From Candidatus Cloacimonadota bacterium (lineage in GTDB: Bacteria; Cloacimonadota; Cloacimonadia; Cloacimonadales; Cloacimonadaceae): a stretch of DNA of 64,000 nt. A program made the translations under genes and the position numbers. The stretch spans positions 1 through 64,000 of the forward strand of contig JAKOXG010000014.1 in assembly GCA_029781115.1 (NCBI GenBank). Reading direction: 5' to 3'. The notes under the pieces are model-generated. The model was not told the DNA's origin. It was given only the letters and a program-made list of their open reading frames with translations, and searched no databases. This document shows positions 1-64,000 of this stretch, one piece after another (position 1 is the stretch's first letter; every line of letters starts with the position of its first letter).

Positions 1-660
1 GCCGCTTCCCAGGAGCCTGCCATCCTTCAAAAACACCAGCTCATCCGCATAGTTGGCAGCCAGATTGAGGTTGTGGGATACCAACAGGATGCCTATCCCC
101 TGTTTTCTATTGATGTTACGCAAGAGCTGCATGATCTCCACCTGGTGGTTGATGTCCAGCTCCGAAAGGCTTTCATCCAGGAAGATGTAGCGCGTCTGCT
201 GCGCCAAGGCCCGGGCGATCAGCACCCGCTGTTTTTCACCGCCGCTCAGCGAGGAATAGAGCCTGTCGCTCATATCCTGTAAATACAATTCATCCAATAG
301 CTTAGCCACTATCTCCTTGTCTTTGTTGCTCCAGGATTGCATGAAGCCAAGGTAAGGATAGCGACCCATCATCACGATGTCAAAGACGCTGTAGTCAAAT
401 TGGAAAAAGCTCTCCTGAGGCACGAAAGCGATGAGCTTGGCCAGCTCCGGACGCGTGTATTTGGTCAATGCTTTGCCAAAGAGCTCGATCTCCCCCTTTT
501 TGGGGCGCAAGAAGCCCAGCAGGGCAAAAAGCAAGGTGGATTTACCCGCACCGTTTGGCCCTGCTAAAACGCTTAAACTGTCAGGCATGAGCTGCAAATC
601 CAAGCCCTTGAGGATGAGCTTGTTCTCATAACCTGCGTGGAGGTCTCTGGTCGTGATCAT
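1..660 (-). CDS. ABC transporter ATP-binding protein, FecE/BtuD type (3' end cut off by window edge)
   Basis: The frame is open from ATG at 658-660 to base 1 with no stop, so only the first 220 residues are present. Translation shows Walker A (GPNGAGKS, about residue 34), a Q-loop (VPQES), the signature LSGGEKQR, Walker B ending in IFLDES and an H-loop (LLVSHN). The segments GRYPYLG and LDINHQVEIM are typical of ATPases serving iron-siderophore, haem or cobalamin importers, so the protein probably energises a FecCD/BtuC-type permease at the inner membrane. No permease or binding protein is visible; they may lie beyond the left edge. Walker B is followed by Ser rather than the usual Pro of DEP, but the catalytic Glu is kept. 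The metal or vitamin substrate cannot be told from this fragment. Confidence 0.85.
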   Translation of the reverse strand, partial: MITTRDLHAGYENKLILKGLDLQLMPDSLSVLAGPNGAGKSTLLFALLGFLRPKKGEIELFGKALTKYTRPELAKLIAFVPQESFFQFDYSVFDIVMMGRYPYLGFMQSWSNKDKEIVAKLLDELYLQDMSDRLYSSLSGGEKQRVLIARALAQQTRYIFLDESLSELDINHQVEIMQLLRNINRKQGIGILLVSHNLNLAANYADELVFLKDGRLLGSG

Positions 661-762
661 GAGATTACACTAAAAAAGACAAGGGGTTTTTGTCAATGAC
701 GATTAGGGTTCTCAAGTAGGAGAACCAAAGGGATGCTGTTGCCCGGCTAAAAGGCGAGCTAT

Positions 763-1839
763 CTACATCAAGCTCATGAAGATATCCGCTATCTGCTCTG
801 CACTCACTTCCAGGGGGTTGTTGAGCATATTGCGGCTGCTCATCACTTCGGGAACTCTTTGGCTGATAAACTCTTCCGTGATCTGGACGTCTGCGTTCAG
901 GTTCAGGTCATCCAGCCAGGAGAAAAAGCTCTCCATGTTGAAGTGGAAAGAGCCGAAAGCTTCATCTAAAAGCTCATGCACCGCGGGTTTATACAGCTTC
1001 ATGATCTGCTTCATCACGATGCCGTTTGCCAAGCCGTGTGGCACGCCAAATTCGCTGGTGAGCGGATAGCCGATGGAGTGTTGCAGGCTGGTGCTGCTCT
1101 GGCTGATGGTCATGCCTCCGTAGATGGACGCCTGCGAGAGAGCAGTCCTGGCTTCGAGGTTGCCTGGGTCTTTCAGAGCCAGAGGCAGGTTTTTGACGAT
1201 CAGGCCTATTCCTTTGTGGATCATGGGGAAGCAGAGAGGCTCACGGTTCGCACTGTAAAGACCTTCCAAAAGGTGACTGAGCGCATCGATGGCGGTGTTT
1301 TGGGTCACTTCCTTGCTTAGACTCAGGGTGTAGCGGGGGTCGATCAAAGCCAGCACAGGGAAAGCCAGGGGATGCCCCCAACCGGCTTTCTTGCCGCTAC
1401 GTTCATCGCTCAAAACGCTGAATTGCGTCACTTCCGAACCGGTGCCCGAGGTGGTGGGGATAGCTACGATGGGATAGGCTTTCTGGAAAAGCTGGGTGGA
1501 ATAGAGCTGGTCTATATCGAGCTGATTTGCTGCGGCGACGGAGATGGCTTTAGCCGCATCCAGTGGGCTGCCACCGCCGATGCCGATCACGAAGTCACAG
1601 CCGCTTTGCTTGAACACTTCTGCACCGCGCATGATGGAGCCGAGCTCCGGATTTTCCTTGATCTCGGCATAAACCTGATAGTCCTCAAATAAAGCCGTCA
1701 CATCCTGCTGCGCACCGGAGGCGATGGCGCTCCTGGCTCCGGTCACGATAAGTGGCTTTTTGCCAAAGCCTCGGAGCTGTTCTGCGGCAGCCTTTACCGC
1801 CTCGATCTTAAACACGATTTTGGTGGGTAGGTAAAACAT
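763..1839 (-). CDS. Iron-containing alcohol dehydrogenase
   Basis: This 358-residue protein has the full length of the group III Fe-dependent alcohol dehydrogenases. It should interconvert a small alcohol and aldehyde using NAD(P). The dinucleotide-binding motif GIGGGSPLDAAKAI lies near residue 87, IPTTSGTGSEVT is typical of the family, and the metal-ligand segments NTAIDALSHLLEG and FGVPHGLANG with their Asp and His residues are intact. It is the last gene of the fusA-murA operon: its ATG directly follows the TAA of the epimerase gene, and AAGGAG sits 6-7 bases upstream. Substrate is not predictable; butanol/propanol or lactaldehyde activities are both known in the family. Its place beside a sugar epimerase gives no clear pathway. 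Confidence 0.9.
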   Translation of the reverse strand: MFYLPTKIVFKIEAVKAAAEQLRGFGKKPLIVTGARSAIASGAQQDVTALFEDYQVYAEIKENPELGSIMRGAEVFKQSGCDFVIGIGGGSPLDAAKAISVAAANQLDIDQLYSTQLFQKAYPIVAIPTTSGTGSEVTQFSVLSDERSGKKAGWGHPLAFPVLALIDPRYTLSLSKEVTQNTAIDALSHLLEGLYSANREPLCFPMIHKGIGLIVKNLPLALKDPGNLEARTALSQASIYGGMTISQSSTSLQHSIGYPLTSEFGVPHGLANGIVMKQIMKLYKPAVHELLDEAFGSFHFNMESFFSWLDDLNLNADVQITEEFISQRVPEVMSSRNMLNNPLEVSAEQIADIFMSLM

Positions 1840-2802
1840 TTATTCTCCTTTGGTAAACCACTGCCAGAAAAGCCGTAGTCCCGACAGAAAGTCAAAAGAA
1901 GGTTTGTAATTCAATAGCTGAGCGGCCTTTGTGACGCTGGCTTGGGTGTGATGCACGTCGCCGGCCTGGTCTGCATAATGCTCAAGCTTTGCCTTGAGGC
2001 CGGTTACCTCTTCCAAGTCTGCAATCAGGTCAGAGAGGGCGATGCTGCGGTCGTTGCCCAGATTGATCACCTCGTAGACGCAGCTGGTTTTAGTGTATTC
2101 CAGCGCACTCAAAACGCCCTGGATAATGTCTTGAATGTAGGTGTAATCCCGGCTGTTGGCCTCATCTCCAAAGACTGGCAGCTCCTTGCCTTCCCGCATC
2201 AGAGCAGCAAACTTGTGGATAGCCAAATCCGGCCGCTGTCTGGGGCCGTAGACGGTGAAGAACCTCAGAGCCGCCACCGAGATCCGGTAGAGATGATGGT
2301 AGGTGTAGCAGAGCAGCTCGCCCGCCTTTTTGGTGGCGGCATAGACGCTGATCGGCTCGTTCACGGGATCGTCCTCGGCAAAAGGCAGCTTGGTGTTGTT
2401 GCCATAGACGCTGGAAGAAGAGGCAAAGACAAAGTGCTTGATGCCGTGTTGCTTACAGAGCTCCAGCAGATTGAGAGTGCCCATCACGTTCACTTGGGTG
2501 TAGAGCTCAGGATCCAGCAGTGAGGGACGCACCCCCGCCATGGCTGCCAGGTGGATGACGGCAGAAATCTGGTAACGCTCGAAGATGTCTTTCATAACCT
2601 CCCTGTCCCGGATGTCCGCCTTCTCCAGGGTAAAGTGCGGATGTTGCAGGCAGGCAGCGATATTCCGCTCTTTGGTGGCAGGTGAGTAGAAGTCACAAAA
2701 GTTGTCCACACAAAGAACGCGCTGCCCCTGCTGCAAGAGGGCTTCGCAGAGGTGCGAGCCGATGAAGCCGGCTCCTCCGGTTACCAGAATCAGATCAGGC
2801 AT
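1840..2802 (-). CDS. NAD-dependent nucleotide-sugar epimerase/dehydratase (extended SDR)
   Basis: An extended short-chain dehydrogenase of 320 residues. The N-terminus carries the Rossmann motif VTGGAGFIGSHL, followed by VIHLAAMAG, the catalytic Ser-rich segment FASSSSVYG and the YAATKKAGE Tyr-x3-Lys pair, then RFFTVYGPRQRPDLAI. The last motif resembles UDP-glucuronate 4-epimerases and UDP-glucose 4-epimerases, so it probably makes an activated sugar for LPS or another surface polysaccharide. I chose the ATG at 2800-2802, eleven codons into the open frame, because it puts GGAGFIG at the usual distance from the N-terminus and overlaps the murA stop by eight bases, a normal coupling arrangement. 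The longer frame would run deeper into murA. Exact sugar specificity is uncertain. Confidence 0.88.
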   Translation of the reverse strand: MPDLILVTGGAGFIGSHLCEALLQQGQRVLCVDNFCDFYSPATKERNIAACLQHPHFTLEKADIRDREVMKDIFERYQISAVIHLAAMAGVRPSLLDPELYTQVNVMGTLNLLELCKQHGIKHFVFASSSSVYGNNTKLPFAEDDPVNEPISVYAATKKAGELLCYTYHHLYRISVAALRFFTVYGPRQRPDLAIHKFAALMREGKELPVFGDEANSRDYTYIQDIIQGVLSALEYTKTSCVYEVINLGNDRSIALSDLIADLEEVTGLKAKLEHYADQAGDVHHTQASVTKAAQLLNYKPSFDFLSGLRLFWQWFTKGE

Positions 2803-4048
2803 TTTCTCTGTAGATTTTGGCACCCAAGCCACCCAGTTTCTCTTCTATCCTGTCATAGCCTCTATCGATGTGATAGATGCGGGAAACGGTGGTCTTTCCT
2901 TTGGCAACCAGTCCCGCCAAAACCAAGGCTGCACTGGCGCGCAGGTCGGTGGCCATAACTTCTGCTCCACCAAGCGCTTCCACGCCATTCACCACAGCCA
3001 CATTGCCTTCCATCCTGATATCTGCCTGCAGGCGGTTGAGTTCCGCCACGTGCATAAAGCGTTCCGGGAAGATGGTATCTTCGATGCGGCTGGTTCCGTC
3101 TGCGAGAGTCATCAGCACGGTGAATTGGGCTTGTAAGTCGGTGGGAAATCCGGGATGTGGCACGGCGACAACGTCTACGGGTTTGATCTTCTTGGGCGGC
3201 ACCACGGTCACGGAACTGCCTTCCACGATCAGCTCACAGCCTGCCTCACGCAGCTTTTCCATCAAAGCCTCCAGGTGAGCAGGCTCACAATTGGTGACGG
3301 TGATGGGTGAAGTGCTCAAAGCACCTGCAATCATGAAGGTTCCCGCTTCGATGCGATCCGGGATCATCTCCATTTTCACGGGGTAGAGACTGTCCACACC
3401 TTCGATGGTCAGTGTCTTGGTGCTTCTTCCGGTGATCTTGGCGCCCATCTTATTGAGCATATCCACAGTGAAATCCACTTCCGGCTCCTTGGCACAGTTG
3501 AACATCCTGGTGGTTCCTTTGGCCAAAACAGCGGCCATGAGCGCATTGATGGTAGCACCCACGCTGGATTTGTCAAAATGGATGTCAGCGCCCTTGAGCT
3601 CGTCCGCCTTGGCATGGATGTAGCCCTGGTCGATGTTTATCGTTGCGCCCAAGGCTTCCATGGCTTTCAGGTGCAGGTCAACCGGTCGGGTGCCGATGGC
3701 GCAGCCACCTGGAAAGGAGACTCTTGCCTCTTTGAGCCTGGCCAAAAGCGGCCCCAGCACATAAACACTGGCTCTCATCTTGCTCACCAGTTCGTAGGGC
3801 GCTTCGTTGAAGCAGAGGTCACTGCTGTCGATGCTCATGCTGTCGACGTCATAATCCACTCTGGCGCCCAACACCCTCAAAAGATGTGCCATGCTCTTGA
3901 GGTCGATAAGGTTAGGCACATTTGTAAGTAGCGATTTCCCGGGGGCAAGCAGCGCCACCGCCATGGCTGGCAGGATGGCATTTTTTGCTCCGCTTACCTT
4001 GATATTGCCGCTCAAGTTACGGCTTTCTTCGATGATAATTCTATCCAT
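2795..4048 (-). CDS. murA: UDP-N-acetylglucosamine 1-carboxyvinyltransferase
   Basis: MurA transfers enolpyruvate from phosphoenolpyruvate to UDP-GlcNAc in the cytoplasm, the first committed step of peptidoglycan synthesis. The 417-residue length is standard. The catalytic Lys lies in SGAKNA (about residue 22) and the PEP-adduct Cys at about residue 116 in GGCAIGTRPVDLHL, so the enzyme should be fosfomycin-sensitive (known for the Cys form; inferred here). The conserved FPTDLQAQ and RAGTF-like (IEAGTFMIAGAL) segments are also present. It lies ten bases after prmC and overlaps the epimerase start, so it is inside the operon led by fusA. Confidence 0.97.
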   Translation of the reverse strand: MDRIIIEESRNLSGNIKVSGAKNAILPAMAVALLAPGKSLLTNVPNLIDLKSMAHLLRVLGARVDYDVDSMSIDSSDLCFNEAPYELVSKMRASVYVLGPLLARLKEARVSFPGGCAIGTRPVDLHLKAMEALGATINIDQGYIHAKADELKGADIHFDKSSVGATINALMAAVLAKGTTRMFNCAKEPEVDFTVDMLNKMGAKITGRSTKTLTIEGVDSLYPVKMEMIPDRIEAGTFMIAGALSTSPITVTNCEPAHLEALMEKLREAGCELIVEGSSVTVVPPKKIKPVDVVAVPHPGFPTDLQAQFTVLMTLADGTSRIEDTIFPERFMHVAELNRLQADIRMEGNVAVVNGVEALGGAEVMATDLRASAALVLAGLVAKGKTTVSRIYHIDRGYDRIEEKLGGLGAKIYRENA

Positions 4049-4058
4049 GTTATCTCCT

Positions 4059-4901
4059 CTACTGGTGATGATTATATTTTAAGACCAGGAAGCGATCCTT
4101 CTGGGCCAAATCTTGGCCCGCAAACTCCACTTCCCATCCCTTTGCCACCGCTTCACGGATGATCTGTTGTTGTTGCTTCTCCCCGTGTTCCAAACACAAG
4201 ATTCCCTCATCTGCGAGGTGAGAGGGAGCCAGCTCCAGTATGCGCCGGATGTGGTCCAAACCCTCTTCTCCAGAGATCAAGGCCGATGCCGGCTCGTTGT
4301 CCTTGACCACTGCCTCCAAATCCTCATACTCTGCCTGACTCACATAGGGCGGATTGCTGACGATGAGGTCGTATCCAAGCCCATTGTCCGGGAAAAGGTC
4401 ACATTGATGGAAGGTGAGCTCCACTTGCAGATCGGAGGCGTTTTCACGGGCTATTTGCAGGGCGGCAGCACTGATATCTGAAGCATGAACTTCAGCGTCG
4501 GGTCGCTGGATTTTGAGCGCCAAAGCGATAGCTCCGCTTCCGGTGCAGCAATCCAGCACCCTGTCATCGTCGTCGCAATAGCGCAAAGCCAGCTCCAAAA
4601 GCTGTTCCGTCTCCGGTCTGGGGATCAGGACATCCGGACTCACCTTCAGCTTTAAGCCCCAAAACCAGGCTCTGCCGAGGATATATTGCACCGGTTCACC
4701 CTGAATCAGCCGTTTAAATAGCTCTTCAAATGCCCTCACCCAGTCACGGCTAAGCTGCTTATCTCTCATCAACAGAGCCAGTTCCGCCATGCCGCAATCC
4801 AGCTTTTCACAAAAGAGCAGCCTCAGGGCAGATTCCGGAATCCCGGCTTCCCAGATGCGCACTCTGCAGCTTCGGTAGTAGTCTTTTAGCGAATAATCCA
4901 T
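4059..4901 (-). CDS. prmC: Peptide chain release factor N5-glutamine methyltransferase
   Basis: PrmC (HemK) methylates the Gln of the GGQ motif in release factors RF1 and RF2 using S-adenosylmethionine. The 280-residue protein has the N-terminal helical domain, the LIPRPETE segment, a SAM-binding glycine motif (DCCTGSGAIALAL, about residue 118) and the diagnostic NPPYVS (about residue 184). The open frame begins with GTG directly before ATG; I use the ATG at 4899-4901, which overlaps the response-regulator stop by one base (TGATG), consistent with translational coupling. Being next to murA and a regulatory pair is not informative about its role. Confidence 0.93.
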   Translation of the reverse strand: MDYSLKDYYRSCRVRIWEAGIPESALRLLFCEKLDCGMAELALLMRDKQLSRDWVRAFEELFKRLIQGEPVQYILGRAWFWGLKLKVSPDVLIPRPETEQLLELALRYCDDDDRVLDCCTGSGAIALALKIQRPDAEVHASDISAAALQIARENASDLQVELTFHQCDLFPDNGLGYDLIVSNPPYVSQAEYEDLEAVVKDNEPASALISGEEGLDHIRRILELAPSHLADEGILCLEHGEKQQQQIIREAVAKGWEVEFAGQDLAQKDRFLVLKYNHHQ

Positions 4902-5818
4902 CACTGCAACTCCTTGACAATGCTCACTTTGCTGCCGTTCTTCTCAAAGCTGAGGCTATCGCAAAAGTGTTTGATCATGTTGATGCCGCGCCCATGGCTG
5001 TCCAAATTCACTTCCTGATTGTTTTCCAAGTGCTCCAGCCAGCCCTCAAAATCAAAGCCCTTGCCCTCGTCCTCCACGCTGATCACGATCTGCTTTTGAT
5101 CCTGATCCACTTCTATGCTGAGTAACACGCGATTGCGGTAGACATCCGGATTTTCGCTCAACTTTTGCAGTGCCAAGGCGCGGATTTGCTCGTTGCCGAG
5201 CTGTCTTTCTTCGGCGGAAAGCTGCAAGACTCCATGGATGATGGCGTTGAAGACCATCTCTTCCATGCAGATGAGCAGCTCGCTTGCAATGCTGCGGGTA
5301 AAGCCCAGATTGATCTCAAAGAAAAAGGAAAAAGCCTTGTCCAGACTGGACTTGATAAAGCGAGCCGGATCGATGTAAAATTCCATGTTGAAGCCATGCA
5401 GGTTCTTGAAAAACAGGCTTTGATTGATCACCCGGTCGCGCTTGTGCCTCACCCTCTCAATTGTAGCCAGCAACTCGTCACATTCTATGGGTTTACAGAT
5501 AAAATCCGCCGCCCCGAAGCGAATGGCTTGAACGTAGTAATTCTGTTCCAGAAAACCCGTCATCAACACCACGTCCATGGCATAATCCAGCCTCTGCTTG
5601 ATCTTGTGTATAAATTCAAACCCGCTCATCCCCGGCATCTCGATATCGCAGATAGCCAGGTCAAAATTGTTATGCTCCACCAGGCGCAGAGCGTCGAAGG
5701 CGTTGTAAGCTGTAACTACATGATGCCCATGATGTTCCAACATCTTTTCCAGGCTTTTGACGATGCTGATGCTATCATCAATCACGAGGATATTGAAGGG
5801 TTTGGAGGGTTCACTCAT
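4901..5818 (-). CDS. Response regulator with C-terminal RsbW-like HATPase domain
   Basis: This 305-residue protein joins an N-terminal receiver domain (about residues 9-125) to a GHKL-type ATPase domain (about 170-300). The receiver has DD at 14-15, the phospho-acceptor Asp58 in AICDIEMPGMSG, LMTG and CKPIE. The ATPase part shows an N-box (CMEEMVFNAIIHG), a G1 box (VEDEGKGFDF) and a G2-like box (DSHGRGINMI), resembling anti-sigma serine kinases RsbW/SpoIIAB. It overlaps the preceding STAS gene by four bases (ATGA), so the two probably form a partner-switching pair: the kinase domain would phosphorylate or bind the STAS protein under control of receiver phosphorylation. The cognate histidine kinase and sigma factor are not in the window. 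The role is inferred; the domain calls are secure. Confidence 0.88.
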   Translation of the reverse strand: MSEPSKPFNILVIDDSISIVKSLEKMLEHHGHHVVTAYNAFDALRLVEHNNFDLAICDIEMPGMSGFEFIHKIKQRLDYAMDVVLMTGFLEQNYYVQAIRFGAADFICKPIECDELLATIERVRHKRDRVINQSLFFKNLHGFNMEFYIDPARFIKSSLDKAFSFFFEINLGFTRSIASELLICMEEMVFNAIIHGVLQLSAEERQLGNEQIRALALQKLSENPDVYRNRVLLSIEVDQDQKQIVISVEDEGKGFDFEGWLEHLENNQEVNLDSHGRGINMIKHFCDSLSFEKNGSKVSIVKELQ

Positions 5819-6156
5819 CCCAAATTGACTGTGAATAGCTGGTTGATCTTGAGCATGGAAAACAGCTCATAGACGGTTGTCGAGCTGCGAACGACCTCGA
5901 TCTCGCCGCCCCTGCCGATAAAATCCTTGTAAAACAATAAAATCTTGCCGATACCGGTGCTGCTGATGCTGCGACAATCAAAGAAATCCAGCTCCAGTAA
6001 TTTGGCGTCAGAATCCAAGACGGCGTCGAGCTTTTCCTGCATGATATGTGCATTATCGCTATTGAGGATACCGTCTACCTTGATGGTAGCGACACCCTCA
6101 TCGATCTTCAAATCGACCGTCATCTTGTTCTGCCTTGAATCACTAACATCGTTCAT
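5815..6156 (-). CDS. STAS-domain anti-sigma factor antagonist
   Basis: A 113-residue single-domain protein of the SpoIIAA/RsbV family. Phosphorylation of a conserved Ser normally switches its binding to an RsbW-type kinase. The usual segment appears as DCRSISSTGIGKILLFYK, with candidate phospho-Ser in SSTGIG near residue 67. It sits 20 bases downstream of fusA and shares an ATGA overlap with the receiver-HATPase gene, strong context for a partner-switching module. Whether the output is a sigma factor, an enzyme or a motility/secretion target cannot be seen here. The first residues (MNDVSDSRQNKMT) are polar and probably disordered. Confidence 0.88.
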   Translation of the reverse strand: MNDVSDSRQNKMTVDLKIDEGVATIKVDGILNSDNAHIMQEKLDAVLDSDAKLLELDFFDCRSISSTGIGKILLFYKDFIGRGGEIEVVRSSTTVYELFSMLKINQLFTVNLG

Positions 6157-6176
6157 TTAGCTCACTCCTCTCATTA

Positions 6177-8288
6177 TTATTCCACATAGCCTCGAATGCG
6201 CCTGAGAATCTCCTTTTGGATGCTGCTGGGCGTTACCTCATAGGAATTAAACTCCAGCGTGTAGACGGCACGACCCTGGCTCAGCGAGCGCACACGGGTA
6301 GCATAGCCAAAGAGCTCGCTCAGAGGCACTTGTGCGATGATTTCCTGCTGATATTCGTTGTGCTGCCTCAAGATTTCTATGCGTCCACGCTTGGCATTGA
6401 TGTCTGCAATGATATCTCCCACAAAGTCTTCCGGACTCAACACCGTGAGCAGCATCACCGGCTCCATGATCAGCGGGTTGGCTTCCCTCAGCGCTGCCCC
6501 CACCGCCAAACTGGTGGCAATCTTAAAGGCTAACTCGTTGGAATCCACGGGGTTGAATCCCCCATCGATCAGCTCCACATGCACGCGCTCCATATGCCCA
6601 CTGATCAGAGGTCCGTCATTGAGCGCATTCAGAGCTGCTTCTCTGATGCCGGCATGAAATTCAGTCGGTATCTTTTCCACCGAAATGCTGTTTGTAAAGC
6701 GGTTTTTCTCGTCTTCCTGCAGGTCCTGATCACCAATGGGACTCACCCTGAAGACCACGTGTGCATAGCTGCCTTTGCCGTTCATCTCGCGCTGGAACAC
6801 CTCTTCCATGGTCACTGTTTTGGAGATGGTCTCCTTGTAAGAAACCTGCGGTGTGCCCACATTTGCCGACACGCCAAATTCCCGCCGCAATCTATCCACG
6901 ATGATGTCCAGATGCAGCTCTCCCATGCCGGAAATCAGCGTCTGGCCGCTATCTTTATCCACATGAGCCTTGAAGGTGGGGTCTTCTTCTTCCAGCCGCG
7001 CCAGGGCATTGCCCAGGTTTTCCTGATCCGCCTTGGTTTTGGGCTCGATGGCTATAGAGATCACGGAATCCGGGAAGTTCATCTTGCTGAGGCTGATCTC
7101 CAGATCGCCGTCTGTGATCGTGTCGCCGGTGCTGAGAAAGCGGGTTCCCACCAAGGCAGCGATGTCGCCGCAATGCAGCTCATCCAAGTCATTCTTGCGG
7201 TTGCTCATCATCTGCAGGACTCTGGCCACACGCTCCTTTTTGCCGTTGGTCTGATTCACGATGCGCGCACCCTTCTTCAACGTGCCTGAATACACCCTGA
7301 TGTAGACCAATTTGCCCACATATTTATCGATCTGAACCTTGAAAGCCATCGCCACAAAAGCTGCCTTGGGATCGGGCAAAATCTCAACTTCCTGCCCATC
7401 CTGAGGCGAATAACCGATGCAGGCACCCACATCCAGCGGTGAAGGCAAAAAGTCCAAAATGGCGTCCATCAGCAACTGCACACCCTTATTCTTCAGCGAA
7501 GAGCCGCAGAGCACGGGGATAAAGCCGTGATGAATGGTAGCGGTGCGAATCGCTTTGCGGATCAATGCTTCCGGGATGGGCTGGCCTTCCAGATACAGCA
7601 TCATCAGCTCGTCATCATATTCCGCCACCGCTTCCAGCAGCACCTCACGTGCCATCTTTGCTTGCGGCAGGAAATCTTCCGGAATCGGCTCCAGATGCGT
7701 CACATCACCCATGGTGAGCGGATCAAAAGTCCAAAGCTTCATGCCAATCAAATCCACCACTCCCACAAAATTGTCCTCCGAACCCAAAGGTATATTCACA
7801 GGATAGGCCTTGGCTGTAAGGCGCTCATGGATCATGTAGATCACGCGCTGATAATCCGCTCCAACTCTATCTATTTTATTGATATAGGCGATGCGGGGAA
7901 CATTGTAGCGAGTCGCCTGATGCCAAACAGTCTCACTCTGAGGCTCCACGCCTCCGACAGCACAAAACACGCCCACCGCTCCGTCTAAAATCCGTAAACT
8001 GCGCTCAACTTCCGCCGTAAAATCCACATGACCGGGAGTGTCTATGATATTGATGCGCTTATCCTTCCACAAACAGGTGACCGTAGATGAAGTGATCGTG
8101 ATCCCACGCTCGCGCTCCTGTTCCATCCAGTCTGTAAAAGTGCTGCCATCATGCACCTCTCCCATCTTGTGCAGAAACCCCGAATAAAAGAGCATCCGCT
8201 CAGTGGTCGTGGTCTTACCGGCATCAATGTGAGCCATGATGCCGATATTGCGTATATTGCTGAGACGACTATCAGTATCGCTATTCAT
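6177..8288 (-). CDS. fusA: Elongation factor G (possibly a second, spdEFG-like paralog)
   Basis: A 703-residue translational GTPase that moves tRNA and mRNA through the ribosome after peptide transfer. G1 is [12 protein letters not shown] (about residue 19), G2 RGITITSS, G3 DTPGHVDF and G4 NKID, followed by domains II-V, including [20 protein letters not shown]. It is not in a str operon: no rpsL, rpsG or tuf lies nearby, and it leads a regulatory/cell-wall operon instead. That position, and NKIDRVGAD rather than the common NKMDRxGA, suggest a paralog of the spdEFG or EF-G2 type, which can specialise in translocation or ribosome recycling. The ATG follows AAAAGGACA. Paralog status is inference; the EF-G family call is certain. 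Confidence 0.93.
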
Positions 8289-8332
8289 TGTCCTTTTCCA
8301 TCGTTTTTTACCGTATTTACACGGTTAGAACC

Positions 8333-8360
8333 ATTTTATTAAATGCGCTTTTGCTGTCTA
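8333..8360 (-). promoter_or_regulatory. Probable sigma-70-type promoter of the fusA operon
   Basis: On the minus strand TAGACA (8355-8360) is separated by 16 bases from TAAAAT (8333-8338), about 45 bases before the fusA ATG. Spacing and -10 match are good; the -35 has one mismatch to TTGACA. Confidence 0.5.
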
Positions 8361-8543
8361 TAAAAATCTTAACCTATTTGGGAAGGTGATGGAGGAAGGG
8401 GTGTTTTGGAGGGGATAATGGGTTGAGATATAGGGAGAAAATGGTGCAGGGATGAGGCTGAAGGCGCTACTGATCAAACAATGATGCTATACTATTGAAT
8501 TGCAAGACAGGAACTGGTTCACTGAATTATAGAAAAACCTATT

Positions 8544-8876
8544 TTAGCCAAGGAATCCTTCTACTACTTTCTTTAGTTTTGGTATATGAATACTGATTAT
8601 TGACCAGATTTCCCGATAGTCCACACCAAAATAATCATGGGCTATGATATTGCGTAAACCACGTATCTTACGCCACTCCACAATACTCTCGTCATTTATG
8701 GTTTCCTCAGAAAGTCTGCCGACCATCTCCCCAATGTTTATCAAATGCATCAAACAGGCATCTATGGATCTGTTGTCTTGGACAAACTGTTCGTAGCTGT
8801 CGATGTCGGCTGTGTATTCTAAAATCTTATTGATCGAATCCTTGATAGTTAGAAAAGATAGCTCATCTCTATGCAT
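8544..8876 (-). CDS. hepT: HepT-like ribonuclease toxin (DUF86)
   Basis: A 110-residue all-helical protein of the HEPN/DUF86 family, toxin partner of MntA. The active-site pattern R-x4-H-x-Y is present as RNIIAHDY near residue 76. In characterised HepT/MntA systems Arg and His are needed for RNA cleavage, and the Tyr is the residue that the antitoxin AMPylates. The gene overlaps the mntA-like gene by eight bases and lies downstream of it. No other defence genes are adjacent. A 255-base gap separates it from fusA, so it is probably an independent unit. Function is inferred from the family; the motif is seen directly. Confidence 0.85.
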   Translation of the reverse strand: MHRDELSFLTIKDSINKILEYTADIDSYEQFVQDNRSIDACLMHLINIGEMVGRLSEETINDESIVEWRKIRGLRNIIAHDYFGVDYREIWSIISIHIPKLKKVVEGFLG

Positions 8877-9168
8877 ACCGGAACTCCTTAGAAATCTCTT
8901 CTAAGACATAGGGCTTGATAGCTTCGAGATTGGCCAGATCAACCTGTCTGTCAAAAGTATCAGCAAGATAGCGTCTGAGCTGGTATTTTGTCTCAAAGAG
9001 ATCGGGCAGATCCTTATCAAAATCCACCACAAAATCTATGTCGCTATCCTGAGTTTGGGTGCCGCGGGCAAAAGAGCCGAACACGCCAATTCTTTGCACA
9101 CCATACTCCTTGCGCAGGAATTCTTTTTCTTGCTTCAGTGTCTGAAGAATGTCATCTAATCTAAGCAT
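8869..9168 (-). CDS. mntA: MntA-like nucleotidyltransferase antitoxin
   Basis: A 99-residue minimal nucleotidyltransferase. The polymerase-beta-type motif GSFARGTQTQDSDIDFVV (about residues 31-48) supplies the GS and the DxD metal ligands. Members of this family neutralise the HEPN partner by adding AMP to its conserved Tyr. It precedes and overlaps the hepT gene, the common order for these pairs, and the short protein has no room for extra domains. The C-terminus (RQVDLANLEAIKPYVLEEI) matches the family consensus well, suggesting an intact gene. Confidence 0.87.
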   Translation of the reverse strand: MLRLDDILQTLKQEKEFLRKEYGVQRIGVFGSFARGTQTQDSDIDFVVDFDKDLPDLFETKYQLRRYLADTFDRQVDLANLEAIKPYVLEEISKEFRYA

Positions 9169-9305
9169 AATATCCTCTCTTAAGATTGAGCCCTTATTCC
9201 CAAGGCCATTGTTATTCCGTTAGCCAACGAACTCAGGAGCAACCTCAGTTAATACAATATTTATTTAGGCTAAACCTGTCAACAACTTTCTCTCCTCCCC
9301 CTTGT

Positions 9306-9493
9306 CCCTTACTCACCCACCCGGAGATGCCGTGGAGATACTCGGGTTTTTTACGGGAGGCTCCGGGTAATCACCGGGAGGCTAAGTAAGGAAGGAGTGG
9401 GTGAACGGTATCTTTTCACAGGGCTCTTGCCCGCCTCCCACCTTAGACCCTCCTTACTCAAATTAAGGTGGAATTAAGGTGGCAAGCAGGGGC
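9306..9493. repeat. Interspersed repeat family A, copy 1 (two modules)
   Basis: This fills most of the 408-base gap 9169-9576. Module 1 (about 9306-9404) contains GGAGATACTCGGG, CTCCGGGTAATCACCGGGAG and GGCTAAGTAAGG. Module 2 (about 9424-9493) contains CCCACCTTA and AATTAAGGTGGCAAGCA. Both modules recur in the same order, inverted, at 22686-22865; module 1 alone recurs at 62752-62840. The ends are imperfectly inverted (CTTACTCACCCAC against GTGGGTGA). No reading frame is conserved. Confidence 0.85.
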
Positions 9494-9516
9494 CACATGG
9501 ACTGTTACCACAAAGA

Positions 9517-9544
9517 AGCCCCCAGATCCTAAGACCTGAGGGCT
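9517..9544 (-). terminator. Intrinsic terminator after the 1482-residue secreted protein gene
   Basis: A hairpin with arms AGCCCTCAG and CTGGGGGCT (one mismatch) on the minus strand, followed by TTCTTTG, begins about 32 bases after the stop at 9577. Confidence 0.65.
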
Positions 9545-9576
9545 ATTTCTATGCTTTAAGGGTTAGTTTGGGATCT

Positions 9577-12500
9577 TTACTTCAATTCGTGCTTAGTTGG
9601 CTCGAACCTGCTTGCTTCTTCATCGATAATGGTGAACCTTCTTTTGGCCAATTCATCCACGTTCACTCTGCCTCTGAGAGTGTAGCGATAGAGCTTGCTG
9701 GTGACTTTGTAGAAGTTCAGGTTTCCTGATGCGGGCACGGTGACCTCGGTAGTTCCATAGGTTGTGTATGTAGGAGTTGGGTCGAAGTCATAAGGGTCTG
9801 TTGCTACAAAGACGTCATAGCTATGGGCATAGGGTACGGGATTCCATTGCAGGAGAACACCTGTAGATCCCACGAGGGTCAGATCCACCACGGGTGCTGC
9901 CACATTGTCAACCAAGGCATTGCTATCCATAAAGATAGTGATGTTTGGCACGTGGTTAAACGCTGTTCCCGCAGGCGGGGCTGCGTGATTCAGCTCGCCA
10001 CTATCATTGGTTTGACAAGCGCGGGTTCTGCCAGGATAGTTTGGATCCAACGTGACCTGCCATGCGTAGGAAGAAACCGTTTCATTCTGCCAGGTTTTGC
10101 TGGTTCGGATGCCCAAACTTCCACCTGTATAACTGAAAGGAGTGATGGGAATAATGATTTCGCTTACACCTGCAGGGCATGTGATATTGCCATTAAACAC
10201 CTGCTGGTAACCACTCCAGGGTATCCAACCGCTGCTCAAGGTCTTGACATTGGTGTTTTTCATCCAGATTTGCACGGGAATGGTTCGAGCTGAAGGGAAG
10301 TCGCTATAATAGGCAACAGCATGGATGGTTCCGCTGGTAGCTTGGATCTCACTGGCCAGATAGACGGTCTCCGCAACGAAATCCTTATTGGAGACGTTGA
10401 AGGGAGAATTTACCATCGTCGAAGCGCTCTCAATATCACCAATGTAGAGGAAGTTCATGCTTGCGGAATGGACGGTCACCTGCATCAAGGGACTGGAGTT
10501 GTTGGCCTCATTGAGGTCATGGGGATGAGTCACATAACCATAAAAGGTTTTGTTGCCCTCTGCAGTGGGTGTCCAGTTGAGGGTGTGATACACATATCCA
10601 TTGGGGTAGATTTCATCTGTGATAAATTCACTTGCCAGGACGTTACCCGTGCCTTGCTCTATGATGTAGATGGTGTAATCTGAGCGAATGGTCTGCCCCA
10701 CATTCTCCACCTTCAGGGTATAGCTGACAGTTTTACCGACGCTGGCGTAGGTTGGCCCACTGATGCTGGTAACTGCAAGGTCTGTCCCAAGCTCGTTTAT
10801 CATGATATCATCCACGGCGATGTAGAGCACATTGGCTTGCGTGTAAGCATGCCAACCAAAGTAATATTGGGCAGTGCTGGCTGGAGTGAATGTCACGCTT
10901 ATTTCAGTCCAATCTTCAAAGCTGATCTGATCATTGTCATACAAGGCTGTGTTGCTGTTCATGGCAGCCGCAGTGGGAGCTGTGCCCCATTTCAGAGCTA
11001 ATGCTTCATACATTCCTCCCCAACCCGGAGCTTTTACTTTGAAGGATATCTCGTAGGGATGGCCGGCCTGCATCTCACAAGGCATGGTGATCAACCACTC
11101 ATTTTTGGGATATGTTCCGTGCCAAGTTACTCCCGCAGCATTGGGCTGAGAAGCAGCACCATAACTTGCAGTGATGTTCCAAGGTCTCGCATCGCCACCA
11201 CTTTGGGAAGTAATCAAAGTCCAGCCAGGTGGCATATCCCCCGCGGCAACAGAATCGAAGTTCTCACTCCAGGGATAGCTGTCGACGATCGCTTCAGGCA
11301 CAAAGGATTGAGGTGGTTCTGCCACCTTCTCCTCAGAGCCCCGGATAGCCTTCACAGTCCAATAATACTGCCGGAGTGCCAGAGTCATATCACCTTCAGT
11401 GACAGGGTTGAAGTGAAGGTTGGTTGTCGTCCAACTGTGTTCACTGTAGATGGTAGCCGGATTGGTGGCCAGATAGACGGTATAGCTGCTTGGCAAAGAG
11501 CCCTGAACCAAGTCCGGCTGCCAAATGAGATCAAACCCGGTCTTGGGCAGATCAGCTTCACCGTCAACAGGTGAAACGAGGATGGGCGCAGCTATTGGGC
11601 CGGCAACAGGATCAGCGAAATACACCCTCATATTGGGACGCTTATTGCTGGGGGTTCCCGTGCTGACAGTGTCCCAAGGAATATTATCACTGACATAAAA
11701 CATAGCCCTATATGCGGATGGGTATGTTGTGTAGTAGGTTCTGGCGTTTTGTGTATATGCTGACTTCATGTCAAAGCTTACTTCGACCACAATGCTGGAA
11801 ACTCCATCCCAATAGAAGGGTGTGTCAAATTTATGGATGTTATCTCCATCCGTTGGGTAATAGCTATCTACGGAATACACTTCCATGAGGCCGGTCAGGA
11901 ATTTATCGTCGACAAATTCCGTGGCAGTGGTAGTTCCCATGCGGATGGTGAAATTAGGTAGTGCTCCACAGCCAACTGCGGTTTGAGTTCGGAAGCGTAG
12001 CATTTCAATCAGGCCAGCCCCTCCGCTTATCTCAGGGGCCGTGATTATATACTGCTCACGGGCGTTTTTCCAGTATCCACCGTAAACAGCCGGATAATCG
12101 TATTGACCGTTATATGTGGTGGCACTGCCTACATCCTCGCTATAATTCCCTGCAGGCTGCACCGTGAGGTCATCAATGCTGATATACCAAGGATAATTGT
12201 CTAACACACCCCGGATACCGATCCAATGTGTGCCAGTTGAGGGGGCTATGAACCTCCCATAAATGCGCTGATAATCTCCATTGACGAGACCGGTTTGGGC
12301 AAGGATGGTATTGGTCATGCCGGCAATGCTTCCGTCCATTCCACGGTAAATACCCACACTGGCATGGGATGGATCTGCATGATCTTGCCTGGCCCAGAAT
12401 GTAACGACATACCATTTGTTTGCAACCAGATGGAATGGCTTCATCAGCCAAGTGTCGCTGTTGAAATACAAGGTTGCATTGCACTCACCATTTCGGGGGG

Positions 12501-14025
12501 CGCGGTTGCTGGACGTGTTGGAATTGACCAGCCAGTAACTGGAAACATTATCTGCCTTTACCTGTCTCCATCCTTGTACCATGGTGCTACTCACCTGACC
12601 TGTTTCAAAACCTTCAACCAAGGGATAATTGCTGAATACGGGAGTATCCCGCAAGAGCAAGTTGGGCTGCCTGTTGTTTAGAGATCCGGTGCCGGAGGGT
12701 TCGCTGCCATCTCTTCGCCAATATCGATGTAAGTCTGTGGAACTTGTGGTATAATAGAATCTGGGATAACCCCCGGTTCCGGCCCCATCACCGCCATAGT
12801 TTGTTTCCACGCCTATGAGCAGGTTACCGGAGTAATAGTAAAAAGGCGTATCCAGATCAATGACATGCCATCCTGCACGGTTGAAGGTATAGCTTCCTTC
12901 TTTTATCAAAGTAGCGGCAGTGGTAAAGTCATCCCAGGTAGTTGCAGGGGGCTGATTAGCACTGGTAACCATAGCATAGATCTTGTAAGGGATAGAGGCA
13001 CTGCCGGGCGTATCTACACACCACCCTATACTGTTGATGTAACTGCCGGTCCAACCTATTTGACTTTGCTTGTAAAGTGTGAGAGAACGTCCATAACCAT
13101 ACCAGGCATTAAAGGGCTCCACAGCGCTATTAGTCTGACCTGTGCCAACCTCCGTGCCTGGGATAATACCAAAGCTCCAGAGATCAGATGAAATGGTGCC
13201 GGCTGCATTCCGAGCCACCACACGCCAGGTGTGTCCGCCTAAGCTCAGAGAGGAAGGAAGGGTGTAAGTGGTTCCTGACTGATTGCTGCTTACCATGGTG
13301 CCATTCAGATAGACATCATAGCCGGTGGCAGGCGCACTACCGGCAGGAAGTCCCCATTTCAAGCTTTGACCGGGCGTAACACTACCATAATCACTTGGGT
13401 ATTTAGCCACGGGGGCCAGGGGTGGGGAAAACTCTAACTGTATGCGGCTGAGGCTGCTGGAAATAGCATTTGCCGGGGGTGGAGAGCTGGGGCTGGGGTT
13501 GGTGGAATCATTCCGATAGATCAAGCCCGTATCTGGACCACTGCCAAAAGCACCCCAGGCCATAGATGAATAACCGGGAGTATACTGATGAACAGCAATG
13601 ACCAGGTTGTCAGAGTTGTTGTAATTGAAGGTGGTTTGCAGGGAGATTTCCATCCAATTGTTGGCTGCGGGCAACATGGATGACACATCACCATCAAAGA
13701 CCTGAGTGAGCGAGGATAGAGCCACCCAGTCAGAATCGCTGCTAAATGATGTTTTACTGGTGTGTCCCATGTAGATCGTCCAATCTTTGCTGGGGGCAAT
13801 GTCACCGGACACATAAAAGAAACGGATTTTGGTGATTCCCCCAGCGGTGTTGATCTGGGCTTTGGTGTAAATCTGCTGGGAATAGGTATAACCAAAATTA
13901 CCATGAACAGGAAATTGATAGGTGGTTCCCGTGCCCGCACCTATTTGCACAGTGAGGGCATGGCTCAGGCTGAAGAAACTCAGCATCAGAGCCAGTAACA
14001 GAGCAAACGATAGATACTTTTTCAT
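9577..14025 (-). CDS. Large secreted multi-domain surface protein
   Basis: At 1482 residues this is the largest protein in the window. A signal peptide (MKKYLSFALLLALMLSFFSL, cleaved near SHA) directs it out of the cytoplasm. A beta-rich module of about 120 residues seems to occur four times (starting near residues 27, 290, 640 and 1180), each with a G-x-G-T or IG-like opening and a segment such as DNLVIAVH, GNLLIGVE or SSIVVEVS. Two MAM-like/choice-of-anchor-J jelly-roll modules (PLVEGFETG and YPWSENFDSV) and a CARDB-like segment (about 1090-1175) lie between, together with fibronectin-III-like linkers. Unlike other secreted proteins here it has no FlgD-like sorting tail; its C-terminus is short and charged. 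Likely an adhesin or surface-layer component; no catalytic site is recognised. Confidence 0.8.
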   Translation of the reverse strand: MKKYLSFALLLALMLSFFSLSHALTVQIGAGTGTTYQFPVHGNFGYTYSQQIYTKAQINTAGGITKIRFFYVSGDIAPSKDWTIYMGHTSKTSFSSDSDWVALSSLTQVFDGDVSSMLPAANNWMEISLQTTFNYNNSDNLVIAVHQYTPGYSSMAWGAFGSGPDTGLIYRNDSTNPSPSSPPPANAISSSLSRIQLEFSPPLAPVAKYPSDYGSVTPGQSLKWGLPAGSAPATGYDVYLNGTMVSSNQSGTTYTLPSSLSLGGHTWRVVARNAAGTISSDLWSFGIIPGTEVGTGQTNSAVEPFNAWYGYGRSLTLYKQSQIGWTGSYINSIGWCVDTPGSASIPYKIYAMVTSANQPPATTWDDFTTAATLIKEGSYTFNRAGWHVIDLDTPFYYYSGNLLIGVETNYGGDGAGTGGYPRFYYTTSSTDLHRYWRRDGSEPSGTGSLNNRQPNLLLRDTPVFSNYPLVEGFETGQVSSTMVQGWRQVKADNVSSYWLVNSNTSSNRAPRNGECNATLYFNSDTWLMKPFHLVANKWYVVTFWARQDHADPSHASVGIYRGMDGSIAGMTNTILAQTGLVNGDYQRIYGRFIAPSTGTHWIGIRGVLDNYPWYISIDDLTVQPAGNYSEDVGSATTYNGQYDYPAVYGGYWKNAREQYIITAPEISGGAGLIEMLRFRTQTAVGCGALPNFTIRMGTTTATEFVDDKFLTGLMEVYSVDSYYPTDGDNIHKFDTPFYWDGVSSIVVEVSFDMKSAYTQNARTYYTTYPSAYRAMFYVSDNIPWDTVSTGTPSNKRPNMRVYFADPVAGPIAAPILVSPVDGEADLPKTGFDLIWQPDLVQGSLPSSYTVYLATNPATIYSEHSWTTTNLHFNPVTEGDMTLALRQYYWTVKAIRGSEEKVAEPPQSFVPEAIVDSYPWSENFDSVAAGDMPPGWTLITSQSGGDARPWNITASYGAASQPNAAGVTWHGTYPKNEWLITMPCEMQAGHPYEISFKVKAPGWGGMYEALALKWGTAPTAAAMNSNTALYDNDQISFEDWTEISVTFTPASTAQYYFGWHAYTQANVLYIAVDDIMINELGTDLAVTSISGPTYASVGKTVSYTLKVENVGQTIRSDYTIYIIEQGTGNVLASEFITDEIYPNGYVYHTLNWTPTAEGNKTFYGYVTHPHDLNEANNSSPLMQVTVHSASMNFLYIGDIESASTMVNSPFNVSNKDFVAETVYLASEIQATSGTIHAVAYYSDFPSARTIPVQIWMKNTNVKTLSSGWIPWSGYQQVFNGNITCPAGVSEIIIPITPFSYTGGSLGIRTSKTWQNETVSSYAWQVTLDPNYPGRTRACQTNDSGELNHAAPPAGTAFNHVPNITIFMDSNALVDNVAAPVVDLTLVGSTGVLLQWNPVPYAHSYDVFVATDPYDFDPTPTYTTYGTTEVTVPASGNLNFYKVTSKLYRYTLRGRVNVDELAKRRFTIIDEEASRFEPTKHELK

Positions 14026-14172
14026 GATATCAGCTCCCTTTGAATTGAGGTGTGTTGAGGTTTGATGGCCTTGCCTGTGCTACCACTGAAGGCTGATAGG
14101 CAAAGACCGGTTTGATATTGACTTTGGAAGTTTGGGGATGCAGCATCAGGAAAATCATACAGACACAATTCC

Positions 14173-14230
14173 CTTACGGGACTGCAAGCCCCGCCCGGCT
14201 CAGCCTCCGGCTGGCTAAAATCACCGTAAG
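14173..14230 (-). promoter_or_regulatory. Nested inverted repeat in leader of secreted-protein gene
   Basis: CTTACGG at 14173-14179 pairs with CCGTAAG at 14224-14230, and inside it CAGCC pairs with GGCTG across a three-base loop (about 14201-14213). The element lies 150-200 bases before the start codon at 14025 and could form a folded 5' leader or a cruciform. It matches no riboswitch consensus I know. Confidence 0.4.
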
Positions 14231-14345
14231 TCATTGCGCCTCCTACATGCTGCGTGAGCACAAAATAAAACTAACAAACCTAATTGTAACCTACCGCCTT
14301 CGTTGAGATGGCGATGGTCACGCCATACTATGAAGCCAACGGTAA

Positions 14346-14373
14346 TTGATAGTGGAATTTTGTCAAGTATAAT
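14346..14373 (+). promoter_or_regulatory. Possible plus-strand promoter facing into the transglutaminase gene (antisense)
   Basis: TTGATA (14346-14351), a 16-base spacer and a perfect TATAAT (14368-14373). No plus-strand gene follows; a transcript would run antisense into the 3' end of the gene at 14455-16971. Confidence 0.3.
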
Positions 14374-14454
14374 CGGGCTTTCGGAGGCACAAATCCCATC
14401 GGCAAAAAACCCTAATCGACTGTTGTCAATGAAGCTGACTTACAAACAAAAAAC

Positions 14455-16971
14455 TCAGTTCAGATTATCCCAGATTCCTTCAAACATCTGCCATTTGCCC
14501 TCTTTCTTGACGAGCGTGAAGACGCGCACGGCATTGCGTTGGTCTTGATTCACCGCATCCAGCCAGGCTTGGCAAAATTGATAGTAACTGGGCGGATCAC
14601 TCATTTCCTGATAGCCCAGCCAGATGAATTCTTTATCTAAAGCTTTGACCTTATCCAAGGTGCGTAGTGAGTTTTCGTGATCCAAGCTGCCCAAGATGAT
14701 GAGCTTATCGGTCTCTTTCAATAGTTCCTCACCGACGATGGAGGCTACGAAGTCGCTGATCTCCTGCCAAGAGCGGGGATACTGCCGGGTTGGGAGCACG
14801 ATGGACAGGCTGTCTGCCCCGTCAAAGTCGATCTTCTGCATCATGAAACCGGTCTGGCTGTCGGAGATGCGGTAGCCAAATTGGAGGTAGTATTTGTTTT
14901 GGGGCAATTCCAGCCTGTAACTGCCGTCTTCAGCCTGTTTGAAGCTGTGGTTGAGGCTGTAGAAACTGGCGTCTTCCCACTTGGTGATCACCAGCTTGGA
15001 GGTGTCGATGGAGAGGGGTAAGCCTTCCTCATCCTGGACGCTCACTTTCAGGGCTCCCTTTGCGGGTTCCTCCTGCTCTCCCCCACTCCAGATTTCGCCC
15101 TTTTCGATGTCATAATATTGCCATTCGCCCTCGATTTTGGCCACGATCAGGTTGGGGATGCGGGCAAAAGCCGCTGGAATGCCGTTGGCGCGGGCGATAT
15201 TGACCGCCAGGATGCGCTTTTGCAGGGCGGTGAGATACTTACGACTCCAGGCAGTGCTGGCGGGAAGCAGGCCGGCGAGAGCTTTTTCAGGCTTCACCTT
15301 GTATCTTTTGGCCATAAAGCGGCTGATATTGGACAGCTTTTCCAGCTCGGTATTGCCTTTTTGATAAAACACCCTGGGATACAGCTGATAGCCTATCTTT
15401 TTATCGTAGACAGGCTGAGGCAGTTCTTCATAATACACGGCCGGACTGATGATTTGATGCAGGTCTTCCTCTGAGCAGTCTGAGTCTTTCTGTTGCAGGT
15501 AAAAGTGGTAAAGCGCCTCGAATTGGCCGGCATTCATCTGCCACAAAAGCTTGGGATCGTCTTCCAACAAGAAGCTCAGGAAACCTGGCTCCAGGTGGTC
15601 AGTCCTGTCCGCAAAGAGCTTGAATTCCAAGGCATTGCCTCTGCAGGCGGTATAGACCTTCCAATAGAGTGAATCTGCCTGCATGGAAGTGGGCAGGTTC
15701 TGATGGTATCTGGCAAATTCCTTATCCCTTGCGGCGATGCGCTCCTTGATCCGCTTCACGTTATCCTGATAGCTTTGCGGGGCCTGTTGCCATTCAAATT
15801 CATTGGCAGGGTAGTGGAGGATTTGGTTTTGGTCTTGCAGGTCTGCATCAGAGAGCACCAATTCTACCTCAAAGGAGTTTTCCTCGGAGGAAGGCACTAA
15901 GATGAGAGCGTGTTTATCGTCTTTCTGGGCAGCCAGATAGAAGGCTCCCCGGCCTACGCTGATGGTGAATTTCCCTTGCTCATCGGCCCGGAAATAGCTA
16001 ATGGGACGCAGCATTCCCCAGTTGTAGACAAAGATGCCCACGATGGCTTCGGATGCAGCTTCGCCGGACTCATCCCGGACGCTGATCTGCAGCTTGCGGG
16101 TGCGTTCACCGGCGTAATTGGGTGTAGAATTGATGCTTTTGTGGTATCTGCCGGAGGCGATCACCTCGTCATTGCTGGAGGCCAGCGAGCCATTGGCTAA
16201 AATGAGCACCGTCTTGTCTATCAGGCCGCTAAACCACGTTTGATCAGGGAAATAGGCGGCGTCCATGTCGCCGGTATAGTGCCAGGCACCATCGAGCCAC
16301 ACTTCCGCCCAGGCGTGGTTGTTATCCTGATGCGCCCACCAAGGTGCGCTGGCCGGACGGGCAGGCAAACCCACGGTGCGTGCCGCAGCGACAAAGAGGA
16401 TTTGCATCTCTTCACAACGCCCTAAGTAAGAGGATGTGGTGATGTCCAAGGGAGCAAGGTCCCGACCGCTGGTAGGCTGGAAGACCAAGCGTTCCAAGCC
16501 CCAATCGCAAACCTTGCGGTAGAGATCCAGCTCGTCGGTGGCAGAATCCAGGATCTCTGCCAAGCCATCATCCATGAAGGCCTTACGGTAGGCTTGGATG
16601 CGCTCATCGGCCACGGTTTGCTTGGCCACGTAAGAGAGGAAAAACTCCGGCTCCAGCTCAAACTCCCGGGTATTCAAAAGCTGCGAGATCTGCATGTAAT
16701 TGCTGTAAACGTCGCGCGGGTCGGTGATTTGCAGAATGCCATCTATCTCGTAAGCAATGAGATAGTGCATCAGGATGTCGTCATGCTCTCTGAGTAGCTT
16801 TTTGTATGCTTTACGAGAGGTAGCATCGAGGTTCTTGAGGTTTTGCTTGGCTTGCTGGCTGATTTCTTTGTAAAGTTTGGGATTGCCCCGCTTGGTATAA
16901 GCTGAAGGCAGTGCGCTTAAGCAGCTAAGGATAAAGAGGCTAACGATGATGAGGATGATCTTGTTTTTCAT
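14455..16971 (-). CDS. Exported transglutaminase-fold protein with a second, degenerate copy
   Basis: An 838-residue protein with an N-terminal signal or anchor (MKNKIILIIVSLFILSC). The ATG at 16969-16971 is preferred over one 19 codons upstream because it starts the signal peptide and lies clear of dprA. A transglutaminase-like core spans about residues 130-260, with Cys186 in GRCEEM, His219 in NNHAWAEVW and Asp235 in TGDMD, so cysteine protease or amide-hydrolase/transferase activity is possible. A beta-sandwich domain follows (about 285-390). A second region (about 570-690: RILAVNIARANGIPAAFARIP then EGEWQYYDIEKG) matches the same fold but has no equivalent Cys or His, and is again followed by a beta domain. 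It looks like an internal duplication with one dead copy. Substrate is unknown, probably peptide or protein in the envelope. Confidence 0.83.
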   Translation of the reverse strand: MKNKIILIIVSLFILSCLSALPSAYTKRGNPKLYKEISQQAKQNLKNLDATSRKAYKKLLREHDDILMHYLIAYEIDGILQITDPRDVYSNYMQISQLLNTREFELEPEFFLSYVAKQTVADERIQAYRKAFMDDGLAEILDSATDELDLYRKVCDWGLERLVFQPTSGRDLAPLDITTSSYLGRCEEMQILFVAAARTVGLPARPASAPWWAHQDNNHAWAEVWLDGAWHYTGDMDAAYFPDQTWFSGLIDKTVLILANGSLASSNDEVIASGRYHKSINSTPNYAGERTRKLQISVRDESGEAASEAIVGIFVYNWGMLRPISYFRADEQGKFTISVGRGAFYLAAQKDDKHALILVPSSEENSFEVELVLSDADLQDQNQILHYPANEFEWQQAPQSYQDNVKRIKERIAARDKEFARYHQNLPTSMQADSLYWKVYTACRGNALEFKLFADRTDHLEPGFLSFLLEDDPKLLWQMNAGQFEALYHFYLQQKDSDCSEEDLHQIISPAVYYEELPQPVYDKKIGYQLYPRVFYQKGNTELEKLSNISRFMAKRYKVKPEKALAGLLPASTAWSRKYLTALQKRILAVNIARANGIPAAFARIPNLIVAKIEGEWQYYDIEKGEIWSGGEQEEPAKGALKVSVQDEEGLPLSIDTSKLVITKWEDASFYSLNHSFKQAEDGSYRLELPQNKYYLQFGYRISDSQTGFMMQKIDFDGADSLSIVLPTRQYPRSWQEISDFVASIVGEELLKETDKLIILGSLDHENSLRTLDKVKALDKEFIWLGYQEMSDPPSYYQFCQAWLDAVNQDQRNAVRVFTLVKKEGKWQMFEGIWDNLN

Positions 16972-16985
16972 GGCAGTAGGCTTGT

Positions 16986-18083
16986 TTAAAGGAGGACAAA
17001 ACTGTTTCCGGAGGCTTTGGCGATGCAACGCTTCAGCTCCAGATTGAGGAGAATGATGGAGAGCTTGCCAAAGCTGAGGCTGGTGATGATGAGCAGTTCA
17101 TCAAAAAACAGCTCCCTCTGCTCGGCTTCAAAGATGTCCAAGACCTTTTGTTCGTCTTCGGTAAGCTCCGGCAAGGCTTGGAGTTGTTCGTCTTCTTCCG
17201 GCTCAATGCCCATCTGTTCCATCAGGTCTTCGGGGCAGGTCACGGGACGGGCACCGCTTTTGATCAGATGGTTTGGCCCTTGGGCATTGGGATGGTTGAT
17301 TTGCCCCGGAAGAGCCAGGAGATCGCGGTTTTGCTCAATGGCATATTTGGCGGTGAGCAGAGCACCGCTGGTGATGGGGCCTTCCACCACATAAACGCTT
17401 GATGAAAGAGCGGATACAATGCGGTTTCTGGCAGGGAAGTTCCACTTTTCAGCCTTGGTTCCGGGTTCATATTCGCTGATCAGGGCACCGCTTGCAATCA
17501 CCCTTTTGGCCAGCTCACGGTTTTGAGGTGGGTAGATGCTTTCCACACCACTGGCCAAGACGGCGATGGTCTTGCTTCCCTCTTCCAGAGCGGTTAGATG
17601 GGCGATTGTGTCTATACCCATCGCCAAGCCACTGATGATGGTGACACCGGCTTTGCAGACGGGCGCCAGAGTCTTGCGGCACATTTGCTGCCCATAAGCG
17701 CTGGGTTTGCGGGTGCCCACCACGGATAAACACTTGGCATCCAAGGCAGAGGGCAGATCACCTCTGTAGTAGAGCACGGCGGGTGGACTGTATATCTCCT
17801 TGAGCCCTATGGGATAAGCGGGGTCTGTGTAGCCCATGACTTTTATCTCGTAGGTCTCAGCCAGCTTGGAGATCTGGGGATAGTTTTCCGGTAGCTGGAA
17901 ATTGGCTAAATACTCCAAACCCGCAGGTTTAAAGCTATCATCCTGATAGAGATCGTGGCTGCGATTGCCTACATATTCAAGTGGATCACCCCATGTTTGC
18001 AACAGGCGAATCAGCTCTTTGCCTCTAATCTCCGGTACGCTTTTGAGGCAGACCCAGGCTTTGAGGGTATCTGAAGAGTTCAT
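16986..18083 (-). CDS. dprA: DNA-processing protein DprA/Smf
   Basis: DprA binds incoming single-stranded DNA and loads RecA during natural transformation; it is widely conserved even in species not known to transform. This 365-residue form has an N-terminal helical region, the Rossmann-like core (SVVGTRKPSAYG, SGLAMGIDTIAH, FPARNRIVSALS and GPNHLIKSGARPV, about residues 120-305) and a C-terminal winged-helix domain. Its ATG overlaps the obgE stop (ATGA), so the two are translationally coupled. No other competence gene is present in the window. Confidence 0.95.
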   Translation of the reverse strand: MNSSDTLKAWVCLKSVPEIRGKELIRLLQTWGDPLEYVGNRSHDLYQDDSFKPAGLEYLANFQLPENYPQISKLAETYEIKVMGYTDPAYPIGLKEIYSPPAVLYYRGDLPSALDAKCLSVVGTRKPSAYGQQMCRKTLAPVCKAGVTIISGLAMGIDTIAHLTALEEGSKTIAVLASGVESIYPPQNRELAKRVIASGALISEYEPGTKAEKWNFPARNRIVSALSSSVYVVEGPITSGALLTAKYAIEQNRDLLALPGQINHPNAQGPNHLIKSGARPVTCPEDLMEQMGIEPEEDEQLQALPELTEDEQKVLDIFEAEQRELFFDELLIITSLSFGKLSIILLNLELKRCIAKASGNSFVLL

Positions 18084-19084
18084 TGCTTTTCCAAAAGTTC
18101 AAAGATGCGATGTTTGAGCTTGTCCAGATTGAGATGATTGACGGCAGAAATGGGCAGGGCATCCACATTGAACTGCTCCTTAAAAGCTTTGGCAAGAGGT
18201 GCGAAGGCTTCATCCACATCGCTGACGGTATCCAGCTTGCTGATGGCTACGATAAAGGGTCTGTTATCCATATATTTATCATACAGATACAGCTCGGAGC
18301 GCAGGGTCTGATAGGCAGCGATGGGATCGGGTGTATTGATGTCGATGATATAGAGCAGGATAGCGGTGCGCTGGATGTGCTGCAAAAACTGGTGCCCTAA
18401 GCCCTTACCCTCATGAGCACCTTCGATGATGCCGGGAATATCTGCCATCACAAAGGAACGATAGTCGGAACCCTTCACCACGCCCAACATGGGTTCCAGA
18501 GTGGTAAACTCGTAATCCGCAATCTTGGGTCTGGCGCTGGAGAGCACGCTGAGCAGGGTGGATTTGCCGGCGTTGGGGAAGCCCACCAATCCCACATCTG
18601 CCATGAGCTTGAGCACCAGTTCCAGCTCCTGCTCCTGAGTCTTTTTCCCCTGGGTGGCATGACGTGGAGCCTGATTTGTGGGCGTAGCAAAATTGCTATT
18701 CCCTTTGCCAGCTCTTCCACCACGGGCCAGGATCAGCTCTTCGCCGTGTTGGGTAAGCTCTCCCAGCTTGATCTTTTTGCCGTTTTCTTTGAGCAGGAAG
18801 ATCTGCGTGCCGAGAGGCATGCGCATATAGACGTTTGCGCCGGCGGCACCTGTCTTGCGAGCACCGGAGCCATGTTTGCCATTTCCGGCGGCATAAAGTT
18901 GGGTATAACGATAATTGATCAGGGTGTTGACGTTTTCGTCGCCCACGGCAATCACATCACCGCCACGACCGCCATCACCTCCATCCGGGCCACCTTTGGC
19001 TACAAACTTCTCGCGGCGAAAGCTCACCACACCGTCGCCGCCATTACCGGCTTTTATCCTAGCTTTAGCATAGTCGATAAACAT
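18080..19084 (-). CDS. obgE: Obg-family GTPase
   Basis: ObgE/CgtA is an essential GTPase linked to 50S ribosome maturation and stress signalling. The 334-residue protein has the glycine-rich Obg fold (residues 1-160, with KGGPDGGDGGRGGDV and GARKTGAAG) followed by the G domain: G1 GFPNAGKSTLLS (about residue 167), G3 DIPGIIEGAHEGKGLGHQFL and G4 SKLD. The optional C-terminal OCT domain is absent, as in many short Obg proteins. It is followed by dprA with a four-base overlap. The rplU-rpmA genes that often precede obgE are not here; a secreted-protein gene lies upstream of it on the map (19108-20586). Confidence 0.96.
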   Translation of the reverse strand: MFIDYAKARIKAGNGGDGVVSFRREKFVAKGGPDGGDGGRGGDVIAVGDENVNTLINYRYTQLYAAGNGKHGSGARKTGAAGANVYMRMPLGTQIFLLKENGKKIKLGELTQHGEELILARGGRAGKGNSNFATPTNQAPRHATQGKKTQEQELELVLKLMADVGLVGFPNAGKSTLLSVLSSARPKIADYEFTTLEPMLGVVKGSDYRSFVMADIPGIIEGAHEGKGLGHQFLQHIQRTAILLYIIDINTPDPIAAYQTLRSELYLYDKYMDNRPFIVAISKLDTVSDVDEAFAPLAKAFKEQFNVDALPISAVNHLNLDKLKHRIFELLEKQ

Positions 19085-19107
19085 CTATTATTGTTTTAAA
19101 AACTCCT

Positions 19108-20586
19108 TCAGTGGAAAATGCTAAACTTTTTGACCAGCTCTGAAGAGGCGTTTTGCACCTTCAAAAGGTAGACGCCTGCAGGTGCACTTTTGCCTTGGAT
19201 GAGCGTATCCCAAGAGACGGCAAGCTCTTTTGCTGCTGTGGGATGCCCGCTCCATGACCAGACTCTTTGCCCTCTGATATTGTAGACTTGCAGCTTGAGC
19301 TCGCCTGCTTGCAGGTTGCTGAGCTTGATCTTCAGTTCAGAACCACTTTGGATGGGATTTGCGATGCTGCAAGCGAGAGTTGCGGCGGGCAAAAGGTAGT
19401 CGTCATTGGCGACGATCTCATATTCAAACGTCTGAAAATCTATGTTGTTATCGCTGACAATCAGCTTCGCAAAGCGCGTTTCGGGACTGCAGGTGGCAGC
19501 AAACATCACACCATTCAGATAGTCGTGCGAGATGGTCTGCAGCTCACTCACCTCGCCAAGCTGATTTGTAAACTGACAGACCAGGGGAAAGTCACCTTCC
19601 GCATCTTGGTAAAAGCAGCTCACGATGTTGTTTTCCACCTTAAAATCCGTGATCACGGGCGGGGTGTTTCCGGATGCTTCGTAGGTCAGTTTTTCAAAGA
19701 CCACGACACCGGGCATGCTGTAATCTCCGATGCCGACATCAGGCTCCAGACTGCCAAATTCGATGTCCATCTTCATGGTGATCGCAGTGAAAGCCAGCGC
19801 ATTGCTGTAGTTTGGCCAAGAGCCGAAAGAAGGATCGCTGGTGAGGTCTGATAAGTTGCAGGCAAGGAAGAGTTTACCATCGCTCACTGTGGATTGGATG
19901 CTGCCGATACGGCTGAAGGTGGGCGTATAGTTTTCCGTGACGCCGATCTTGTACAATCCGGGCGAAATGAAGCCCAGCAAGTTGGCATAAATCATGGCGT
20001 AGGCGGTGCTGTCAGCGAGTGCAGATTCGGGATTGGCAATCACGCAACCGTATGCATTGTAAGAGGTAAAGCCATTCAAAGCGGGGAAGCTTCCGGTGGC
20101 ATTTTGCATGGCAAAGTAGATTTTATCATCCGAGCAGCCCACCCAAGTATCGCCCAAATCGAGATGAGGGGCATAAACGGAGACGGAATCACCAGTTGCA
20201 TCAGAACCGATGAAGGCAAGATCGCCAACAGATGGCGGGAAAGTATCGGTTGAAATCCAGGCGGGATGCAAGACTGCGGCACCCACACCTTGATAGCTCT
20301 GCTCCACTCTGAGGCGATAAGTCAAAGAATCACCCCAAGCATAGGGCAGCTGCACCTCAGAGACGGGATAAGCCAGATGAGTGATGGGATAGCTCTGCCA
20401 GCTACCCGTGCCACTTTTGGCAAAAAACTCCAGGTTTAGAAAATCCGAAGCAACGTTGTCCCAGCGGATGTGGACGTTGCCGGCATCATCTCTGGAACTG
20501 TGGCGGAAGTTGTGCCAAAGATTGACCTCTTGGGCACTTAGCAAGCATATAACCAGCAGAGCCAGTAAAAACAAGCAACGTTTCAT
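19108..20586 (-). CDS. Secreted protein with FlgD-like/Por-type C-terminal sorting domain
   Basis: 492 residues with a clear signal peptide (MKRCLFLLALLVICLLSA). The central region is beta-rich without a recognised catalytic domain; it includes a fibronectin-III-like N-terminal part and a VSVYAPHLDLGDTW segment. The last 75 residues carry the pattern LKLQVYNIRGQRVWSW ... SAPAGVYLLKVQNA ... VKKFSIFH, the beta-sandwich tail used in Bacteroidota type IX secretion and common in Cloacimonadota proteins. It probably ends on the cell surface or outside. It sits 23 bases upstream of obgE, perhaps co-transcribed. Confidence 0.82.
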   Translation of the reverse strand: MKRCLFLLALLVICLLSAQEVNLWHNFRHSSRDDAGNVHIRWDNVASDFLNLEFFAKSGTGSWQSYPITHLAYPVSEVQLPYAWGDSLTYRLRVEQSYQGVGAAVLHPAWISTDTFPPSVGDLAFIGSDATGDSVSVYAPHLDLGDTWVGCSDDKIYFAMQNATGSFPALNGFTSYNAYGCVIANPESALADSTAYAMIYANLLGFISPGLYKIGVTENYTPTFSRIGSIQSTVSDGKLFLACNLSDLTSDPSFGSWPNYSNALAFTAITMKMDIEFGSLEPDVGIGDYSMPGVVVFEKLTYEASGNTPPVITDFKVENNIVSCFYQDAEGDFPLVCQFTNQLGEVSELQTISHDYLNGVMFAATCSPETRFAKLIVSDNNIDFQTFEYEIVANDDYLLPAATLACSIANPIQSGSELKIKLSNLQAGELKLQVYNIRGQRVWSWSGHPTAAKELAVSWDTLIQGKSAPAGVYLLKVQNASSELVKKFSIFH

Positions 20587-20618
20587 ATCAGATCCTCATA
20601 GTATGATGCAAGTTTCAC

Positions 20619-21152
20619 TTATTTATTGAGTCGGAAGGAATTGAAGATTGCAGCGATGGCTTCAGCATTCTCTTCCATGTCCTCTTTATCACCCAAAACA
20701 GAGACGGAGATCAGCTTTTTGCCGCTCTGGAAGAGGTAGTTTTCGGTGAAAGTGGTGATGCCCATGATGCCCACGCTCATGGTGTAATGATATGTGGGTT
20801 GACCGTTTAGGCGTGTCTCTTCAGAGATCTCGATGTCGATCTCGGGCTCAAGCCCCATCAGCTCGATCTCCTCGTTACTCTGATCTATCATCTCTTCGGC
20901 CAGTGCTGTGAGACCCTTTTCCGCAGCTTCATCGTCCATTTCGATAACGGAGATAGCCAAAGTGAGGGGAATCATGGAATTGCCCTTGGCAACGGCGGTG
21001 AAAACATTGTCGTCGATTTCCTGGGCTTCCCATTCTTCGGGATAGCTCACCTTGTAATACTTGGTGGATTTACTGGCGACATTCTGCGCCTGGAGCATCA
21101 GCCCCAGAGACAAGAGCAATACCAGCATTAGAGCAGTTCTTAGGTGTTTCAT
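20619..21152 (-). CDS. Small exported protein, PsbP/DcrB-like fold (uncertain)
   Basis: A 177-residue protein beginning with a signal peptide (MKHLRTALMLVLLLSLGLML, cleavage near LQAQ). The ATG at 21150-21152 is chosen because GGAGGAA lies directly upstream, four codons inside the longer frame. The mature part (YYKVSYPEEWEAQE, ENYLFQSGKKLISVSV, IAAIFNSFRL) resembles DcrB/PsbP-like periplasmic domains, in which a short beta sheet is packed with helices; these often have no known enzymatic role. Thirty-two bases separate it from the secreted protein downstream, so they may share a transcript. Function not known. Confidence 0.72.
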   Translation of the reverse strand: MKHLRTALMLVLLLSLGLMLQAQNVASKSTKYYKVSYPEEWEAQEIDDNVFTAVAKGNSMIPLTLAISVIEMDDEAAEKGLTALAEEMIDQSNEEIELMGLEPEIDIEISEETRLNGQPTYHYTMSVGIMGITTFTENYLFQSGKKLISVSVLGDKEDMEENAEAIAAIFNSFRLNK

Positions 21153-21333
21153 TGGTTCCTCCAATTGTGAAACTAAGGTTATGGTTGCATTAAATGTTCA
21201 GGCCGTAATGTGTCAAGCAAAACAGGCGGTTCACCCTTTTTTGTGCAAAAAATGAGGCAAAAGGCGTCTTCTCCTGTGGCCAGGACAAAATGGACTCTTG
21301 ACAAACTTGGCACCCCAATTCTTTTGGTTAGTA

Positions 21334-21810
21334 ATGAGAAAGAAACGTATCTACACCTGTGAAATCAAGCGCCACCGCCTGGTGGCTCCATCGCTGTGTG
21401 CCGTGTGTCCACGCATACACAGATGCCGCTCGTTCAGAGTTTGGTATCAAAGGCACAAGCGCGAATACGTTAATTTCGTGGTAGATATCGTAAATAGATT
21501 CCCTGATAAATATGAGATGGAGGTAATATTCATGGCCGAAAAGCAACAATTTGTCCAGATCGTGGATACGGCTACCGGCGCAATTGAGCGCATCACAACT
21601 ATGACGGAACTCGACGCTATGAGCATTGAGGAAAAGCTGGCATTCAGCAAAAACAAGACCCTGTATTTGGTGACACACCGCATTGAACCGATCGTGAAAG
21701 TCACCCTGAAACGCCATGCGATCACCAGCAAAGTGGATTTTAACACACCAGAAGAGGAAAAGCCAGAAGAAGCCAAGCCTGCAGCCAAAACAACGAGAAA
21801 GAAGAAGTAA
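21334..21810 (+). CDS. Small basic protein with Cys cluster, unknown function
   Basis: One of few plus-strand genes. From the ATG at 21334 it has 158 residues. The N-terminal half contains Cys residues spaced C-x13-C-x2-C-x5-C (within TCEIK and CAVCPRIHRC), which could bind zinc. The C-terminal half (MAEKQQFVQIVDTATG onward) ends in a Lys/Ala/Glu-rich tail (EEEKPEEAKPAAKTTRKKK) like ribosome- or nucleic-acid-associated proteins. A perfect GGAGGT lies seven bases before an in-frame ATG at 21532, so the true product may be only 92 residues; the 21334 start has no clear ribosome site. Codon use upstream of 21532 looks coding, so both products are possible. I do not recognise a family. Confidence 0.55.
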   Translation: MRKKRIYTCEIKRHRLVAPSLCAVCPRIHRCRSFRVWYQRHKREYVNFVVDIVNRFPDKYEMEVIFMAEKQQFVQIVDTATGAIERITTMTELDAMSIEEKLAFSKNKTLYLVTHRIEPIVKVTLKRHAITSKVDFNTPEEEKPEEAKPAAKTTRKKK

Positions 21811-21812
21811 CA

Positions 21813-21990
21813 TCGTAGCTCGTAAAACCTGCCCGGATGCTGCTATCTATTGTAGCATCTGTGGCTTGGGGTGTATAGTATGAGCAAGATTGTGGCATAT
21901 CGCTTGCCCTCCGCTACGAGAGGGAAAAGCTGTGGGCAAATCTTCCGCTGTGGAATATGATGTCGCTTAGCCTCCCCGTCTGGGGGTTTT
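21813..21990 (+). ncRNA. Candidate structured RNA or 3' element with terminator
   Basis: Within a 369-base gap before the tRNA cluster. TCGTAGC (21813-21819) is perfectly complementary to GCTACGA (21913-21919). Inside is a hairpin GATGCTGC/GTAGCATC; near 21906-21945 alternative stems CCCTC/GAGGG and TTGCCC/GGGCAA compete. It ends in a CCCC-GTCT-GGGG hairpin followed by TTTTGCTATTTT. No SRP, RNase P, tmRNA or 6S consensus fits. It may be the 3' region of the preceding gene or an independent RNA. Confidence 0.35.
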
Positions 21991-22179
21991 GCTATTTTGG
22001 TTGAGCCATTCGAGGCTCGGGACTCCGTCTCTTTATTTATCCTGCTATCATGCTGCCATCAGTGCAGTTAGCTTCTGGCATTTCTGTTCGCAACCGGGTC
22101 GCTTTCGGGTGTATTTCTGCACCTTTCAAAAAAAGTGATTGACAAAAAAAGCCCTTCCAGTTTCAAGGATTGAACCGAT

Positions 22180-22265
22180 GGAGGATTAGTCCTAACTGGT
22201 AAGGCAGCGGTCTTGAAAACCGCCGGGTTCTGCCCTTGGGGGTTCGAATCCCTCATCCTCCGCCA
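22180..22265 (+). tRNA. tRNA-Ser (UGA)
   Basis: A class II cloverleaf of 86 nt. Acceptor GGAGGAT pairs with ATCCTCC, the anticodon loop CTTGAAA lies between GCGGT and ACCGC, the variable arm is long, the T-loop is GTTCGAATC and CCA is encoded. TTGACA at 22139-22144 may be its -35, though no good -10 follows. Confidence 0.95.
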
Positions 22266-22304
22266 CAGTTTTTAATTTACATAGTGTGATCCTTTGTCAA
22301 TAAA

Positions 22305-22398
<94 letters not shown>

Positions 22399-22408
22399 AA
22401 TTTGGTAT

Positions 22409-22483
22409 TGGGCAGTCGCCAAGCGGTAAGGCAGCGGGTTTTGGTCCCGCCATCCGGGGGTTCGAATCCTCCCTGCCCAGCCA
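22409..22483 (+). tRNA. tRNA-Gln (UUG)
   Basis: 75 nt. Acceptor TGGGCAG pairs with CTGCCCA, the anticodon loop TTTTGGT lies between GCGGG and CCCGC, the T-loop is GTTCGAATC and CCA is encoded. It differs from the tRNA-Gln at 22565 only by compensating acceptor and anticodon-stem changes and the anticodon itself. Confidence 0.95.
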
Positions 22484-22523
22484 GTTTTCAAAACCTTTGG
22501 AGGAGTTCACATTTAGAGTCTGA

Positions 22524-22560
22524 AAAGGAGATTATTCTTGTTGATAGGGTCTCCTTTTTT
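22524..22560 (+). terminator. Intrinsic terminator between the two tRNA-Gln genes
   Basis: AAAGGAGA pairs with TCTCCTTT and is followed by a run of eight T residues. It lies after tRNA-Gln(UUG) and immediately before tRNA-Gln(CUG), so read-through or a separate promoter is needed for the latter. Confidence 0.75.
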
Positions 22561-22564
22561 TTGC

Positions 22565-22639
22565 TGGGTAGTCGCCAAGCGGTAAGGCAGCAGGTTCTGG
22601 CCCTGCCATCCGGGGGTTCGAATCCTCCCTACCCAGCCA
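22565..22639 (+). tRNA. tRNA-Gln (CUG)
   Basis: 75 nt. Acceptor TGGGTAG pairs with CTACCCA, the anticodon loop TTCTGGC lies between GCAGG and CCTGC, and CCA is encoded. It is a near duplicate of the UUG isoacceptor 81 bases upstream, indicating tandem duplication and divergence. Confidence 0.95.
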
Positions 22640-22685
22640 TTTTTTTGCCCTAAAATTGGCCTCCTGAAATGCACATCCCCCACGT

Positions 22686-22865
22686 GCTCCTTGCTTGCCA
22701 CCTTAATTCCACCCTAATTAGAGTAAGGTGGGTAGCAGGCAAGAATCCAGCAAAAAGTGGTCGCTCACCCACCTCTTCCTTGCTTAGCCTCCCGGTGATT
22801 ACCCGGAGCCTCCCGGGAAAAACCCGAGTATCTCCACGGCACCTCCCTGCGGCTAAGTAAGGGCG
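22686..22865. repeat. Interspersed repeat family A, copy 2 (inverted, both modules)
   Basis: Inverted relative to copy 1. Module 2 is at about 22686-22745 and module 1 at about 22771-22865, in the same relative order and spacing as at 9306-9493. In module 1, CTTAGCC near 22783 and GGCTAAG near 22853 form imperfect terminal inverted repeats. The copy lies just after the tRNA cluster; the rest of the gap 22640-23025 shows nothing else I can name. Confidence 0.85.
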
Positions 22866-23025
22866 AGGCATGTGACATGTCCCCAAAAGGCCAAACTCAT
22901 GAAAGAATTTATCAGATTACCAAGCGCAAATCCGCGCCGCAGTCGTCTTTGGGTGAAATCCGGTAGGCACGCCAAGAGATTGAGCCCACCACAGAGCACC
23001 AGAAACAGCTGTCTACACGACCCTA

Positions 23026-24357
23026 TCAGTCTATCTTCAGGTCCTCAAGGTAGTTTTCGTAGCCTTTCTTGCCCATCAGCATGTAGGTGGCGTTTTTGCC
23101 TGCTTCCACGCCGGGTTGATCTAACGGATTGATGTTAAGCAGCTTGCCGGTAAAGACAGTCTGAATCATATACATCATGATAAATTCACCCAAGTGATGC
23201 TCGTCTATTTGCGGGAAGGTGATGGTGCAATTTGGGCGCCCCGCACTGGTGAGCGCATAGCTGGTGGCAAGTGCTTCTGCATTGAGCAGTTGAGAAAGCT
23301 TTTTGCCGCCCAAGTAATTTACCTCTTCCCTATCCGGATGCAGGTTTGGGATCACATAATCGACAGCGAAGCTCTCCACTTTGAGGAAGGTAAAGACTTT
23401 ATCATTCGGGCCTTCCACATAGAGCTGCACCTGTGAATGCTGGTCTGTGCTACCCAAGGCTTTCACGGGGGTTTGGCCTACGAAGATGTCCCTGCCTTTG
23501 ACGTCCTTACGTTTGCCTAAGCTCTCTGCCCACAACTGTCTATACCAATCCGCAAAATCGTAGAGGGAATTGGCGTAAGGCATCATCACGCTGATGTTTT
23601 TGCCCTGCTTCATGTAAATGTAGTGCAGCAGTCCATTGAGATAGGCGGGATTGCTCATCAGATCGGCCTCTGCGCACCTCTGCCTCATTTCTGCCGCACC
23701 TTTGAGCAGAGCCTTGATATCGATGCCGGCAAAGGCACTGGAGACCAAGCCCACATCACTGAGCACGGAGAAGCGTCCGCCCACGTTGTCCGGCACGATG
23801 AAAGATGCATAACCACTATCATTTACCAGCTTTCTGAGGAAGCCCTTTTCCTTGTCTGTAGTCACGACGATGCGCTCGGTGTAGTCATCGGGGAAAGTGC
23901 GGCGCAGCCTGTCTGCGATGATCATGTAGCTGGCCATGGTCTCAGCTGTGGTGCCGCTTTTGGTGATCACGTTGAAGAGGGTTTTACTCAAGGTGATTTC
24001 ATCCAATATTTCATCCAGAAAGACGGGGTCTACATTGTCATATACCAACACCTTACGTCTGAGCTGCGAGGGAGTTCTGAGGGCTGAATAGAGGGCTTTG
24101 TTGCCCAAAGCGGAACCGCCTATGCCCAAGACCACCATGGTGTCAAAGCGATCGCCGAGAGAATTGATGTAATCTGTGATGTGATCAACGTTTTGATCGG
24201 GTAGATCATAAAAGCCCAGTATGTCTTGCTGGCGGTCTTTTTGGATTTCGGCGTGGGCATCCTGGACGGCTTCTTGCATGAGCTCGAGCTTGTCCGGTTC
24301 GATGCCGGTGCGGATTTTGGTGCTGTGAAGTAAATTCTTGTAGTCGAAGGAGATCAT
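23026..24357 (-). CDS. pgi: Glucose-6-phosphate isomerase
   Basis: Pgi interconverts glucose-6-phosphate and fructose-6-phosphate in glycolysis and gluconeogenesis. At 443 residues it matches the short Bacillus/Thermotoga-type enzyme. The SIS fold is marked by LGIGGSALGNKAL, TKSGTTAETM and GGRFSVLSDVGL. The C-terminal catalytic region includes FVGQTPVKALGSTDQHSQ and KNATYML. It is the last gene of a long minus-strand series, 13 bases after ptsI, which fits co-transcription of the PTS-type regulators with central sugar metabolism. Confidence 0.96.
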   Translation of the reverse strand: MISFDYKNLLHSTKIRTGIEPDKLELMQEAVQDAHAEIQKDRQQDILGFYDLPDQNVDHITDYINSLGDRFDTMVVLGIGGSALGNKALYSALRTPSQLRRKVLVYDNVDPVFLDEILDEITLSKTLFNVITKSGTTAETMASYMIIADRLRRTFPDDYTERIVVTTDKEKGFLRKLVNDSGYASFIVPDNVGGRFSVLSDVGLVSSAFAGIDIKALLKGAAEMRQRCAEADLMSNPAYLNGLLHYIYMKQGKNISVMMPYANSLYDFADWYRQLWAESLGKRKDVKGRDIFVGQTPVKALGSTDQHSQVQLYVEGPNDKVFTFLKVESFAVDYVIPNLHPDREEVNYLGGKKLSQLLNAEALATSYALTSAGRPNCTITFPQIDEHHLGEFIMMYMIQTVFTGKLLNINPLDQPGVEAGKNATYMLMGKKGYENYLEDLKID

Positions 24358-24370
24358 GGAAGGGTTCCTT

Positions 24371-26092
24371 TTAATCTTGATAGTATTTTTTGAGTTTTTG
24401 ATAGATAAGGTCTTCCACCTCGCCGAGGTGGTCTAAATCGCTGTTTTGCACCATCTCTTCCAAGTGGAGATCACACTTTCTCACAATGGATTTGATGGTG
24501 GCAATCTTGGCGGGCTGCACGCTCAAATCCTCCAAGCCCAAGCCAACCAGCAAGGGCACATACTGAAGGATAGAGGCCATTTCACCGCATACGCCTACGG
24601 TGATACCGGCTTTGCGAGCGGCTTTGAGCACCATCTGGATCAATCTCAACACGGATGGATGGTGCTGTGCATATTTATAGCTCAGGGTCTCGGAATTGCG
24701 GTCTACTGCTAAAGTATATTGGGTGAGATCGTTGGTGCCGATGCTGAAGAAATCCGCTTCAGATGCCAGGATATCGGCACATAAAGCTGCGGAGGGAATC
24801 TCGATCATCACGCCGATGGGGATGTCTGCCTTGTGCCTGATGCCTTGCTCTGCGAGCTCTTTTGAGCATTCGGCGACCAACTCTTTGGCTTGGAGCAGGT
24901 CTTCCACATCGTTGACCATGGGAAACATCAGTTGCAGGTTGCCCGCCACCGCTGCCCGCATCACCGCTTTGATCTGGATCTTGAAGATATCGGGTCTGAA
25001 AAGGGAAAATCTAAGGCCTCGGCAGCCCAAAAAGGGGTTTTCTTCGGGCTCAAAGGGAATGAGGTGCGAGAGTTTATCGCCTCCGAGGTCGAAGGTGCGG
25101 ATGGTGACGGGGAAAGGTGCCATGTCTTTGGCTACCGAGGAATAGATCTGAAACTGCTCTTCCTCATCCGGAAGGCTGCTGCGATCCAGATAGAGAAATT
25201 CAGTTCTGAACAGGCCAATGCCTTCTGCGCCCATGGCTTTGAGGGTGGCTGCTTCTTCGGGAAGCTCGATATTGACATTGATGCGCACCCTTCTGCCTGT
25301 AGAGGTGATGGCAGGTTCCAAGGCGCGGGCTTGGTCTTTGAGGGCAGAGGCTTCCATGTCTGCTTTCAGCTTCTGATAGCGAGCGAGCGTGTCGGCATCG
25401 GGCTCAACGATGAGCTCGCCCCGGGTGGCATCCACAATCACCTGCTGGCCGTCTCTGACCTTGAAAGCCAGCTCCGGAATGGAGGTGATGGCCACGAGGT
25501 TCAGTCCGCGGGAAAGGATGGCTGCGTGTGAGGTGTAGGCACCTTTTTGGCTCACCCAGGCGCCTATACCCTGAGTGGCCATGCTGCTGATGAGGGTGGG
25601 GCTGGGCTCCAAACAAAAGAGCACTTCACCCGCCTGGAAGGAAGATAAGGGATCTGTATGCACACCCAAGAGGATGTCCAACAGCCTCTGCTGCACGTCT
25701 TTGTAGTCCACCGCACGCGAGGCAAAGAAGTCGTTTTGCATCCCTTCAAAGTGGGCGATCACCTCGTCAAAGGCGATCTTCACGGCGCTGGGGGCGCTGT
25801 TAAGCTCTTTCAATACCAGCGTTTCCAGCTTTTGCAGGATGTCCGGATCGGCCAGGATCATCTCCTGCGTCTCAAAGATTTCCTTTTCCTGACCCTCCTC
25901 CGGCAGAGTGGTCAAGATCTGGCGCACCTGTGCCAAGGCGACATCGATTGAATCCGTCAAATACTCAAATTCTGCGGCTGCTTTATCTGCTGAAATGTGA
26001 CTGTGCCGGATGATGGGAGCCTTGGAAACCAAAAACCTCGCCTTGCCGATGTAGATGCCTGGATTGATGCTTTTAGCCTTGAAGATATTCAT
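24371..26092 (-). CDS. ptsI: Phosphoenolpyruvate-protein phosphotransferase (enzyme I)
   Basis: EI autophosphorylates with phosphoenolpyruvate and passes the phosphate to HPr. The 573-residue protein has the N-terminal HPr-binding and phospho-His domain, with the active His in KGAYTSHAAIL (about residue 190), and the C-terminal TIM barrel with GIGLFRTEFLY, FSIGTNDLTQYTLAVDRN and the catalytic Cys in GVCGEMAS. No N-terminal GAF domain is present, so it is EI-Fru/Glc-like rather than the nitrogen EI. The ATG at 26090-26092, four bases after the ptsH stop, is preferred to one seven codons upstream inside ptsH. No EII permease gene is in the window; the chain may be regulatory. Confidence 0.95.
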   Translation of the reverse strand: MNIFKAKSINPGIYIGKARFLVSKAPIIRHSHISADKAAAEFEYLTDSIDVALAQVRQILTTLPEEGQEKEIFETQEMILADPDILQKLETLVLKELNSAPSAVKIAFDEVIAHFEGMQNDFFASRAVDYKDVQQRLLDILLGVHTDPLSSFQAGEVLFCLEPSPTLISSMATQGIGAWVSQKGAYTSHAAILSRGLNLVAITSIPELAFKVRDGQQVIVDATRGELIVEPDADTLARYQKLKADMEASALKDQARALEPAITSTGRRVRINVNIELPEEAATLKAMGAEGIGLFRTEFLYLDRSSLPDEEEQFQIYSSVAKDMAPFPVTIRTFDLGGDKLSHLIPFEPEENPFLGCRGLRFSLFRPDIFKIQIKAVMRAAVAGNLQLMFPMVNDVEDLLQAKELVAECSKELAEQGIRHKADIPIGVMIEIPSAALCADILASEADFFSIGTNDLTQYTLAVDRNSETLSYKYAQHHPSVLRLIQMVLKAARKAGITVGVCGEMASILQYVPLLVGLGLEDLSVQPAKIATIKSIVRKCDLHLEEMVQNSDLDHLGEVEDLIYQKLKKYYQD

Positions 26093-26096
26093 CTTG

Positions 26097-26360
26097 CTAT
26101 GTTCCAAAGCCACCTTCGATCATGGCGGCGATTTCTTCGATCAGGTATTCCGCATCCACTCCCTCGGCGGAAAGAGTCAATACTGCACCATTCTCCGCTG
26201 CCAACATCATCACGCCCATAATGCTCTTGCCATTTACTTTCACGCCATCTCTTTCGATAAAAAAATCACTGCGAAACTTGGTGGCGGTCCTCACAATCAA
26301 GGCGGCAGGACGTGCATGCAAGCCGTGTTCGTTATTTACTGTTACCGTTTTTTGGATCAT
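26097..26360 (-). CDS. ptsH: Phosphocarrier protein HPr
   Basis: HPr of 87 residues. Numbering from the ATG at 26358-26360 places His15 in EHGLHARPAA and Ser46 in NGKSIMGV, exactly the canonical EI and HprK phosphorylation sites, which supports this start over the longer open frame. The gene start overlaps the hprK end by 29 bases. Having both sites beside hprK and ptsI means the protein can be doubly controlled, by PEP-dependent His and ATP-dependent Ser phosphorylation. Confidence 0.95.
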   Translation of the reverse strand: MIQKTVTVNNEHGLHARPAALIVRTATKFRSDFFIERDGVKVNGKSIMGVMMLAAENGAVLTLSAEGVDAEYLIEEIAAMIEGGFGT

Positions 26361-27318
26361 CTTCTGTAGCTTGCACCTTTTTGAATAGAGTCTGCTTGCG
26401 TATCTCTTCGTGGATCTTGCGGTTGAAGTCCTCTGCAGCGTCATAACCAACGCCCTTGAGGATCTGGTTCATGGCTGCCACTTCCACGATCACGGATACG
26501 TTTTTACCGGGGGAAATCGGTAGATATATGATGGGGAGTTTAACGCCTAAGTGCTCTACATAGTTGCCCTTAAGACCTATTCTCTCATACTCTGTATTCT
26601 CTTGCCAAGGCATCAATTCTATCTGCATGTCGATGGTCTTCTCGTGTCTGACCCGCTCGATGCCAAACATCTTCTCCACGTTGACCACGCCCACGCCTCT
26701 GATCTCCATAAAGTGGCCAAATTCGCGGCCACTGCGGCCTATGATCTTGTCGTTGAGGTTGCGCATATTGATCATGTCATCGCCCACCAAGCTGTGCCCG
26801 CGGGAGATGAGATCGAGCGCACATTCGCTTTTGCCGATGCCGCTTTTGCCCGTAATCAGGATCCCCAAACCGAAGACATCCACCAAGGTGGCGTGGATGG
26901 TCTTTTCCAAAGCAAAGACGTCCATGAGATAGCGGTTGATCTGCGAGATGAGCTGCACGGTGGAAAGCCTGCTGGAAAAGATGGCGATATTGAAGTCGTT
27001 GGCCAAATATTCCACGGAGGGTGGGAGACTGAGGCCTTTGGAGATGATCACGCAGGGAATATCCATCTTAAAGAACTCCCTGAGCCGCTCTAACATGGTC
27101 TGTTCCTTGAGGCTCTGCAGGTAGCGAACTTCTGCCTCTCCAAAGATTTGGATGCGTTCCGGAGTAAATACTTCCAACCAGCCCGCAAGCGCCAATCCCG
27201 GACGGTTGAAATAGGGCGTGACTATCTTCTTGTTGATGGTTTGGGGCTCGGTAACCAGCGACAGGGCAAAGTCCTTGCGCTTGTCCTCAAATAGTTGTTT
27301 AACAGTAAGTTCTCGCAT
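26332..27318 (-). CDS. hprK: HPr kinase/phosphorylase
   Basis: HprK phosphorylates Ser46 of HPr with ATP and removes it with phosphate, sensing metabolic state. The protein has 328 residues from ATG 27316-27318. The P-loop GKSGIGKSE lies at about 157-165, followed by LVGDDMINMR and the family signature MEIRGVGVVNVEKMFG. The N-terminal half matches the HprK N domain. An ATG eight codons upstream is also possible. In Gram-positive bacteria this enzyme drives catabolite repression; in diderms it often regulates through the PTS without transport. It is followed by overlapping ptsH and preceded by hpf after an intergenic hairpin. Confidence 0.95.
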   Translation of the reverse strand: MRELTVKQLFEDKRKDFALSLVTEPQTINKKIVTPYFNRPGLALAGWLEVFTPERIQIFGEAEVRYLQSLKEQTMLERLREFFKMDIPCVIISKGLSLPPSVEYLANDFNIAIFSSRLSTVQLISQINRYLMDVFALEKTIHATLVDVFGLGILITGKSGIGKSECALDLISRGHSLVGDDMINMRNLNDKIIGRSGREFGHFMEIRGVGVVNVEKMFGIERVRHEKTIDMQIELMPWQENTEYERIGLKGNYVEHLGVKLPIIYLPISPGKNVSVIVEVAAMNQILKGVGYDAAEDFNRKIHEEIRKQTLFKKVQATEDDPKNGNSK

Positions 27319-27347
27319 GTTGGCTTCCCCGCTTGTTTTCAATCACA

Positions 27348-27377
27348 CCCTCCGGCATGAGGTTTCACACCGGAGGG
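27348..27377. terminator. Intergenic hairpin between hpf and hprK (possible weak terminator)
   Basis: CCCTCCGG and CCGGAGGG form a perfect 8-bp stem with a 14-base loop, between the hpf stop (27400) and hprK start (27318). No T-run follows on the minus strand, so it may act as an RNA-processing or stability element rather than a terminator. Confidence 0.45.
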
Positions 27378-27399
27378 CGTATACATAAGTGTTTGGGAT

Positions 27400-27936
27400 T
27401 TATGGTTCAAACAGCTTGTAGTGTTCGTTGTCTTTTTTGACTAAGACGTTCAGACGGTCGGTCTCAACGTTTTTGAAGATGAGGAATTCCTCGCCAATTG
27501 CATCGATGGCTTCCATCGCCTCTTGGACGTCCATGATTTCCGGAACTACTCGCTTGGTTTTGACGGTTTTACGAGCTCTATCTTGCTGATTAACCAGGAT
27601 GTCTGATGCTCTTGAGAAGCTTTGGAAATGCTCCTTCAGAGCTCTTTTTTGGTGGGTGGTCACACGGTCTTTGAGCTTTTTGATCTGAGATTCGATCCTG
27701 TCCAAAGCCATATCAATGGATAGATACATATCCATCGCTTCGCCTTGACTTTGCAGGTTAAACCTGGATGCCTGCATGGATACTTCACAGATGTTACGGT
27801 TGTTTTCGAGGGCCAAAGTGACGTGCATGTGGATGATGTGGTCAAAATACTTGGTGACCTTGAGGCAAGCGTTTTCCACATAGTCGCGGATGGCTTTGGT
27901 GAGTTCGAAGTGACGAGCAGTAATTGTAATCTGCAT
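27400..27936 (-). CDS. hpf: Ribosome hibernation promoting factor, long form
   Basis: A 178-residue protein that dimerises 70S ribosomes in resting cells. The N-terminal S30AE domain (about 1-105: MQITITARHFELTKAIRDYV) is followed by a linker and the C-terminal dimerisation domain ending in RLNVLVKKDNEHYKLFEP, diagnostic of the long type. It lies between lpdA and hprK, matching the rpoN-hpf-hprK order widely seen in diderms, with lpdA inserted. An AGGAGG-like ribosome site (AAAGGAGGTATC) precedes its ATG. Confidence 0.95.
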   Translation of the reverse strand: MQITITARHFELTKAIRDYVENACLKVTKYFDHIIHMHVTLALENNRNICEVSMQASRFNLQSQGEAMDMYLSIDMALDRIESQIKKLKDRVTTHQKRALKEHFQSFSRASDILVNQQDRARKTVKTKRVVPEIMDVQEAMEAIDAIGEEFLIFKNVETDRLNVLVKKDNEHYKLFEP

Positions 27937-27950
27937 GTGTGATACCTCCT

Positions 27951-29354
27951 TTAGATTTTGTGTATAGACATTTTTCGGATATCTTCGATCGATTCTTTGA
28001 TGGATTCACTGAGGGTGGGATGCGCAAACACTACATCCTCCACCACTTTGGCATTGGCTCCTTGCGAAATGAATATGGCGCCTTGCCCGATCAGTTCCGC
28101 TGCGTTGGGACCCAGGATGTGCATGCCAACCAGCGTCTGGTCGTCAGCACGGGCGATGGTCTTGACAAAGCCATTGGTATCGCCCATGGCCATCGCTTTA
28201 CCACTGGCAGAGAAGGGGAATTTGCCCACAATGATCTCGCCATACTTCTCCTTGGCTTCAGCTTCGGAAAGACCCACTGAGGCCAGCTCGGGCGAGGTGA
28301 AGGTGCAGCGGGGGATATTGGCATAATTGAGCGGCTGGATATGGCTTTCTTTGCCTTCCAGCTCGTCCTTGATCAGCTCTGCCACCATCAGCCCTTGCTT
28401 GGATGCGGTGTGCGCCAAGGCCAGCTTGCCGGTCACGTCCCCGATAGCAAAGATGCCATTGAGGGAAGTGCGCATCTGGTCGTCGATGACCACGGCTCCC
28501 TTCTCCAGTTGAGGTGCTCCTGCGGGAAATTCTATATCCAGATTTGGAGCTCTGCCCACGCTCATCAGCACCTTTTCCACTACCAGAGTGCTTTCGTTGG
28601 AAAGCCCCAGTTCCAAGCCTGCATCTGTCTTGGTGACAGACTGCAAGCCCACGTTGGTGTTGACCTTGATGCCTTGTTTCTTGAGGGCGAGGGCCAGGCG
28701 CCTGCACATCTCATCATCTTCCAGAGCCACGATGCGCGGCAGGAACTCGATGATATGCACCTCCACGCCAAAACTATTCATGATAGAGGCAAATTCGCAG
28801 CCGATCACACCTCCACCGATCACGGCGAGGCTTTTGGGCAGCTTGTCCAAAGCCAGAATCCCCGTGGATGAAAGCACATCCACCTCATCGATGGTGATGT
28901 TGGGCAAACTCTTGGAGATGGAACCGGTAGCCAGGATCACACGGGATGCGCTGATCTCTTCGCCATTATCCAGAGCAACCTTCCACTTGTCTCCCTGAGG
29001 AGTGATAGAGTCAGCTCTGGCTTTGATGACTTCAATGGAGCGTTTCTTGAAGAGAAATTCGATGCCGCCCACCAATTGCTCCACAATCTTATTCTTGCGC
29101 TCAAATACTTGGGAATAGTCCAGAGGCAGCTCAGCAGGCTTCGGCAGGCCATATTGATCCGCTTCTTTCATCTCCCGATACAGTTCTGCGCTCTTTACCA
29201 AAGCTTTGGTGGGAATGCACCCACAATTGAGACACACACCACCCAAACGCTGCGATTCCACCACAGCGCAGGTGATACCATATTGAGCGAGGCGGATGGC
29301 CGTCTCATAGCCTCCAGGGCCGCCACCGATGATCACAACTTGATATTCTTTCAT
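27951..29354 (-). CDS. lpdA: Dihydrolipoyl dehydrogenase
   Basis: A 467-residue FAD-dependent oxidoreductase that reoxidises dihydrolipoamide of 2-oxoacid dehydrogenase or glycine-cleavage complexes. It has the FAD-binding GGGPGGYETAI, the redox disulfide pair Cys41/Cys46 in GGVCLNCGCIPTK (with an extra Cys44 between), the NAD-binding GGGVIGCEFAS, the AIGDVTG motif and the C-terminal interface His in HPTLSES. No E2 or glycine-cleavage gene is adjacent. Fourteen bases separate it from hpf and nine from rpoN upstream. The extra Cys inside the redox loop is uncommon. Confidence 0.93.
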   Translation of the reverse strand: MKEYQVVIIGGGPGGYETAIRLAQYGITCAVVESQRLGGVCLNCGCIPTKALVKSAELYREMKEADQYGLPKPAELPLDYSQVFERKNKIVEQLVGGIEFLFKKRSIEVIKARADSITPQGDKWKVALDNGEEISASRVILATGSISKSLPNITIDEVDVLSSTGILALDKLPKSLAVIGGGVIGCEFASIMNSFGVEVHIIEFLPRIVALEDDEMCRRLALALKKQGIKVNTNVGLQSVTKTDAGLELGLSNESTLVVEKVLMSVGRAPNLDIEFPAGAPQLEKGAVVIDDQMRTSLNGIFAIGDVTGKLALAHTASKQGLMVAELIKDELEGKESHIQPLNYANIPRCTFTSPELASVGLSEAEAKEKYGEIIVGKFPFSASGKAMAMGDTNGFVKTIARADDQTLVGMHILGPNAAELIGQGAIFISQGANAKVVEDVVFAHPTLSESIKESIEDIRKMSIHKI

Positions 29355-29363
29355 TTGTTTATC

Positions 29364-30815
29364 TTAACTCCTTCTCAGACGGCTGTTCAGGATGCCAAGC
29401 TCCTGCCTGTACTTGGCCACGATGCGTCTTGATACTGTAATTCCTTGTTCTTTGAGCTTATCCATGAGGTCTTGATCGCTCAGAGGCTCGTCCTTATCTT
29501 CGCATTCCACCATGAGGATGATCTGGCTTTTCACGTGTTGACGTGAGATACTTTCATAGTTTTGATCCAAGCCTGCGGTGCTGGTAAAGAAGTCCTTCAG
29601 TGCAAAAATCCCGTAAGGTGTGTCGGCATATTTGTGGCTTACCACTCTGGAGATGGTGGATTCGTTCACGCCCACATCCTGCGCAATCACCGAATAGGTA
29701 AGCGGCCTCAGTAAGCCTGTGCCGTCGTAGAAGAATTCCTTCTGGTGGTTGATGATGGAGAGCGAAACCTTCTCCAAGGTGCGCATGCGCATGTGGATAG
29801 ACTTGATCAGAAACTTGGCGGAATTGACTCTGCTGCGGACAAAGCGCAACGTATCCCTATCCGTGAGCCCTCTGCTGATCAGCTTCCTATAGCGTGGACT
29901 GATGATGATATTGGGCGTGATTTGATCGTTCAGGATCACCACATATTCTCCGTCCACATTCTTCCAGGTAAGATCGGGAAAGACGTAGCTGGCGTTGGAT
30001 GGTTGGATGCGCAATCCCGGCTTGGGGTCCAAGCGTGCAATCTGTGCTTTCGCCATGAGGATGGTCTCTTCAGAGACGCCAAAGTGGGAGGCAAGCTTCT
30101 GATAGCGACGGTGGATAAGGTTGTCAAATTGATCTGTGCACAAGCCAACTACGATGCGGTTTTCCAGCTGCTCTTCCGTCAACTGCGCCACAAGACACTG
30201 TGAAATATCCAAGGCAGTGATGCCTTGCGGGCTGAGCTTGAGCATGACCTGATGCAGTTCCTCAGCACGTTTGGGGCAAAGCTTGAAGATTCTGCCCGCC
30301 GCAGCGATGTCATACCCTGGGGGCAGAAAGCCAAAGCTATCGCAGCTATCCAGCAGTTCGTTGCAAAAATCCAGCTCCGCCTCGCTGAGGTCATAGGCAT
30401 TGAGCTGATCCAGGTAGTTGCTGCGCCCATCTTCTTCATAGACTATCTGCCGCTCCGGTTGTTCCACTTCATAATCCTCTCTTCTGGAGGTATATGAGCG
30501 GTGATAATCGTTCCATTGATCCAGGATTTCCGTGAGTTCTTTGACCTCGTCGATGGTGTTTGATTCGCTATCCAAACCATCTTGTTCTTCGATGTTGGAG
30601 GCGTTTTCGCTGCTTTCCTTGGTTCTGGATTCCTCGGAAGTCTCCTCGTCCTTTTCTTCTCTGATCTCCAAAAGTGGGTTGTTTTCAAGCTCCTGTTTGA
30701 TATAGCTCTCCAGCTCCAAAATGGGCAAAGCCAGCATTTTGAGAGACTGCAGCATCTTGGGCTTGAGCGCAAGCTCCTGCTTTTGACGTAGGCCGAGGTG
30801 TTGACTTAAATGCAT
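29364..30815 (-). CDS. rpoN: RNA polymerase sigma-54 factor
   Basis: Sigma-54 directs RNA polymerase to -24/-12 promoters and needs an enhancer-binding ATPase to open them. The 483-residue protein has region I rich in Gln and Leu (LRQKQELALKPKMLQSLKML), an acidic region II (about 50-120), the core-binding domain and the C-terminal RpoN box RRIVAKYRQELGI near residue 465. It lies four bases upstream of the lptB stop-side boundary, giving the frequent lptA-lptB-rpoN-hpf order. No enhancer-binding activator or PtsN is present in the window. Confidence 0.96.
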   Translation of the reverse strand: MHLSQHLGLRQKQELALKPKMLQSLKMLALPILELESYIKQELENNPLLEIREEKDEETSEESRTKESSENASNIEEQDGLDSESNTIDEVKELTEILDQWNDYHRSYTSRREDYEVEQPERQIVYEEDGRSNYLDQLNAYDLSEAELDFCNELLDSCDSFGFLPPGYDIAAAGRIFKLCPKRAEELHQVMLKLSPQGITALDISQCLVAQLTEEQLENRIVVGLCTDQFDNLIHRRYQKLASHFGVSEETILMAKAQIARLDPKPGLRIQPSNASYVFPDLTWKNVDGEYVVILNDQITPNIIISPRYRKLISRGLTDRDTLRFVRSRVNSAKFLIKSIHMRMRTLEKVSLSIINHQKEFFYDGTGLLRPLTYSVIAQDVGVNESTISRVVSHKYADTPYGIFALKDFFTSTAGLDQNYESISRQHVKSQIILMVECEDKDEPLSDQDLMDKLKEQGITVSRRIVAKYRQELGILNSRLRRS

Positions 30816-30818
30816 AGT

Positions 30819-31559
30819 TTACTCAAAAGGGTTACTGAGAAAGCGTTCGCCCAGATACACTTGGCGAGCCTGTTCATCGTTGATGAGCTCGCGCGATGAT
30901 CCGGAAACGATCACCTTCCCTTCAAAAATAATATAAGCACGATTGACGATTTTCAAAGTCTCGATCACGTTATGGTCTGTAATCATCACTCCGATATTCT
31001 TATCTCTAAGCTTGGCAATGATATCCTGAATGTCTGCCACAGCGATGGGGTCCACGCCCGCAAAGGGCTCATCCATGAAGATAAACGAGGGCGAAGTCAC
31101 CAAAGCGCGGGTGATCTCCAGCTTCCTGCGTTCTCCACCGGAGAGTGTATATGCCTTTTGCTTGGCAAGTTTGGTGAGTCCCAGCTCACTGAGCGCTTCT
31201 TCCAAACGACGCTTTTGCTCTGCCTTGGACAGCTTGAGCGTCTGCAAAATCGCCAGGATATTGTCCTGAACGCTCAATTTGGCAAAGATGGATGGTGCTT
31301 GAGCCAGGTAGCCCAGCCCCAACCTCGCCCGCTTGTACATGGGCAGATGCGTGATTTCCTTATCATCCAGCATCACCTTGCCCCGATTGGGCTTAGCCAG
31401 GCCGATGATCATGTAAAATGTGGTAGTCTTACCGGCTCCGTTTGGCCCCAAAATAGCTACAACTTCACCCTGCCTGATCTCAAGCGAGAGATCATTGACC
31501 ACGGTGCGCCGCCCGTAGATCTTCACCAGGTTGTGAGCTCTTATCGTTTGTGTTTTCAT
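30819..31559 (-). CDS. lptB: Lipopolysaccharide export ATPase
   Basis: LptB powers extraction of LPS from the inner membrane with LptF and LptG. At 246 residues it shows Walker A (GPNGAGKTTTFYMIIG), the Q-loop with the LptB-typical LGYLAQAPSIF, signature TLSGGERRKLEI, Walker B (FIFMDEPFAGVDP) and H-loop (ITDHNV). TTGACA at minus-strand positions just before 31584 may be a -35 for a local promoter, although no good -10 is visible. Together with lptC and lptA upstream it indicates an LPS-bearing outer membrane. Confidence 0.95.
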   Translation of the reverse strand: MKTQTIRAHNLVKIYGRRTVVNDLSLEIRQGEVVAILGPNGAGKTTTFYMIIGLAKPNRGKVMLDDKEITHLPMYKRARLGLGYLAQAPSIFAKLSVQDNILAILQTLKLSKAEQKRRLEEALSELGLTKLAKQKAYTLSGGERRKLEITRALVTSPSFIFMDEPFAGVDPIAVADIQDIIAKLRDKNIGVMITDHNVIETLKIVNRAYIIFEGKVIVSGSSRELINDEQARQVYLGERFLSNPFE

Positions 31560-31590
31560 ACTCTAAAATTTAGCCGGATTCCGGCAGTTG

Positions 31591-32676
31591 TCAAGGCTTG
31601 TTATAAAATTTGTAGCTGCCTTGGATGCCCTGACTCATCCGCATCAGCTCTAACTTGTTATCACTCGTGAACTTCGCCTCCAGATAATCCCCCACCGCCA
31701 CATTGTAAAATTCATCCTCCTTCTCGCCCTCAGGCCGGTGGAAAGAATAGCTCACCTTGTTTGAGGCGCTGAAGGACTCAATGCCATCATCCTGAAATGT
31801 GAGGCTCACAAAGCCCGCTTCCACCATATTTTCCTTCACGCCGCCCTTCTCCTGAGAAAACATCACCCTGCAGCTGTCCTGCAGCTCTGCCCTCTTCAAT
31901 TCCCGCTCATCCAGATAGAGATAAAACTCTTCCGCAGTGGCAATTGCATAGTCGGAACTGAACGAAGGCTTGCCGGTAAAAACCACCTTTTCCTCATTGA
32001 TCAGGTAGATGAGGAAGTCGCTTTTCACCTGATAATCCACGCTACTGACGAAGGCATTGAAGGTGGCGATGATCTTGCGGTCTTCGTGATGATACTCGAT
32101 CTTATCTGCCCTGATAAAGAGGCTGTCCGGAGCATTGGAACTGATTTGCGGCTCCTCGATCATATAGGCATAACCCGCCTTTCGATCCCAAAAAGCATAG
32201 CCGCAACTGGCCAGCGCATCCTCTTCCTTATCCCAGGCACGCACATCCTTCCACACGGTCAGATGATCCAAATCACGTTTATACACCCCATAATTGCTCT
32301 CAAACCATCTGAAGGAGCCATCCTTGCGCTCCTCGGTGACCCTCACCTTACCACCCAAATTCAGTTCCTCAGTGGAGCGATAGTAGGCCACACTATCTGC
32401 TTTGATGGCCAAGGAATCGTTATTTACCCACACATTCCCATCCAGCCTCGCCACTTTGGATGTATCAAAGATCAGAGCCCTGTCGCTCTTAAACTCCGTA
32501 TCTCCATAGAAAAAGTGCACTTTGCCGCTGAGCTCCAAAACCTGCTCTTCGTGCATGCGGTTCAAAAACAATTTATCTGAGTGGACGAGCTTGAATTTTT
32601 CCTGTTTGGACGCCGGTTTAGCCCAAATACAGATCACCAACAGCAACAGCAGGCTACCAGTTAAAATCCGCTTCAT
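31591..32676 (-). CDS. lptA: LptA/OstA-family periplasmic LPS transport protein, extended
   Basis: A 361-residue exported protein (signal MKRILTGSLLLLLVICIWA). The ATG at 32674-32676 is favoured because it starts the signal peptide and lies inside the last codons of lptC. Two OstA-like beta-jelly-roll stretches are visible: about residues 30-125 (LSGKVHFFYGDTEFKSDRAL, LDGNVWVNNDSLAIKADSV) and about 170-285 (LFIRADKIEYHHEDRKIIAT). Typical LptA is about 185 residues with one such domain, so this is roughly a double-length version that could build a longer part of the periplasmic LPS bridge. Position between lptC and lptB supports the call. Confidence 0.82.
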   Translation of the reverse strand: MKRILTGSLLLLLVICIWAKPASKQEKFKLVHSDKLFLNRMHEEQVLELSGKVHFFYGDTEFKSDRALIFDTSKVARLDGNVWVNNDSLAIKADSVAYYRSTEELNLGGKVRVTEERKDGSFRWFESNYGVYKRDLDHLTVWKDVRAWDKEEDALASCGYAFWDRKAGYAYMIEEPQISSNAPDSLFIRADKIEYHHEDRKIIATFNAFVSSVDYQVKSDFLIYLINEEKVVFTGKPSFSSDYAIATAEEFYLYLDERELKRAELQDSCRVMFSQEKGGVKENMVEAGFVSLTFQDDGIESFSASNKVSYSFHRPEGEKEDEFYNVAVGDYLEAKFTSDNKLELMRMSQGIQGSYKFYNKP

Positions 32677-33223
32677 CAAACTTTCCATCCGCACTCACCA
32701 CATCCATATAGGCAAAATCCACCGCCGGATTGGTGCGCAAGCTTTCACCTCTCAGGATGTTACCATCTTTCTCCAGCGTCACTTTCCCCGGCACCGTGAT
32801 CTCGTCCGTATTCCTGTCCCAGACCATGGAGCCACCGTAAACCTTTCCCGAGGGCGAGCTCAAGAGCACGTCTCCATAGGCAAAGATCATGTTCCGCGTA
32901 TCGTCCACGATGGTAGAATCCGCACTTAAATAGGTGGGAAGCTTGGTCTTAGGGTCTATTGACGTTATCCTCACGTCATAGGCTTTCAGCATCCGTTTTT
33001 CATACCAGCGGTCTATCTTTTTGGCGTAAAGCTCATATTCCACCTCGTCGCCCACATATTCCAGGATTTTCACCTTATCGCTGGTTTCGTCAGGCAGACC
33101 GAGGTCCAATCTCTCCCGGGAGGGCGTCAAATCTTGCCCTTTGCAGGAGATCAGAGCCAAAGCCCCTATCAGCAAGAGGATGCTAAGTGATCCTCGCCAG
33201 ATAGGCCTGAATCGACTGCTCAT
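32654..33223 (-). CDS. lptC: LptC-like lipoprotein, LPS export
   Basis: A 189-residue protein with a lipoprotein-type signal (LIGALALISC, Cys at about 27) and an LptC-like beta-jelly roll (KVKILEYVGDEVEYELYAKKI, then LSADSTIVDDTRNMIFAYGDVLLSSPSGKVYGG). Its frame overlaps kdsC by 41 bases upstream and lptA by 23 bases downstream, long overlaps that suggest coupled translation. Canonical LptC is membrane-anchored by an uncleaved helix; the lipobox form seen here is known in other phyla. It should pass LPS from LptB2FG to LptA. Confidence 0.85.
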   Translation of the reverse strand: MSSRFRPIWRGSLSILLLIGALALISCKGQDLTPSRERLDLGLPDETSDKVKILEYVGDEVEYELYAKKIDRWYEKRMLKAYDVRITSIDPKTKLPTYLSADSTIVDDTRNMIFAYGDVLLSSPSGKVYGGSMVWDRNTDEITVPGKVTLEKDGNILRGESLRTNPAVDFAYMDVVSADGKFDEADFNW

Positions 33224-33761
33224 AAATGCCTTTCTTCTTGAGCACCATCTCGATGCATTCTCTCACTGCGCCTTCGCCGCCCTTGGCTTGGGTCACAAAA
33301 TCCACCAATTGCGGGAGACCAGAGGCTGCATCAGCCGGGCAAACAGACACCGCCACAGCCTTCAGCAGCGGAAAGTCGTTCCAGTCATCGCCCATAAAGA
33401 GCATATTTTCAAAGCCCAAGCCTATCTTCTGCAACAGTTCTTCAGCAAATTTGAGCTTATTGGGAATCTTTTGGTGAACATGGTCTATCCTGAGGTCTTC
33501 ACAGCGGCGCGCCACCGCTTCAGAGGTGCGTCCCGTGATCACGGCTGTCTGAATATCCGTAAACCTGAGAAACATAAATCCCAAGCCGTCGCGGGCGCTG
33601 AAATCCTTAAGTTCCTGCCCCTGGTTGCCGTAGATGATCCCACCTTGCGTGAGCACACCGTCACAATCGAAGGCCAAAAGCTTTATCTTATTCCAGTCCA
33701 CAGGCGCTTTTTGGGGTTTTACAATCTCTTTAAACACTTTCTCGTCACCTCCATTATTCAA
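33183..33761 (-). CDS. kdsC: 3-deoxy-D-manno-octulosonate 8-phosphate phosphatase
   Basis: KdsC removes phosphate from Kdo-8-phosphate, the third step of Kdo synthesis for LPS core. The 192-residue C0-type HAD phosphatase shows motif I AFDCDGVLTQGG, motif II ITGRTSEAVARR and motif III MGDDWNDFPLL. It overlaps kdsA by eight bases and lptC by 41 bases. The N-terminal 20 residues (MNNGGDEKVFKEIVKPQ) are outside the core and might be an over-long start, but a GAGG precedes the chosen ATG. Confidence 0.93.
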   Translation of the reverse strand: MNNGGDEKVFKEIVKPQKAPVDWNKIKLLAFDCDGVLTQGGIIYGNQGQELKDFSARDGLGFMFLRFTDIQTAVITGRTSEAVARRCEDLRIDHVHQKIPNKLKFAEELLQKIGLGFENMLFMGDDWNDFPLLKAVAVSVCPADAASGLPQLVDFVTQAKGGEGAVRECIEMVLKKKGIYEQSIQAYLARIT

Positions 33762-34557
33762 TCGTCTCTTTGATCCTTTTAGCGCGGATCAACAATGCCT
33801 CAAGCCCGTTCAGAGGCAACATACTGGCGGCATCGCTGAGAGCCTGCGCCGGATTGGGATGCGTTTCGATGAAAAGCCCCTGCACATATCCCGTTGCAAT
33901 TGCGGCAGATGCCATCATGGACGCATACTCCGGAGCTCCACCGGAAACCTTGCCGATCGAGGGTCTTTGCAGCGAATGCGTCACGTCATACACGATCGGG
34001 AAGCCACTTTCCGCCATGATGGGAAAGCTGCGGAAATCCACCACCAGGTTGTGATAGCCAAAGCTCGCCCCGCGCTCGGTGAGCAGCACCTGTTCATTGC
34101 CGGTGCTACTGGCTTTCTTAGCCGCAGCGTGCATATCTTCCGGTGCCATGAATTGGCCTTTTTTGATATTGATAATGCGTGAAGTCTGCGCTGCTGCCTG
34201 AATCAGGAATGTCTGCCGGGACAGGAAAGCCGGTATCTGCAGGATATCACACACTTTAGCTGCCTTTTCCACCTCGTCACTTTCGTGAACATCGGTGAGG
34301 ACAGCAAAGCCAAACTCATCCTTGAGCTTCTGTAAAACCTCCAAGCCGTCATCTATACCCGGCCCGGAAGCAGAAGCCACCGAACTGCGATTTGCCTTGC
34401 TATAAGATGCCTTAAACACCAAAGGAATGCTCAGCTTTTCGCTCAGCTCACACAGCTTGTCTGCCACCTCTTTCATGATGGCATACTCTTCTATCACGCA
34501 AGGCCCAGCGATCAAAAAGAAAGGCTGAGCCTGCGTTAACTTTTGATACAGATTCAT
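33754..34557 (-). CDS. kdsA: 3-deoxy-8-phosphooctulonate synthase
   Basis: KdsA condenses phosphoenolpyruvate with arabinose-5-phosphate to give Kdo-8-phosphate. From the ATG at 34555-34557 the protein has 267 residues with FLIAGPCVIEE, FKASYSKANRSS, LTDVHESDEVE, IPAFLSRQTFL and TERGASFGYHNLVVDFRS, all typical. The longer frame that reaches into metK adds 37 unrelated residues and is rejected. It starts ten bases after the metK stop, and eight bases of its end overlap kdsC. Confidence 0.96.
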   Translation of the reverse strand: MNLYQKLTQAQPFFLIAGPCVIEEYAIMKEVADKLCELSEKLSIPLVFKASYSKANRSSVASASGPGIDDGLEVLQKLKDEFGFAVLTDVHESDEVEKAAKVCDILQIPAFLSRQTFLIQAAAQTSRIINIKKGQFMAPEDMHAAAKKASSTGNEQVLLTERGASFGYHNLVVDFRSFPIMAESGFPIVYDVTHSLQRPSIGKVSGGAPEYASMMASAAIATGYVQGLFIETHPNPAQALSDAASMLPLNGLEALLIRAKRIKETIE

Positions 34558-34567
34558 ATTTCTTGCC

Positions 34568-35740
34568 TTAAGTAAGCTTGTGTATTCTTTCCCAGCTAAA
34601 GTCCTGATCCTCTCTACCGAAATGACCGTAGGACGCCGTGGGGAAGTAGACCGCTTTCTTAAGGTCAAGATATTCTATGATTCCCTTTACTGTCAAGTCA
34701 AAATTGCTTCTTATCAGCTTTTCTATCTCCACATCAGGCATGATGCCGGTTCCGAAGGTATCCACCATCAAAGAGATAGGTTCGTGATCACCGATCACAA
34801 ATGAGATCTGGATCAGGCATTCTGCTGCCAGGGATGAACCCACCACGCTTTTGGCGATGTGACGCGCCATGTAAGATGCGCTGCGATCCACTTTGCTGGC
34901 GTCTTTGCCCGAGAAAGCACCGCCACCGTGCGGAGCCCAGCCACCATAGGTATCTACAATGATTTTGCGGCCGGTGACGCCACAATCCGCCGCCGGACCT
35001 CCATCTTCCCACATACCCAGAGGGTTGATCTTGATCTCATAGTTGTTAGCCTTAAACGTCGTATGTTCATCGTTTTCCATGTCTCTGACCGTGGGAACGA
35101 TCACCAGCTCGGTGATGGCTTCTTTGAGCTGGGCAAAGCCCTTGGCATCCAGAGGCTGGTGGTTGGTGGAAATCACCAGGGTCTCCAAAGAGGTGGCTTT
35201 GTGACCGCAAAAGCGCATGCTGACCTGAGATTTGGCATCAGGAAGCAGCTGCGGCAGCGTGCCATCTTTACGAAGCTTGCTGAGCCTGCGCAGCAGATCG
35301 TGAGCCATGGTGATGGGTATCGGCATCATCTGCCGTGTCTGATTGCAGGCATAACCAAACATCAAGCCCTGGTCGCCAGCACCTGTATTTCTGGCCAGAT
35401 CGGCCTCTTGGTTGTGCATATAGTTTTGGATCTCACAATTGAAGTCAAAACCTTTATCCGGATGGACGTAGCCTATGCTTTTGATAACCTTGCGGGCTAT
35501 GGCTTCGAGGTCCAAATCAAGTTTTTTGCTGCTGGAAGTCTCACCAGCCAGGATCAGACGGTTCTTGGTGCAGAGGGTCTCGCAGGCTACGCGGCTATCG
35601 GGATCCTGAGCCAAATGGGCATCCAAAATAGCATCCGCAACTTGGTCACATACCTTGTCCGGATGCCCTTCGCTTACAGATTCACTGGTGAATACATAAG
35701 CATTCTTGTCACAAGGGAGATTGGCATTCTTAGCGCTCAT
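34568..35740 (-). CDS. metK: S-adenosylmethionine synthetase
   Basis: MetK makes SAM from methionine and ATP. It has 390 residues from ATG 35738-35740, preceded by AAAAGGAG at good spacing; an 18-codon longer frame lacks such a site. Diagnostic segments are FTSESVSEGHPDKVCDQ, GAGDQGLMFGYA and GGGAFSGKDASKVDRSA. It is the first gene of the LPS/rpoN/PTS array. The 150 bases before it hold a hairpin (35797-35817) and tRNA-Lys; no SAM riboswitch consensus is visible. Position ahead of kdsA is probably only operonic. Confidence 0.97.
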   Translation of the reverse strand: MSAKNANLPCDKNAYVFTSESVSEGHPDKVCDQVADAILDAHLAQDPDSRVACETLCTKNRLILAGETSSSKKLDLDLEAIARKVIKSIGYVHPDKGFDFNCEIQNYMHNQEADLARNTGAGDQGLMFGYACNQTRQMMPIPITMAHDLLRRLSKLRKDGTLPQLLPDAKSQVSMRFCGHKATSLETLVISTNHQPLDAKGFAQLKEAITELVIVPTVRDMENDEHTTFKANNYEIKINPLGMWEDGGPAADCGVTGRKIIVDTYGGWAPHGGGAFSGKDASKVDRSASYMARHIAKSVVGSSLAAECLIQISFVIGDHEPISLMVDTFGTGIMPDVEIEKLIRSNFDLTVKGIIEYLDLKKAVYFPTASYGHFGREDQDFSWERIHKLT

Positions 35741-35796
35741 CTCTTTTCTCCTTTTAGGTTTATAGTTTCTTGGCGATAACCTGCCCAAAAGCAAAA

Positions 35797-35817
35797 GACC
35801 GGCTGCTAAAGCCGGTC
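35797..35817 (-). terminator. Intrinsic terminator after tRNA-Lys, in front of metK
   Basis: GACCGGCT and AGCCGGTC form a perfect 8-bp stem, followed on the minus strand by TTTTGCTTTT. It ends the tRNA-Lys transcript, with metK downstream, so it could also attenuate read-through into metK. Confidence 0.7.
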
Positions 35818-35892
35818 ATTCTTAGAGAAGAAGCCGCACTTTAGCACATTTTTAGCACGGAGCAAAGGGCAAATCACCGTGATATAAAAAAA

Positions 35893-35968
35893 TGGTACAT
35901 CTCCGGGGATTCGAACCCCGGACCCACTGATTAAGAGTCAGTTGCTCTGCCGACTGAGCTAGAGATGC
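35893..35968 (-). tRNA. tRNA-Lys (CUU)
   Basis: 76 nt on the minus strand. Acceptor GCATCTC pairs with GAGATGT, the anticodon loop CTCTTAA lies between ACTGA and TCAGT, the T-arm CGGGG-TTCGAAT-CCCCG is complete and CCA is encoded. Confidence 0.95.
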
Positions 35969-35982
35969 ACAAACTTGAGAGC

Positions 35983-36010
35983 ATTATTTTGCAGGTGCTT
36001 CCTGTGTCAA
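35983..36010 (-). promoter_or_regulatory. Promoter of tRNA-Lys
   Basis: On the minus strand TTGACA (36005-36010), a 16-base spacer and AATAAT (35983-35988), ending 14 bases before the tRNA 5' end. Confidence 0.65.
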
Positions 36011-36094
36011 GTGAAATGTAAAGAAACATTCAAAAAAGCAGAGGCTTACACGAAATATACCAAGGAGTTAGCTCTGATTAAAGCCGATGGCGTT

Positions 36095-36241
36095 GCCTGT
36101 ACGGGCGGTCGCTGAACCGCCCAACCATGTAGCCGACGGTTGCCATACCGCCTCTGCCTCACACAGTCTCGCCCCCGAAGATAACAAGCGTATCCCCAAA
36201 CAAAGCGCAGCGACTGACGGCTGACTACTGCGGCGCAGCCG
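36095..36241. repeat. Repeat family C, left copy (27-bp inverted part plus 114-bp direct part)
   Basis: Positions 36128-36241 recur as a direct repeat at 38608-38721 with few differences (shared words include GGTTGCCATACCGCC, CGTATCCCCAAACAAAGCGC and TGCGGCGCAGCCG). Positions 36095-36121 match the reverse complement of 38741-38767 at 24 of 27 bases. The direct part stops exactly next to the stop codon (36242-36244) of the enclosed gene. Confidence 0.85.
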
Positions 36242-38443
36242 CTACCTCACTAACGTCACCTTCTTACTGCTCACCTTCCTGCCATTTACCATCAGATTGA
36301 GCAGATAAATTCCGCTGGAGCACTGCCTGTTATCTGCATCCCTACCATCCCAACATGTAAACTGCTCGCCTGTTTTACCGTCATCAAGTGCGATGTTCTT
36401 CACCTTTTGGCCTTTGATGTTGTAGATAGTGATGCTGGCATTCTCTACTTTATCCAAGTTTACTTTGATATTGGTAAAAACCTTGAAGGGATTGGGATAA
36501 GCATATATCTTGAAAGCACCGTGATAGGCTTCGATGTCGGCATTAGGGCTGCCTAAACCATGAATTTCAGCCTTTACTACGCCGGTGGGCCCGGGATTCA
36601 GAAATTTCCCCGGCTGATAAAAGCAAGTATTGATACCAAGCAGATAACCTAAAACCTGGAGATCTGAATCGAGTACAAACGAATGATAAAAGTCTCTTAT
36701 TATGATATTCCCCTGTCCATCAGAGCTGCCACCCCAACCTCCATAGGTGGGCAGGCTGAGCTGTTGCACCGCAGTGGGTTGATTAGGATTGGAGATGTCG
36801 ATCACCGCACCACCGTCGTTGGCCTGCACCATCCTGTCGTCAACAATCAATGAGTGTGTACCGCTGGATGTTATCTCACTGATGAAGCTAAGAGAGTAAT
36901 CCGCTTCAATTCTGTAGAAATACATGATCTTCCCGTCATCAGTGTATCTGTCAGCCCGGATATGCTTCGGAGCATAAAAATCAAGACTGGCGCAGATGTG
37001 GGGCAGAACATTTTGTGACTGAAAAACCAGCCCAGACCCACTTATGCTATATAGGTAGATGCGCCACTCCTCATCAATATAGCCGCACAAGGCCAAGATG
37101 TCGCCGTATACCGCACCTCCTATAATACCTGCAGGCCTTGGCATTGTCCACACATTAGAGATCCCGTTATCACCAAACTCCACGACCTCAATGTTTTGAG
37201 AGATAAACACCAGTTTGTCTACGTCATGCACTGAATAGTTCTTTTCCAAGTTGCCGGTGAAACGAAAATCCAGAAATTCCTCAGCATCCAGATCAAAGAT
37301 TCTAAACCCGACAGATCCTGCCGTATAAGTTGTATACTCAGACAGTACCAGATAACGCCCTTTAACCATGGTATACAGCAAGTAACCTGATGACTCATTG
37401 ATGATCGCCAGTGGATTTAAGTTGCTGCCGAGCAGCATGGATTTATAAAATCCGGGCGCAAAGTATCCATCTGCGGTATCAAACAACTGATACATCTCAT
37501 TATCAAAGCTTGCCACGTCATGCGGCTGCCAAACGTTTGATGCAGAGCTGATGTACCTCTCTATCTGCCATACACCGGAGGCATTTTCCCCATAAACACA
37601 GGCCATGCCAGCACCATCAATCATCAAGTCAAAATTGCGCCTGATATTTGTAGAATGCAAGGTGGAAACATTGACTGATGCCGCATCAATCGAATCCAAG
37701 CGGGCAAGATAATACTCTGCCTGGGCGTTACTGTAGATGTAATATATCGAACCGTCTATCAACTTTGAGAAATGAATATTGACCTGATCCTGGGAGACAG
37801 ATGCAACATAGGCTGGATTGGCCGTCGGGGCTTCTGAGGAGTAAACAGTCCCATCGCCGCCTATGTAGATATAGAGACCATCAATGAAAAAGAAACCGCT
37901 ATATCTCTGATCAAGCTCGATTTGAGTGCGTTCCAGCAAAACCGGCTGGGAGGGATTCCGCACATCAATCATATTTCTACTACACCACTCATTGCCACCA
38001 AATGCCGCTTCCCAACTTTCATAGATAATAGTCCCGCTGGCTGCTTCAAAACAAAGTGACACAGATGCGAGTGATAAATCTGCCCCCGGACTTCTGAGCT
38101 CCAGGCTGCTCAGTAAGCTCAAACCTTGAGTAGGCTCATATTTATACACATCCAAGGTGCCATACAAAGAGATCGCATAGAAAGTGTTATCAGCACCTTG
38201 GCGTACACTGTGATAGCTTTCATCGCTATGAACGGTCTGTTCAAAGTCAATATCAGACCCATTCAGGGTAAATACTCTCGAGGTTTTGCCCATCAGGGAA
38301 ACATATTTCCCGTCCGGAAGCTCCATTACCATGTACAAAGGCGTGTTGCCGTAATCCACCCAATCAAAAGATGTATGGGCTATTTCGGCAGATAATGTCT
38401 GAAAAAAGAGCAGAGAGATAGCCAATAACGCCAGCTTGATCAT
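36242..38443 (-). CDS. Secreted beta-propeller-like protein with C-terminal sorting domain
   Basis: A 733-residue protein with signal peptide MIKLALLAISLLFFQTLSA. The ATG at 38441-38443 follows AAGGAG by six bases; the longer frame adds 23 non-signal residues. The body is made of repeated short beta segments about events and states (for example LDVYKYEPTQGLSLLSSLEL, AVIDISNPNQPTAVQQLSL), resembling LVIVD-type propeller repeats. The C-terminus (YAYPNPFKVFTNIKVNL ... ITIYNIKGQKV ... SSGIYLLNLMVNG) is the FlgD-like/Por sorting domain. No enzyme motif is seen. The gene is bracketed by repeat family C on both sides, which may mark it as a movable cassette. Confidence 0.82.
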   Translation of the reverse strand: MIKLALLAISLLFFQTLSAEIAHTSFDWVDYGNTPLYMVMELPDGKYVSLMGKTSRVFTLNGSDIDFEQTVHSDESYHSVRQGADNTFYAISLYGTLDVYKYEPTQGLSLLSSLELRSPGADLSLASVSLCFEAASGTIIYESWEAAFGGNEWCSRNMIDVRNPSQPVLLERTQIELDQRYSGFFFIDGLYIYIGGDGTVYSSEAPTANPAYVASVSQDQVNIHFSKLIDGSIYYIYSNAQAEYYLARLDSIDAASVNVSTLHSTNIRRNFDLMIDGAGMACVYGENASGVWQIERYISSASNVWQPHDVASFDNEMYQLFDTADGYFAPGFYKSMLLGSNLNPLAIINESSGYLLYTMVKGRYLVLSEYTTYTAGSVGFRIFDLDAEEFLDFRFTGNLEKNYSVHDVDKLVFISQNIEVVEFGDNGISNVWTMPRPAGIIGGAVYGDILALCGYIDEEWRIYLYSISGSGLVFQSQNVLPHICASLDFYAPKHIRADRYTDDGKIMYFYRIEADYSLSFISEITSSGTHSLIVDDRMVQANDGGAVIDISNPNQPTAVQQLSLPTYGGWGGSSDGQGNIIIRDFYHSFVLDSDLQVLGYLLGINTCFYQPGKFLNPGPTGVVKAEIHGLGSPNADIEAYHGAFKIYAYPNPFKVFTNIKVNLDKVENASITIYNIKGQKVKNIALDDGKTGEQFTCWDGRDADNRQCSSGIYLLNLMVNGRKVSSKKVTLVR

Positions 38444-38607
38444 TTTTTCTCCTTTGTTAAATTCTCTGTTGGCGAAACCATCAAATGTTGCTTTCGGGTT
38501 CTTTGAGGACACTTAATATCCACAACCTATTCTATTTTAAGTTAGATTGATCAGTGTCCGTTATTATCTTTTCACGGATGATTTCCGTCAAGCACTTTCT
38601 GGAATAT

Positions 38608-38767
38608 TGTAGCCGGCGGTTGCCATACCGCCGCTGCCTCACACAGTCTCGCCCCCGAAGATAACGAGCGTATCCCCAAACAAAGCGCAGCGACTGACTA
38701 CTGACTTCTGCGGCGCAGCCGTTAGCGCCCCCCAGAGAACGGCGATTCAGCGACCGCCCGGACAGAC
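38608..38767. repeat. Repeat family C, right copy (114-bp direct part plus 27-bp inverted part)
   Basis: The mirror partner of 36095-36241: the direct repeat is at 38608-38721 and the inverted element at 38741-38767. A minus-strand frame across it (38532-38813) is rich in Arg and Ser and is not a believable gene. Confidence 0.85.
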
Positions 38768-38803
38768 TTCTTTCAGCAACTGCCGTCACCAGAAAAAGCA
38801 GGG

Positions 38804-39075
38804 CAAAAATCAATATTTGACCTCATAACAAAATACTGTCACCCATAACCGGCTTCTTTGACCCCTCTTAAATGCCCATTTCATGCGGCCTCCCCACCCC
38901 GCCCCTGCTGCTCTCCTGCTCATCGAGTAAGTAAGTAGTAAGAAAGCAGGCAGTTAGGAGGAAGAGCGTCGTGGAGAAAAAGACTGCTTTGGGAGGGTGG
39001 CCAACCCATGCCAAAAATCAAATATTGCACAAGCCTCTGGATTATGCAAACAAATTAAGGTATAAAACGAGCACT
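38804..39075. repeat. Repeat family B, copy 1
   Basis: About 272 bases matching, in inverted orientation, 56631-56907. Shared words in order include AAAATCAATATTTGAC, ACCGGCTT, GACCCCTCT, AATGCCCATT, CTGCTGCTCTCCTGCTC, GGCAGTTAGGAGG, GGGTGG and ATGCAAACAAATT. With repeat C it fills the 711-base gap 38444-39154. No reading frame is conserved between copies. Confidence 0.85.
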
Positions 39076-39096
39076 TTTTCAAAAGCAAAAGAATGA

Positions 39097-39128
39097 GTAA
39101 AAGCTGCCAAAGTATTGGCAGCTTTTAC
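39097..39128 (-). terminator. Terminator after the C_GCAxxG_C_C gene
   Basis: GTAAAAGCTGCCAA pairs perfectly with TTGGCAGCTTTTAC across a four-base loop, 26 bases downstream of the stop at 39155. The U-tract is inside the stem, as in some bidirectional terminators. Confidence 0.7.
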
Positions 39129-39154
39129 CGATGTTTCTTATATAGTTAGGGGGC

Positions 39155-39601
39155 TTATTTGGCAGTCTTTGATGCCACCATCTCATCCACGATCTCAATC
39201 ACCGTGTTGATTGCCAGCTTGCACTTCTTTTCCATAATCCCTTGGCTGCGGGCGAGTTCCCTTTGTTCCGGGATGTTTACGTTGTAGCCGATGATTTCCA
39301 GGCAGTCGGTATTTCCCATGACTTCTTCAAAACGACTGACCAGCTCCTTCACCGGTGCATCCATCATCTTTTTCAGCTCGGGGTCTGCACTTCCCAGCTT
39401 CAAGCCCAAAGCCATTATGCCACCATTGAGCGCTCCGCATACGCTGCCTATTTTTATGCCTCCACCAAAGCCGGAGCTGACTTTGAGCATATCTTCAACC
39501 TGTTGGGGGGCTACAAACTGCTTCAACACGCTTTGGGCACAATTCAACCCGCTATTGTGATCCGCTTCTGCCTGTAACTGTTTTTCAAGTGTAGTTGACA
39601 T
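39155..39601 (-). CDS. C_GCAxxG_C_C family probable redox protein
   Basis: A 148-residue protein matching the small family named for its Cys pattern. Cys residues occur in LNCAQSVL, GSVCGALNGG, NTDCLEI and KKCKLAI. Family members are thought to be redox or metal-binding proteins of anaerobes, often near oxidoreductases; here the next gene encodes a D-2-hydroxyacid dehydrogenase, with an 18-base gap. Glycine-rich FGGGIKIG precedes the central Cys motif as usual. Biochemical role is not established. Confidence 0.85.
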   Translation of the reverse strand: MSTTLEKQLQAEADHNSGLNCAQSVLKQFVAPQQVEDMLKVSSGFGGGIKIGSVCGALNGGIMALGLKLGSADPELKKMMDAPVKELVSRFEEVMGNTDCLEIIGYNVNIPEQRELARSQGIMEKKCKLAINTVIEIVDEMVASKTAK

Positions 39602-39619
39602 CTGATGCCACCTCCCGGC

Positions 39620-40573
39620 TCAATTCACTCTCGCCGGCGGTTCCTGTCCCTGGATCACCGCTATGGCGTTTTTGGCGGCCATGACCGCCATTGCCGTTCT
39701 GGTTTCGATGCTGGCAGAGCCGATATGCGGCAGCAGCACAACGTTTTTGAGCTCCATCAATTCCTTGGGGATGTGTGGTTCCTGCTCGTAGACGTCAAAG
39801 CCGGCGCCCGCTATTCTTTCCTGTTGGAGCAGCCTTATCAGGACTGTTTCATCGACGACGGCGCCTCTGGCGGTGTTGATCAGGAAGGCGCTTCTTTTCA
39901 TCATTTTAAGCTCTTTTTCGCCCAGTAAATGGTGTGTTTCGTCAGTCAATGGCAGGTGCAGGCTCACGAAGTCGGATTCCTCCAGAAGGGTGGGCAAATC
40001 CACCTGCTCCCACAGGTCTTTATCTTCCTCTTTCCTGGGACTGCGGTTGTAGCCGAGCACCTTCATATTGAAGCCTTTGGCGCGTCTGGCGACGGCTTTG
40101 CCAATCCTGCCCATGCCCACGATGCCCAAGGTTTTGTTGTAGACGTCGTGCCCCAACATCAACATCGGCTCCCAGCCTTTGAAGAGGGAGGCTCTGGTGA
40201 AGACGTCGCTCTCCACGATCCTTCTGGCGCAGCTCATGATCAGCGCCCAAGCGAGGTCTGCCGTAGATTCTGTGAGTACACCCGGCGTGTTGCAGACCAC
40301 GATGCCTTTGGAACTGGCATATTCGACGTCGATATTGTTGTAGCCCACCGCATAGTTGGAAATGCACTTGAGGCGCGGTGCGGCGTCGATCACGCTGCGG
40401 TCTATGGCGTCTCCAAGGAGGCTGATGATGGCATCCGCATCCTTGATGTGTTCAATGATTTCCGCTCTTTTGAGGTTGCGGTCAAAGGGGTTTACGCTAA
40501 CGGAAAAAGTGGGAGACAAGAGGTCTAAACCTGCTTGGGGAATCTTGCGGGTGACGAAAATATTGAAAGGCAT
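39620..40573 (-). CDS. D-2-hydroxyacid dehydrogenase (glyoxylate/hydroxypyruvate reductase type)
   Basis: A 317-residue NAD(P)-dependent enzyme starting at ATG 40571-40573; a 16-codon longer frame adds no family sequence. Typical motifs are SNYAVGYNNIDVEYA, the Rossmann GIVGMGRIGKAVARRA, the catalytic Arg in NTARGAVVDE, the Glu in YEQEPHIP and the His in LPHIGSAS. GVGY/NIDV and overall pattern resemble GyaR-type glyoxylate reductases more than SerA, and no ACT domain is present. The substrate may be glyoxylate, hydroxypyruvate or another 2-ketoacid. Likely co-transcribed with the small redox protein downstream. Confidence 0.92.
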   Translation of the reverse strand: MPFNIFVTRKIPQAGLDLLSPTFSVSVNPFDRNLKRAEIIEHIKDADAIISLLGDAIDRSVIDAAPRLKCISNYAVGYNNIDVEYASSKGIVVCNTPGVLTESTADLAWALIMSCARRIVESDVFTRASLFKGWEPMLMLGHDVYNKTLGIVGMGRIGKAVARRAKGFNMKVLGYNRSPRKEEDKDLWEQVDLPTLLEESDFVSLHLPLTDETHHLLGEKELKMMKRSAFLINTARGAVVDETVLIRLLQQERIAGAGFDVYEQEPHIPKELMELKNVVLLPHIGSASIETRTAMAVMAAKNAIAVIQGQEPPARVN

Positions 40574-40685
40574 ATTGGGCTCCAAGAGTGTGAATTTCGA
40601 CCCGCACAGGGCTGAAACCAAGGCAGAGGCCGACGGGAGCCAATCTTTGGGAAGCTCTCTTTTATGTCAAGATTATAATGATTAT

Positions 40686-42569
40686 TTAACTGATGAGATC
40701 GGCTCTGCAATAGCCCTTGAGAGGATCAACCCCGGCAAGCACCAGCTTGACTGCTTCTTCTGGATGTGGCAGATCGTCGCATTCCACCACAATCCTGAAG
40801 CCCCAAGGGATGAGCTCAAACAGGCAACCGCGGCTGAAACTGCGCACCATGATTGCATTGATGGGAGTGTGCATATAGTTTGCCTGCAGATACTTAAGCA
40901 GCCAGTATCTTTCGCTGAGGCGCTGTGTCTCCCGTTGCAATCTGAGCCGCTTTTCGATCTTGGGGATGAGCGCATCCAGGTCTGCCTGACTGTAAAAGGC
41001 CGGTTCGCCTCTGAGCCAGGCGGCAAACTGGGCTTGGTTGATCAGATCTACAGCACGCCTAATCGGCGATGTGGCATGCAGATAGGCCTTTACGCCGATG
41101 CCGTTGTGATACTTGGGTTCAGAGGAGAAATAAGCCTGCGCTCTGGTTGGGAAATTGTTGTTGCCCGATTGGTTTTGCGCCTCGCCGGTATCGACATTTC
41201 TGTAGATCAGCTTGAGCAGATTGTCGCTGGCCACAGAGGCCAAGAGCCGGTTGTAGAGGATCATCAGCTCTTCCATCATCAGGCGGGCGGGACTGTGTAA
41301 ATCGGTGCGCACAATGCGGATCTGGCTTCCTTCCACCTTGAGTTGATATTGATACTTGGCTTTGGGTGGCGTGAACTCCCGCTCTGAATGCAGTTTGTCC
41401 GCAAATAGCTTGAGCTTGTTCCAAAGTGAGGTGGCAACGAGCGCATCAGCATCCTTGTAGCTGAGATTGGCTCTCACCTTCAGGCTTTCCAGCTTAAAAT
41501 ACCAGGAGCCAATACGTTGCTGGCCATCAATCTCGCAATAAAGAGAGAGCACGGGGCGGGACTGTGCGGCTTTGAGGCTGCGCCTATCTTCACACAGAAA
41601 ACGGGGCAGCATGTTGATTTTGGTGTGAGGCAAATACATGGAAGAAGCCCGGGAAATGGCATCAGTAAAGGCAGGACTGCCATCTTGCAGTGCCGAGGCG
41701 ACATCGGAAACGTGCACGCCCAAAAGCCAACCCTCGCCTTGAGGAACGAAGCTGATGGCGTCGTCAAAGTCATGGGTATCGACGTCGTCAATGCTGAAAG
41801 CCTCCACCTCGGATAAGAGCCTATCCGGCTCGGATGGTATCACATCCCTCCAAATATAGTCCGAATGCAGCAAAGGCAGCCCGGAAGCATCCAAGACGGG
41901 GTCTGCTTCAGGGGGTAGATCGCCCAAACTGCGGCGCAAGGCGATGAGCCGCTCGGGATGATGGCCGCCGTGCTTCTTGAGCAAGATGCTCAGATCGTGG
42001 TGGCCATCTTCTTGCTGGAGGTCTCTAAGCTCTTTTGCCAGTTGGGATTGGGTGGCCGCATTCAGGATAGTCTGGGGATCACCCAGCCAGGCCTGCACCT
42101 GTGCCAAAAAGTCGCTCCTGGCCTGCTTTTGCAGCTGTAACTGCTCAGCTTGCTGCTGCTCACTGGGATTAAGCAGGCGAAATACACCCTTTTTGTGAGA
42201 GAAAACAGTATTGAGCTTGGAAAGCTGATAGAAGGCAGAAAAGAGCTGCGCATCGCTGACGGGATCAAGCTCCTGGATGATCTCTTCAAAGCTGCGCCTC
42301 TGATAGTCCTGCATCAAGTCTTTGATTCTGGCCAAGATACCAGCTTGCTCTTGGATCTGATTTTGGAAACTCTTCAGCTGTGCAAGAGGAGCGTCGGTAT
42401 CAAATAAAGCTGCGCTGTTCAGGCAGATTCTGGCATGTGGAAATTGGTGCTTTTGCCCTTGTAAGTCTACAATTTCAAGCACATTATCGTGCACGTCTGT
42501 CGTGAGCCCAAGTTTAAGCTCCGAGCGGTGATAAAAGAGGGCCATCTGGCCGGGCAAAAGCTTGTTCAT
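40686..42569 (-). CDS. RNB-domain exoribonuclease (RNase II/R-like, divergent)
   Basis: A 627-residue protein with the RNB catalytic domain in the middle (about residues 230-540). The acidic metal site is IDDVDTHDFDDAISF; VHVSDVASAL, LPHTKINMLP and the C-terminal RNB motif ATSPIRRAVDLINQAQ follow. The N-terminal third (MNKLLPGQMALFYHRSELKL) is not the usual pair of cold-shock domains but an SH3/winged-helix-like region as in RNase II of cyanobacteria and chloroplasts. A weak S1-like end (SRGCLFELIPWGFRIVVEC) may bind RNA. It should degrade RNA 3' to 5' processively. It is just downstream of tRNA-Arg. Confidence 0.88.
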   Translation of the reverse strand: MNKLLPGQMALFYHRSELKLGLTTDVHDNVLEIVDLQGQKHQFPHARICLNSAALFDTDAPLAQLKSFQNQIQEQAGILARIKDLMQDYQRRSFEEIIQELDPVSDAQLFSAFYQLSKLNTVFSHKKGVFRLLNPSEQQQAEQLQLQKQARSDFLAQVQAWLGDPQTILNAATQSQLAKELRDLQQEDGHHDLSILLKKHGGHHPERLIALRRSLGDLPPEADPVLDASGLPLLHSDYIWRDVIPSEPDRLLSEVEAFSIDDVDTHDFDDAISFVPQGEGWLLGVHVSDVASALQDGSPAFTDAISRASSMYLPHTKINMLPRFLCEDRRSLKAAQSRPVLSLYCEIDGQQRIGSWYFKLESLKVRANLSYKDADALVATSLWNKLKLFADKLHSEREFTPPKAKYQYQLKVEGSQIRIVRTDLHSPARLMMEELMILYNRLLASVASDNLLKLIYRNVDTGEAQNQSGNNNFPTRAQAYFSSEPKYHNGIGVKAYLHATSPIRRAVDLINQAQFAAWLRGEPAFYSQADLDALIPKIEKRLRLQRETQRLSERYWLLKYLQANYMHTPINAIMVRSFSRGCLFELIPWGFRIVVECDDLPHPEEAVKLVLAGVDPLKGYCRADLIS

Positions 42570-42592
42570 CGCAATCCCTTACAAATTAAAGA

Positions 42593-42668
42593 TGGCGCCC
42601 CAAGGATGAATCGAACATCCGACCAACGGTTTAGGAAACCGCTGCTCTATCCCCTGAGCTACTGGGGC
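42593..42668 (-). tRNA. tRNA-Arg (CCU)
   Basis: 76 nt on the minus strand. Acceptor GCCCCAG pairs with TTGGGGC (one G-U), the anticodon loop TTCCTAA lies between GCGGT and ACCGT, the T-arm is GGATG-TTCGATT-CATCC and CCA is encoded. It lies 23 bases upstream of the RNB ribonuclease start. Confidence 0.93.
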
Positions 42669-42703
42669 GCAATCTCGTTCCAGAAAAGTAGAGGGCTGAT
42701 TTT

Positions 42704-42723
42704 TGTCAAGTTTTGCCTTGACA
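42704..42723. promoter_or_regulatory. Divergent -35 elements for tRNA-Arg and asd
   Basis: TGTCAA at 42704-42709 (minus-strand TTGACA) and TTGACA at 42718-42723 form an inverted repeat with an eight-base centre between two divergent transcripts. -10 elements are poor on both sides (TTTCTG and AAATAG at the right spacing), so activity is uncertain. Confidence 0.4.
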
Positions 42724-42783
42724 AAAGTTAGCTACAAGCGAAATAGGTCATTGAAAGAATACACAGATACGAGGATATATTGT

Positions 42784-43758
42784 ATGAAGATAGCCATTGT
42801 TGGTGCCACTGGCGAAGTTGGCAGAATGATGATCCGAAACTTGGTGGAATTGGAGGCGCCCGTCACTGAGCTGGACCTCTATGCCTCCAAACGTTCCGCC
42901 GGAAGCACACTCTATTATATGGATCACGCACTCAAGGTGATGGAACTCAATTCAGCAGCATGGGATAAGAACTACGATTACGTCTTGTTTTCTGCCGGAA
43001 GCGGCGTGGCAAAGATGCAGGCTCCTGAGGCTTTGAAAGCCTGTAAACTGGTGATAGACAACTCCTCAGCCTTCCGCAAAGATGCGGACATCCCACTGGT
43101 GGTCCCAGAGATAAACGGCTCTCTCCTCAAGGGTTACAACGGCATCGTGGCCAACCCCAACTGCTCCACCATTCAGATGGCATTGCCTCTGGCGGTGCTG
43201 GATAAGCTCTTCGGACTCAAGAAAGTGGTGGTGAGCACCTATCAATCCGTATCTGGCAGCGGTCACAAGGGCTTGGAAACTTTGAAAGCGCAGCGGAGTG
43301 GCAGTGAGGACTTGGGAGATTATCCCGCAATGATAGACCTGAACCTGATCCCGCAGATCGGTGCTTGGCTGGATGATGGCTATTGTACCGAAGAAGAAAA
43401 GATGCACAGTGAGACTTGTAAGATTTTGGCAAACGACAAGATACAGGTCTGCGCCACCACGGTGAGAGTGCCTGTGATGTATGGGCATAGCGAAAGTGTT
43501 TATGCGGAATTTGAGCAGAAGGTGGATTTGGAGCTGGCTGAGAAAGAGATGAGTCGAGCCCCCGGCATCAGCTACTGCGCCAATACTTACACCACGCCGC
43601 TGGACTTGGGCTCATCAAATGAGAGCCACGTTTCCAGATTGCGCCACGGTGGATATGAGCACAGCCTCGTCTTTTGGAACGTAGCCAACAACATCCGCCT
43701 GGGCGCCGCTACCAATGCGGTCAAAATCATGCTGAAACATGCTGGATATGAGGCATAA
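42784..43758 (+). CDS. asd: Aspartate-semialdehyde dehydrogenase
   Basis: Asd reduces aspartyl phosphate to aspartate semialdehyde for lysine/diaminopimelate, threonine and methionine synthesis. It has 324 residues from ATG 42784; a longer frame adds 27 residues before the Rossmann start and is rejected. Motifs are VGATGEVGRMM, the catalytic Cys in VANPNCSTIQMAL, QSVSGSGHKG and the C-terminal RLRHGGYEHS with the acid-base His. It is one of the few plus-strand genes and is followed within four bases by an M20 peptidase, pointing to diaminopimelate supply. Confidence 0.95.
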   Translation: MKIAIVGATGEVGRMMIRNLVELEAPVTELDLYASKRSAGSTLYYMDHALKVMELNSAAWDKNYDYVLFSAGSGVAKMQAPEALKACKLVIDNSSAFRKDADIPLVVPEINGSLLKGYNGIVANPNCSTIQMALPLAVLDKLFGLKKVVVSTYQSVSGSGHKGLETLKAQRSGSEDLGDYPAMIDLNLIPQIGAWLDDGYCTEEEKMHSETCKILANDKIQVCATTVRVPVMYGHSESVYAEFEQKVDLELAEKEMSRAPGISYCANTYTTPLDLGSSNESHVSRLRHGGYEHSLVFWNVANNIRLGAATNAVKIMLKHAGYEA

Positions 43759-43762
43759 AAAG

Positions 43763-44887
43763 ATGAAAGAACTTTATGAACTGCGTAGGAGCCTGCACCA
43801 AAATCCGGAACTGGCTTTTGAGGAACATCAAACAGCTGCCATCCTGATGGAGTTTCTAAAGCAGCAGCTGCAGAGACATCCGCAGCATGCCTCCAAATTC
43901 AAGATTCACCGCTTTAAAAACAGCTTGGGCATCCTGATCGAATACAGTCAGGGCTCGGGCGATTACAGGCTTTTTCGGGCAGATATGGACGCACTGCCTA
44001 TCTTGGAAGATACGGGCTGCGACTTTGCCTCCTTGAATCCCGGACGCATGCATGCCTGCGGGCATGATGTGCATATGACGGTGTTGATGGGCTTGATCTG
44101 TAAATGCCTGGAGCATGCGCCGCAGCGAAACCTGCTCTTCCTCTTTCAGCCCGCCGAAGAAGGAAAAGGCGGTGCCATGAGCATCCTGGAAGAAGGAGTG
44201 ATCCAAGGATATGAGATTGAAGCGGTTATCGCACTGCACATAGCCAGCGACATGCCCGTGGGAACAGTATCCAGCAGAGAGGGAGTGTTCTTTGGCATCC
44301 CTCAGGAATTTGACGTGAAGTTCAGCGGCAAAAGTGCGCATGTGGCCTTCCCGGAAAAGGGGAAAGATGCCATCGCTTCTGCCATCTCTTTTGCCCAAAT
44401 GATGCGCAGAGATATTGACCAATTGGCAAAAGAACAAAGGGTTATCTATCATATCGGCAGGATTGAAGGCGGCAGCATCCGCAACGTAATCGCAGAGTCA
44501 TGCACCCTGGAAGGCACACACCGCAGCATCAATCGTGAAAGCAGAGACAGGATGAACCAACTGACCCTGGAGAATGCGAGAGAGGCGGCAGCACTGACTG
44601 ATTCAACTTTTGTGGTGAACTTCCTCTGCAGCTATGACGCCGTGATCAACGACGCCAACCTGGTGGAGCAACTAAAGCTCGCCTGCGAAGCCGTGGAGGT
44701 AAACTATCAGGAAGCGGAAATCGCCATGACGGGCGAGGATTTTGGCTTTTACACCACCCTCTATCCGGGACTGCTTTTTTGGCTGGGTTCGGATAGTCCG
44801 CATCCCCTGCATTCCCCACGCTTTTTACCCTCTTTTCAAAGCATAGATGTGGGCGTGAAGCTCATGTGGCAACTGGCTCAGTCCTAA
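43763..44887 (+). CDS. M20-family amidohydrolase (possible N-acetyl-diaminopimelate deacetylase)
   Basis: A 374-residue zinc amidohydrolase of the M20D/hippuricase group. It has HACGHDVHMTVLMGL with metal His and Asp, FQPAEEGKGGAMSILEEG with the catalytic Glu pair, and the dimerisation domain (FGIPQEFDVKFSGKSAHVAFP). The ATG at 43763 lies four bases after the asd stop, with GAGG about nine bases upstream; an earlier in-frame ATG at 43739 would overlap asd. Similar enzymes release acyl groups from amino acids, including N-acetyl-LL-diaminopimelate in the acetylase branch of lysine synthesis. The asd neighbour supports that role but does not prove it; hippurate or indole-acetyl-amino-acid hydrolysis are alternatives. 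Confidence 0.87.
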   Translation: MKELYELRRSLHQNPELAFEEHQTAAILMEFLKQQLQRHPQHASKFKIHRFKNSLGILIEYSQGSGDYRLFRADMDALPILEDTGCDFASLNPGRMHACGHDVHMTVLMGLICKCLEHAPQRNLLFLFQPAEEGKGGAMSILEEGVIQGYEIEAVIALHIASDMPVGTVSSREGVFFGIPQEFDVKFSGKSAHVAFPEKGKDAIASAISFAQMMRRDIDQLAKEQRVIYHIGRIEGGSIRNVIAESCTLEGTHRSINRESRDRMNQLTLENAREAAALTDSTFVVNFLCSYDAVINDANLVEQLKLACEAVEVNYQEAEIAMTGEDFGFYTTLYPGLLFWLGSDSPHPLHSPRFLPSFQSIDVGVKLMWQLAQS

Positions 44888-44911
44888 AGCTTTTTTCCCC
44901 ATAAAAGAATA

Positions 44912-44940
44912 ACCGGCAACGCCTCAAAGGCATTGCCGGT
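44912..44940. terminator. Bidirectional terminator between convergent genes
   Basis: ACCGGCAA pairs with TTGCCGGT, with inner GCC/GGC, between the plus-strand M20 gene (end 44887) and the minus-strand lipoprotein (end 44966). TTTCTTT follows on plus and TATTCTTTTA on minus. Confidence 0.8.
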
Positions 44941-44965
44941 TTCTTTATGCTGTTATGTTATTTGT

Positions 44966-47386
44966 TTAGATTTCGCCAAGCACTTTGTTCATCATAGCTT
45001 TGGCATGATCATCATACATGTAGGAGAGCGGGAATCCAAACATCCAGGTGCGTCCACCCGAGGCTGTTGTGTTACGGATGCCGACCGCCCTGTCATTGTA
45101 TCGGGCAAACTCTTCAGCCGTGGGAGGCCTGGGAGTATAATCCACTGGTTTGCAGCCCAGTCTGTAGACCACGCTGGTGCCGGGCAGCAACAGATTGGGA
45201 ACTGTGGCAGTTGATTCCTTGAAATATGAAACCGAGGAGAGGCCATGTAAGTTTTCAACCAAGGTGTTGAAGGACGGAGTGCCATCGGGAGACAAGGCTG
45301 AGCACTGCAATAAGATGTCAGGATAGGCTTCTTGACCCTTTGCCTTCTGCATGTATGGCCTGTTGTTCAAACTGGTACTGATATACTCAGCCGGACTGCC
45401 AATGAAGGGCAAGCCAAAGTAGGCAAGGAAGGTCTTGTAGTTGCTCTTGGCAAAGTCTTCCAAGTCCTCCGCCAGCCTGGTCGTTGACGAGACCATGAGG
45501 TTTCCGCCTTTACTCAGGAAGAGATAGAGTCCATCATGTTCAAACTTCAAGTAACCTTTCTGGGAAGGACGGTCGTTGTGGTAGACCACCAGTTTATACT
45601 TCTGCAGTTCAGTGGGAGAAAGATAGCGTCTTCTATCGTCAAGCTGGGATGTCTCTGTTTCACCCGGGCGCTTCTTGAAGATCTTGGGACCGGTATAATC
45701 AGAGAGCATGTGAGCATATTTGGCATCCACCAATGCGCCTGGGGAATCTGATCCATTGGAGTCGTCATCAATGATCAACACGCCGTTACGTTGTTCGGGT
45801 GGGATAAAATCCACCAAATTGAAAGTGAATTTCTGTGGTTCCGGGTCTACTTCGCCTTGGAGGTCTACGCAGCGTACTTCAAAGGTGTGCGTTCCTGCAG
45901 TGGTTTTGGGGAAAGTGAGCACCACGGTTTGTCCAACGGGTGAATGCAGCGGGATGCGCAGCCACCTCGTTCCATCGGTGTCAACCACATGGCGGCTGGG
46001 ATCGTTTGCATAGGGTGCATACTCATATTCGTCGCCATCATAACGGAGGTCAAAGTGAGTGATTTCACTGAAGTAGTTGTCGCCATTTCTATCCAGCACG
46101 TCGTCAATCTTCTTGTCGTATGGATTGTTGGTATGTTGGACAGCTCCGGATTCGAGCACCTTGCCATATTCTCCGTTCCATCCCCATCTGACCCAAACTT
46201 TCATATTGGTGCTGGTGACGGCGGTTTTCCCTCCCTCAAAGTCGCGGAAGAAGCTGGTGGCAAAGCGTTGTTGTCCACCTACGATGGTGAAGGGATAGAT
46301 CTCAGGGCTGTTTTCATCGGTGTAATCCACGTAGTGGTTGTCACCCAGGGCATAGACCTTCTGGTGATAGATCAGGGTCTGAGGCGCAAAGCCTGACTTC
46401 ACGGCAAAGTGAATACTGTCCACCTTGGCAGATACCACGCCTGCCAAGTCGTAAACCCTGGCAATGACCTTGGTATACGTCGCCTCATTTTCGTCATCTG
46501 ATAGCACGTCATAACTTAGCGCAGGGCTCGTGTAGCGCGTGAGCAGATACTCGTTGATTACGGGATCGTCAGGCTGGACGGTGTTGATCCACTCTGTCTG
46601 CGAGCCCGGGATGACGGTTTCAGTATAATTATCGCCCGTTGTAGCTTTCTTTTTGATCTTCATCATCTTAAATTCATACCTGTGAGGCACGGCAGAGATG
46701 AAGGGATCGAAGTCTTCCATATTGAATGTAAGCTTGATGCCGCTTCCCACTTCGTCACCATTGGGATTGCCTTTGGATGTGGAAAGGTGCATCTTGGGAC
46801 GTGCAGAAGCTGCGTTGAACTTTCTCCAGGCTGCTTCTTGAGTGATTTCACCACGGTTGTCCACAGCGATGACTTCAAACTTGCTCAGGGTAATCAGAGA
46901 GTCACCATTGGCATCAGCGGCAGGGAAGTTGATCACTGCATACTTTTGGGATGTCCAGATTGAGCGTCTTGCATCGGGGCTATCCAGAGGGATATCCTGG
47001 TTGGCATTGGGGAGATAGTGCATCACCCAGCCGGGGCCGTATTTGTCGAGGACGTTTTTGGGCGTGATCGCACCAGTTGCATCGATAAAGTCGTTTCCTG
47101 GAGTAGCGATAGGATTGTCGTTTTGATCCAATACTCTATAGGCAAAGCCGGTAATCACCCCGTCAGGGTCTGTGGCGCTCCAATAGATTTTCTGCTGAAA
47201 CGAAAACGTAGTATTGGCGTAAGGAGCCAATAAGGCGCTATCATCAAATCCTTCGTAGGACGTGATGGTAATAGTGGGGGCGATATTGGCCCTCTTGGTA
47301 CCGGATTTGCCGCAACCGCCTGCTAAAAAGGCGAGCAAAAGCACGGCCACCAATAGCACAAGGATATGTATCCTTTTACTTTGCAT
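44966..47386 (-). CDS. Large surface/periplasmic lipoprotein, unknown function
   Basis: An 806-residue lipoprotein: signal MQSKRIHILVLLVAVLLLAF with lipobox LAGGC. The ATG at 47384-47386 follows GGGAGGAATA directly. The N-terminal half contains beta-sandwich (fibronectin/Ig-like) segments such as IYWSATDPDGVITGFAYRV and TAGTHTFEVRCVDLQGE. The C-terminal half from about residue 545 (NGVLIIDDDSNG, KYKLVVYHNDRPS, LYLFLSKGGNLMVSS) resembles a ThuA/GATase-like alpha-beta domain in which a card is played against a sugar or peptide ligand in other families; no catalytic residue can be assigned. It is 26 bases downstream of folD and may belong to that operon. Confidence 0.8.
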   Translation of the reverse strand: MQSKRIHILVLLVAVLLLAFLAGGCGKSGTKRANIAPTITITSYEGFDDSALLAPYANTTFSFQQKIYWSATDPDGVITGFAYRVLDQNDNPIATPGNDFIDATGAITPKNVLDKYGPGWVMHYLPNANQDIPLDSPDARRSIWTSQKYAVINFPAADANGDSLITLSKFEVIAVDNRGEITQEAAWRKFNAASARPKMHLSTSKGNPNGDEVGSGIKLTFNMEDFDPFISAVPHRYEFKMMKIKKKATTGDNYTETVIPGSQTEWINTVQPDDPVINEYLLTRYTSPALSYDVLSDDENEATYTKVIARVYDLAGVVSAKVDSIHFAVKSGFAPQTLIYHQKVYALGDNHYVDYTDENSPEIYPFTIVGGQQRFATSFFRDFEGGKTAVTSTNMKVWVRWGWNGEYGKVLESGAVQHTNNPYDKKIDDVLDRNGDNYFSEITHFDLRYDGDEYEYAPYANDPSRHVVDTDGTRWLRIPLHSPVGQTVVLTFPKTTAGTHTFEVRCVDLQGEVDPEPQKFTFNLVDFIPPEQRNGVLIIDDDSNGSDSPGALVDAKYAHMLSDYTGPKIFKKRPGETETSQLDDRRRYLSPTELQKYKLVVYHNDRPSQKGYLKFEHDGLYLFLSKGGNLMVSSTTRLAEDLEDFAKSNYKTFLAYFGLPFIGSPAEYISTSLNNRPYMQKAKGQEAYPDILLQCSALSPDGTPSFNTLVENLHGLSSVSYFKESTATVPNLLLPGTSVVYRLGCKPVDYTPRPPTAEEFARYNDRAVGIRNTTASGGRTWMFGFPLSYMYDDHAKAMMNKVLGEI

Positions 47387-47412
47387 TATTCCTCCCAATT
47401 AAGTTCGGTTTA

Positions 47413-48333
47413 TTATTCGTCATAGTTTCCAACAAAAATGAAAGTGAGAAAGTCGTCAATAGTTTTGTTGTCTTTTTGTATTCCTTTCATCGCTCTCAAG
47501 AGATTTAAAAACATAATAGCTGTGGTAACAGTGCCTATTCCTCCGGGGACGGGCGTGATAGCTAACGCTTTGCCTACACAGGCATTAAAGTCCACATCGC
47601 CCACAAAAGTCACCTTGCCATCAGCGTCTTTTTGCTCATTTATCCCCACGTCAATTACCACGGTATTTTCTCCGATCATGTCTTCGGTGATGAAGCCGGC
47701 ACGTCCCACCGCAGACACCAAAATGTCTGCCTGGCGCGCTAATTCCTTTAACTGCTTGCTACGGCTATGCAATACGGTTACGGAAGCATCAGTATGAGGA
47801 GTTTTCCATAGCAGCATGCTGGCAAGGGGTTTCCCTACCACCGCACTGCGACCTACGATCACGATATGCTCACCCTGAGTGGGGATCTGGTAGTATCTCA
47901 GAGTAGCGTAAACAGCTGTCGGTGTGGCAGGTGTGAGCGAATTGATGCCCAGCATGATATGTCCCAGATTGACGGGGTTGAGGGAATCCACATCCTTGTA
48001 GGGATCGATTGTAGAATTAACCTTGAGCACGTCTATATGCTTGGGTAGAGGTTCTTGCACCATGATACCGTGCACACTGGGATCATCATTGGCATCATGT
48101 ATAATCTTCAGCAGTTCTTCTGTGGTGGCATCTTCGCTGAGTTCAATCAGTTCCACCACAGCTCCCAGCTTCTTGCCGTTGCGAATGATGTTTTGCACAT
48201 AAAAGTCTGAAGCGGGGTCTCCCTTCACCTGGATGAGCCTCATCTTAGCCGGTGTTTCCAAGGCTTGGAATTGCTCCTTCAGATATGCTTTGATCTTGCT
48301 TGCAACAGGCTTTCCATTTAAAAGCAAACTCAT
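47413..48333 (-). CDS. folD: Bifunctional methylene-THF dehydrogenase/cyclohydrolase
   Basis: FolD interconverts methylene-, methenyl- and formyl-tetrahydrofolate in one-carbon metabolism. It has 306 residues from ATG 48331-48333, which overlaps the ymdB stop by one base (TAATG). Motifs are SDFYVQNIIRNGKKLGA with the catalytic Lys, MVQEPLPKHID, the NADP site IVGRSAVVGKPLASMLL and the C-terminal TPVPGGIGTVTTAIM. A C-terminal extension (IDDFLTFIFVGNYDE) is unremarkable. Confidence 0.96.
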   Translation of the reverse strand: MSLLLNGKPVASKIKAYLKEQFQALETPAKMRLIQVKGDPASDFYVQNIIRNGKKLGAVVELIELSEDATTEELLKIIHDANDDPSVHGIMVQEPLPKHIDVLKVNSTIDPYKDVDSLNPVNLGHIMLGINSLTPATPTAVYATLRYYQIPTQGEHIVIVGRSAVVGKPLASMLLWKTPHTDASVTVLHSRSKQLKELARQADILVSAVGRAGFITEDMIGENTVVIDVGINEQKDADGKVTFVGDVDFNACVGKALAITPVPGGIGTVTTAIMFLNLLRAMKGIQKDNKTIDDFLTFIFVGNYDE

Positions 48334-49124
48334 TATTTCTCCCGAGGGCTTACATTTTGTCTGATTCTGGTGATCATGGTAGCGCGCCTGGTAACTGGAT
48401 CCATGTCCACGCACACTGCATTGATCTGGTTTCCACGGTCTGAGGCTTCATACCTGATGGGCACGCCGGTGCTCATCTTCTCGAGGATGATGTGCTTGCG
48501 CATGCCGATCACACTGTCATGAGGCCCCGTCATTCCCACATCGGTGATATATGCGGTTCCGGATGGTAAAATCTCTTCATCAGCCGTCTGGATATGCGTA
48601 TGAGTGCCCAGCAGTGCGGACACTCTGCCGTCCACATACCAGCCCAAAGCTCTGGTTTCGGCAGTGGATTCGGCGTGGAAATCAAGCAAGATGCAGGAAT
48701 CCTTGTCCTCAAACCCCTCATACCAGCGGTCAAAGACGGTAAAAGGGGAATCGCAGGGAGGCATATAGACCTGCCCGCAGAGGTTGATCACCGTGAGCTT
48801 GAACTCTCCCTTCTGAATGGTGTAGTGGACGCTTCCGGGTGCATGTTCGGGGTAGTTCATCGGCTTGACGATATTGGGCGTGATGCGGATAAACTCCAGC
48901 GACTCCGCCCTGTCCCAAAGATGGTTGCCACCTGTCACCGCATCCACTCCCAGCCGAAACATGGGCTTGAGCGTTTTCTCGGTGAGCCCTTTACCATCGG
49001 CGAGGTTTTCCGCATTGACGATGATGAAGTCGGGCTGATATTCTTTGATAATGCGATCCATATGCTGGGTCAGGGTCTGCCTGCCAGCCTTACCGAACAC
49101 ATCACCAAAGAATATCGTGCGCAT
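48333..49124 (-). CDS. ymdB: YmdB-family metallophosphoesterase
   Basis: A 263-residue protein of the TIGR00282 family. The metal-binding residues appear in FFGDVFGKAGRQ, NAENLADGKG, GGNHLWDR, DFHAESTAE and LGTHTHIQTADE. Bacillus YmdB is a 2',3'-cyclic nucleotide phosphodiesterase that affects biofilm and motility decisions and is encoded beside rny, as here: its ATG follows the rny TAA directly. It is coupled to folD downstream by a one-base overlap. Confidence 0.93.
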   Translation of the reverse strand: MRTIFFGDVFGKAGRQTLTQHMDRIIKEYQPDFIIVNAENLADGKGLTEKTLKPMFRLGVDAVTGGNHLWDRAESLEFIRITPNIVKPMNYPEHAPGSVHYTIQKGEFKLTVINLCGQVYMPPCDSPFTVFDRWYEGFEDKDSCILLDFHAESTAETRALGWYVDGRVSALLGTHTHIQTADEEILPSGTAYITDVGMTGPHDSVIGMRKHIILEKMSTGVPIRYEASDRGNQINAVCVDMDPVTRRATMITRIRQNVSPREK

Positions 49125-50693
49125 TTATTTGGCCATTGCCATCTGACGTGTTTCGCGGATCACGGTTACTTTGATCTGACCGGGATATTGCACTTCACGC
49201 TCGATGACGGCAGCAATCTCGCTGGCCATCAGAGCCGTTTGAGCATCCTCGACCAGGGTAGGTTCCACGATGATGCGCAGCTCTCTGCCCGCCTGGATGG
49301 CGTAGGAGTTGTTGACTCCTTCCACGGAGTTTGCGATCTCCTCCAGCTTTGCCAGGCGTTGCATGTAGGTTTCCAGCATCTCACGTCTGGCGCCGGGTCT
49401 TGCTCCGGAAATGGCATCGGAAGCTTGAGTGAGCCCAGCATAGACGCTGATGGCTTCCACCTCTTCATGGTGCGCCTCGATGGCGTTTACGATCAGCTTT
49501 CCTTCGCCGTTCTTACGTGCCAGATTGGCTCCGATGATGGCGTGGGTTCCATCAAATTCATGATCCACCGCTTTTCCGATATCATGTAGAAGACCGGCAC
49601 GGCGTGCTATCTCTTGATCCAAACCCAGCTCAGCTGCCAGAATGCCACAGATCCAAGCCGCTTCGATGGAATGCTGCAACACGTTTTGGCCGTAACTGGT
49701 GCGATAGTGCAACTTACCCAAGGTCTTGATGAGGTTGGGCGAGATGTTGTGGATATTGGTTTCCAGCACCGCCTTTTCACCCAGCTTCATGAGGTTTTCG
49801 TCCATCTCTTTAGCGGTTTTGGCCACCACTTCTTCGATGCGTCCGGGATGGATGCGCCCATCTGCCACCAGCTTTTCCAAAGCCAGCTTACCGATCTCAC
49901 GTCTCACGGGATCAAAGCAGGAAAGCACCACGGCTTCCGGCGTATCGTCTATGATCAGGTCTACTCCGGATGCTTTTTCAAAGGTGCGGATGTTTCTGCC
50001 TTCACGGCCGACGACCCTGCCTTTCATCTCATCTGAGGGCAGCGACACCACAGACACGGTGGTTTCGGACACATGATCCACCGCCATGCGCTGTATCGCC
50101 GTGGAGAGAATTTCTGCCACCTTCTTTTGGGTGTCCATCTTGATCTGATCGATGGTTTGCTTGGCATCGTTGGCAGCAACATGACGTGCCTGCGAGATCA
50201 GCTCATCACGCATCAATTTGACTGCTTCTTCCTTGGTGAGCCCGCTGATTTCAGCCAAGCGCTCCTCCTGTTTTGCCACGAGGGCATCCACTTCGCTGTT
50301 GCGCTTTTTGAGCTCTTCTTCTTTGTTTTTCAGCTTGCGTTCCTGGTCGCTGAGGTTGCTTTCCTTCTTATCGAGGGAGTCAAGCCGTTTATCCAGAGTG
50401 CCGAGGCGGTCGTTGTATTTCTTTTCTTGAATCCTCAGCTCTTTTTGGCGCTCACGGATCTCGTCTTCCATGCTGGCTTTTTGTTTAAACCACTTTTCTC
50501 TGCCTTCCAGTGCCGCTTGTTTCTTGATGGTTTCGGCTTCGACGATAGCTTTATCTTGTATCTCTTTGGCATTGGCGATCATCTTGAAGGTGGTATTTCT
50601 ACGCACAAAGTAGATGACCAGTGCGATTGCGATACCGACTACCACGCCAATAGCGAGAATGATCAATGTATCGAGACTTAGTCTAAAGTTCAT
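49125..50693 (-). CDS. rny: Ribonuclease Y
   Basis: RNase Y is a membrane-anchored endoribonuclease that starts mRNA decay. The 522-residue protein has one N-terminal transmembrane helix (about 7-29, LIILAIGVVVGIAIALVIYF), a long charged coiled coil (about 35-190), a KH RNA-binding domain (about 210-275, GRVVGREGRNIRTFEKASGV) and an HD domain (AGLLHDIGKAVDHE, about residue 365) with the C-terminal region of the family. It is adjacent to ymdB, and a 6S-like RNA lies between it and zapA. Confidence 0.96.
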   Translation of the reverse strand: MNFRLSLDTLIILAIGVVVGIAIALVIYFVRRNTTFKMIANAKEIQDKAIVEAETIKKQAALEGREKWFKQKASMEDEIRERQKELRIQEKKYNDRLGTLDKRLDSLDKKESNLSDQERKLKNKEEELKKRNSEVDALVAKQEERLAEISGLTKEEAVKLMRDELISQARHVAANDAKQTIDQIKMDTQKKVAEILSTAIQRMAVDHVSETTVSVVSLPSDEMKGRVVGREGRNIRTFEKASGVDLIIDDTPEAVVLSCFDPVRREIGKLALEKLVADGRIHPGRIEEVVAKTAKEMDENLMKLGEKAVLETNIHNISPNLIKTLGKLHYRTSYGQNVLQHSIEAAWICGILAAELGLDQEIARRAGLLHDIGKAVDHEFDGTHAIIGANLARKNGEGKLIVNAIEAHHEEVEAISVYAGLTQASDAISGARPGARREMLETYMQRLAKLEEIANSVEGVNNSYAIQAGRELRIIVEPTLVEDAQTALMASEIAAVIEREVQYPGQIKVTVIRETRQMAMAK

Positions 50694-50754
50694 TCTATTT
50701 CCTTTTGAATCTATTTAATGAAGGGCCAAAGATGCAGCACCTTCACGGTTGAAT

Positions 50755-50895
50755 AATAATACAAGGCCCGCGTGAACCGTGTATGCTTGTTTCATGAAAA
50801 AGCCAAGCATCAGGTGGGCACCTACCTTGTGGGCTTTATGGATCCGGGACTCGCCGGCATGCACGCCACCCATGGCTCGGTTCCCTTATTTTTAG
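50755..50895 (-). ncRNA. ssrS: Probable 6S (SsrS)-like RNA, boundaries approximate
   Basis: The 248-base gap between zapA and rny is where 6S RNA genes occur in many bacteria. On the minus strand it can form an outer helix (AAGG-GAACCG with CGGTTC ... CCTT), a G/C hairpin around GGCGTGCATGCC, a segment GCCCACAAGG ... GCCCACC like the conserved 6S side arm, and a perfect ATGCTTG/CAAGCAT hairpin. 6S RNA binds sigma-70 holoenzyme by mimicking an open promoter. The predicted core is shorter than typical (about 180 nt), so ends may be wider. Confidence 0.5.
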
Positions 50896-50941
50896 TAGCT
50901 TTTATGCAATCCATATCACGAATTCCGCAGGCTTCAAAGGG

Positions 50942-51211
50942 TTAGCCGTCTGTGATGATCTTTCCGATCATCTGGTTCAGCTTCTCAAGTTCTTTGTTTA
51001 GATTATCGTTCTTTTTGTCAAGCTCAAATATATCATTTTGCATTTGCAGGATAGCCAGCAGCAGCAATCTGGAATAATCAAGCATCTGATAACGGTCTTG
51101 CAACTCATTGAGCCGGACGTCGATAGCCTTTGCCACCGCCTTGGTTTGTTCTGGATTATCCGTGCGCAATCTATGTTTGCGTCCCAGGATTTCCACTTCT
51201 ATGGATTGCAT
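50942..51211 (-). CDS. zapA: Cell division protein ZapA
   Basis: ZapA (89 residues) bundles FtsZ filaments at the division site. The N-terminal beta-hairpin (VEILGRKHRLRTDNPEQ) is followed by a long helix and C-terminal coiled coil (NDIFELDKKNDNLNKELEKL). It is the usual neighbour of pheT and a 6S RNA in many bacteria. A coiled-coil gene three bases upstream may encode its partner. I saw no alternative start. Confidence 0.88.
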   Translation of the reverse strand: MQSIEVEILGRKHRLRTDNPEQTKAVAKAIDVRLNELQDRYQMLDYSRLLLLAILQMQNDIFELDKKNDNLNKELEKLNQMIGKIITDG

Positions 51212-51214
51212 GGC

Positions 51215-51538
51215 TTATGCTTCTTCGTCCAGGTCGGGGAACAGGCTATCTATCTGAGCGATGGCATCGTTGGCGATGGAGCTGAAGCCCTGGACGCTGC
51301 TCTGCATTTCTGCCACTTTTGCCTCCAGTTCTTTGACCTTGGCTTCCAGTTGTTTATTGGTTTCGCTCAGATTTGCAGTGGAATTGTTTGAACTATCTAT
51401 CTGACTGATGAGCTGCATGTTTTCTTCTGTGAGCCCCTTGACCTTTGCCTCCAGCTCCTCCACTCTTTTCTTGGTGCTGGTGTATTGGTCGATCAGTTTC
51501 TGAATCTTGTCTTGTAAATTGATGGCTTTATTTTCCAT
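51215..51538 (-). CDS. Coiled-coil protein, possibly ZapB-like
   Basis: A 107-residue protein made almost wholly of heptads (KIQKLIDQYTSTKKRVEELE, then VKELEAKVAEMQ), ending in an acidic LFPDLDEEA. The ATG at 51536-51538 starts eight bases after the pheT stop; a longer frame into pheT is rejected. Between pheT and zapA, proteins of this size are often ZapB- or FtsB-type division factors that cross-link ZapA-FtsZ. Sequence gives only the coiled coil; the function is inferred from the neighbour. Confidence 0.7.
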   Translation of the reverse strand: MENKAINLQDKIQKLIDQYTSTKKRVEELEAKVKGLTEENMQLISQIDSSNNSTANLSETNKQLEAKVKELEAKVAEMQSSVQGFSSIANDAIAQIDSLFPDLDEEA

Positions 51539-51546
51539 TTTTATTG

Positions 51547-54021
51547 TTACCTCATTTGGATATTGCATTGTTTGGTGAGTAAATCGATCACCGATGCAAC
51601 GATTTGTTCTATGCGCTCTTCTGTCAATGTCTTTTCTTGATCTTGCAATTTAAAACGGATATGCAGGCTGCGATAGCCTTCCGGAACCTGTTTGCCACGG
51701 TATTGATCCAAGAGCTGAACTCCAGAGATCAGCTCCGGATCCACGCTCATCACCTGCTCGCTGATTCGTTGCCACTTTTCGCTTTCCGGCACCAAGAAGG
51801 AAAGATCCCGGTAAACCGCAGGGAAGCGCGGCAATTCCTGGAAGGTGAGCTCGCTCTTGCGCGTGAGCTCAATCAACCTGTGCACGTCTATATCTATCAT
51901 CCAGAGCTGTTGATCCAGCGTGCCCAAATCTATGCCAAACTTTTCACACACTTCGGCATCCATCAGTCCCATCATCATCACCGCTTCACCGCCCACATAC
52001 CAAGCCAGCGAATTGGCTTCCATCAGCCAGGGCGCACGGTATTCACGCACTTCATCCGCCTGCAAATCCAGCAATTGTGCCAATGACTCCAAGATTCCCT
52101 TCACGATGGTGAAGTCCAGTGGCTTAGTCTTATATTTCCAGTGGGTTTCGCCGATATTGCCGGTCAAAAGAGCGGTGCATCTGAGCGGTTCCGTTTCATG
52201 ATCTGCGGGATAGATTCTGGCCAGCTCAAACAGCTTGAGATCACGTTCATAATGGTTGAGATTGTAGTGGATATTCTCCAACAATCCCGGCAGCAGCGAC
52301 ACCCTCATGATGGACTGATTGCTATTTTGGGGATTGATGAGCTTTTGGGTATTGATATCCGGATCTATGCCCAAGTCCTGCAGTGACGCAGGATCGTTGA
52401 AAGAATAGTTCAGCACTTCAAAGAAGCCCTGTGAAACGAGATGGCGTGCCACCAGGTCTTGAATACGGCTGGCGTGATGATCCATGATGCGTGAGGGCGG
52501 TGTCTTCATCGGGATTTTGTCGTAACCATCCAGGCGCGAAAGCTCTTCGATGAGGTCTGCTTCACGAACCAGGTCTACCCTGTTCTGCGGCACTTTAAAC
52601 CACAGAGCTGCGGGCTGATCATCCGTAACTGCCTGAATTTTTGCCACATCATCCAAAGCCTCATTGCACCAGGCACCCAGTTGGATAAACTCGCAGCCCA
52701 AGCGCGTCAGATAGCTCTTGATCTTTTCTGTCTCCATGGGATAGCCGATCAGTCTGGCAAAATTGGCCGGCCTCAACGCCAGATACTTTGCCGTATCCAC
52801 CACGGGATAATGATCTATCAGCTCGGATGCCACCTTTGCCTGCGCATATTTGATCAGCAGTTCGGTGGCACGCAGGCTGTTTACCAGAGTTCTTTCGGGG
52901 CTGAGGTGCCGCTCGAAGCGATAGGAAGAATCCGAGGTAAGCTTGTGATGATATGAGGTGCGCCTGATGCTGCTGGGATCGAAAGCTGCGGATTCCAACA
53001 CTATCCTGCTGGTCTGATTGCTGATAGCAGAACCGCTGGAGCCCATCACACCTGCCAATGCCGATGGATTTTGTCCATCTGCCACGACCAGGTCTATCTC
53101 CCGAAGCTGAAAATCCTTCTTGTTGAGCGCATGAAAGCTCTCATCCGGCTTGGCTCTGCGCACGATGACTGCGGGACCCGGATCGCCGGGCTCTTCTTTG
53201 AGCAGTTTGTCATAATCGAAAGCATGCAAGGGATGCCCTTGTTCCAGCATGACAAAGTTGGTGATATCCACCACATTGCTGATGGGACGCAAGCCGGATT
53301 TGATGAGATCGACCTGCATCCATAAGGGAGAAGCGCCGATCACGACATCCGAAAACAGTCTTGCTATATAGCGGGGACAAAGCTCAGGCTCATCTATCCT
53401 GAGTTTGAAGGGCAGATTCTCTTTGGCAAAAGCAGTTATCTCATTGATCTCAGGAAGCTTGAGAGGCAGCCCCAGATTTGCGCTCAAGTCTCTGGCGATG
53501 CCGATATAGCCCAAAAGATCAGACCTGTTGGGCGTGATTTCCAACTCAAATACGGTATCCGGCAGCCCAAACAGCTGATTGGCACTCACTCCGATGGGCG
53601 TATCTGCGGGCAATTCAATGATGCCGCCGTGCTCCTCGGAGAGTCCAATTTCCCGCTCTGAACAGAGCATACCGCTGGATTCAACTCCACGCAACTTAAC
53701 CTTTTTGATGGTGAGATCACCCAAGACAGCGCCCACTTGCGCCAACACCGCCATCATACCGGCGTGGCAATTGGCAGCACCGCACACCACTTGGATGAGC
53801 CCATCCGGGTGATTGGCGTCCACCCGGCAAACTTTCAGGTGATCGCTACCTTCGATGGGATCAGCACTTACCACTTTTGCGCTAACCAGCTCTTCCGGCA
53901 GACGGGGCATGACCTGCATGGCCTCCACTTCAATGCCGGAGAAAGTGAGCGCTTCGCTGAGCTGATGGTCGTTCAGATCGTGAGTAAGGTAATGTGAGAG
54001 CCAGTTTTTGGATATCTTCAT
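51547..54021 (-). CDS. pheT: Phenylalanyl-tRNA synthetase beta subunit
   Basis: An 824-residue beta subunit of the heterotetrameric enzyme that charges tRNA-Phe. It contains the N-terminal tRNA-binding EMAP-like domain (about 40-150, DHLKVCRVD, GAANCHAGM), B3/B4 editing region (LEITPNRSDLLGYIGIARDL), B5 helix domain, the catalytic-like core (NPQNSNQSIMRVSLLPGLLENI) and the C-terminal ferredoxin-fold anticodon-binding domain (FPAVYRDLSFLV). Its start overlaps the pheS stop (ATGA). Confidence 0.96.
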   Translation of the reverse strand: MKISKNWLSHYLTHDLNDHQLSEALTFSGIEVEAMQVMPRLPEELVSAKVVSADPIEGSDHLKVCRVDANHPDGLIQVVCGAANCHAGMMAVLAQVGAVLGDLTIKKVKLRGVESSGMLCSEREIGLSEEHGGIIELPADTPIGVSANQLFGLPDTVFELEITPNRSDLLGYIGIARDLSANLGLPLKLPEINEITAFAKENLPFKLRIDEPELCPRYIARLFSDVVIGASPLWMQVDLIKSGLRPISNVVDITNFVMLEQGHPLHAFDYDKLLKEEPGDPGPAVIVRRAKPDESFHALNKKDFQLREIDLVVADGQNPSALAGVMGSSGSAISNQTSRIVLESAAFDPSSIRRTSYHHKLTSDSSYRFERHLSPERTLVNSLRATELLIKYAQAKVASELIDHYPVVDTAKYLALRPANFARLIGYPMETEKIKSYLTRLGCEFIQLGAWCNEALDDVAKIQAVTDDQPAALWFKVPQNRVDLVREADLIEELSRLDGYDKIPMKTPPSRIMDHHASRIQDLVARHLVSQGFFEVLNYSFNDPASLQDLGIDPDINTQKLINPQNSNQSIMRVSLLPGLLENIHYNLNHYERDLKLFELARIYPADHETEPLRCTALLTGNIGETHWKYKTKPLDFTIVKGILESLAQLLDLQADEVREYRAPWLMEANSLAWYVGGEAVMMMGLMDAEVCEKFGIDLGTLDQQLWMIDIDVHRLIELTRKSELTFQELPRFPAVYRDLSFLVPESEKWQRISEQVMSVDPELISGVQLLDQYRGKQVPEGYRSLHIRFKLQDQEKTLTEERIEQIVASVIDLLTKQCNIQMR

Positions 54022-55049
54022 AGCGATTCTCCTCTAAACTGGCGCAGCATCCTCACGTCGTTTTCAAAGAGGATGCGCATGTCTCCGATATTGTATTTGA
54101 GCATGGCGATGCGTTCAATACCCAATCCAAAGGCAAAACCGCTGTAGATTTCGGGGTCAATACCCACCATTTCGAGCACGGCGGGATCCACCATCCCCGC
54201 TCCACCCATTTCCAGCCAGCCGGATTGTTTGCACACGCGGCATCCCTCTCCCGCACAGCTCACGCAGCTGATATCCATCTCTGCGCTGGGCTCTGTAAAG
54301 GGGAAGAAGTGTGGCCTGATGCGTGATTTGACATCTGCACCAAACATGGCGGTGGCAAAGTTTTGAAGTGAGTCTTTAAGGTCACTCATGCTGATGCCCT
54401 TATCCACCCACAAGGCCTCAACCTGTTGGAACACAGGCGAATGCGATGGGTCTGGCTTGTCGTTTCGGTAGCAGCGTCCGGGTGAGATGATCTTGATGGG
54501 TGGCTTGTATTTTTCCATCACCCTGATCTGCACGGTGGAAGTCTGAGTGCGCAGCAATTTGCCATTTTGCAGGTAGAAAGTATCTGCGAGGTTGCGCGAA
54601 GGGTGGTCTTGCGGTGTGTTCAGGGCATCGAAATTGTGATATTCATCCTCGATTTCCGGCCCTTGAGCCACTTCAAAACCCATGCTCATAAACACCGCTT
54701 CTATCTTCTTGCGCACGATGGTGACCGGATGCAAAGACCCCAAAGGGCTCATCCAGCCGGGCATGTCGAGATCCAGCTCCTGCTGAACCTGCTGCGCTCG
54801 AACAGCATTTTTGATCTCTTTATCTTGGGCGACGAGCAGCGCTTCAATCTTGGCCCTGGCTTCATTGATCAACTGACCAAAAGCAGGACGCTCCTCGGGC
54901 GCCAATTCCCTGAGGCGGGCGTAGAGGCCGTTGAGCACGCTCTTCTTGCCCAAGTAAGCAGCTCGGGCGTCCAAGATATCATTTGGGGTGCGGCAAGCGG
55001 CAATGCTCTCTTCCGCTTTAGCCACCAGTTCTTTGAGTTGTGTATGCAA
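54018..55049 (-). CDS. pheS: Phenylalanyl-tRNA synthetase alpha subunit
   Basis: A 343-residue class II catalytic subunit. An N-terminal coiled coil (about 1-85) is followed by motif 1 (GFEVAQGPEIEDEYHNFDAL), motif 2 (RCYRNDKPDPSHSPVFQQ) and motif 3 (FGLGIERIAMLKY). A CVSCAGEGCRVC segment (C-x2-C-x4-C-x2-C) before motif 3 is a common small zinc-like insert. No phenylalanine-codon leader peptide is evident in the 47 bases before it. Read after rplT in the same direction. Confidence 0.97.
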   Translation of the reverse strand: MHTQLKELVAKAEESIAACRTPNDILDARAAYLGKKSVLNGLYARLRELAPEERPAFGQLINEARAKIEALLVAQDKEIKNAVRAQQVQQELDLDMPGWMSPLGSLHPVTIVRKKIEAVFMSMGFEVAQGPEIEDEYHNFDALNTPQDHPSRNLADTFYLQNGKLLRTQTSTVQIRVMEKYKPPIKIISPGRCYRNDKPDPSHSPVFQQVEALWVDKGISMSDLKDSLQNFATAMFGADVKSRIRPHFFPFTEPSAEMDISCVSCAGEGCRVCKQSGWLEMGGAGMVDPAVLEMVGIDPEIYSGFAFGLGIERIAMLKYNIGDMRILFENDVRMLRQFRGESL

Positions 55050-55096
55050 AAGTTAAATCCTTTGGTAAGTAGGTATTAACGCTTATTTGTCTGTTA

Positions 55097-55444
55097 TCAG
55101 TTGCGGGTCAGCTCCACCAATTTGGCAAAAGCTTCGCTATCGTGCCAGGCCAAATGGGCAAGAGTCTTGCGGTTCAGGTTGATATTGGCTTTGTGAAGGC
55201 CACCCATGAATTTGCTGTAGGAAATGTTGTTCAAACGGCAAGCAGCGTTGATGCGGATAATCCACAATTTGCGGAAAGCTCTTTTCTTTTGCTTACGGTG
55301 GGCAAAAGCAAAAGCCATACCACGCTCAACTGTCTGACGTGCAGCACGGTAAATGGTGCCACGACGTCCAAAGTAACCTCTGGCTGCCAGCATGTATTTC
55401 TTTCTTCTACGATGTGATGCTACATTATTGGTTGCTCTTGGCAT
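55097..55444 (-). CDS. rplT: 50S ribosomal protein L20
   Basis: A 115-residue L20 with the basic N-terminal extension (MPRATNNVASHRRRKKYM) and core (RGTIYRAARQTVERG, AFRKLWIIRINAACR). L20 assembles early on 23S rRNA and, in Bacillus and E. coli, represses its own operon. Here the infC leader carries an attenuator that it might control. It follows rpmI by 12 bases. Confidence 0.97.
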   Translation of the reverse strand: MPRATNNVASHRRRKKYMLAARGYFGRRGTIYRAARQTVERGMAFAFAHRKQKKRAFRKLWIIRINAACRLNNISYSKFMGGLHKANINLNRKTLAHLAWHDSEAFAKLVELTRN

Positions 55445-55456
55445 TTTTCTTCTCCT

Positions 55457-55651
55457 TTATAAGCCCAACATGACCTTAATTCTGCGCTCGTCGCATTTAC
55501 GGATGATGGCACTGTCTCGCAGATTCCGTTTCAGTTTGGGTGACTTTTTTGTTTTGATATGTGCGCTTTTTGCATGATGGCGTTTGATCTTACCTGTTCC
55601 CGTCACCTTGAAGCGCTTGGCGGCGGCACGGCGTGTTTTGATCTTTGGCAT
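55457..55651 (-). CDS. rpmI: 50S ribosomal protein L35
   Basis: A 64-residue L35 of standard length: [20 protein letters not shown] followed by a Lys/Arg-rich body ([13 protein letters not shown]). It sits between infC and rplT in the universal infC-rpmI-rplT order. Good GGAG ribosome site before ATG. Confidence 0.97.
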
Positions 55652-55737
55652 CTGTATCTCCTTAGTTTAGTATAAAATCTTGTTCTTGTTGCCCTCAGCC
55701 ACAAAGACTCAGCCCCATAGCCTCAGACGCTGTATTG

Positions 55738-56346
55738 CTACTTTGTTTCTTCTTTCTCTTCTTGCTCGGCTTTGCTTGCCTGAGCCAAAATCTTCTCGAC
55801 ATCCTTTTTGGGAGCCATAATCATGGAGAGCGTGTTCCTGTCTGAAACAGGTTGCGAATCTACATCGGCTATGTGTCCCAACTCCTCTTTGATCCGATCC
55901 AACAGATTGTAACCGAGGTCTTTGTGCGCCATCTGACGCCCACGGAAACGAACCGTGAACTTGACCTTGTTTTGCTGTTTGAAAAACCTGATTGCGTTGT
56001 TCTTCTTGAAGTTGTAATCGTGCTCTTCAGTGTTGGGACCATACTTGATCTCCTTAATCTCCACTTCGTGCTGACGCTTACGGGCTTCTTTTGCTCTCTT
56101 CTCTTTTTGGAAATAATACTTGCTAAAATCAAGGATACGACAAACCGGCGGCTCGGCATTTGGCGAAATCTCCACCAAATCAAGACCCGCCTCCTCAGCA
56201 TGACGCAACCCTTCGCGGACTGACACGATGCCGACCTGACGGCCATCCGAACCGATCAGGCGAATCTTGTCGCCAGTGATCTGCTCGTTTATGCGTTCCC
56301 TGGGCACTACCTCTTTGGTACGTGCTCTTCCTCTTGTTCTCCGGAT
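55738..56346 (-). CDS. infC: Translation initiation factor IF-3, likely non-AUG start
   Basis: IF-3 binds the 30S subunit and rejects mismatched start codons. N-domain RINEQITGDKIRLIG, the linker KRAKEARKRQ and C-domain (VKFTVRFRGRQMAHKDLGYNLL) are typical. No ATG exists near the N-terminus: the first start-like codon in the frame is GTG at 56307, with no ribosome site. However, AAGGAGG at 56355-56361 is followed after eight bases by an in-frame ATC (56344-56346) and after five by ATA. E. coli infC uses AUU for autoregulation, so an AUC (or AUA) start here is plausible and gives a 202-residue protein with a basic RRTRGRARTK lead. It is preceded by an intrinsic terminator in its leader. Confidence 0.9.
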   Translation of the reverse strand: MRRTRGRARTKEVVPRERINEQITGDKIRLIGSDGRQVGIVSVREGLRHAEEAGLDLVEISPNAEPPVCRILDFSKYYFQKEKRAKEARKRQHEVEIKEIKYGPNTEEHDYNFKKNNAIRFFKQQNKVKFTVRFRGRQMAHKDLGYNLLDRIKEELGHIADVDSQPVSDRNTLSMIMAPKKDVEKILAQASKAEQEEKEETK

Positions 56347-56375
56347 TATACGAACCTCCTTCTTACCGGAAATGA

Positions 56376-56403
56376 AAAAGGCGAAACCAAAATGGCTTCG
56401 CCT
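56376..56403 (-). terminator. Attenuator-type terminator in the infC leader
   Basis: On the minus strand AGGCGAAGCC pairs with GGTTTCGCCT (one G-U) across loop ATTTT, followed by TTTTT, just 15 bases before the Shine-Dalgarno. A heptamer GAAGCAG (minus strand, 56402-56408) overlapping the left arm can instead pair with CTGCTTC (minus, 56473-56479), a candidate antiterminator. Confidence 0.75.
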
Positions 56404-56497
56404 GCTTCACAGTAATTGCTTTGCATATTTGTTTCTTTATCATGGCCTTACGCACAGATTTGTGGCAAGGCAGAAGCAGACTACTTCATTTTGAGAC

Positions 56498-56526
56498 ATT
56501 ATTTTTGGGATGCCCGATATTGTCAA
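56498..56526 (-). promoter_or_regulatory. Promoter of the infC-rpmI-rplT operon
   Basis: TTGACA (56521-56526), a 17-base spacer and AATAAT (56498-56503) on the minus strand. The leader to the Shine-Dalgarno is about 130 bases. Confidence 0.7.
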
Positions 56527-56630
56527 TGACAAAATGAGAAAAATCACATTTAGTTTCCACATGACAGGATTTCCATCATTTCCACACCCCCCCCGTTCAC
56601 GAGTAAAATTCCGAGCCCGTTTTCACCCTT

Positions 56631-56907
56631 AACAAGTGCCCATTTTCGGCCTGAATTTGTTTGCATATACCAGAATATCACGCAAATATTGACTTTCAGC
56701 ACCGGTTGACCACCCTCGTGACATCCCCTTTGCCCTCATTAGGCTCTGCCTCCTAACTGCCTCCTTTCTTACTCCTTAGCTGTTCGAGGAGCAGGAGAGC
56801 AGCAGGGAAGGAGTAGGGAATCCGCATGGAATGGGCATTTGAGAGGGGTCACAAAAGCCGGTAATGCACAACCATATTATGCGCATGAGTCAAATATTGA
56901 TTTTGGG
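56631..56907. repeat. Repeat family B, copy 2 (inverted)
   Basis: Reverse-complement partner of 38804-39075. Differences are scattered point changes and small gaps, as expected for an old repeat. It occupies most of the gap between infC and the terminator at 57031; the remaining bases 56527-56630 show only a C-run (56587-56594). Confidence 0.85.
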
Positions 56908-57030
56908 ATGGCTTTTTCTAACGACGGACACCAGAAAGAATTCCTACTAAATCTATAGGTGTTGGAAAAGGGTAAATAACGCTCAATTGAACGCCAAATA
57001 TCAGTGCACATCCAAGGCTCCTGAACAATA

Positions 57031-57056
57031 AAAAAGGCCGGCAATATGCCAGCCTT
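57031..57056 (-). terminator. Intrinsic terminator after the secreted paralog cluster
   Basis: AAGGC-x-GGCATAT-TGCC-x-GCCTT hairpin on the minus strand followed by TTTTTTATTG, 44 bases after the stop at 57100. Confidence 0.8.
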
Positions 57057-57099
57057 CTCTCTCCAACTCGCTTATAAATAAGCGGTTGCCTCATATAAG

Positions 57100-58485
57100 T
57101 CATCTCAATACCGTCACCTTCTTGCTGACCTCTCCACCTTGGGTCTTGATGCGGATGAGGTAGACACCGGCGGGAACGGCACGGTTGTTTCTATCTTTGC
57201 AATCCCAATTGTAGAGATATTGGTCGCTGCGTGTTTCGCTAACTGTCAGACTGCGCACCAGTTGGCCTTTGATATTGTAGACTTTGGCCTCGACAGGGAC
57301 GGAAGCGCTGCTCTTGCTGAGGCTGATATTGACATTGCCTCTGGCGGGGTTGGGGTAGGCGGAGACTAAAGCTTGTGGGGCTGCGGTGGGGTCGTCGCTG
57401 TGGGTGGGGCCATAATATTCCCAAGTGTAATCTTGGGTTGAAGTTAGGGTGCTAAACCAATACCCCTCTCTTCTAACCTTCTTGGTCAACATCCAGTTGT
57501 CGTCGTAAATGTAGTTATCATTGTAGACATCATCTGTATCATCATGGAATTTACTGACAGTCACCTTATGATAGTCATCGGTATAAAAGTAGTTCATGGT
57601 AAAGGTCGATTCAGGCTCAAAAGCCCCGTCCACACCGTCTACCTGTCCGATGAATCTGCTTTGCATTAGAGGGAAGTGCATCTGATGAGCGGTTACGTAT
57701 TGATAATAGGTGTCGGTTCTCTCCCACGGCTCTTCGCTCCAGCTTTTCCACACCTTGGATAGATACCTCACTTCGTTGCTATCAAAGAAGTTTTTCTGGA
57801 TAGTACGATAAACCCCATCCCTGGTGTAAGTGCTGTCCGGCAAAGAATGATTGCCCCACGTCTGCCAGAGCTCATACACAGTATGTCCGTTCCTCTTCTT
57901 TTCAGAATGAACGAGCCGGTTTTGGGCATCATAATCGTAGGTAGCGGTCTCACTGGGTGCCGTCTCACTTGTCCCACTATGATATGTGACCACCAGAGCC
58001 AAATTGCCATTGTCATCATATCCGTATACAGTCCTGCGAATGCCATCTTCAGTGCCATCACTCTCGTAATAGGCTGTCTTTTGTTCAAGTAGCTTATCCT
58101 GTAGGTTGTAGGTGTAGGTTGTGATATATTGGAGTACGTAGCCACCTTCCTCCCAATAATAATCCCAATCTTTGTAATAATAGCTTTCAATCACCTTACG
58201 ATAATCGTCAAAGTCCTGATACTCGTATATCTGCTTTGAATATGTGGTAAAGTCTATGTTATCATGACATGATTGGATCAGAGTGAGGCGATTTGGGATA
58301 ACCTCATCATAATAGTAATGAAAAGTGGTATCTTCATAATAGTACATACAAGAGCTACCACTGCAGTAGTATGTTTTTCTAAACTGCCCCATGGGCTCAG
58401 GGCCGATATACTCATCACCGAGGTTGACGATGGCGCTGAGGCTGACCGTCAGGGTCAAGAGCAGCAGCATGGTTACTCGTTTCAT
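57100..58485 (-). CDS. Secreted Tyr-rich YD-repeat-like protein with sorting domain (paralog 1)
   Basis: 461 residues with signal MKRVTMLLLLTLTVSLSA, then the paralog motif NLGDEYIGPEPMGQFRK. The body is rich in Tyr, Asp and Trp with YD-like repeats (YTYNLQDKLLEQ, YGYDDNGNLALVV, YDYDAQNRLVHSE) similar to RHS/YD proteins, and a shared WQTWGNHSLPDST. The C-terminus (YPNPARGNVNISL, VYNIKGQLVRSL, AVPAGVYLIRIKT) is the FlgD-like/Por sorting domain. Paralogs lie at 58498 and 61218. No toxin or enzyme domain is visible, so it is probably an extracellular binding or matrix protein. Confidence 0.82.
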   Translation of the reverse strand: MKRVTMLLLLTLTVSLSAIVNLGDEYIGPEPMGQFRKTYYCSGSSCMYYYEDTTFHYYYDEVIPNRLTLIQSCHDNIDFTTYSKQIYEYQDFDDYRKVIESYYYKDWDYYWEEGGYVLQYITTYTYNLQDKLLEQKTAYYESDGTEDGIRRTVYGYDDNGNLALVVTYHSGTSETAPSETATYDYDAQNRLVHSEKKRNGHTVYELWQTWGNHSLPDSTYTRDGVYRTIQKNFFDSNEVRYLSKVWKSWSEEPWERTDTYYQYVTAHQMHFPLMQSRFIGQVDGVDGAFEPESTFTMNYFYTDDYHKVTVSKFHDDTDDVYNDNYIYDDNWMLTKKVRREGYWFSTLTSTQDYTWEYYGPTHSDDPTAAPQALVSAYPNPARGNVNISLSKSSASVPVEAKVYNIKGQLVRSLTVSETRSDQYLYNWDCKDRNNRAVPAGVYLIRIKTQGGEVSKKVTVLR

Positions 58486-58497
58486 GATCTCTTCTCC

Positions 58498-59853
58498 TTA
58501 TTTGATCACTGTGACCTTCTTATTGATCTCACCGCTGTTGGTCTTAATGCGGATGAAATAGACGCCAGTGGGAACGGCATGGCTATTGCTATCTTTGCAA
58601 TCCCAGTTGTAGAGATATTGGTCGCCTCGTGTGTCACTCACTTCCAAACGGCGCACCAGTTGCCCCCTGATATTGTAGACCTTGGCCTCTGCGGGGGCGG
58701 GAGAGCTGCTCTTGTTGAGGCTGATATTGACACTGCCTCTGGCGGGATTGGGGTAGGCGGTGACCACAGCTTGTGGGACTGCGGTTGGGTCGTCGTTGGG
58801 AGTGGAGCCGTAGTATTCCCAGGTGATGCTTTTTGAGCTAACACCATAGGCATGATTACAATAATATTGGGTCAACAACCAGTTATCATCATAATCGTAT
58901 TTTTTATAGGGGGATGTGTCTGAACCTGAAATGATCGTGTGATAGTCATCGTTATACTGGTAGTTAAGCAATGTAGCTGATGGGGGAATGAAGGGATCAT
59001 TGGGATCATCCAGATAATTACCGGCTTCATAGATTGTTATGGGAAATGCCATCCCGTGTGCAATCGTGTAAAGGATGTATTTATCACTTCTTACCCATGA
59101 ACCGGATCCCCTGAATCTACATATTGAGCTGGTATAATACATCTCTCCATTGTCATCAAAAAGCCTCCTGTGACTCTCCTGCCGGTACAGTGCATCTGGA
59201 TCATTATTGATGATATGGGTGCTATCCGGCAGGGAGTGATTGCTCCAAGTGTGCCAAGTGGTCTGCCGCAGCTCTTGATTTGCAACTACTCGGATGTTGA
59301 CAGCACGATTTTGTGCATCATACTGTGTCGTCGTCACCCTGTATGGTATTGTCTCACTGACGTTAGTCTTATACTCTGCCTGAAGCACCAGATTGCCTCG
59401 TTCATCATAGCTATAGAGTATCCTGTCCACGTTAATGTTTTGATAATTCGCTGTTCTGTGATACTCCAGAATCCTGTCCTGATGATCATACTTGTAAACA
59501 CACACGTAAAGAAGGCTACAACCCTGTCCGACATGCCATCTGTAGCAAGTTTCAGTCACCTGATGATAACCATCGAATTCGGCGTATTCATAATACAGAT
59601 TAGTGCCGTAATCATCAAAATCGCCGGTAGAATAAGTGAGAATAGAATCAAGACGGGTGGGGATAAACTCGTTGTAATAATAGTAGGAAGTTGAGCCGTA
59701 ACTGGGGCCATCATAATTATGGCTGGACTGACTCTGAGATAGCTTTCTAAACTGTCCCATGGGCGTGAGACCGATATAATCATCGCCGAGGTTGACGATC
59801 GCCCCCAAGCTGATAGCGAGGGTCAATAGCAGCAGAATAAGTGCTTGTTTCAT
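58498..59853 (-). CDS. Secreted Tyr-rich YD-repeat-like protein with sorting domain (paralog 2)
   Basis: 451 residues, 12 bases upstream of paralog 1 and clearly homologous along its length: signal MKQALILLLLTLAISLGA, motif NLGDDYIGLTPMGQFRK, YD-like segments (YKYDHQDRILEY, YSYDERGNLVLQAEY, TTQYDAQNRAVNIR), WHTWSNHSLPDST, and the C-terminal VYNIRGQLVRRLEV with AVPTGVYFIRIKT. Dinucleotide-level similarity in the 3' halves of the three genes is high enough to suggest recent duplication or gene conversion. Function as for paralog 1. Confidence 0.82.
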   Translation of the reverse strand: MKQALILLLLTLAISLGAIVNLGDDYIGLTPMGQFRKLSQSQSSHNYDGPSYGSTSYYYYNEFIPTRLDSILTYSTGDFDDYGTNLYYEYAEFDGYHQVTETCYRWHVGQGCSLLYVCVYKYDHQDRILEYHRTANYQNINVDRILYSYDERGNLVLQAEYKTNVSETIPYRVTTTQYDAQNRAVNIRVVANQELRQTTWHTWSNHSLPDSTHIINNDPDALYRQESHRRLFDDNGEMYYTSSICRFRGSGSWVRSDKYILYTIAHGMAFPITIYEAGNYLDDPNDPFIPPSATLLNYQYNDDYHTIISGSDTSPYKKYDYDDNWLLTQYYCNHAYGVSSKSITWEYYGSTPNDDPTAVPQAVVTAYPNPARGSVNISLNKSSSPAPAEAKVYNIRGQLVRRLEVSDTRGDQYLYNWDCKDSNSHAVPTGVYFIRIKTNSGEINKKVTVIK

Positions 59854-59885
59854 GATCTTCTCTCCTTACTGGTAACAAACTCTGC

Positions 59886-61193
59886 CTAATGCTTTCTCAC
59901 CACACGGAATCCTACGTGGAAATTGGCATAGTATCCATAGTTATTCAAGCGGAAAGCCACATTACAGAAGTCTAAGGGGTCTGTCCAGCTTCCGCCTCTG
60001 AGCACGACATAAGACCGGGAATTGGGGCCATGGGGATCAGTTTGATCAGTGGTGGGATAGACGGCAAAGCCATCCCAAATCCATTCCCACACGTTTCCGC
60101 TCAGGTCATAAAGGCCAAGCTCGTTGGGAGCTTTGCTGCCAACCCGATGAGTGCGGCCATCGGAATTGCCGTTATACCAGGCCACTTCACTCAAGACCTC
60201 ACCGCCGCTATAGGGATAATTGTGGCTTTGGTTGCCACCCCGGGCGGCAAACATCCATTCCATCTCCGTGGGCAAACGGTAGCCATCTGCTTCCCAATCA
60301 CAGATAACAGTATAGCTACTACTATATTCCCACCTGTTGGGCCACTCATCTACATTGGTTCCGATGTCCGGCCAACTGTAGCACGGAGTCAGCCCTTCTT
60401 GCTCGCTCCTGAGATTGCAATAGCGGATCGCCTCCGACCACGAGACGGTTTCCACGGGATGATCAGGATTATCGGCAAAGTGAGATGGATTTTCACCCAC
60501 CACGGCTTGATACTGAGCTTGTGTGATCTCATAATTGGAGATGTAAAAGCTACTAAGTGTCACGTTGGATGAACCGTTGTGGAAAGTGCCGCCAGCGACC
60601 GGTATCATCTGACAAATGGAGTAGATACCGCTGGTGATGGGGCTAGGGATAGTCTCTTCCTTGAAGGCTTTGGCCTTGAGCGTGACGCTGCTGTTGACGA
60701 AGATGGGGCTCACATACAGCGGTGAGCTCTCGTCCGGCTCCTCGCCATCGGTGGTGTATCTGATGACAGCATCGGGATCTGAGCAACTGATGGAGACGTT
60801 TTGAGCGGCTTCATAGACACCCGCCACAGGGCTGAAGACAGGCGCAGCCAAAGTGTCTGCCGAAACGAAGGTGTAGGTGGCAACGGCTACCGGACTGGAC
60901 GTCCATCCCTCTTTAAAGGCTTTGGCTTTGATGCTTAAACTCGTGCTCACCGGAATGGGCTCAGTGTAAATGGTGGAGCTGCCATTGGGCTCGCTCTCAT
61001 CAAGAGTATACCTGATGGTCGCACCTTCTGTGGCGCAACTGATCACCACTTGCTTTTCCAGGCTATAGGTGCCACCTGCGGGATTGAAACTCGGAGCGGC
61101 GACCTGCTTGTCGGGCTCGGTACTCTTGCTGCAACCAAATGCAACCAGCACTACCAACAGGGCTAAGGCTATCACGGATAATGTCTTTCTCAT
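59886..61193 (-). CDS. Lipoprotein with two CHB_HEX-like repeats and a SUMF1/FGE-like domain
   Basis: A 435-residue lipoprotein (signal with lipobox VAFGC near residue 21). Two beta-sandwich repeats follow (about 32-110 and 117-192), each with the pattern IRYTxDxxEP, typical of the chitobiase/beta-hexosaminidase C-terminal fold. Residues 195-435 form a formylglycine-generating-enzyme-like domain: YEITQAQYQAVVG, GYRLPTEMEWMFAARGG, GLYDLSGNVWEW and VLRGGSWTDP. In true aerobic FGE the last region holds two catalytic Cys; here only DFCNVAF remains, so it is probably a ligand-binding or structural version. It separates paralogs 2 and 3 of the secreted family and may share their operon. Confidence 0.88.
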   Translation of the reverse strand: MRKTLSVIALALLVVLVAFGCSKSTEPDKQVAAPSFNPAGGTYSLEKQVVISCATEGATIRYTLDESEPNGSSTIYTEPIPVSTSLSIKAKAFKEGWTSSPVAVATYTFVSADTLAAPVFSPVAGVYEAAQNVSISCSDPDAVIRYTTDGEEPDESSPLYVSPIFVNSSVTLKAKAFKEETIPSPITSGIYSICQMIPVAGGTFHNGSSNVTLSSFYISNYEITQAQYQAVVGENPSHFADNPDHPVETVSWSEAIRYCNLRSEQEGLTPCYSWPDIGTNVDEWPNRWEYSSSYTVICDWEADGYRLPTEMEWMFAARGGNQSHNYPYSGGEVLSEVAWYNGNSDGRTHRVGSKAPNELGLYDLSGNVWEWIWDGFAVYPTTDQTDPHGPNSRSYVVLRGGSWTDPLDFCNVAFRLNNYGYYANFHVGFRVVRKH

Positions 61194-61217
61194 CTTGTTA
61201 GTCTCCTTCTATTATCT

Positions 61218-62591
61218 TCACTTGATCACCGTCACCTTTTTGTTTACCTCACCGCTGTTGGTCTTGATGCGGATGAGATAGACTCCGGCGGGGACAGCAC
61301 GGTTGTTTCTATCTTTGCAATCCCAGTTGTAGAGATACTGGTCGCTGGTCTTTTCGCTAACTTCCAAGCGGCGCACTAATTGTCCCTTGATGTTGTAGAC
61401 TTTGGCTTCTATGGGAGCTGATCCACTGCTTTTGCTCAGGCTGATATTTACCACACCTTTGGCGGGGTTGGGGTAGGCGGCGACCATAGCTTGTGGGACT
61501 GCGGTGGGATCGTCGTTGGGAGTGGAGCCGTAGTATTCCCAAGTGATGGTTCGGATATAAGGTTCACCGCCATAGCTCTGAGTAGAGTTTGTCAGCAACC
61601 AATTGTCATCATAGGTGCATTCTTGGGTATACGTGCTCCCGACTATGGATATGTTTACCGAGTGATAGTCATTGCTGTAATCAAAGTTTGTTACCAATAC
61701 ACGGTGTGGCTCGTAGGGATCATTGGGATCACTGACGTAGCTGTAAGTTCTCTGCTTGGTATTGGGAAATGCCATCCCGTCTACAAGCGTGTAAGTGATT
61801 TGCATATCGTATCTTTCCCACACAATCTCCGCATCGTCACTCGCTGGACGGTATTTGTAAAACACGACAGAATGGTTGCATTCCTCATTTTCATCGAAAT
61901 GGCGTAGAATGATAGTCTCTTGTGTATAGTGGCTGGGATGATAAAGGATATGGGTACTATCCGGCAGGGGATGGTCGCTCCAGGTGTTCCAACTGGTCTG
62001 GAACACGCTTTGATACTGAGTTGTTTGGCTATAGATCTCACGATTTTGCGCATCATACTCGTAGGTGGTCACATCACGGGGATTATCCGCATCTTCATGA
62101 ACATTGTATTCCTTTTTAAGTATCAGGTTGCCCTTTGCATCATACTCGTAAATTGCCTTGTTGACACCACCGTAGTAGCCTTCTGGCAGACAAAACTCGA
62201 GAAGCCTGTCTTGGGAATCATACTTGTAGTAACCGGATACCGTGGGAACCTGATAGTTGACCACAAACCAAGGATAGCCATTGAGTGTCATCTGGTAGTA
62301 ATCATCAAAATCCGTGTATTCGTAAAACATTTTCAGGCCTTGATTACTGGCATTCGGCGCGTGATAGTGGACGGAATCGACACGTGTGGGAACAGACTCG
62401 TTGTAGTAATAGTTGACGAAGGTTTCTCCACCGATGCTGTAGTAATTGTAATCAGTGAAGTCAGAATAGTAGCAGGACAGCTTTCTAAACTGCCCCATCG
62501 GCGTGGGGCCAATATACTCATCGCCGAGATTGACAATCGCTCCAAGGCTTGCAGCCAAGACTAAAAAAAACATCAAAGTTACTCTTCTCAT
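61218..62591 (-). CDS. Secreted Tyr-rich YD-repeat-like protein with sorting domain (paralog 3)
   Basis: 457 residues with signal MRRVTLMFFLVLAASLGA and the paralog motif NLGDEYIGPTPMGQFRK. YD-like segments are YKYDSQDRLLEF, YEYDAKGNLILKKEY and YEYDAQNREIYSQ; WNTWSDHPLPDST and the final sorting domain (VYNIKGQLVRRLEV, AVPAGVYLIRIKT, VNKKVTVIK) are shared. First gene of the cluster in the direction of transcription. A family A repeat lies 161 bases upstream. The variable middle regions differ much more than the ends between the three copies. Confidence 0.82.
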   Translation of the reverse strand: MRRVTLMFFLVLAASLGAIVNLGDEYIGPTPMGQFRKLSCYYSDFTDYNYYSIGGETFVNYYYNESVPTRVDSVHYHAPNASNQGLKMFYEYTDFDDYYQMTLNGYPWFVVNYQVPTVSGYYKYDSQDRLLEFCLPEGYYGGVNKAIYEYDAKGNLILKKEYNVHEDADNPRDVTTYEYDAQNREIYSQTTQYQSVFQTSWNTWSDHPLPDSTHILYHPSHYTQETIILRHFDENEECNHSVVFYKYRPASDDAEIVWERYDMQITYTLVDGMAFPNTKQRTYSYVSDPNDPYEPHRVLVTNFDYSNDYHSVNISIVGSTYTQECTYDDNWLLTNSTQSYGGEPYIRTITWEYYGSTPNDDPTAVPQAMVAAYPNPAKGVVNISLSKSSGSAPIEAKVYNIKGQLVRRLEVSEKTSDQYLYNWDCKDRNNRAVPAGVYLIRIKTNSGEVNKKVTVIK

Positions 62592-62751
62592 TTCTCATCT
62601 CCCATAAGGTAGTTACCACATTTGATGTGCACGATATGTGCCAATTGTCCAATTATTTACTGCGACTTGGAAGAGCCGGGAACAGAAAGCTGCAACATAC
62701 TTACCTCTTGAGCGATTGTTAAGAAATCCGTCTTCTGCCTGGCCCTCCATT

Positions 62752-62840
62752 ATCCGCAGGGAGATGCCGCGGAGATACTCGGGTTTTTCCCGAGAGGCAC
62801 CGGGTAATCACCGGGCGGCTAAGCAAGGAAGAACAGGGGA
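62752..62840. repeat. Interspersed repeat family A, copy 3 (module 1 only)
   Basis: Same orientation as copy 1: GGAGATACTCGGG, CGGGTAATCACCGGG and GGCTAAGCAAGGAAG are all present; module 2 is missing. An internal CTCGGG-TTTTT-CCCGAG hairpin is perfect here. The rest of the gap 62592-62874 shows no gene. Confidence 0.8.
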
Positions 62841-62874
62841 ATGTCTTTGCGGCTCACGTCATTGTAAACAAAGT

Positions 62875-64000
62875 TTACAAATACTGCTGCAGCATATCAA
62901 GTATCTTCTGTTTCTGCTGGTGAAAGTCCTTGAGCTCGATCACGGTCAGTTCGCGGGTGGCCACCATGTTGAGGTTGGTGGGGTTGATCCAGACACCGTT
63001 TTTCATCAGGCCAAAGTGCAGATGCGGGCCGGTGGATTTGCCGGTAGAGCCCACCAGGCCAACCACTTGTCCCTTTCTCACCTTTTGCCCCACTCTCACC
63101 TTGATAGCGCTAAGGTGAGCATGCTGAGTGATGAGCCCGTTGGGGTGCCGGATGCGCACTTGGTTTCCCCAGCCGCCGGAGTATGATGCGGCGATGACGG
63201 TTCCGTCACTCACGGCATAGGTCTTTGTGCCCATGGAGGCTTTATAATCTATCCCCTGATGCATTGCCCAGCCGCCATAAACGGGGTCGATGCGGCGCCC
63301 GAACTTACTGCGCACGTGCATGGAAGCCAGCGGGAATCCCACTCCCGAGCCGGAAGACCTCACGATCTTGCCATCAGGGCCGTAGAGTCCGGTAAGCACG
63401 GATTTGGGGCTGGGATCTTCATATCTAAACAGCTCATGCTTGCCCGCACTCTTGCCTTTGTAGCTCACGTAATACACTTTGCCGCCGGGGATTAGCTTGC
63501 CCTCAAAGTATCTGAGGTCTGTGAGAACCATAAACTCATCCTCGGTCTTGGCATCGCGCCTGAAGTTGATCTTGGTTTCCAAGGCGTTGATGATCTGCTG
63601 GGCGGATTGCAGCGGCAGCCCCACTTCTTGCAGGGAATGACTCAGCGTGCCGGAAAGGTTGCCTTTCAGCAGCTTGGTCACCACCTTGACGGGTAGCTGT
63701 TCCTCTTTGTAGATGAGGCTATCCGGCGTGACGGTAAAGAGATGCCTCAAGGTGGGTTCCTGGACGAAGGTCATCTTCATGATCTTCTGCTTATCGTCCG
63801 TCAGCTTGAGTTTGAGCGTATCTCCGGGTTGGATGGTGGTGACGTCTATGAAGTCTCCAAACTGGAAGGTGACGCGTGCGATTTCCGGCAAGGGGATGCC
63901 GTTCTTTTCCATCAGGCCATAGAGGCTGCCATTGGGCGGCACCACCTCGACGATCCACTCGTCTTTGGGAATGGCCTGAGCTACAAGGAGTGTATCTATC
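62875..64000 (-). CDS. M23-family peptidoglycan endopeptidase (5' end beyond window)
   Basis: The frame stays open to the last base (upstream residues IDTLLVAQAIPKDEWIVE), so the apparent GTG at 63943-63945 is internal and the gene is truncated. The N-terminal portion resembles the LysM/OapA-like regulatory domain of MepM/Csd3-type enzymes. The C-terminal M23 domain has the zinc ligands in HQGIDYKASMG (His, Asp) and TGPHLHFGLMKNG (HxH), with RIRHPNGLITQHAHLS between. It should cleave peptide cross-bridges in periplasmic peptidoglycan, for growth or division. Probably inner-membrane-anchored or exported through the missing N-terminus. Confidence 0.92.
   Translation of the reverse strand, partial: IDTLLVAQAIPKDEWIVEVVPPNGSLYGLMEKNGIPLPEIARVTFQFGDFIDVTTIQPGDTLKLKLTDDKQKIMKMTFVQEPTLRHLFTVTPDSLIYKEEQLPVKVVTKLLKGNLSGTLSHSLQEVGLPLQSAQQIINALETKINFRRDAKTEDEFMVLTDLRYFEGKLIPGGKVYYVSYKGKSAGKHELFRYEDPSPKSVLTGLYGPDGKIVRSSGSGVGFPLASMHVRSKFGRRIDPVYGGWAMHQGIDYKASMGTKTYAVSDGTVIAASYSGGWGNQVRIRHPNGLITQHAHLSAIKVRVGQKVRKGQVVGLVGSTGKSTGPHLHFGLMKNGVWINPTNLNMVATRELTVIELKDFHQQKQKILDMLQQYL

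Follow-up and report, generated by a model that had tools for sequence, protein, structure and literature searches.

A gene enclosed by repeats raises the question of whether it moves with them. In a Candidatus Cloacimonadota genome (GCA_029781115.1), a single gene for a predicted secreted protein is enclosed twice over, by a pair of direct repeats and, outside these, by a pair of inverted repeats, within the 64,000-nt stretch of contig JAKOXG010000014.1 analyzed here (the window). The original prediction for this locus likened the arrangement to a mobile or shuffling cassette that lacks a transposase. Here, we ask what these repeats are, whether they define a unit that moves, and where the gene and its 3′ end come from.

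Repeats flanking the gene

Sequence comparison of the two direct-repeat copies gives a length of 117 nt with 110 of 117 positions identical; their presence and coordinates are as originally predicted, and the length is not (114 bp had been claimed). The outer inverted repeats, described beforehand as 27 bp with 24 matching positions, are indeed seen as such by eye (36095–36121 against 38741–38767), and a repeat search returns 25 nt of them at 92% identity. The similarity of both pairs is far beyond chance. The outer arms, like the start of each direct repeat, are hairpins. At least 40 matches to the 117-nt unit occur in the genome (E ≤ 0.001), at 71–97% identity and with varying lengths, and the other long matches to it do not exceed 88% among the matches listed. 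A scan of the 64-kb window places type A and type B hairpins, defined below, in the 36095–38767 region only, two on each side of the gene. The features of the locus are collected in Table 1.

Table 1. Repeats, gene, and 3′ module at the locus, in window positions
Feature	Position	Strand	Basis
REP type B, GTAC-tagged (GTACGGGCGGTCGCTGAACCGCC); left inverted-repeat arm	36099..36121	+	Exact 23-mer match
REP type A, GTAG-tagged; start of left 117-nt unit	36129..36152	+	Pattern matches
Left BIME-like 117-nt unit: REP A, conserved spacer, and terminal inverted REP	36128..36244	+	94% identity to right copy
Short inverted GTAG hairpin (GTAGCGGCTGCGCCGC) whose foot includes the TAG stop of the gene	36230..36245	-	Sequence; folds as 5-bp hairpin
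3′ module: last 85 codons (YPNPF...KVTLVR, Por_Secre_tail / T9SS-type) and stop	36242..36499	-	PF18962; tail identity
Predicted secreted, all-beta propeller-like protein, 733 aa from ATG	36242..38443	-	Signal-peptide-like N terminus by eye; C-terminal sorting tail
Right 117-nt unit, with REP A at 38609-38632	38608..38724	+	Sequence comparison
REP type B, opposite orientation; right inverted-repeat arm	38741..38763	-	2 mismatches to type B

The repeats are REP palindromes in BIME-type clusters

The 117-nt units open with GTAGCCG(G/A)CGGTTGCCATACCGCC, and in these units, as in the left outer arm, a GTAN foot is joined to a GC-rich hairpin, which is the layout of a REP element. Genome-wide, the type A pattern has 47 copies (≤1 mismatch) and the type B 23-mer of the left arm has 81 (≤3 mismatches); the reversed-pattern control returned 0 in each case. 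Among five congeners, the type B 23-mer is present in two, with 94 copies (G005) and 28 copies, and has 0 in the other three. The hairpin stem covaries: across 26 variants, 92% of cells are paired and 13 are double-changed, compared with a shuffled mean of 4.1, and 0 of 500 shuffles reach 13. When the long units were folded as single DNA sequences, the results were no better than those of shuffles, and the hairpin assignment therefore draws on covariation and copy number instead. The 133 distinct REP copies carry GTAG (51), GTAT (42), and GTAC (34) among their feet, and 98 of them lie outside ORFs of at least 100 aa, some of which are possibly spurious. That type B mostly carries a GTAC foot and not the canonical GTAG counts against a plain REP account. 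Clusters of opposite orientation are found both at this locus, where the right cluster consists of a REP A (+) and a REP B (−), and in arrays in L031, L032, and L092. The marks of REP and BIME elements, namely a hairpin with compensatory changes, a tetranucleotide foot, a dispersed distribution at high copy number, and clusters of opposite orientation, are all present. The repeats at this locus are GTAG/GTAC-tagged REP palindromes in two BIME-type clusters.

Published REP/BIME systems (Di Nocera 2013, PMC3733652; Nunvar 2010, PMC2817692) share with this one a 20–25-nt hairpin, a GTAG-type foot, high and mostly clustered copy number, opposite orientations, feet that give TAG stops, and RAYT genes within REP arrays. 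The present elements differ in that many feet are GTAC or GTAT and in that some units have a longer conserved spacer of about 70–90 nt. Proteobacteria, Cyanobacteria, Chloroflexi, and the PVC group are among the lineages for which PMC3733652 describes GTAG repeats.

Two other identities for the repeats were considered and rejected. A structured RNA was discarded, as Rfam matches at a meaningful score here are to tRNA only. A repeat specific to secreted-protein genes was likewise discarded; REPs occur at loci of widely differing kinds, and the suggestion that the repeats go with such genes did not hold.

According to the original prediction, the left repeat terminates precisely at the gene's stop codon, and it does: its last base, 36244, is the last plus-strand base of CTA, the TAG stop of this minus-strand gene. 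Read on the gene strand, the end is GAGGTAG followed by CGGCTGCGCCGC, an inverted short hairpin that has the TAG inside its GTAG foot. The repeat ends at the stop because the GTAG foot of the inverted REP contains TAG. For the repeats that it describes, PMC3733652 states that flanking ORFs often obtain a TAG stop from GTAG REP termini, and the overlap is thus an already known REP property. Two further exact overlaps between a stop and a REP occur in the genome, one of them at L092 3241–3244, where a perfect type D REP begins at the stop of a 798-aa gene.

RAYT-like genes lie within REP arrays

Two genes elsewhere in the genome each encode a 221-residue protein that matches PF01797 (Y1, IS200-like transposases) above the cut-off. 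The nearest NCBIfam model for both is REP_Tyr_transpos (NF047646; E = 1e-19 and 3e-17), whose equivalog cut-off of 80 bits both miss (70.9 and 63.1 bits), and we therefore term these genes RAYT-like rather than certified members. Both proteins contain NHVH as the HuH motif and YIVNNP as the motif of the catalytic Tyr, and the one on L031 also contains WQ. Each gene is located inside a dense array of REP-like hairpins, and the array on L031 includes several copies of the type B REP that forms the left inverted-repeat arm at our locus. On L032 (G000:C19, positions 1–2070), the RAYT gene is within long GTATGGTCGCTTGCCATAGCGACC repeat arrays that alternate with other short palindromes. The NHVH, WQ, and YIxNNP signature and the position within REP arrays resemble those of TnpA-REP (RAYT) subclass 2.4 (PMC6006769), from which these proteins differ in length (221 aa compared with about 194 listed) and in falling below the NCBIfam equivalog cut-off.

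Among the congeners, three have neither a RAYT match nor type B REPs, and G002 has both. The correspondence is imperfect, as G005 has many REPs without a RAYT match. These REPs are probably spread by an enzyme of the RAYT type whose gene lies elsewhere in the genome, an activity that is predicted for the two genes. The RAYT family is thought to move REPs, not a gene that lies between REPs.

Presence of the gene varies, but no moving unit is delimited by the repeats

The gene sits between tRNA-Lys and a redox-protein (C_GCAxxG) gene, with metK also in the neighborhood. In the congener G005, the same metK–tRNA-Lys–C_GCAxxG redox gene order is found and the 2.2-kb gene is missing. Two further congeners, G003 and G004, have other genes beside the tRNA, and in G001 and G002, the contig ends near the tRNA. 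No full-length homolog of the gene was found in the five congeners; the best homolog among 30 relatives, in G016, is ≈31% identical over its whole length, and weaker members of the family to which the body belongs occur in G021 and G011. Synteny in all relatives with no variation, the outcome named beforehand as contrary to mobility, is therefore not what the comparison of congeners returned, and gene gain or loss stands.

The gain or loss is real, and the unit that moved is not defined by these repeats. DNA homology to G005 extends up to window position 36049, returns at 38847 for ≈75 nt that fall within another dispersed repeat, and is found again from the redox gene onward. The G005 site thus holds no precise excision scar, since homology stops at 36049 and resumes only at 38847. 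It contains two type B/F REPs, and the 117-nt unit was not found there.

Were the gene the cargo of a nonautonomous mobile cassette, a recombinase supplied in trans would act on the inverted or the direct repeats. The flanking of the gene by both repeat types, its absence from the G005 site and from the other congeners as a full-length homolog, and the presence of a RAYT in trans fit this scheme, but these repeats are also found, alone and in arrays, at dozens of sites elsewhere and do not form matched pairs that enclose a single cargo; the site in G005 is not a clean one-repeat scar, and no target-site duplication is apparent. A mobile cassette is accordingly highly improbable. Rather than the ends of a transposon, the outer inverted repeats are a pair of ordinary REPs that face opposite ways, and neither element-specific terminal inverted repeats nor a precise empty site, by which a transposon would be recognized, was found. 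A transposon- or integron-type cassette was rejected on the same grounds, its arms being dispersed REPs and its empty site imprecise. The cassette originally predicted thus holds in its presence and absence among congeners and, as described below, in a swapped 3′ module; as a repeat-defined unit it does not, because the repeats are dispersed REPs without a tie to the cargo.

Two other dispersed repeats were seen in the window. One, of ≈250 nt, lies at 38829–39079 (+) and 56631–56881 (−), is present in at least 40 genomic copies, most of them 74–84% identical, and also occurs in the G005 empty site. Its core is strongly conserved, and short inverted repeats lie close to either end (TCAATATTTGACC ... 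AAAATCAAATATTG); the copy at 38829 has no Rfam match, and the family may represent a MITE or some structured element. A second family, of about 100–140 nt, has three window copies (9303–9445, 22680–22870, and 62736–62838).

The gene may have arrived by RecA-dependent recombination at the BIMEs, a variant of the explanation that we favor which specifies its route: an incoming gene accompanied by one 117-nt unit would recombine with a resident unit, so that direct repeats result, and the reverse reaction would delete the gene. The two flanking units are in direct orientation and, at 94%, more alike than the other long matches listed (88% at most), and the GC3 of the gene body (0.50) is below that of its neighbors (0.58–0.70). 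Such a low GC3 is, however, common to other tail genes in the window (0.52–0.56), the G005 empty site has type B/F REPs but no 117-nt unit, and local REP duplication explains the similarity of the units equally well. We regard this route as possible but doubtful.

The 3′ end of the gene belongs to another family

An AlphaFold model of the 733-aa protein is all-beta and of low confidence (pLDDT 58). Its C-terminal tail matches PF18962 (Por_Secre_tail) with E = 4e-8, and both PF18962 (33.9 compared with a cut-off of 27 bits) and TIGR04183 (40.8 compared with 23 bits) are exceeded; 96 tail matches of this type occur in the genome. In tail sequence and C-terminal position, the protein resembles known T9SS-type sorting domains (PF18962 / TIGR04183). 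It differs from them in that its tail subgroup is homogenized over unrelated or highly diverged bodies and is REP-capped. By domain, this is a T9SS-type sorting tail protein, and export by the type IX route is predicted.

The body and tail differ in origin. Relative to the G016 homolog, the body is 32% and the tail 37% identical, as expected for an old pair. The last 85 codons, in turn, are 72–84% identical at the amino acid level to the tails of beta-helix genes in the same genome and in relatives (79–84% within the genus), whose bodies reach 12–18% identity to that of the boxed gene in forced alignment (15–18% in its own genome) and yield no BLAST match to it outside the tail. The similarity sets in abruptly at the YPNPF codons and runs through to the stop. 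A propeller-like family supplies the body of this chimeric gene, and an unrelated beta-helix family its tail. This tail undergoes concerted evolution within the genome: three beta-helix paralogs of the same genome have bodies 29–47% identical and tails 92–94% identical at third positions, whereas between orthologs in two species (bodies 74% identical), tail third positions are only 67% identical (Fisher p = 1e-5 against the own-genome paralogs).

Eight genes with this tail type were found in the genus, and in every one the terminal GTAG runs straight into a REP-like sequence; in a sample of about 22 other tail genes from the genome, 0 have this ending. Because the eight genes share ancestry, this amounts to a pattern and not an independent statistical test. 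The REP-like sequences after these stops are of several types, some of them degenerate. Where this tail occurs in two other genera, it closes with GATAG, and no REP is recognizable there. The capping, together with the third-position identity of the own-genome tails, would fit a link between the REPs and tail exchange, in which RAYT nicking at GTAG stop feet stimulates gene conversion that homogenizes or swaps secretion tails. Against such a link, the eight genes are not independent, the REP types differ, ordinary RecA conversion suffices, and a REP-free trio of neighboring paralogous tail genes in the window (57100–58485, 58498–59853, and 61218–62591, all on the minus strand) likewise shows greater similarity between tails than between bodies, if to a lesser degree. 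REPs are therefore not required for the likeness of tails, and we consider the link very improbable. The broader proposal that REP insertion at GTAG stops marks, and RAYT nicking promotes, exchange of tail 3′ ends between unrelated secreted-protein genes is very doubtful; if true, REPs would be hotspots for re-tailing surface proteins.

Rearrangement of surface-protein domains in Porphyromonas gingivalis (PMC5266723) is comparable as modular exchange among secreted tail-bearing proteins. There, however, the adhesin domains vary, whereas here, the tail itself is exchanged.

Discussion

Taken as a whole, the locus is very probably one at which REPs, spread by RAYT enzymes, form two BIME-type clusters that happen to bracket a lineage-specific, re-tailed gene. 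At least two REP types, GTAC- and GTAG-tagged hairpins of ≈23 nt, would have been dispersed through the intergenic DNA of the lineage by RAYT (TnpA-REP) enzymes encoded elsewhere in the genome. On the left, a terminal inverted REP would have come to abut the gene, its GTAG foot supplying the TAG stop. Each 117-nt unit has the other as its closest relative, which suggests that the pair arose by local duplication, or by conversion that spanned the gene. We infer the manner of the gene's arrival and the order of events: the gene would have been gained in this lineage, or lost in relatives, between tRNA-Lys and the redox-protein gene, and its 3′ end would have been replaced by the tail-coding end of the beta-helix family through ordinary homologous exchange.

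REPs and RAYTs are already known, and the tail exchange is a modest addition. These results remove a false lead toward a mobile cassette and document an apparent REP/RAYT system in a lineage rich in tail-bearing secreted proteins. An 85-codon tail that is homogenized within one genome across highly diverged bodies and grafted onto another family is a clear example from nature of surface proteins that are re-tailed in modular fashion.
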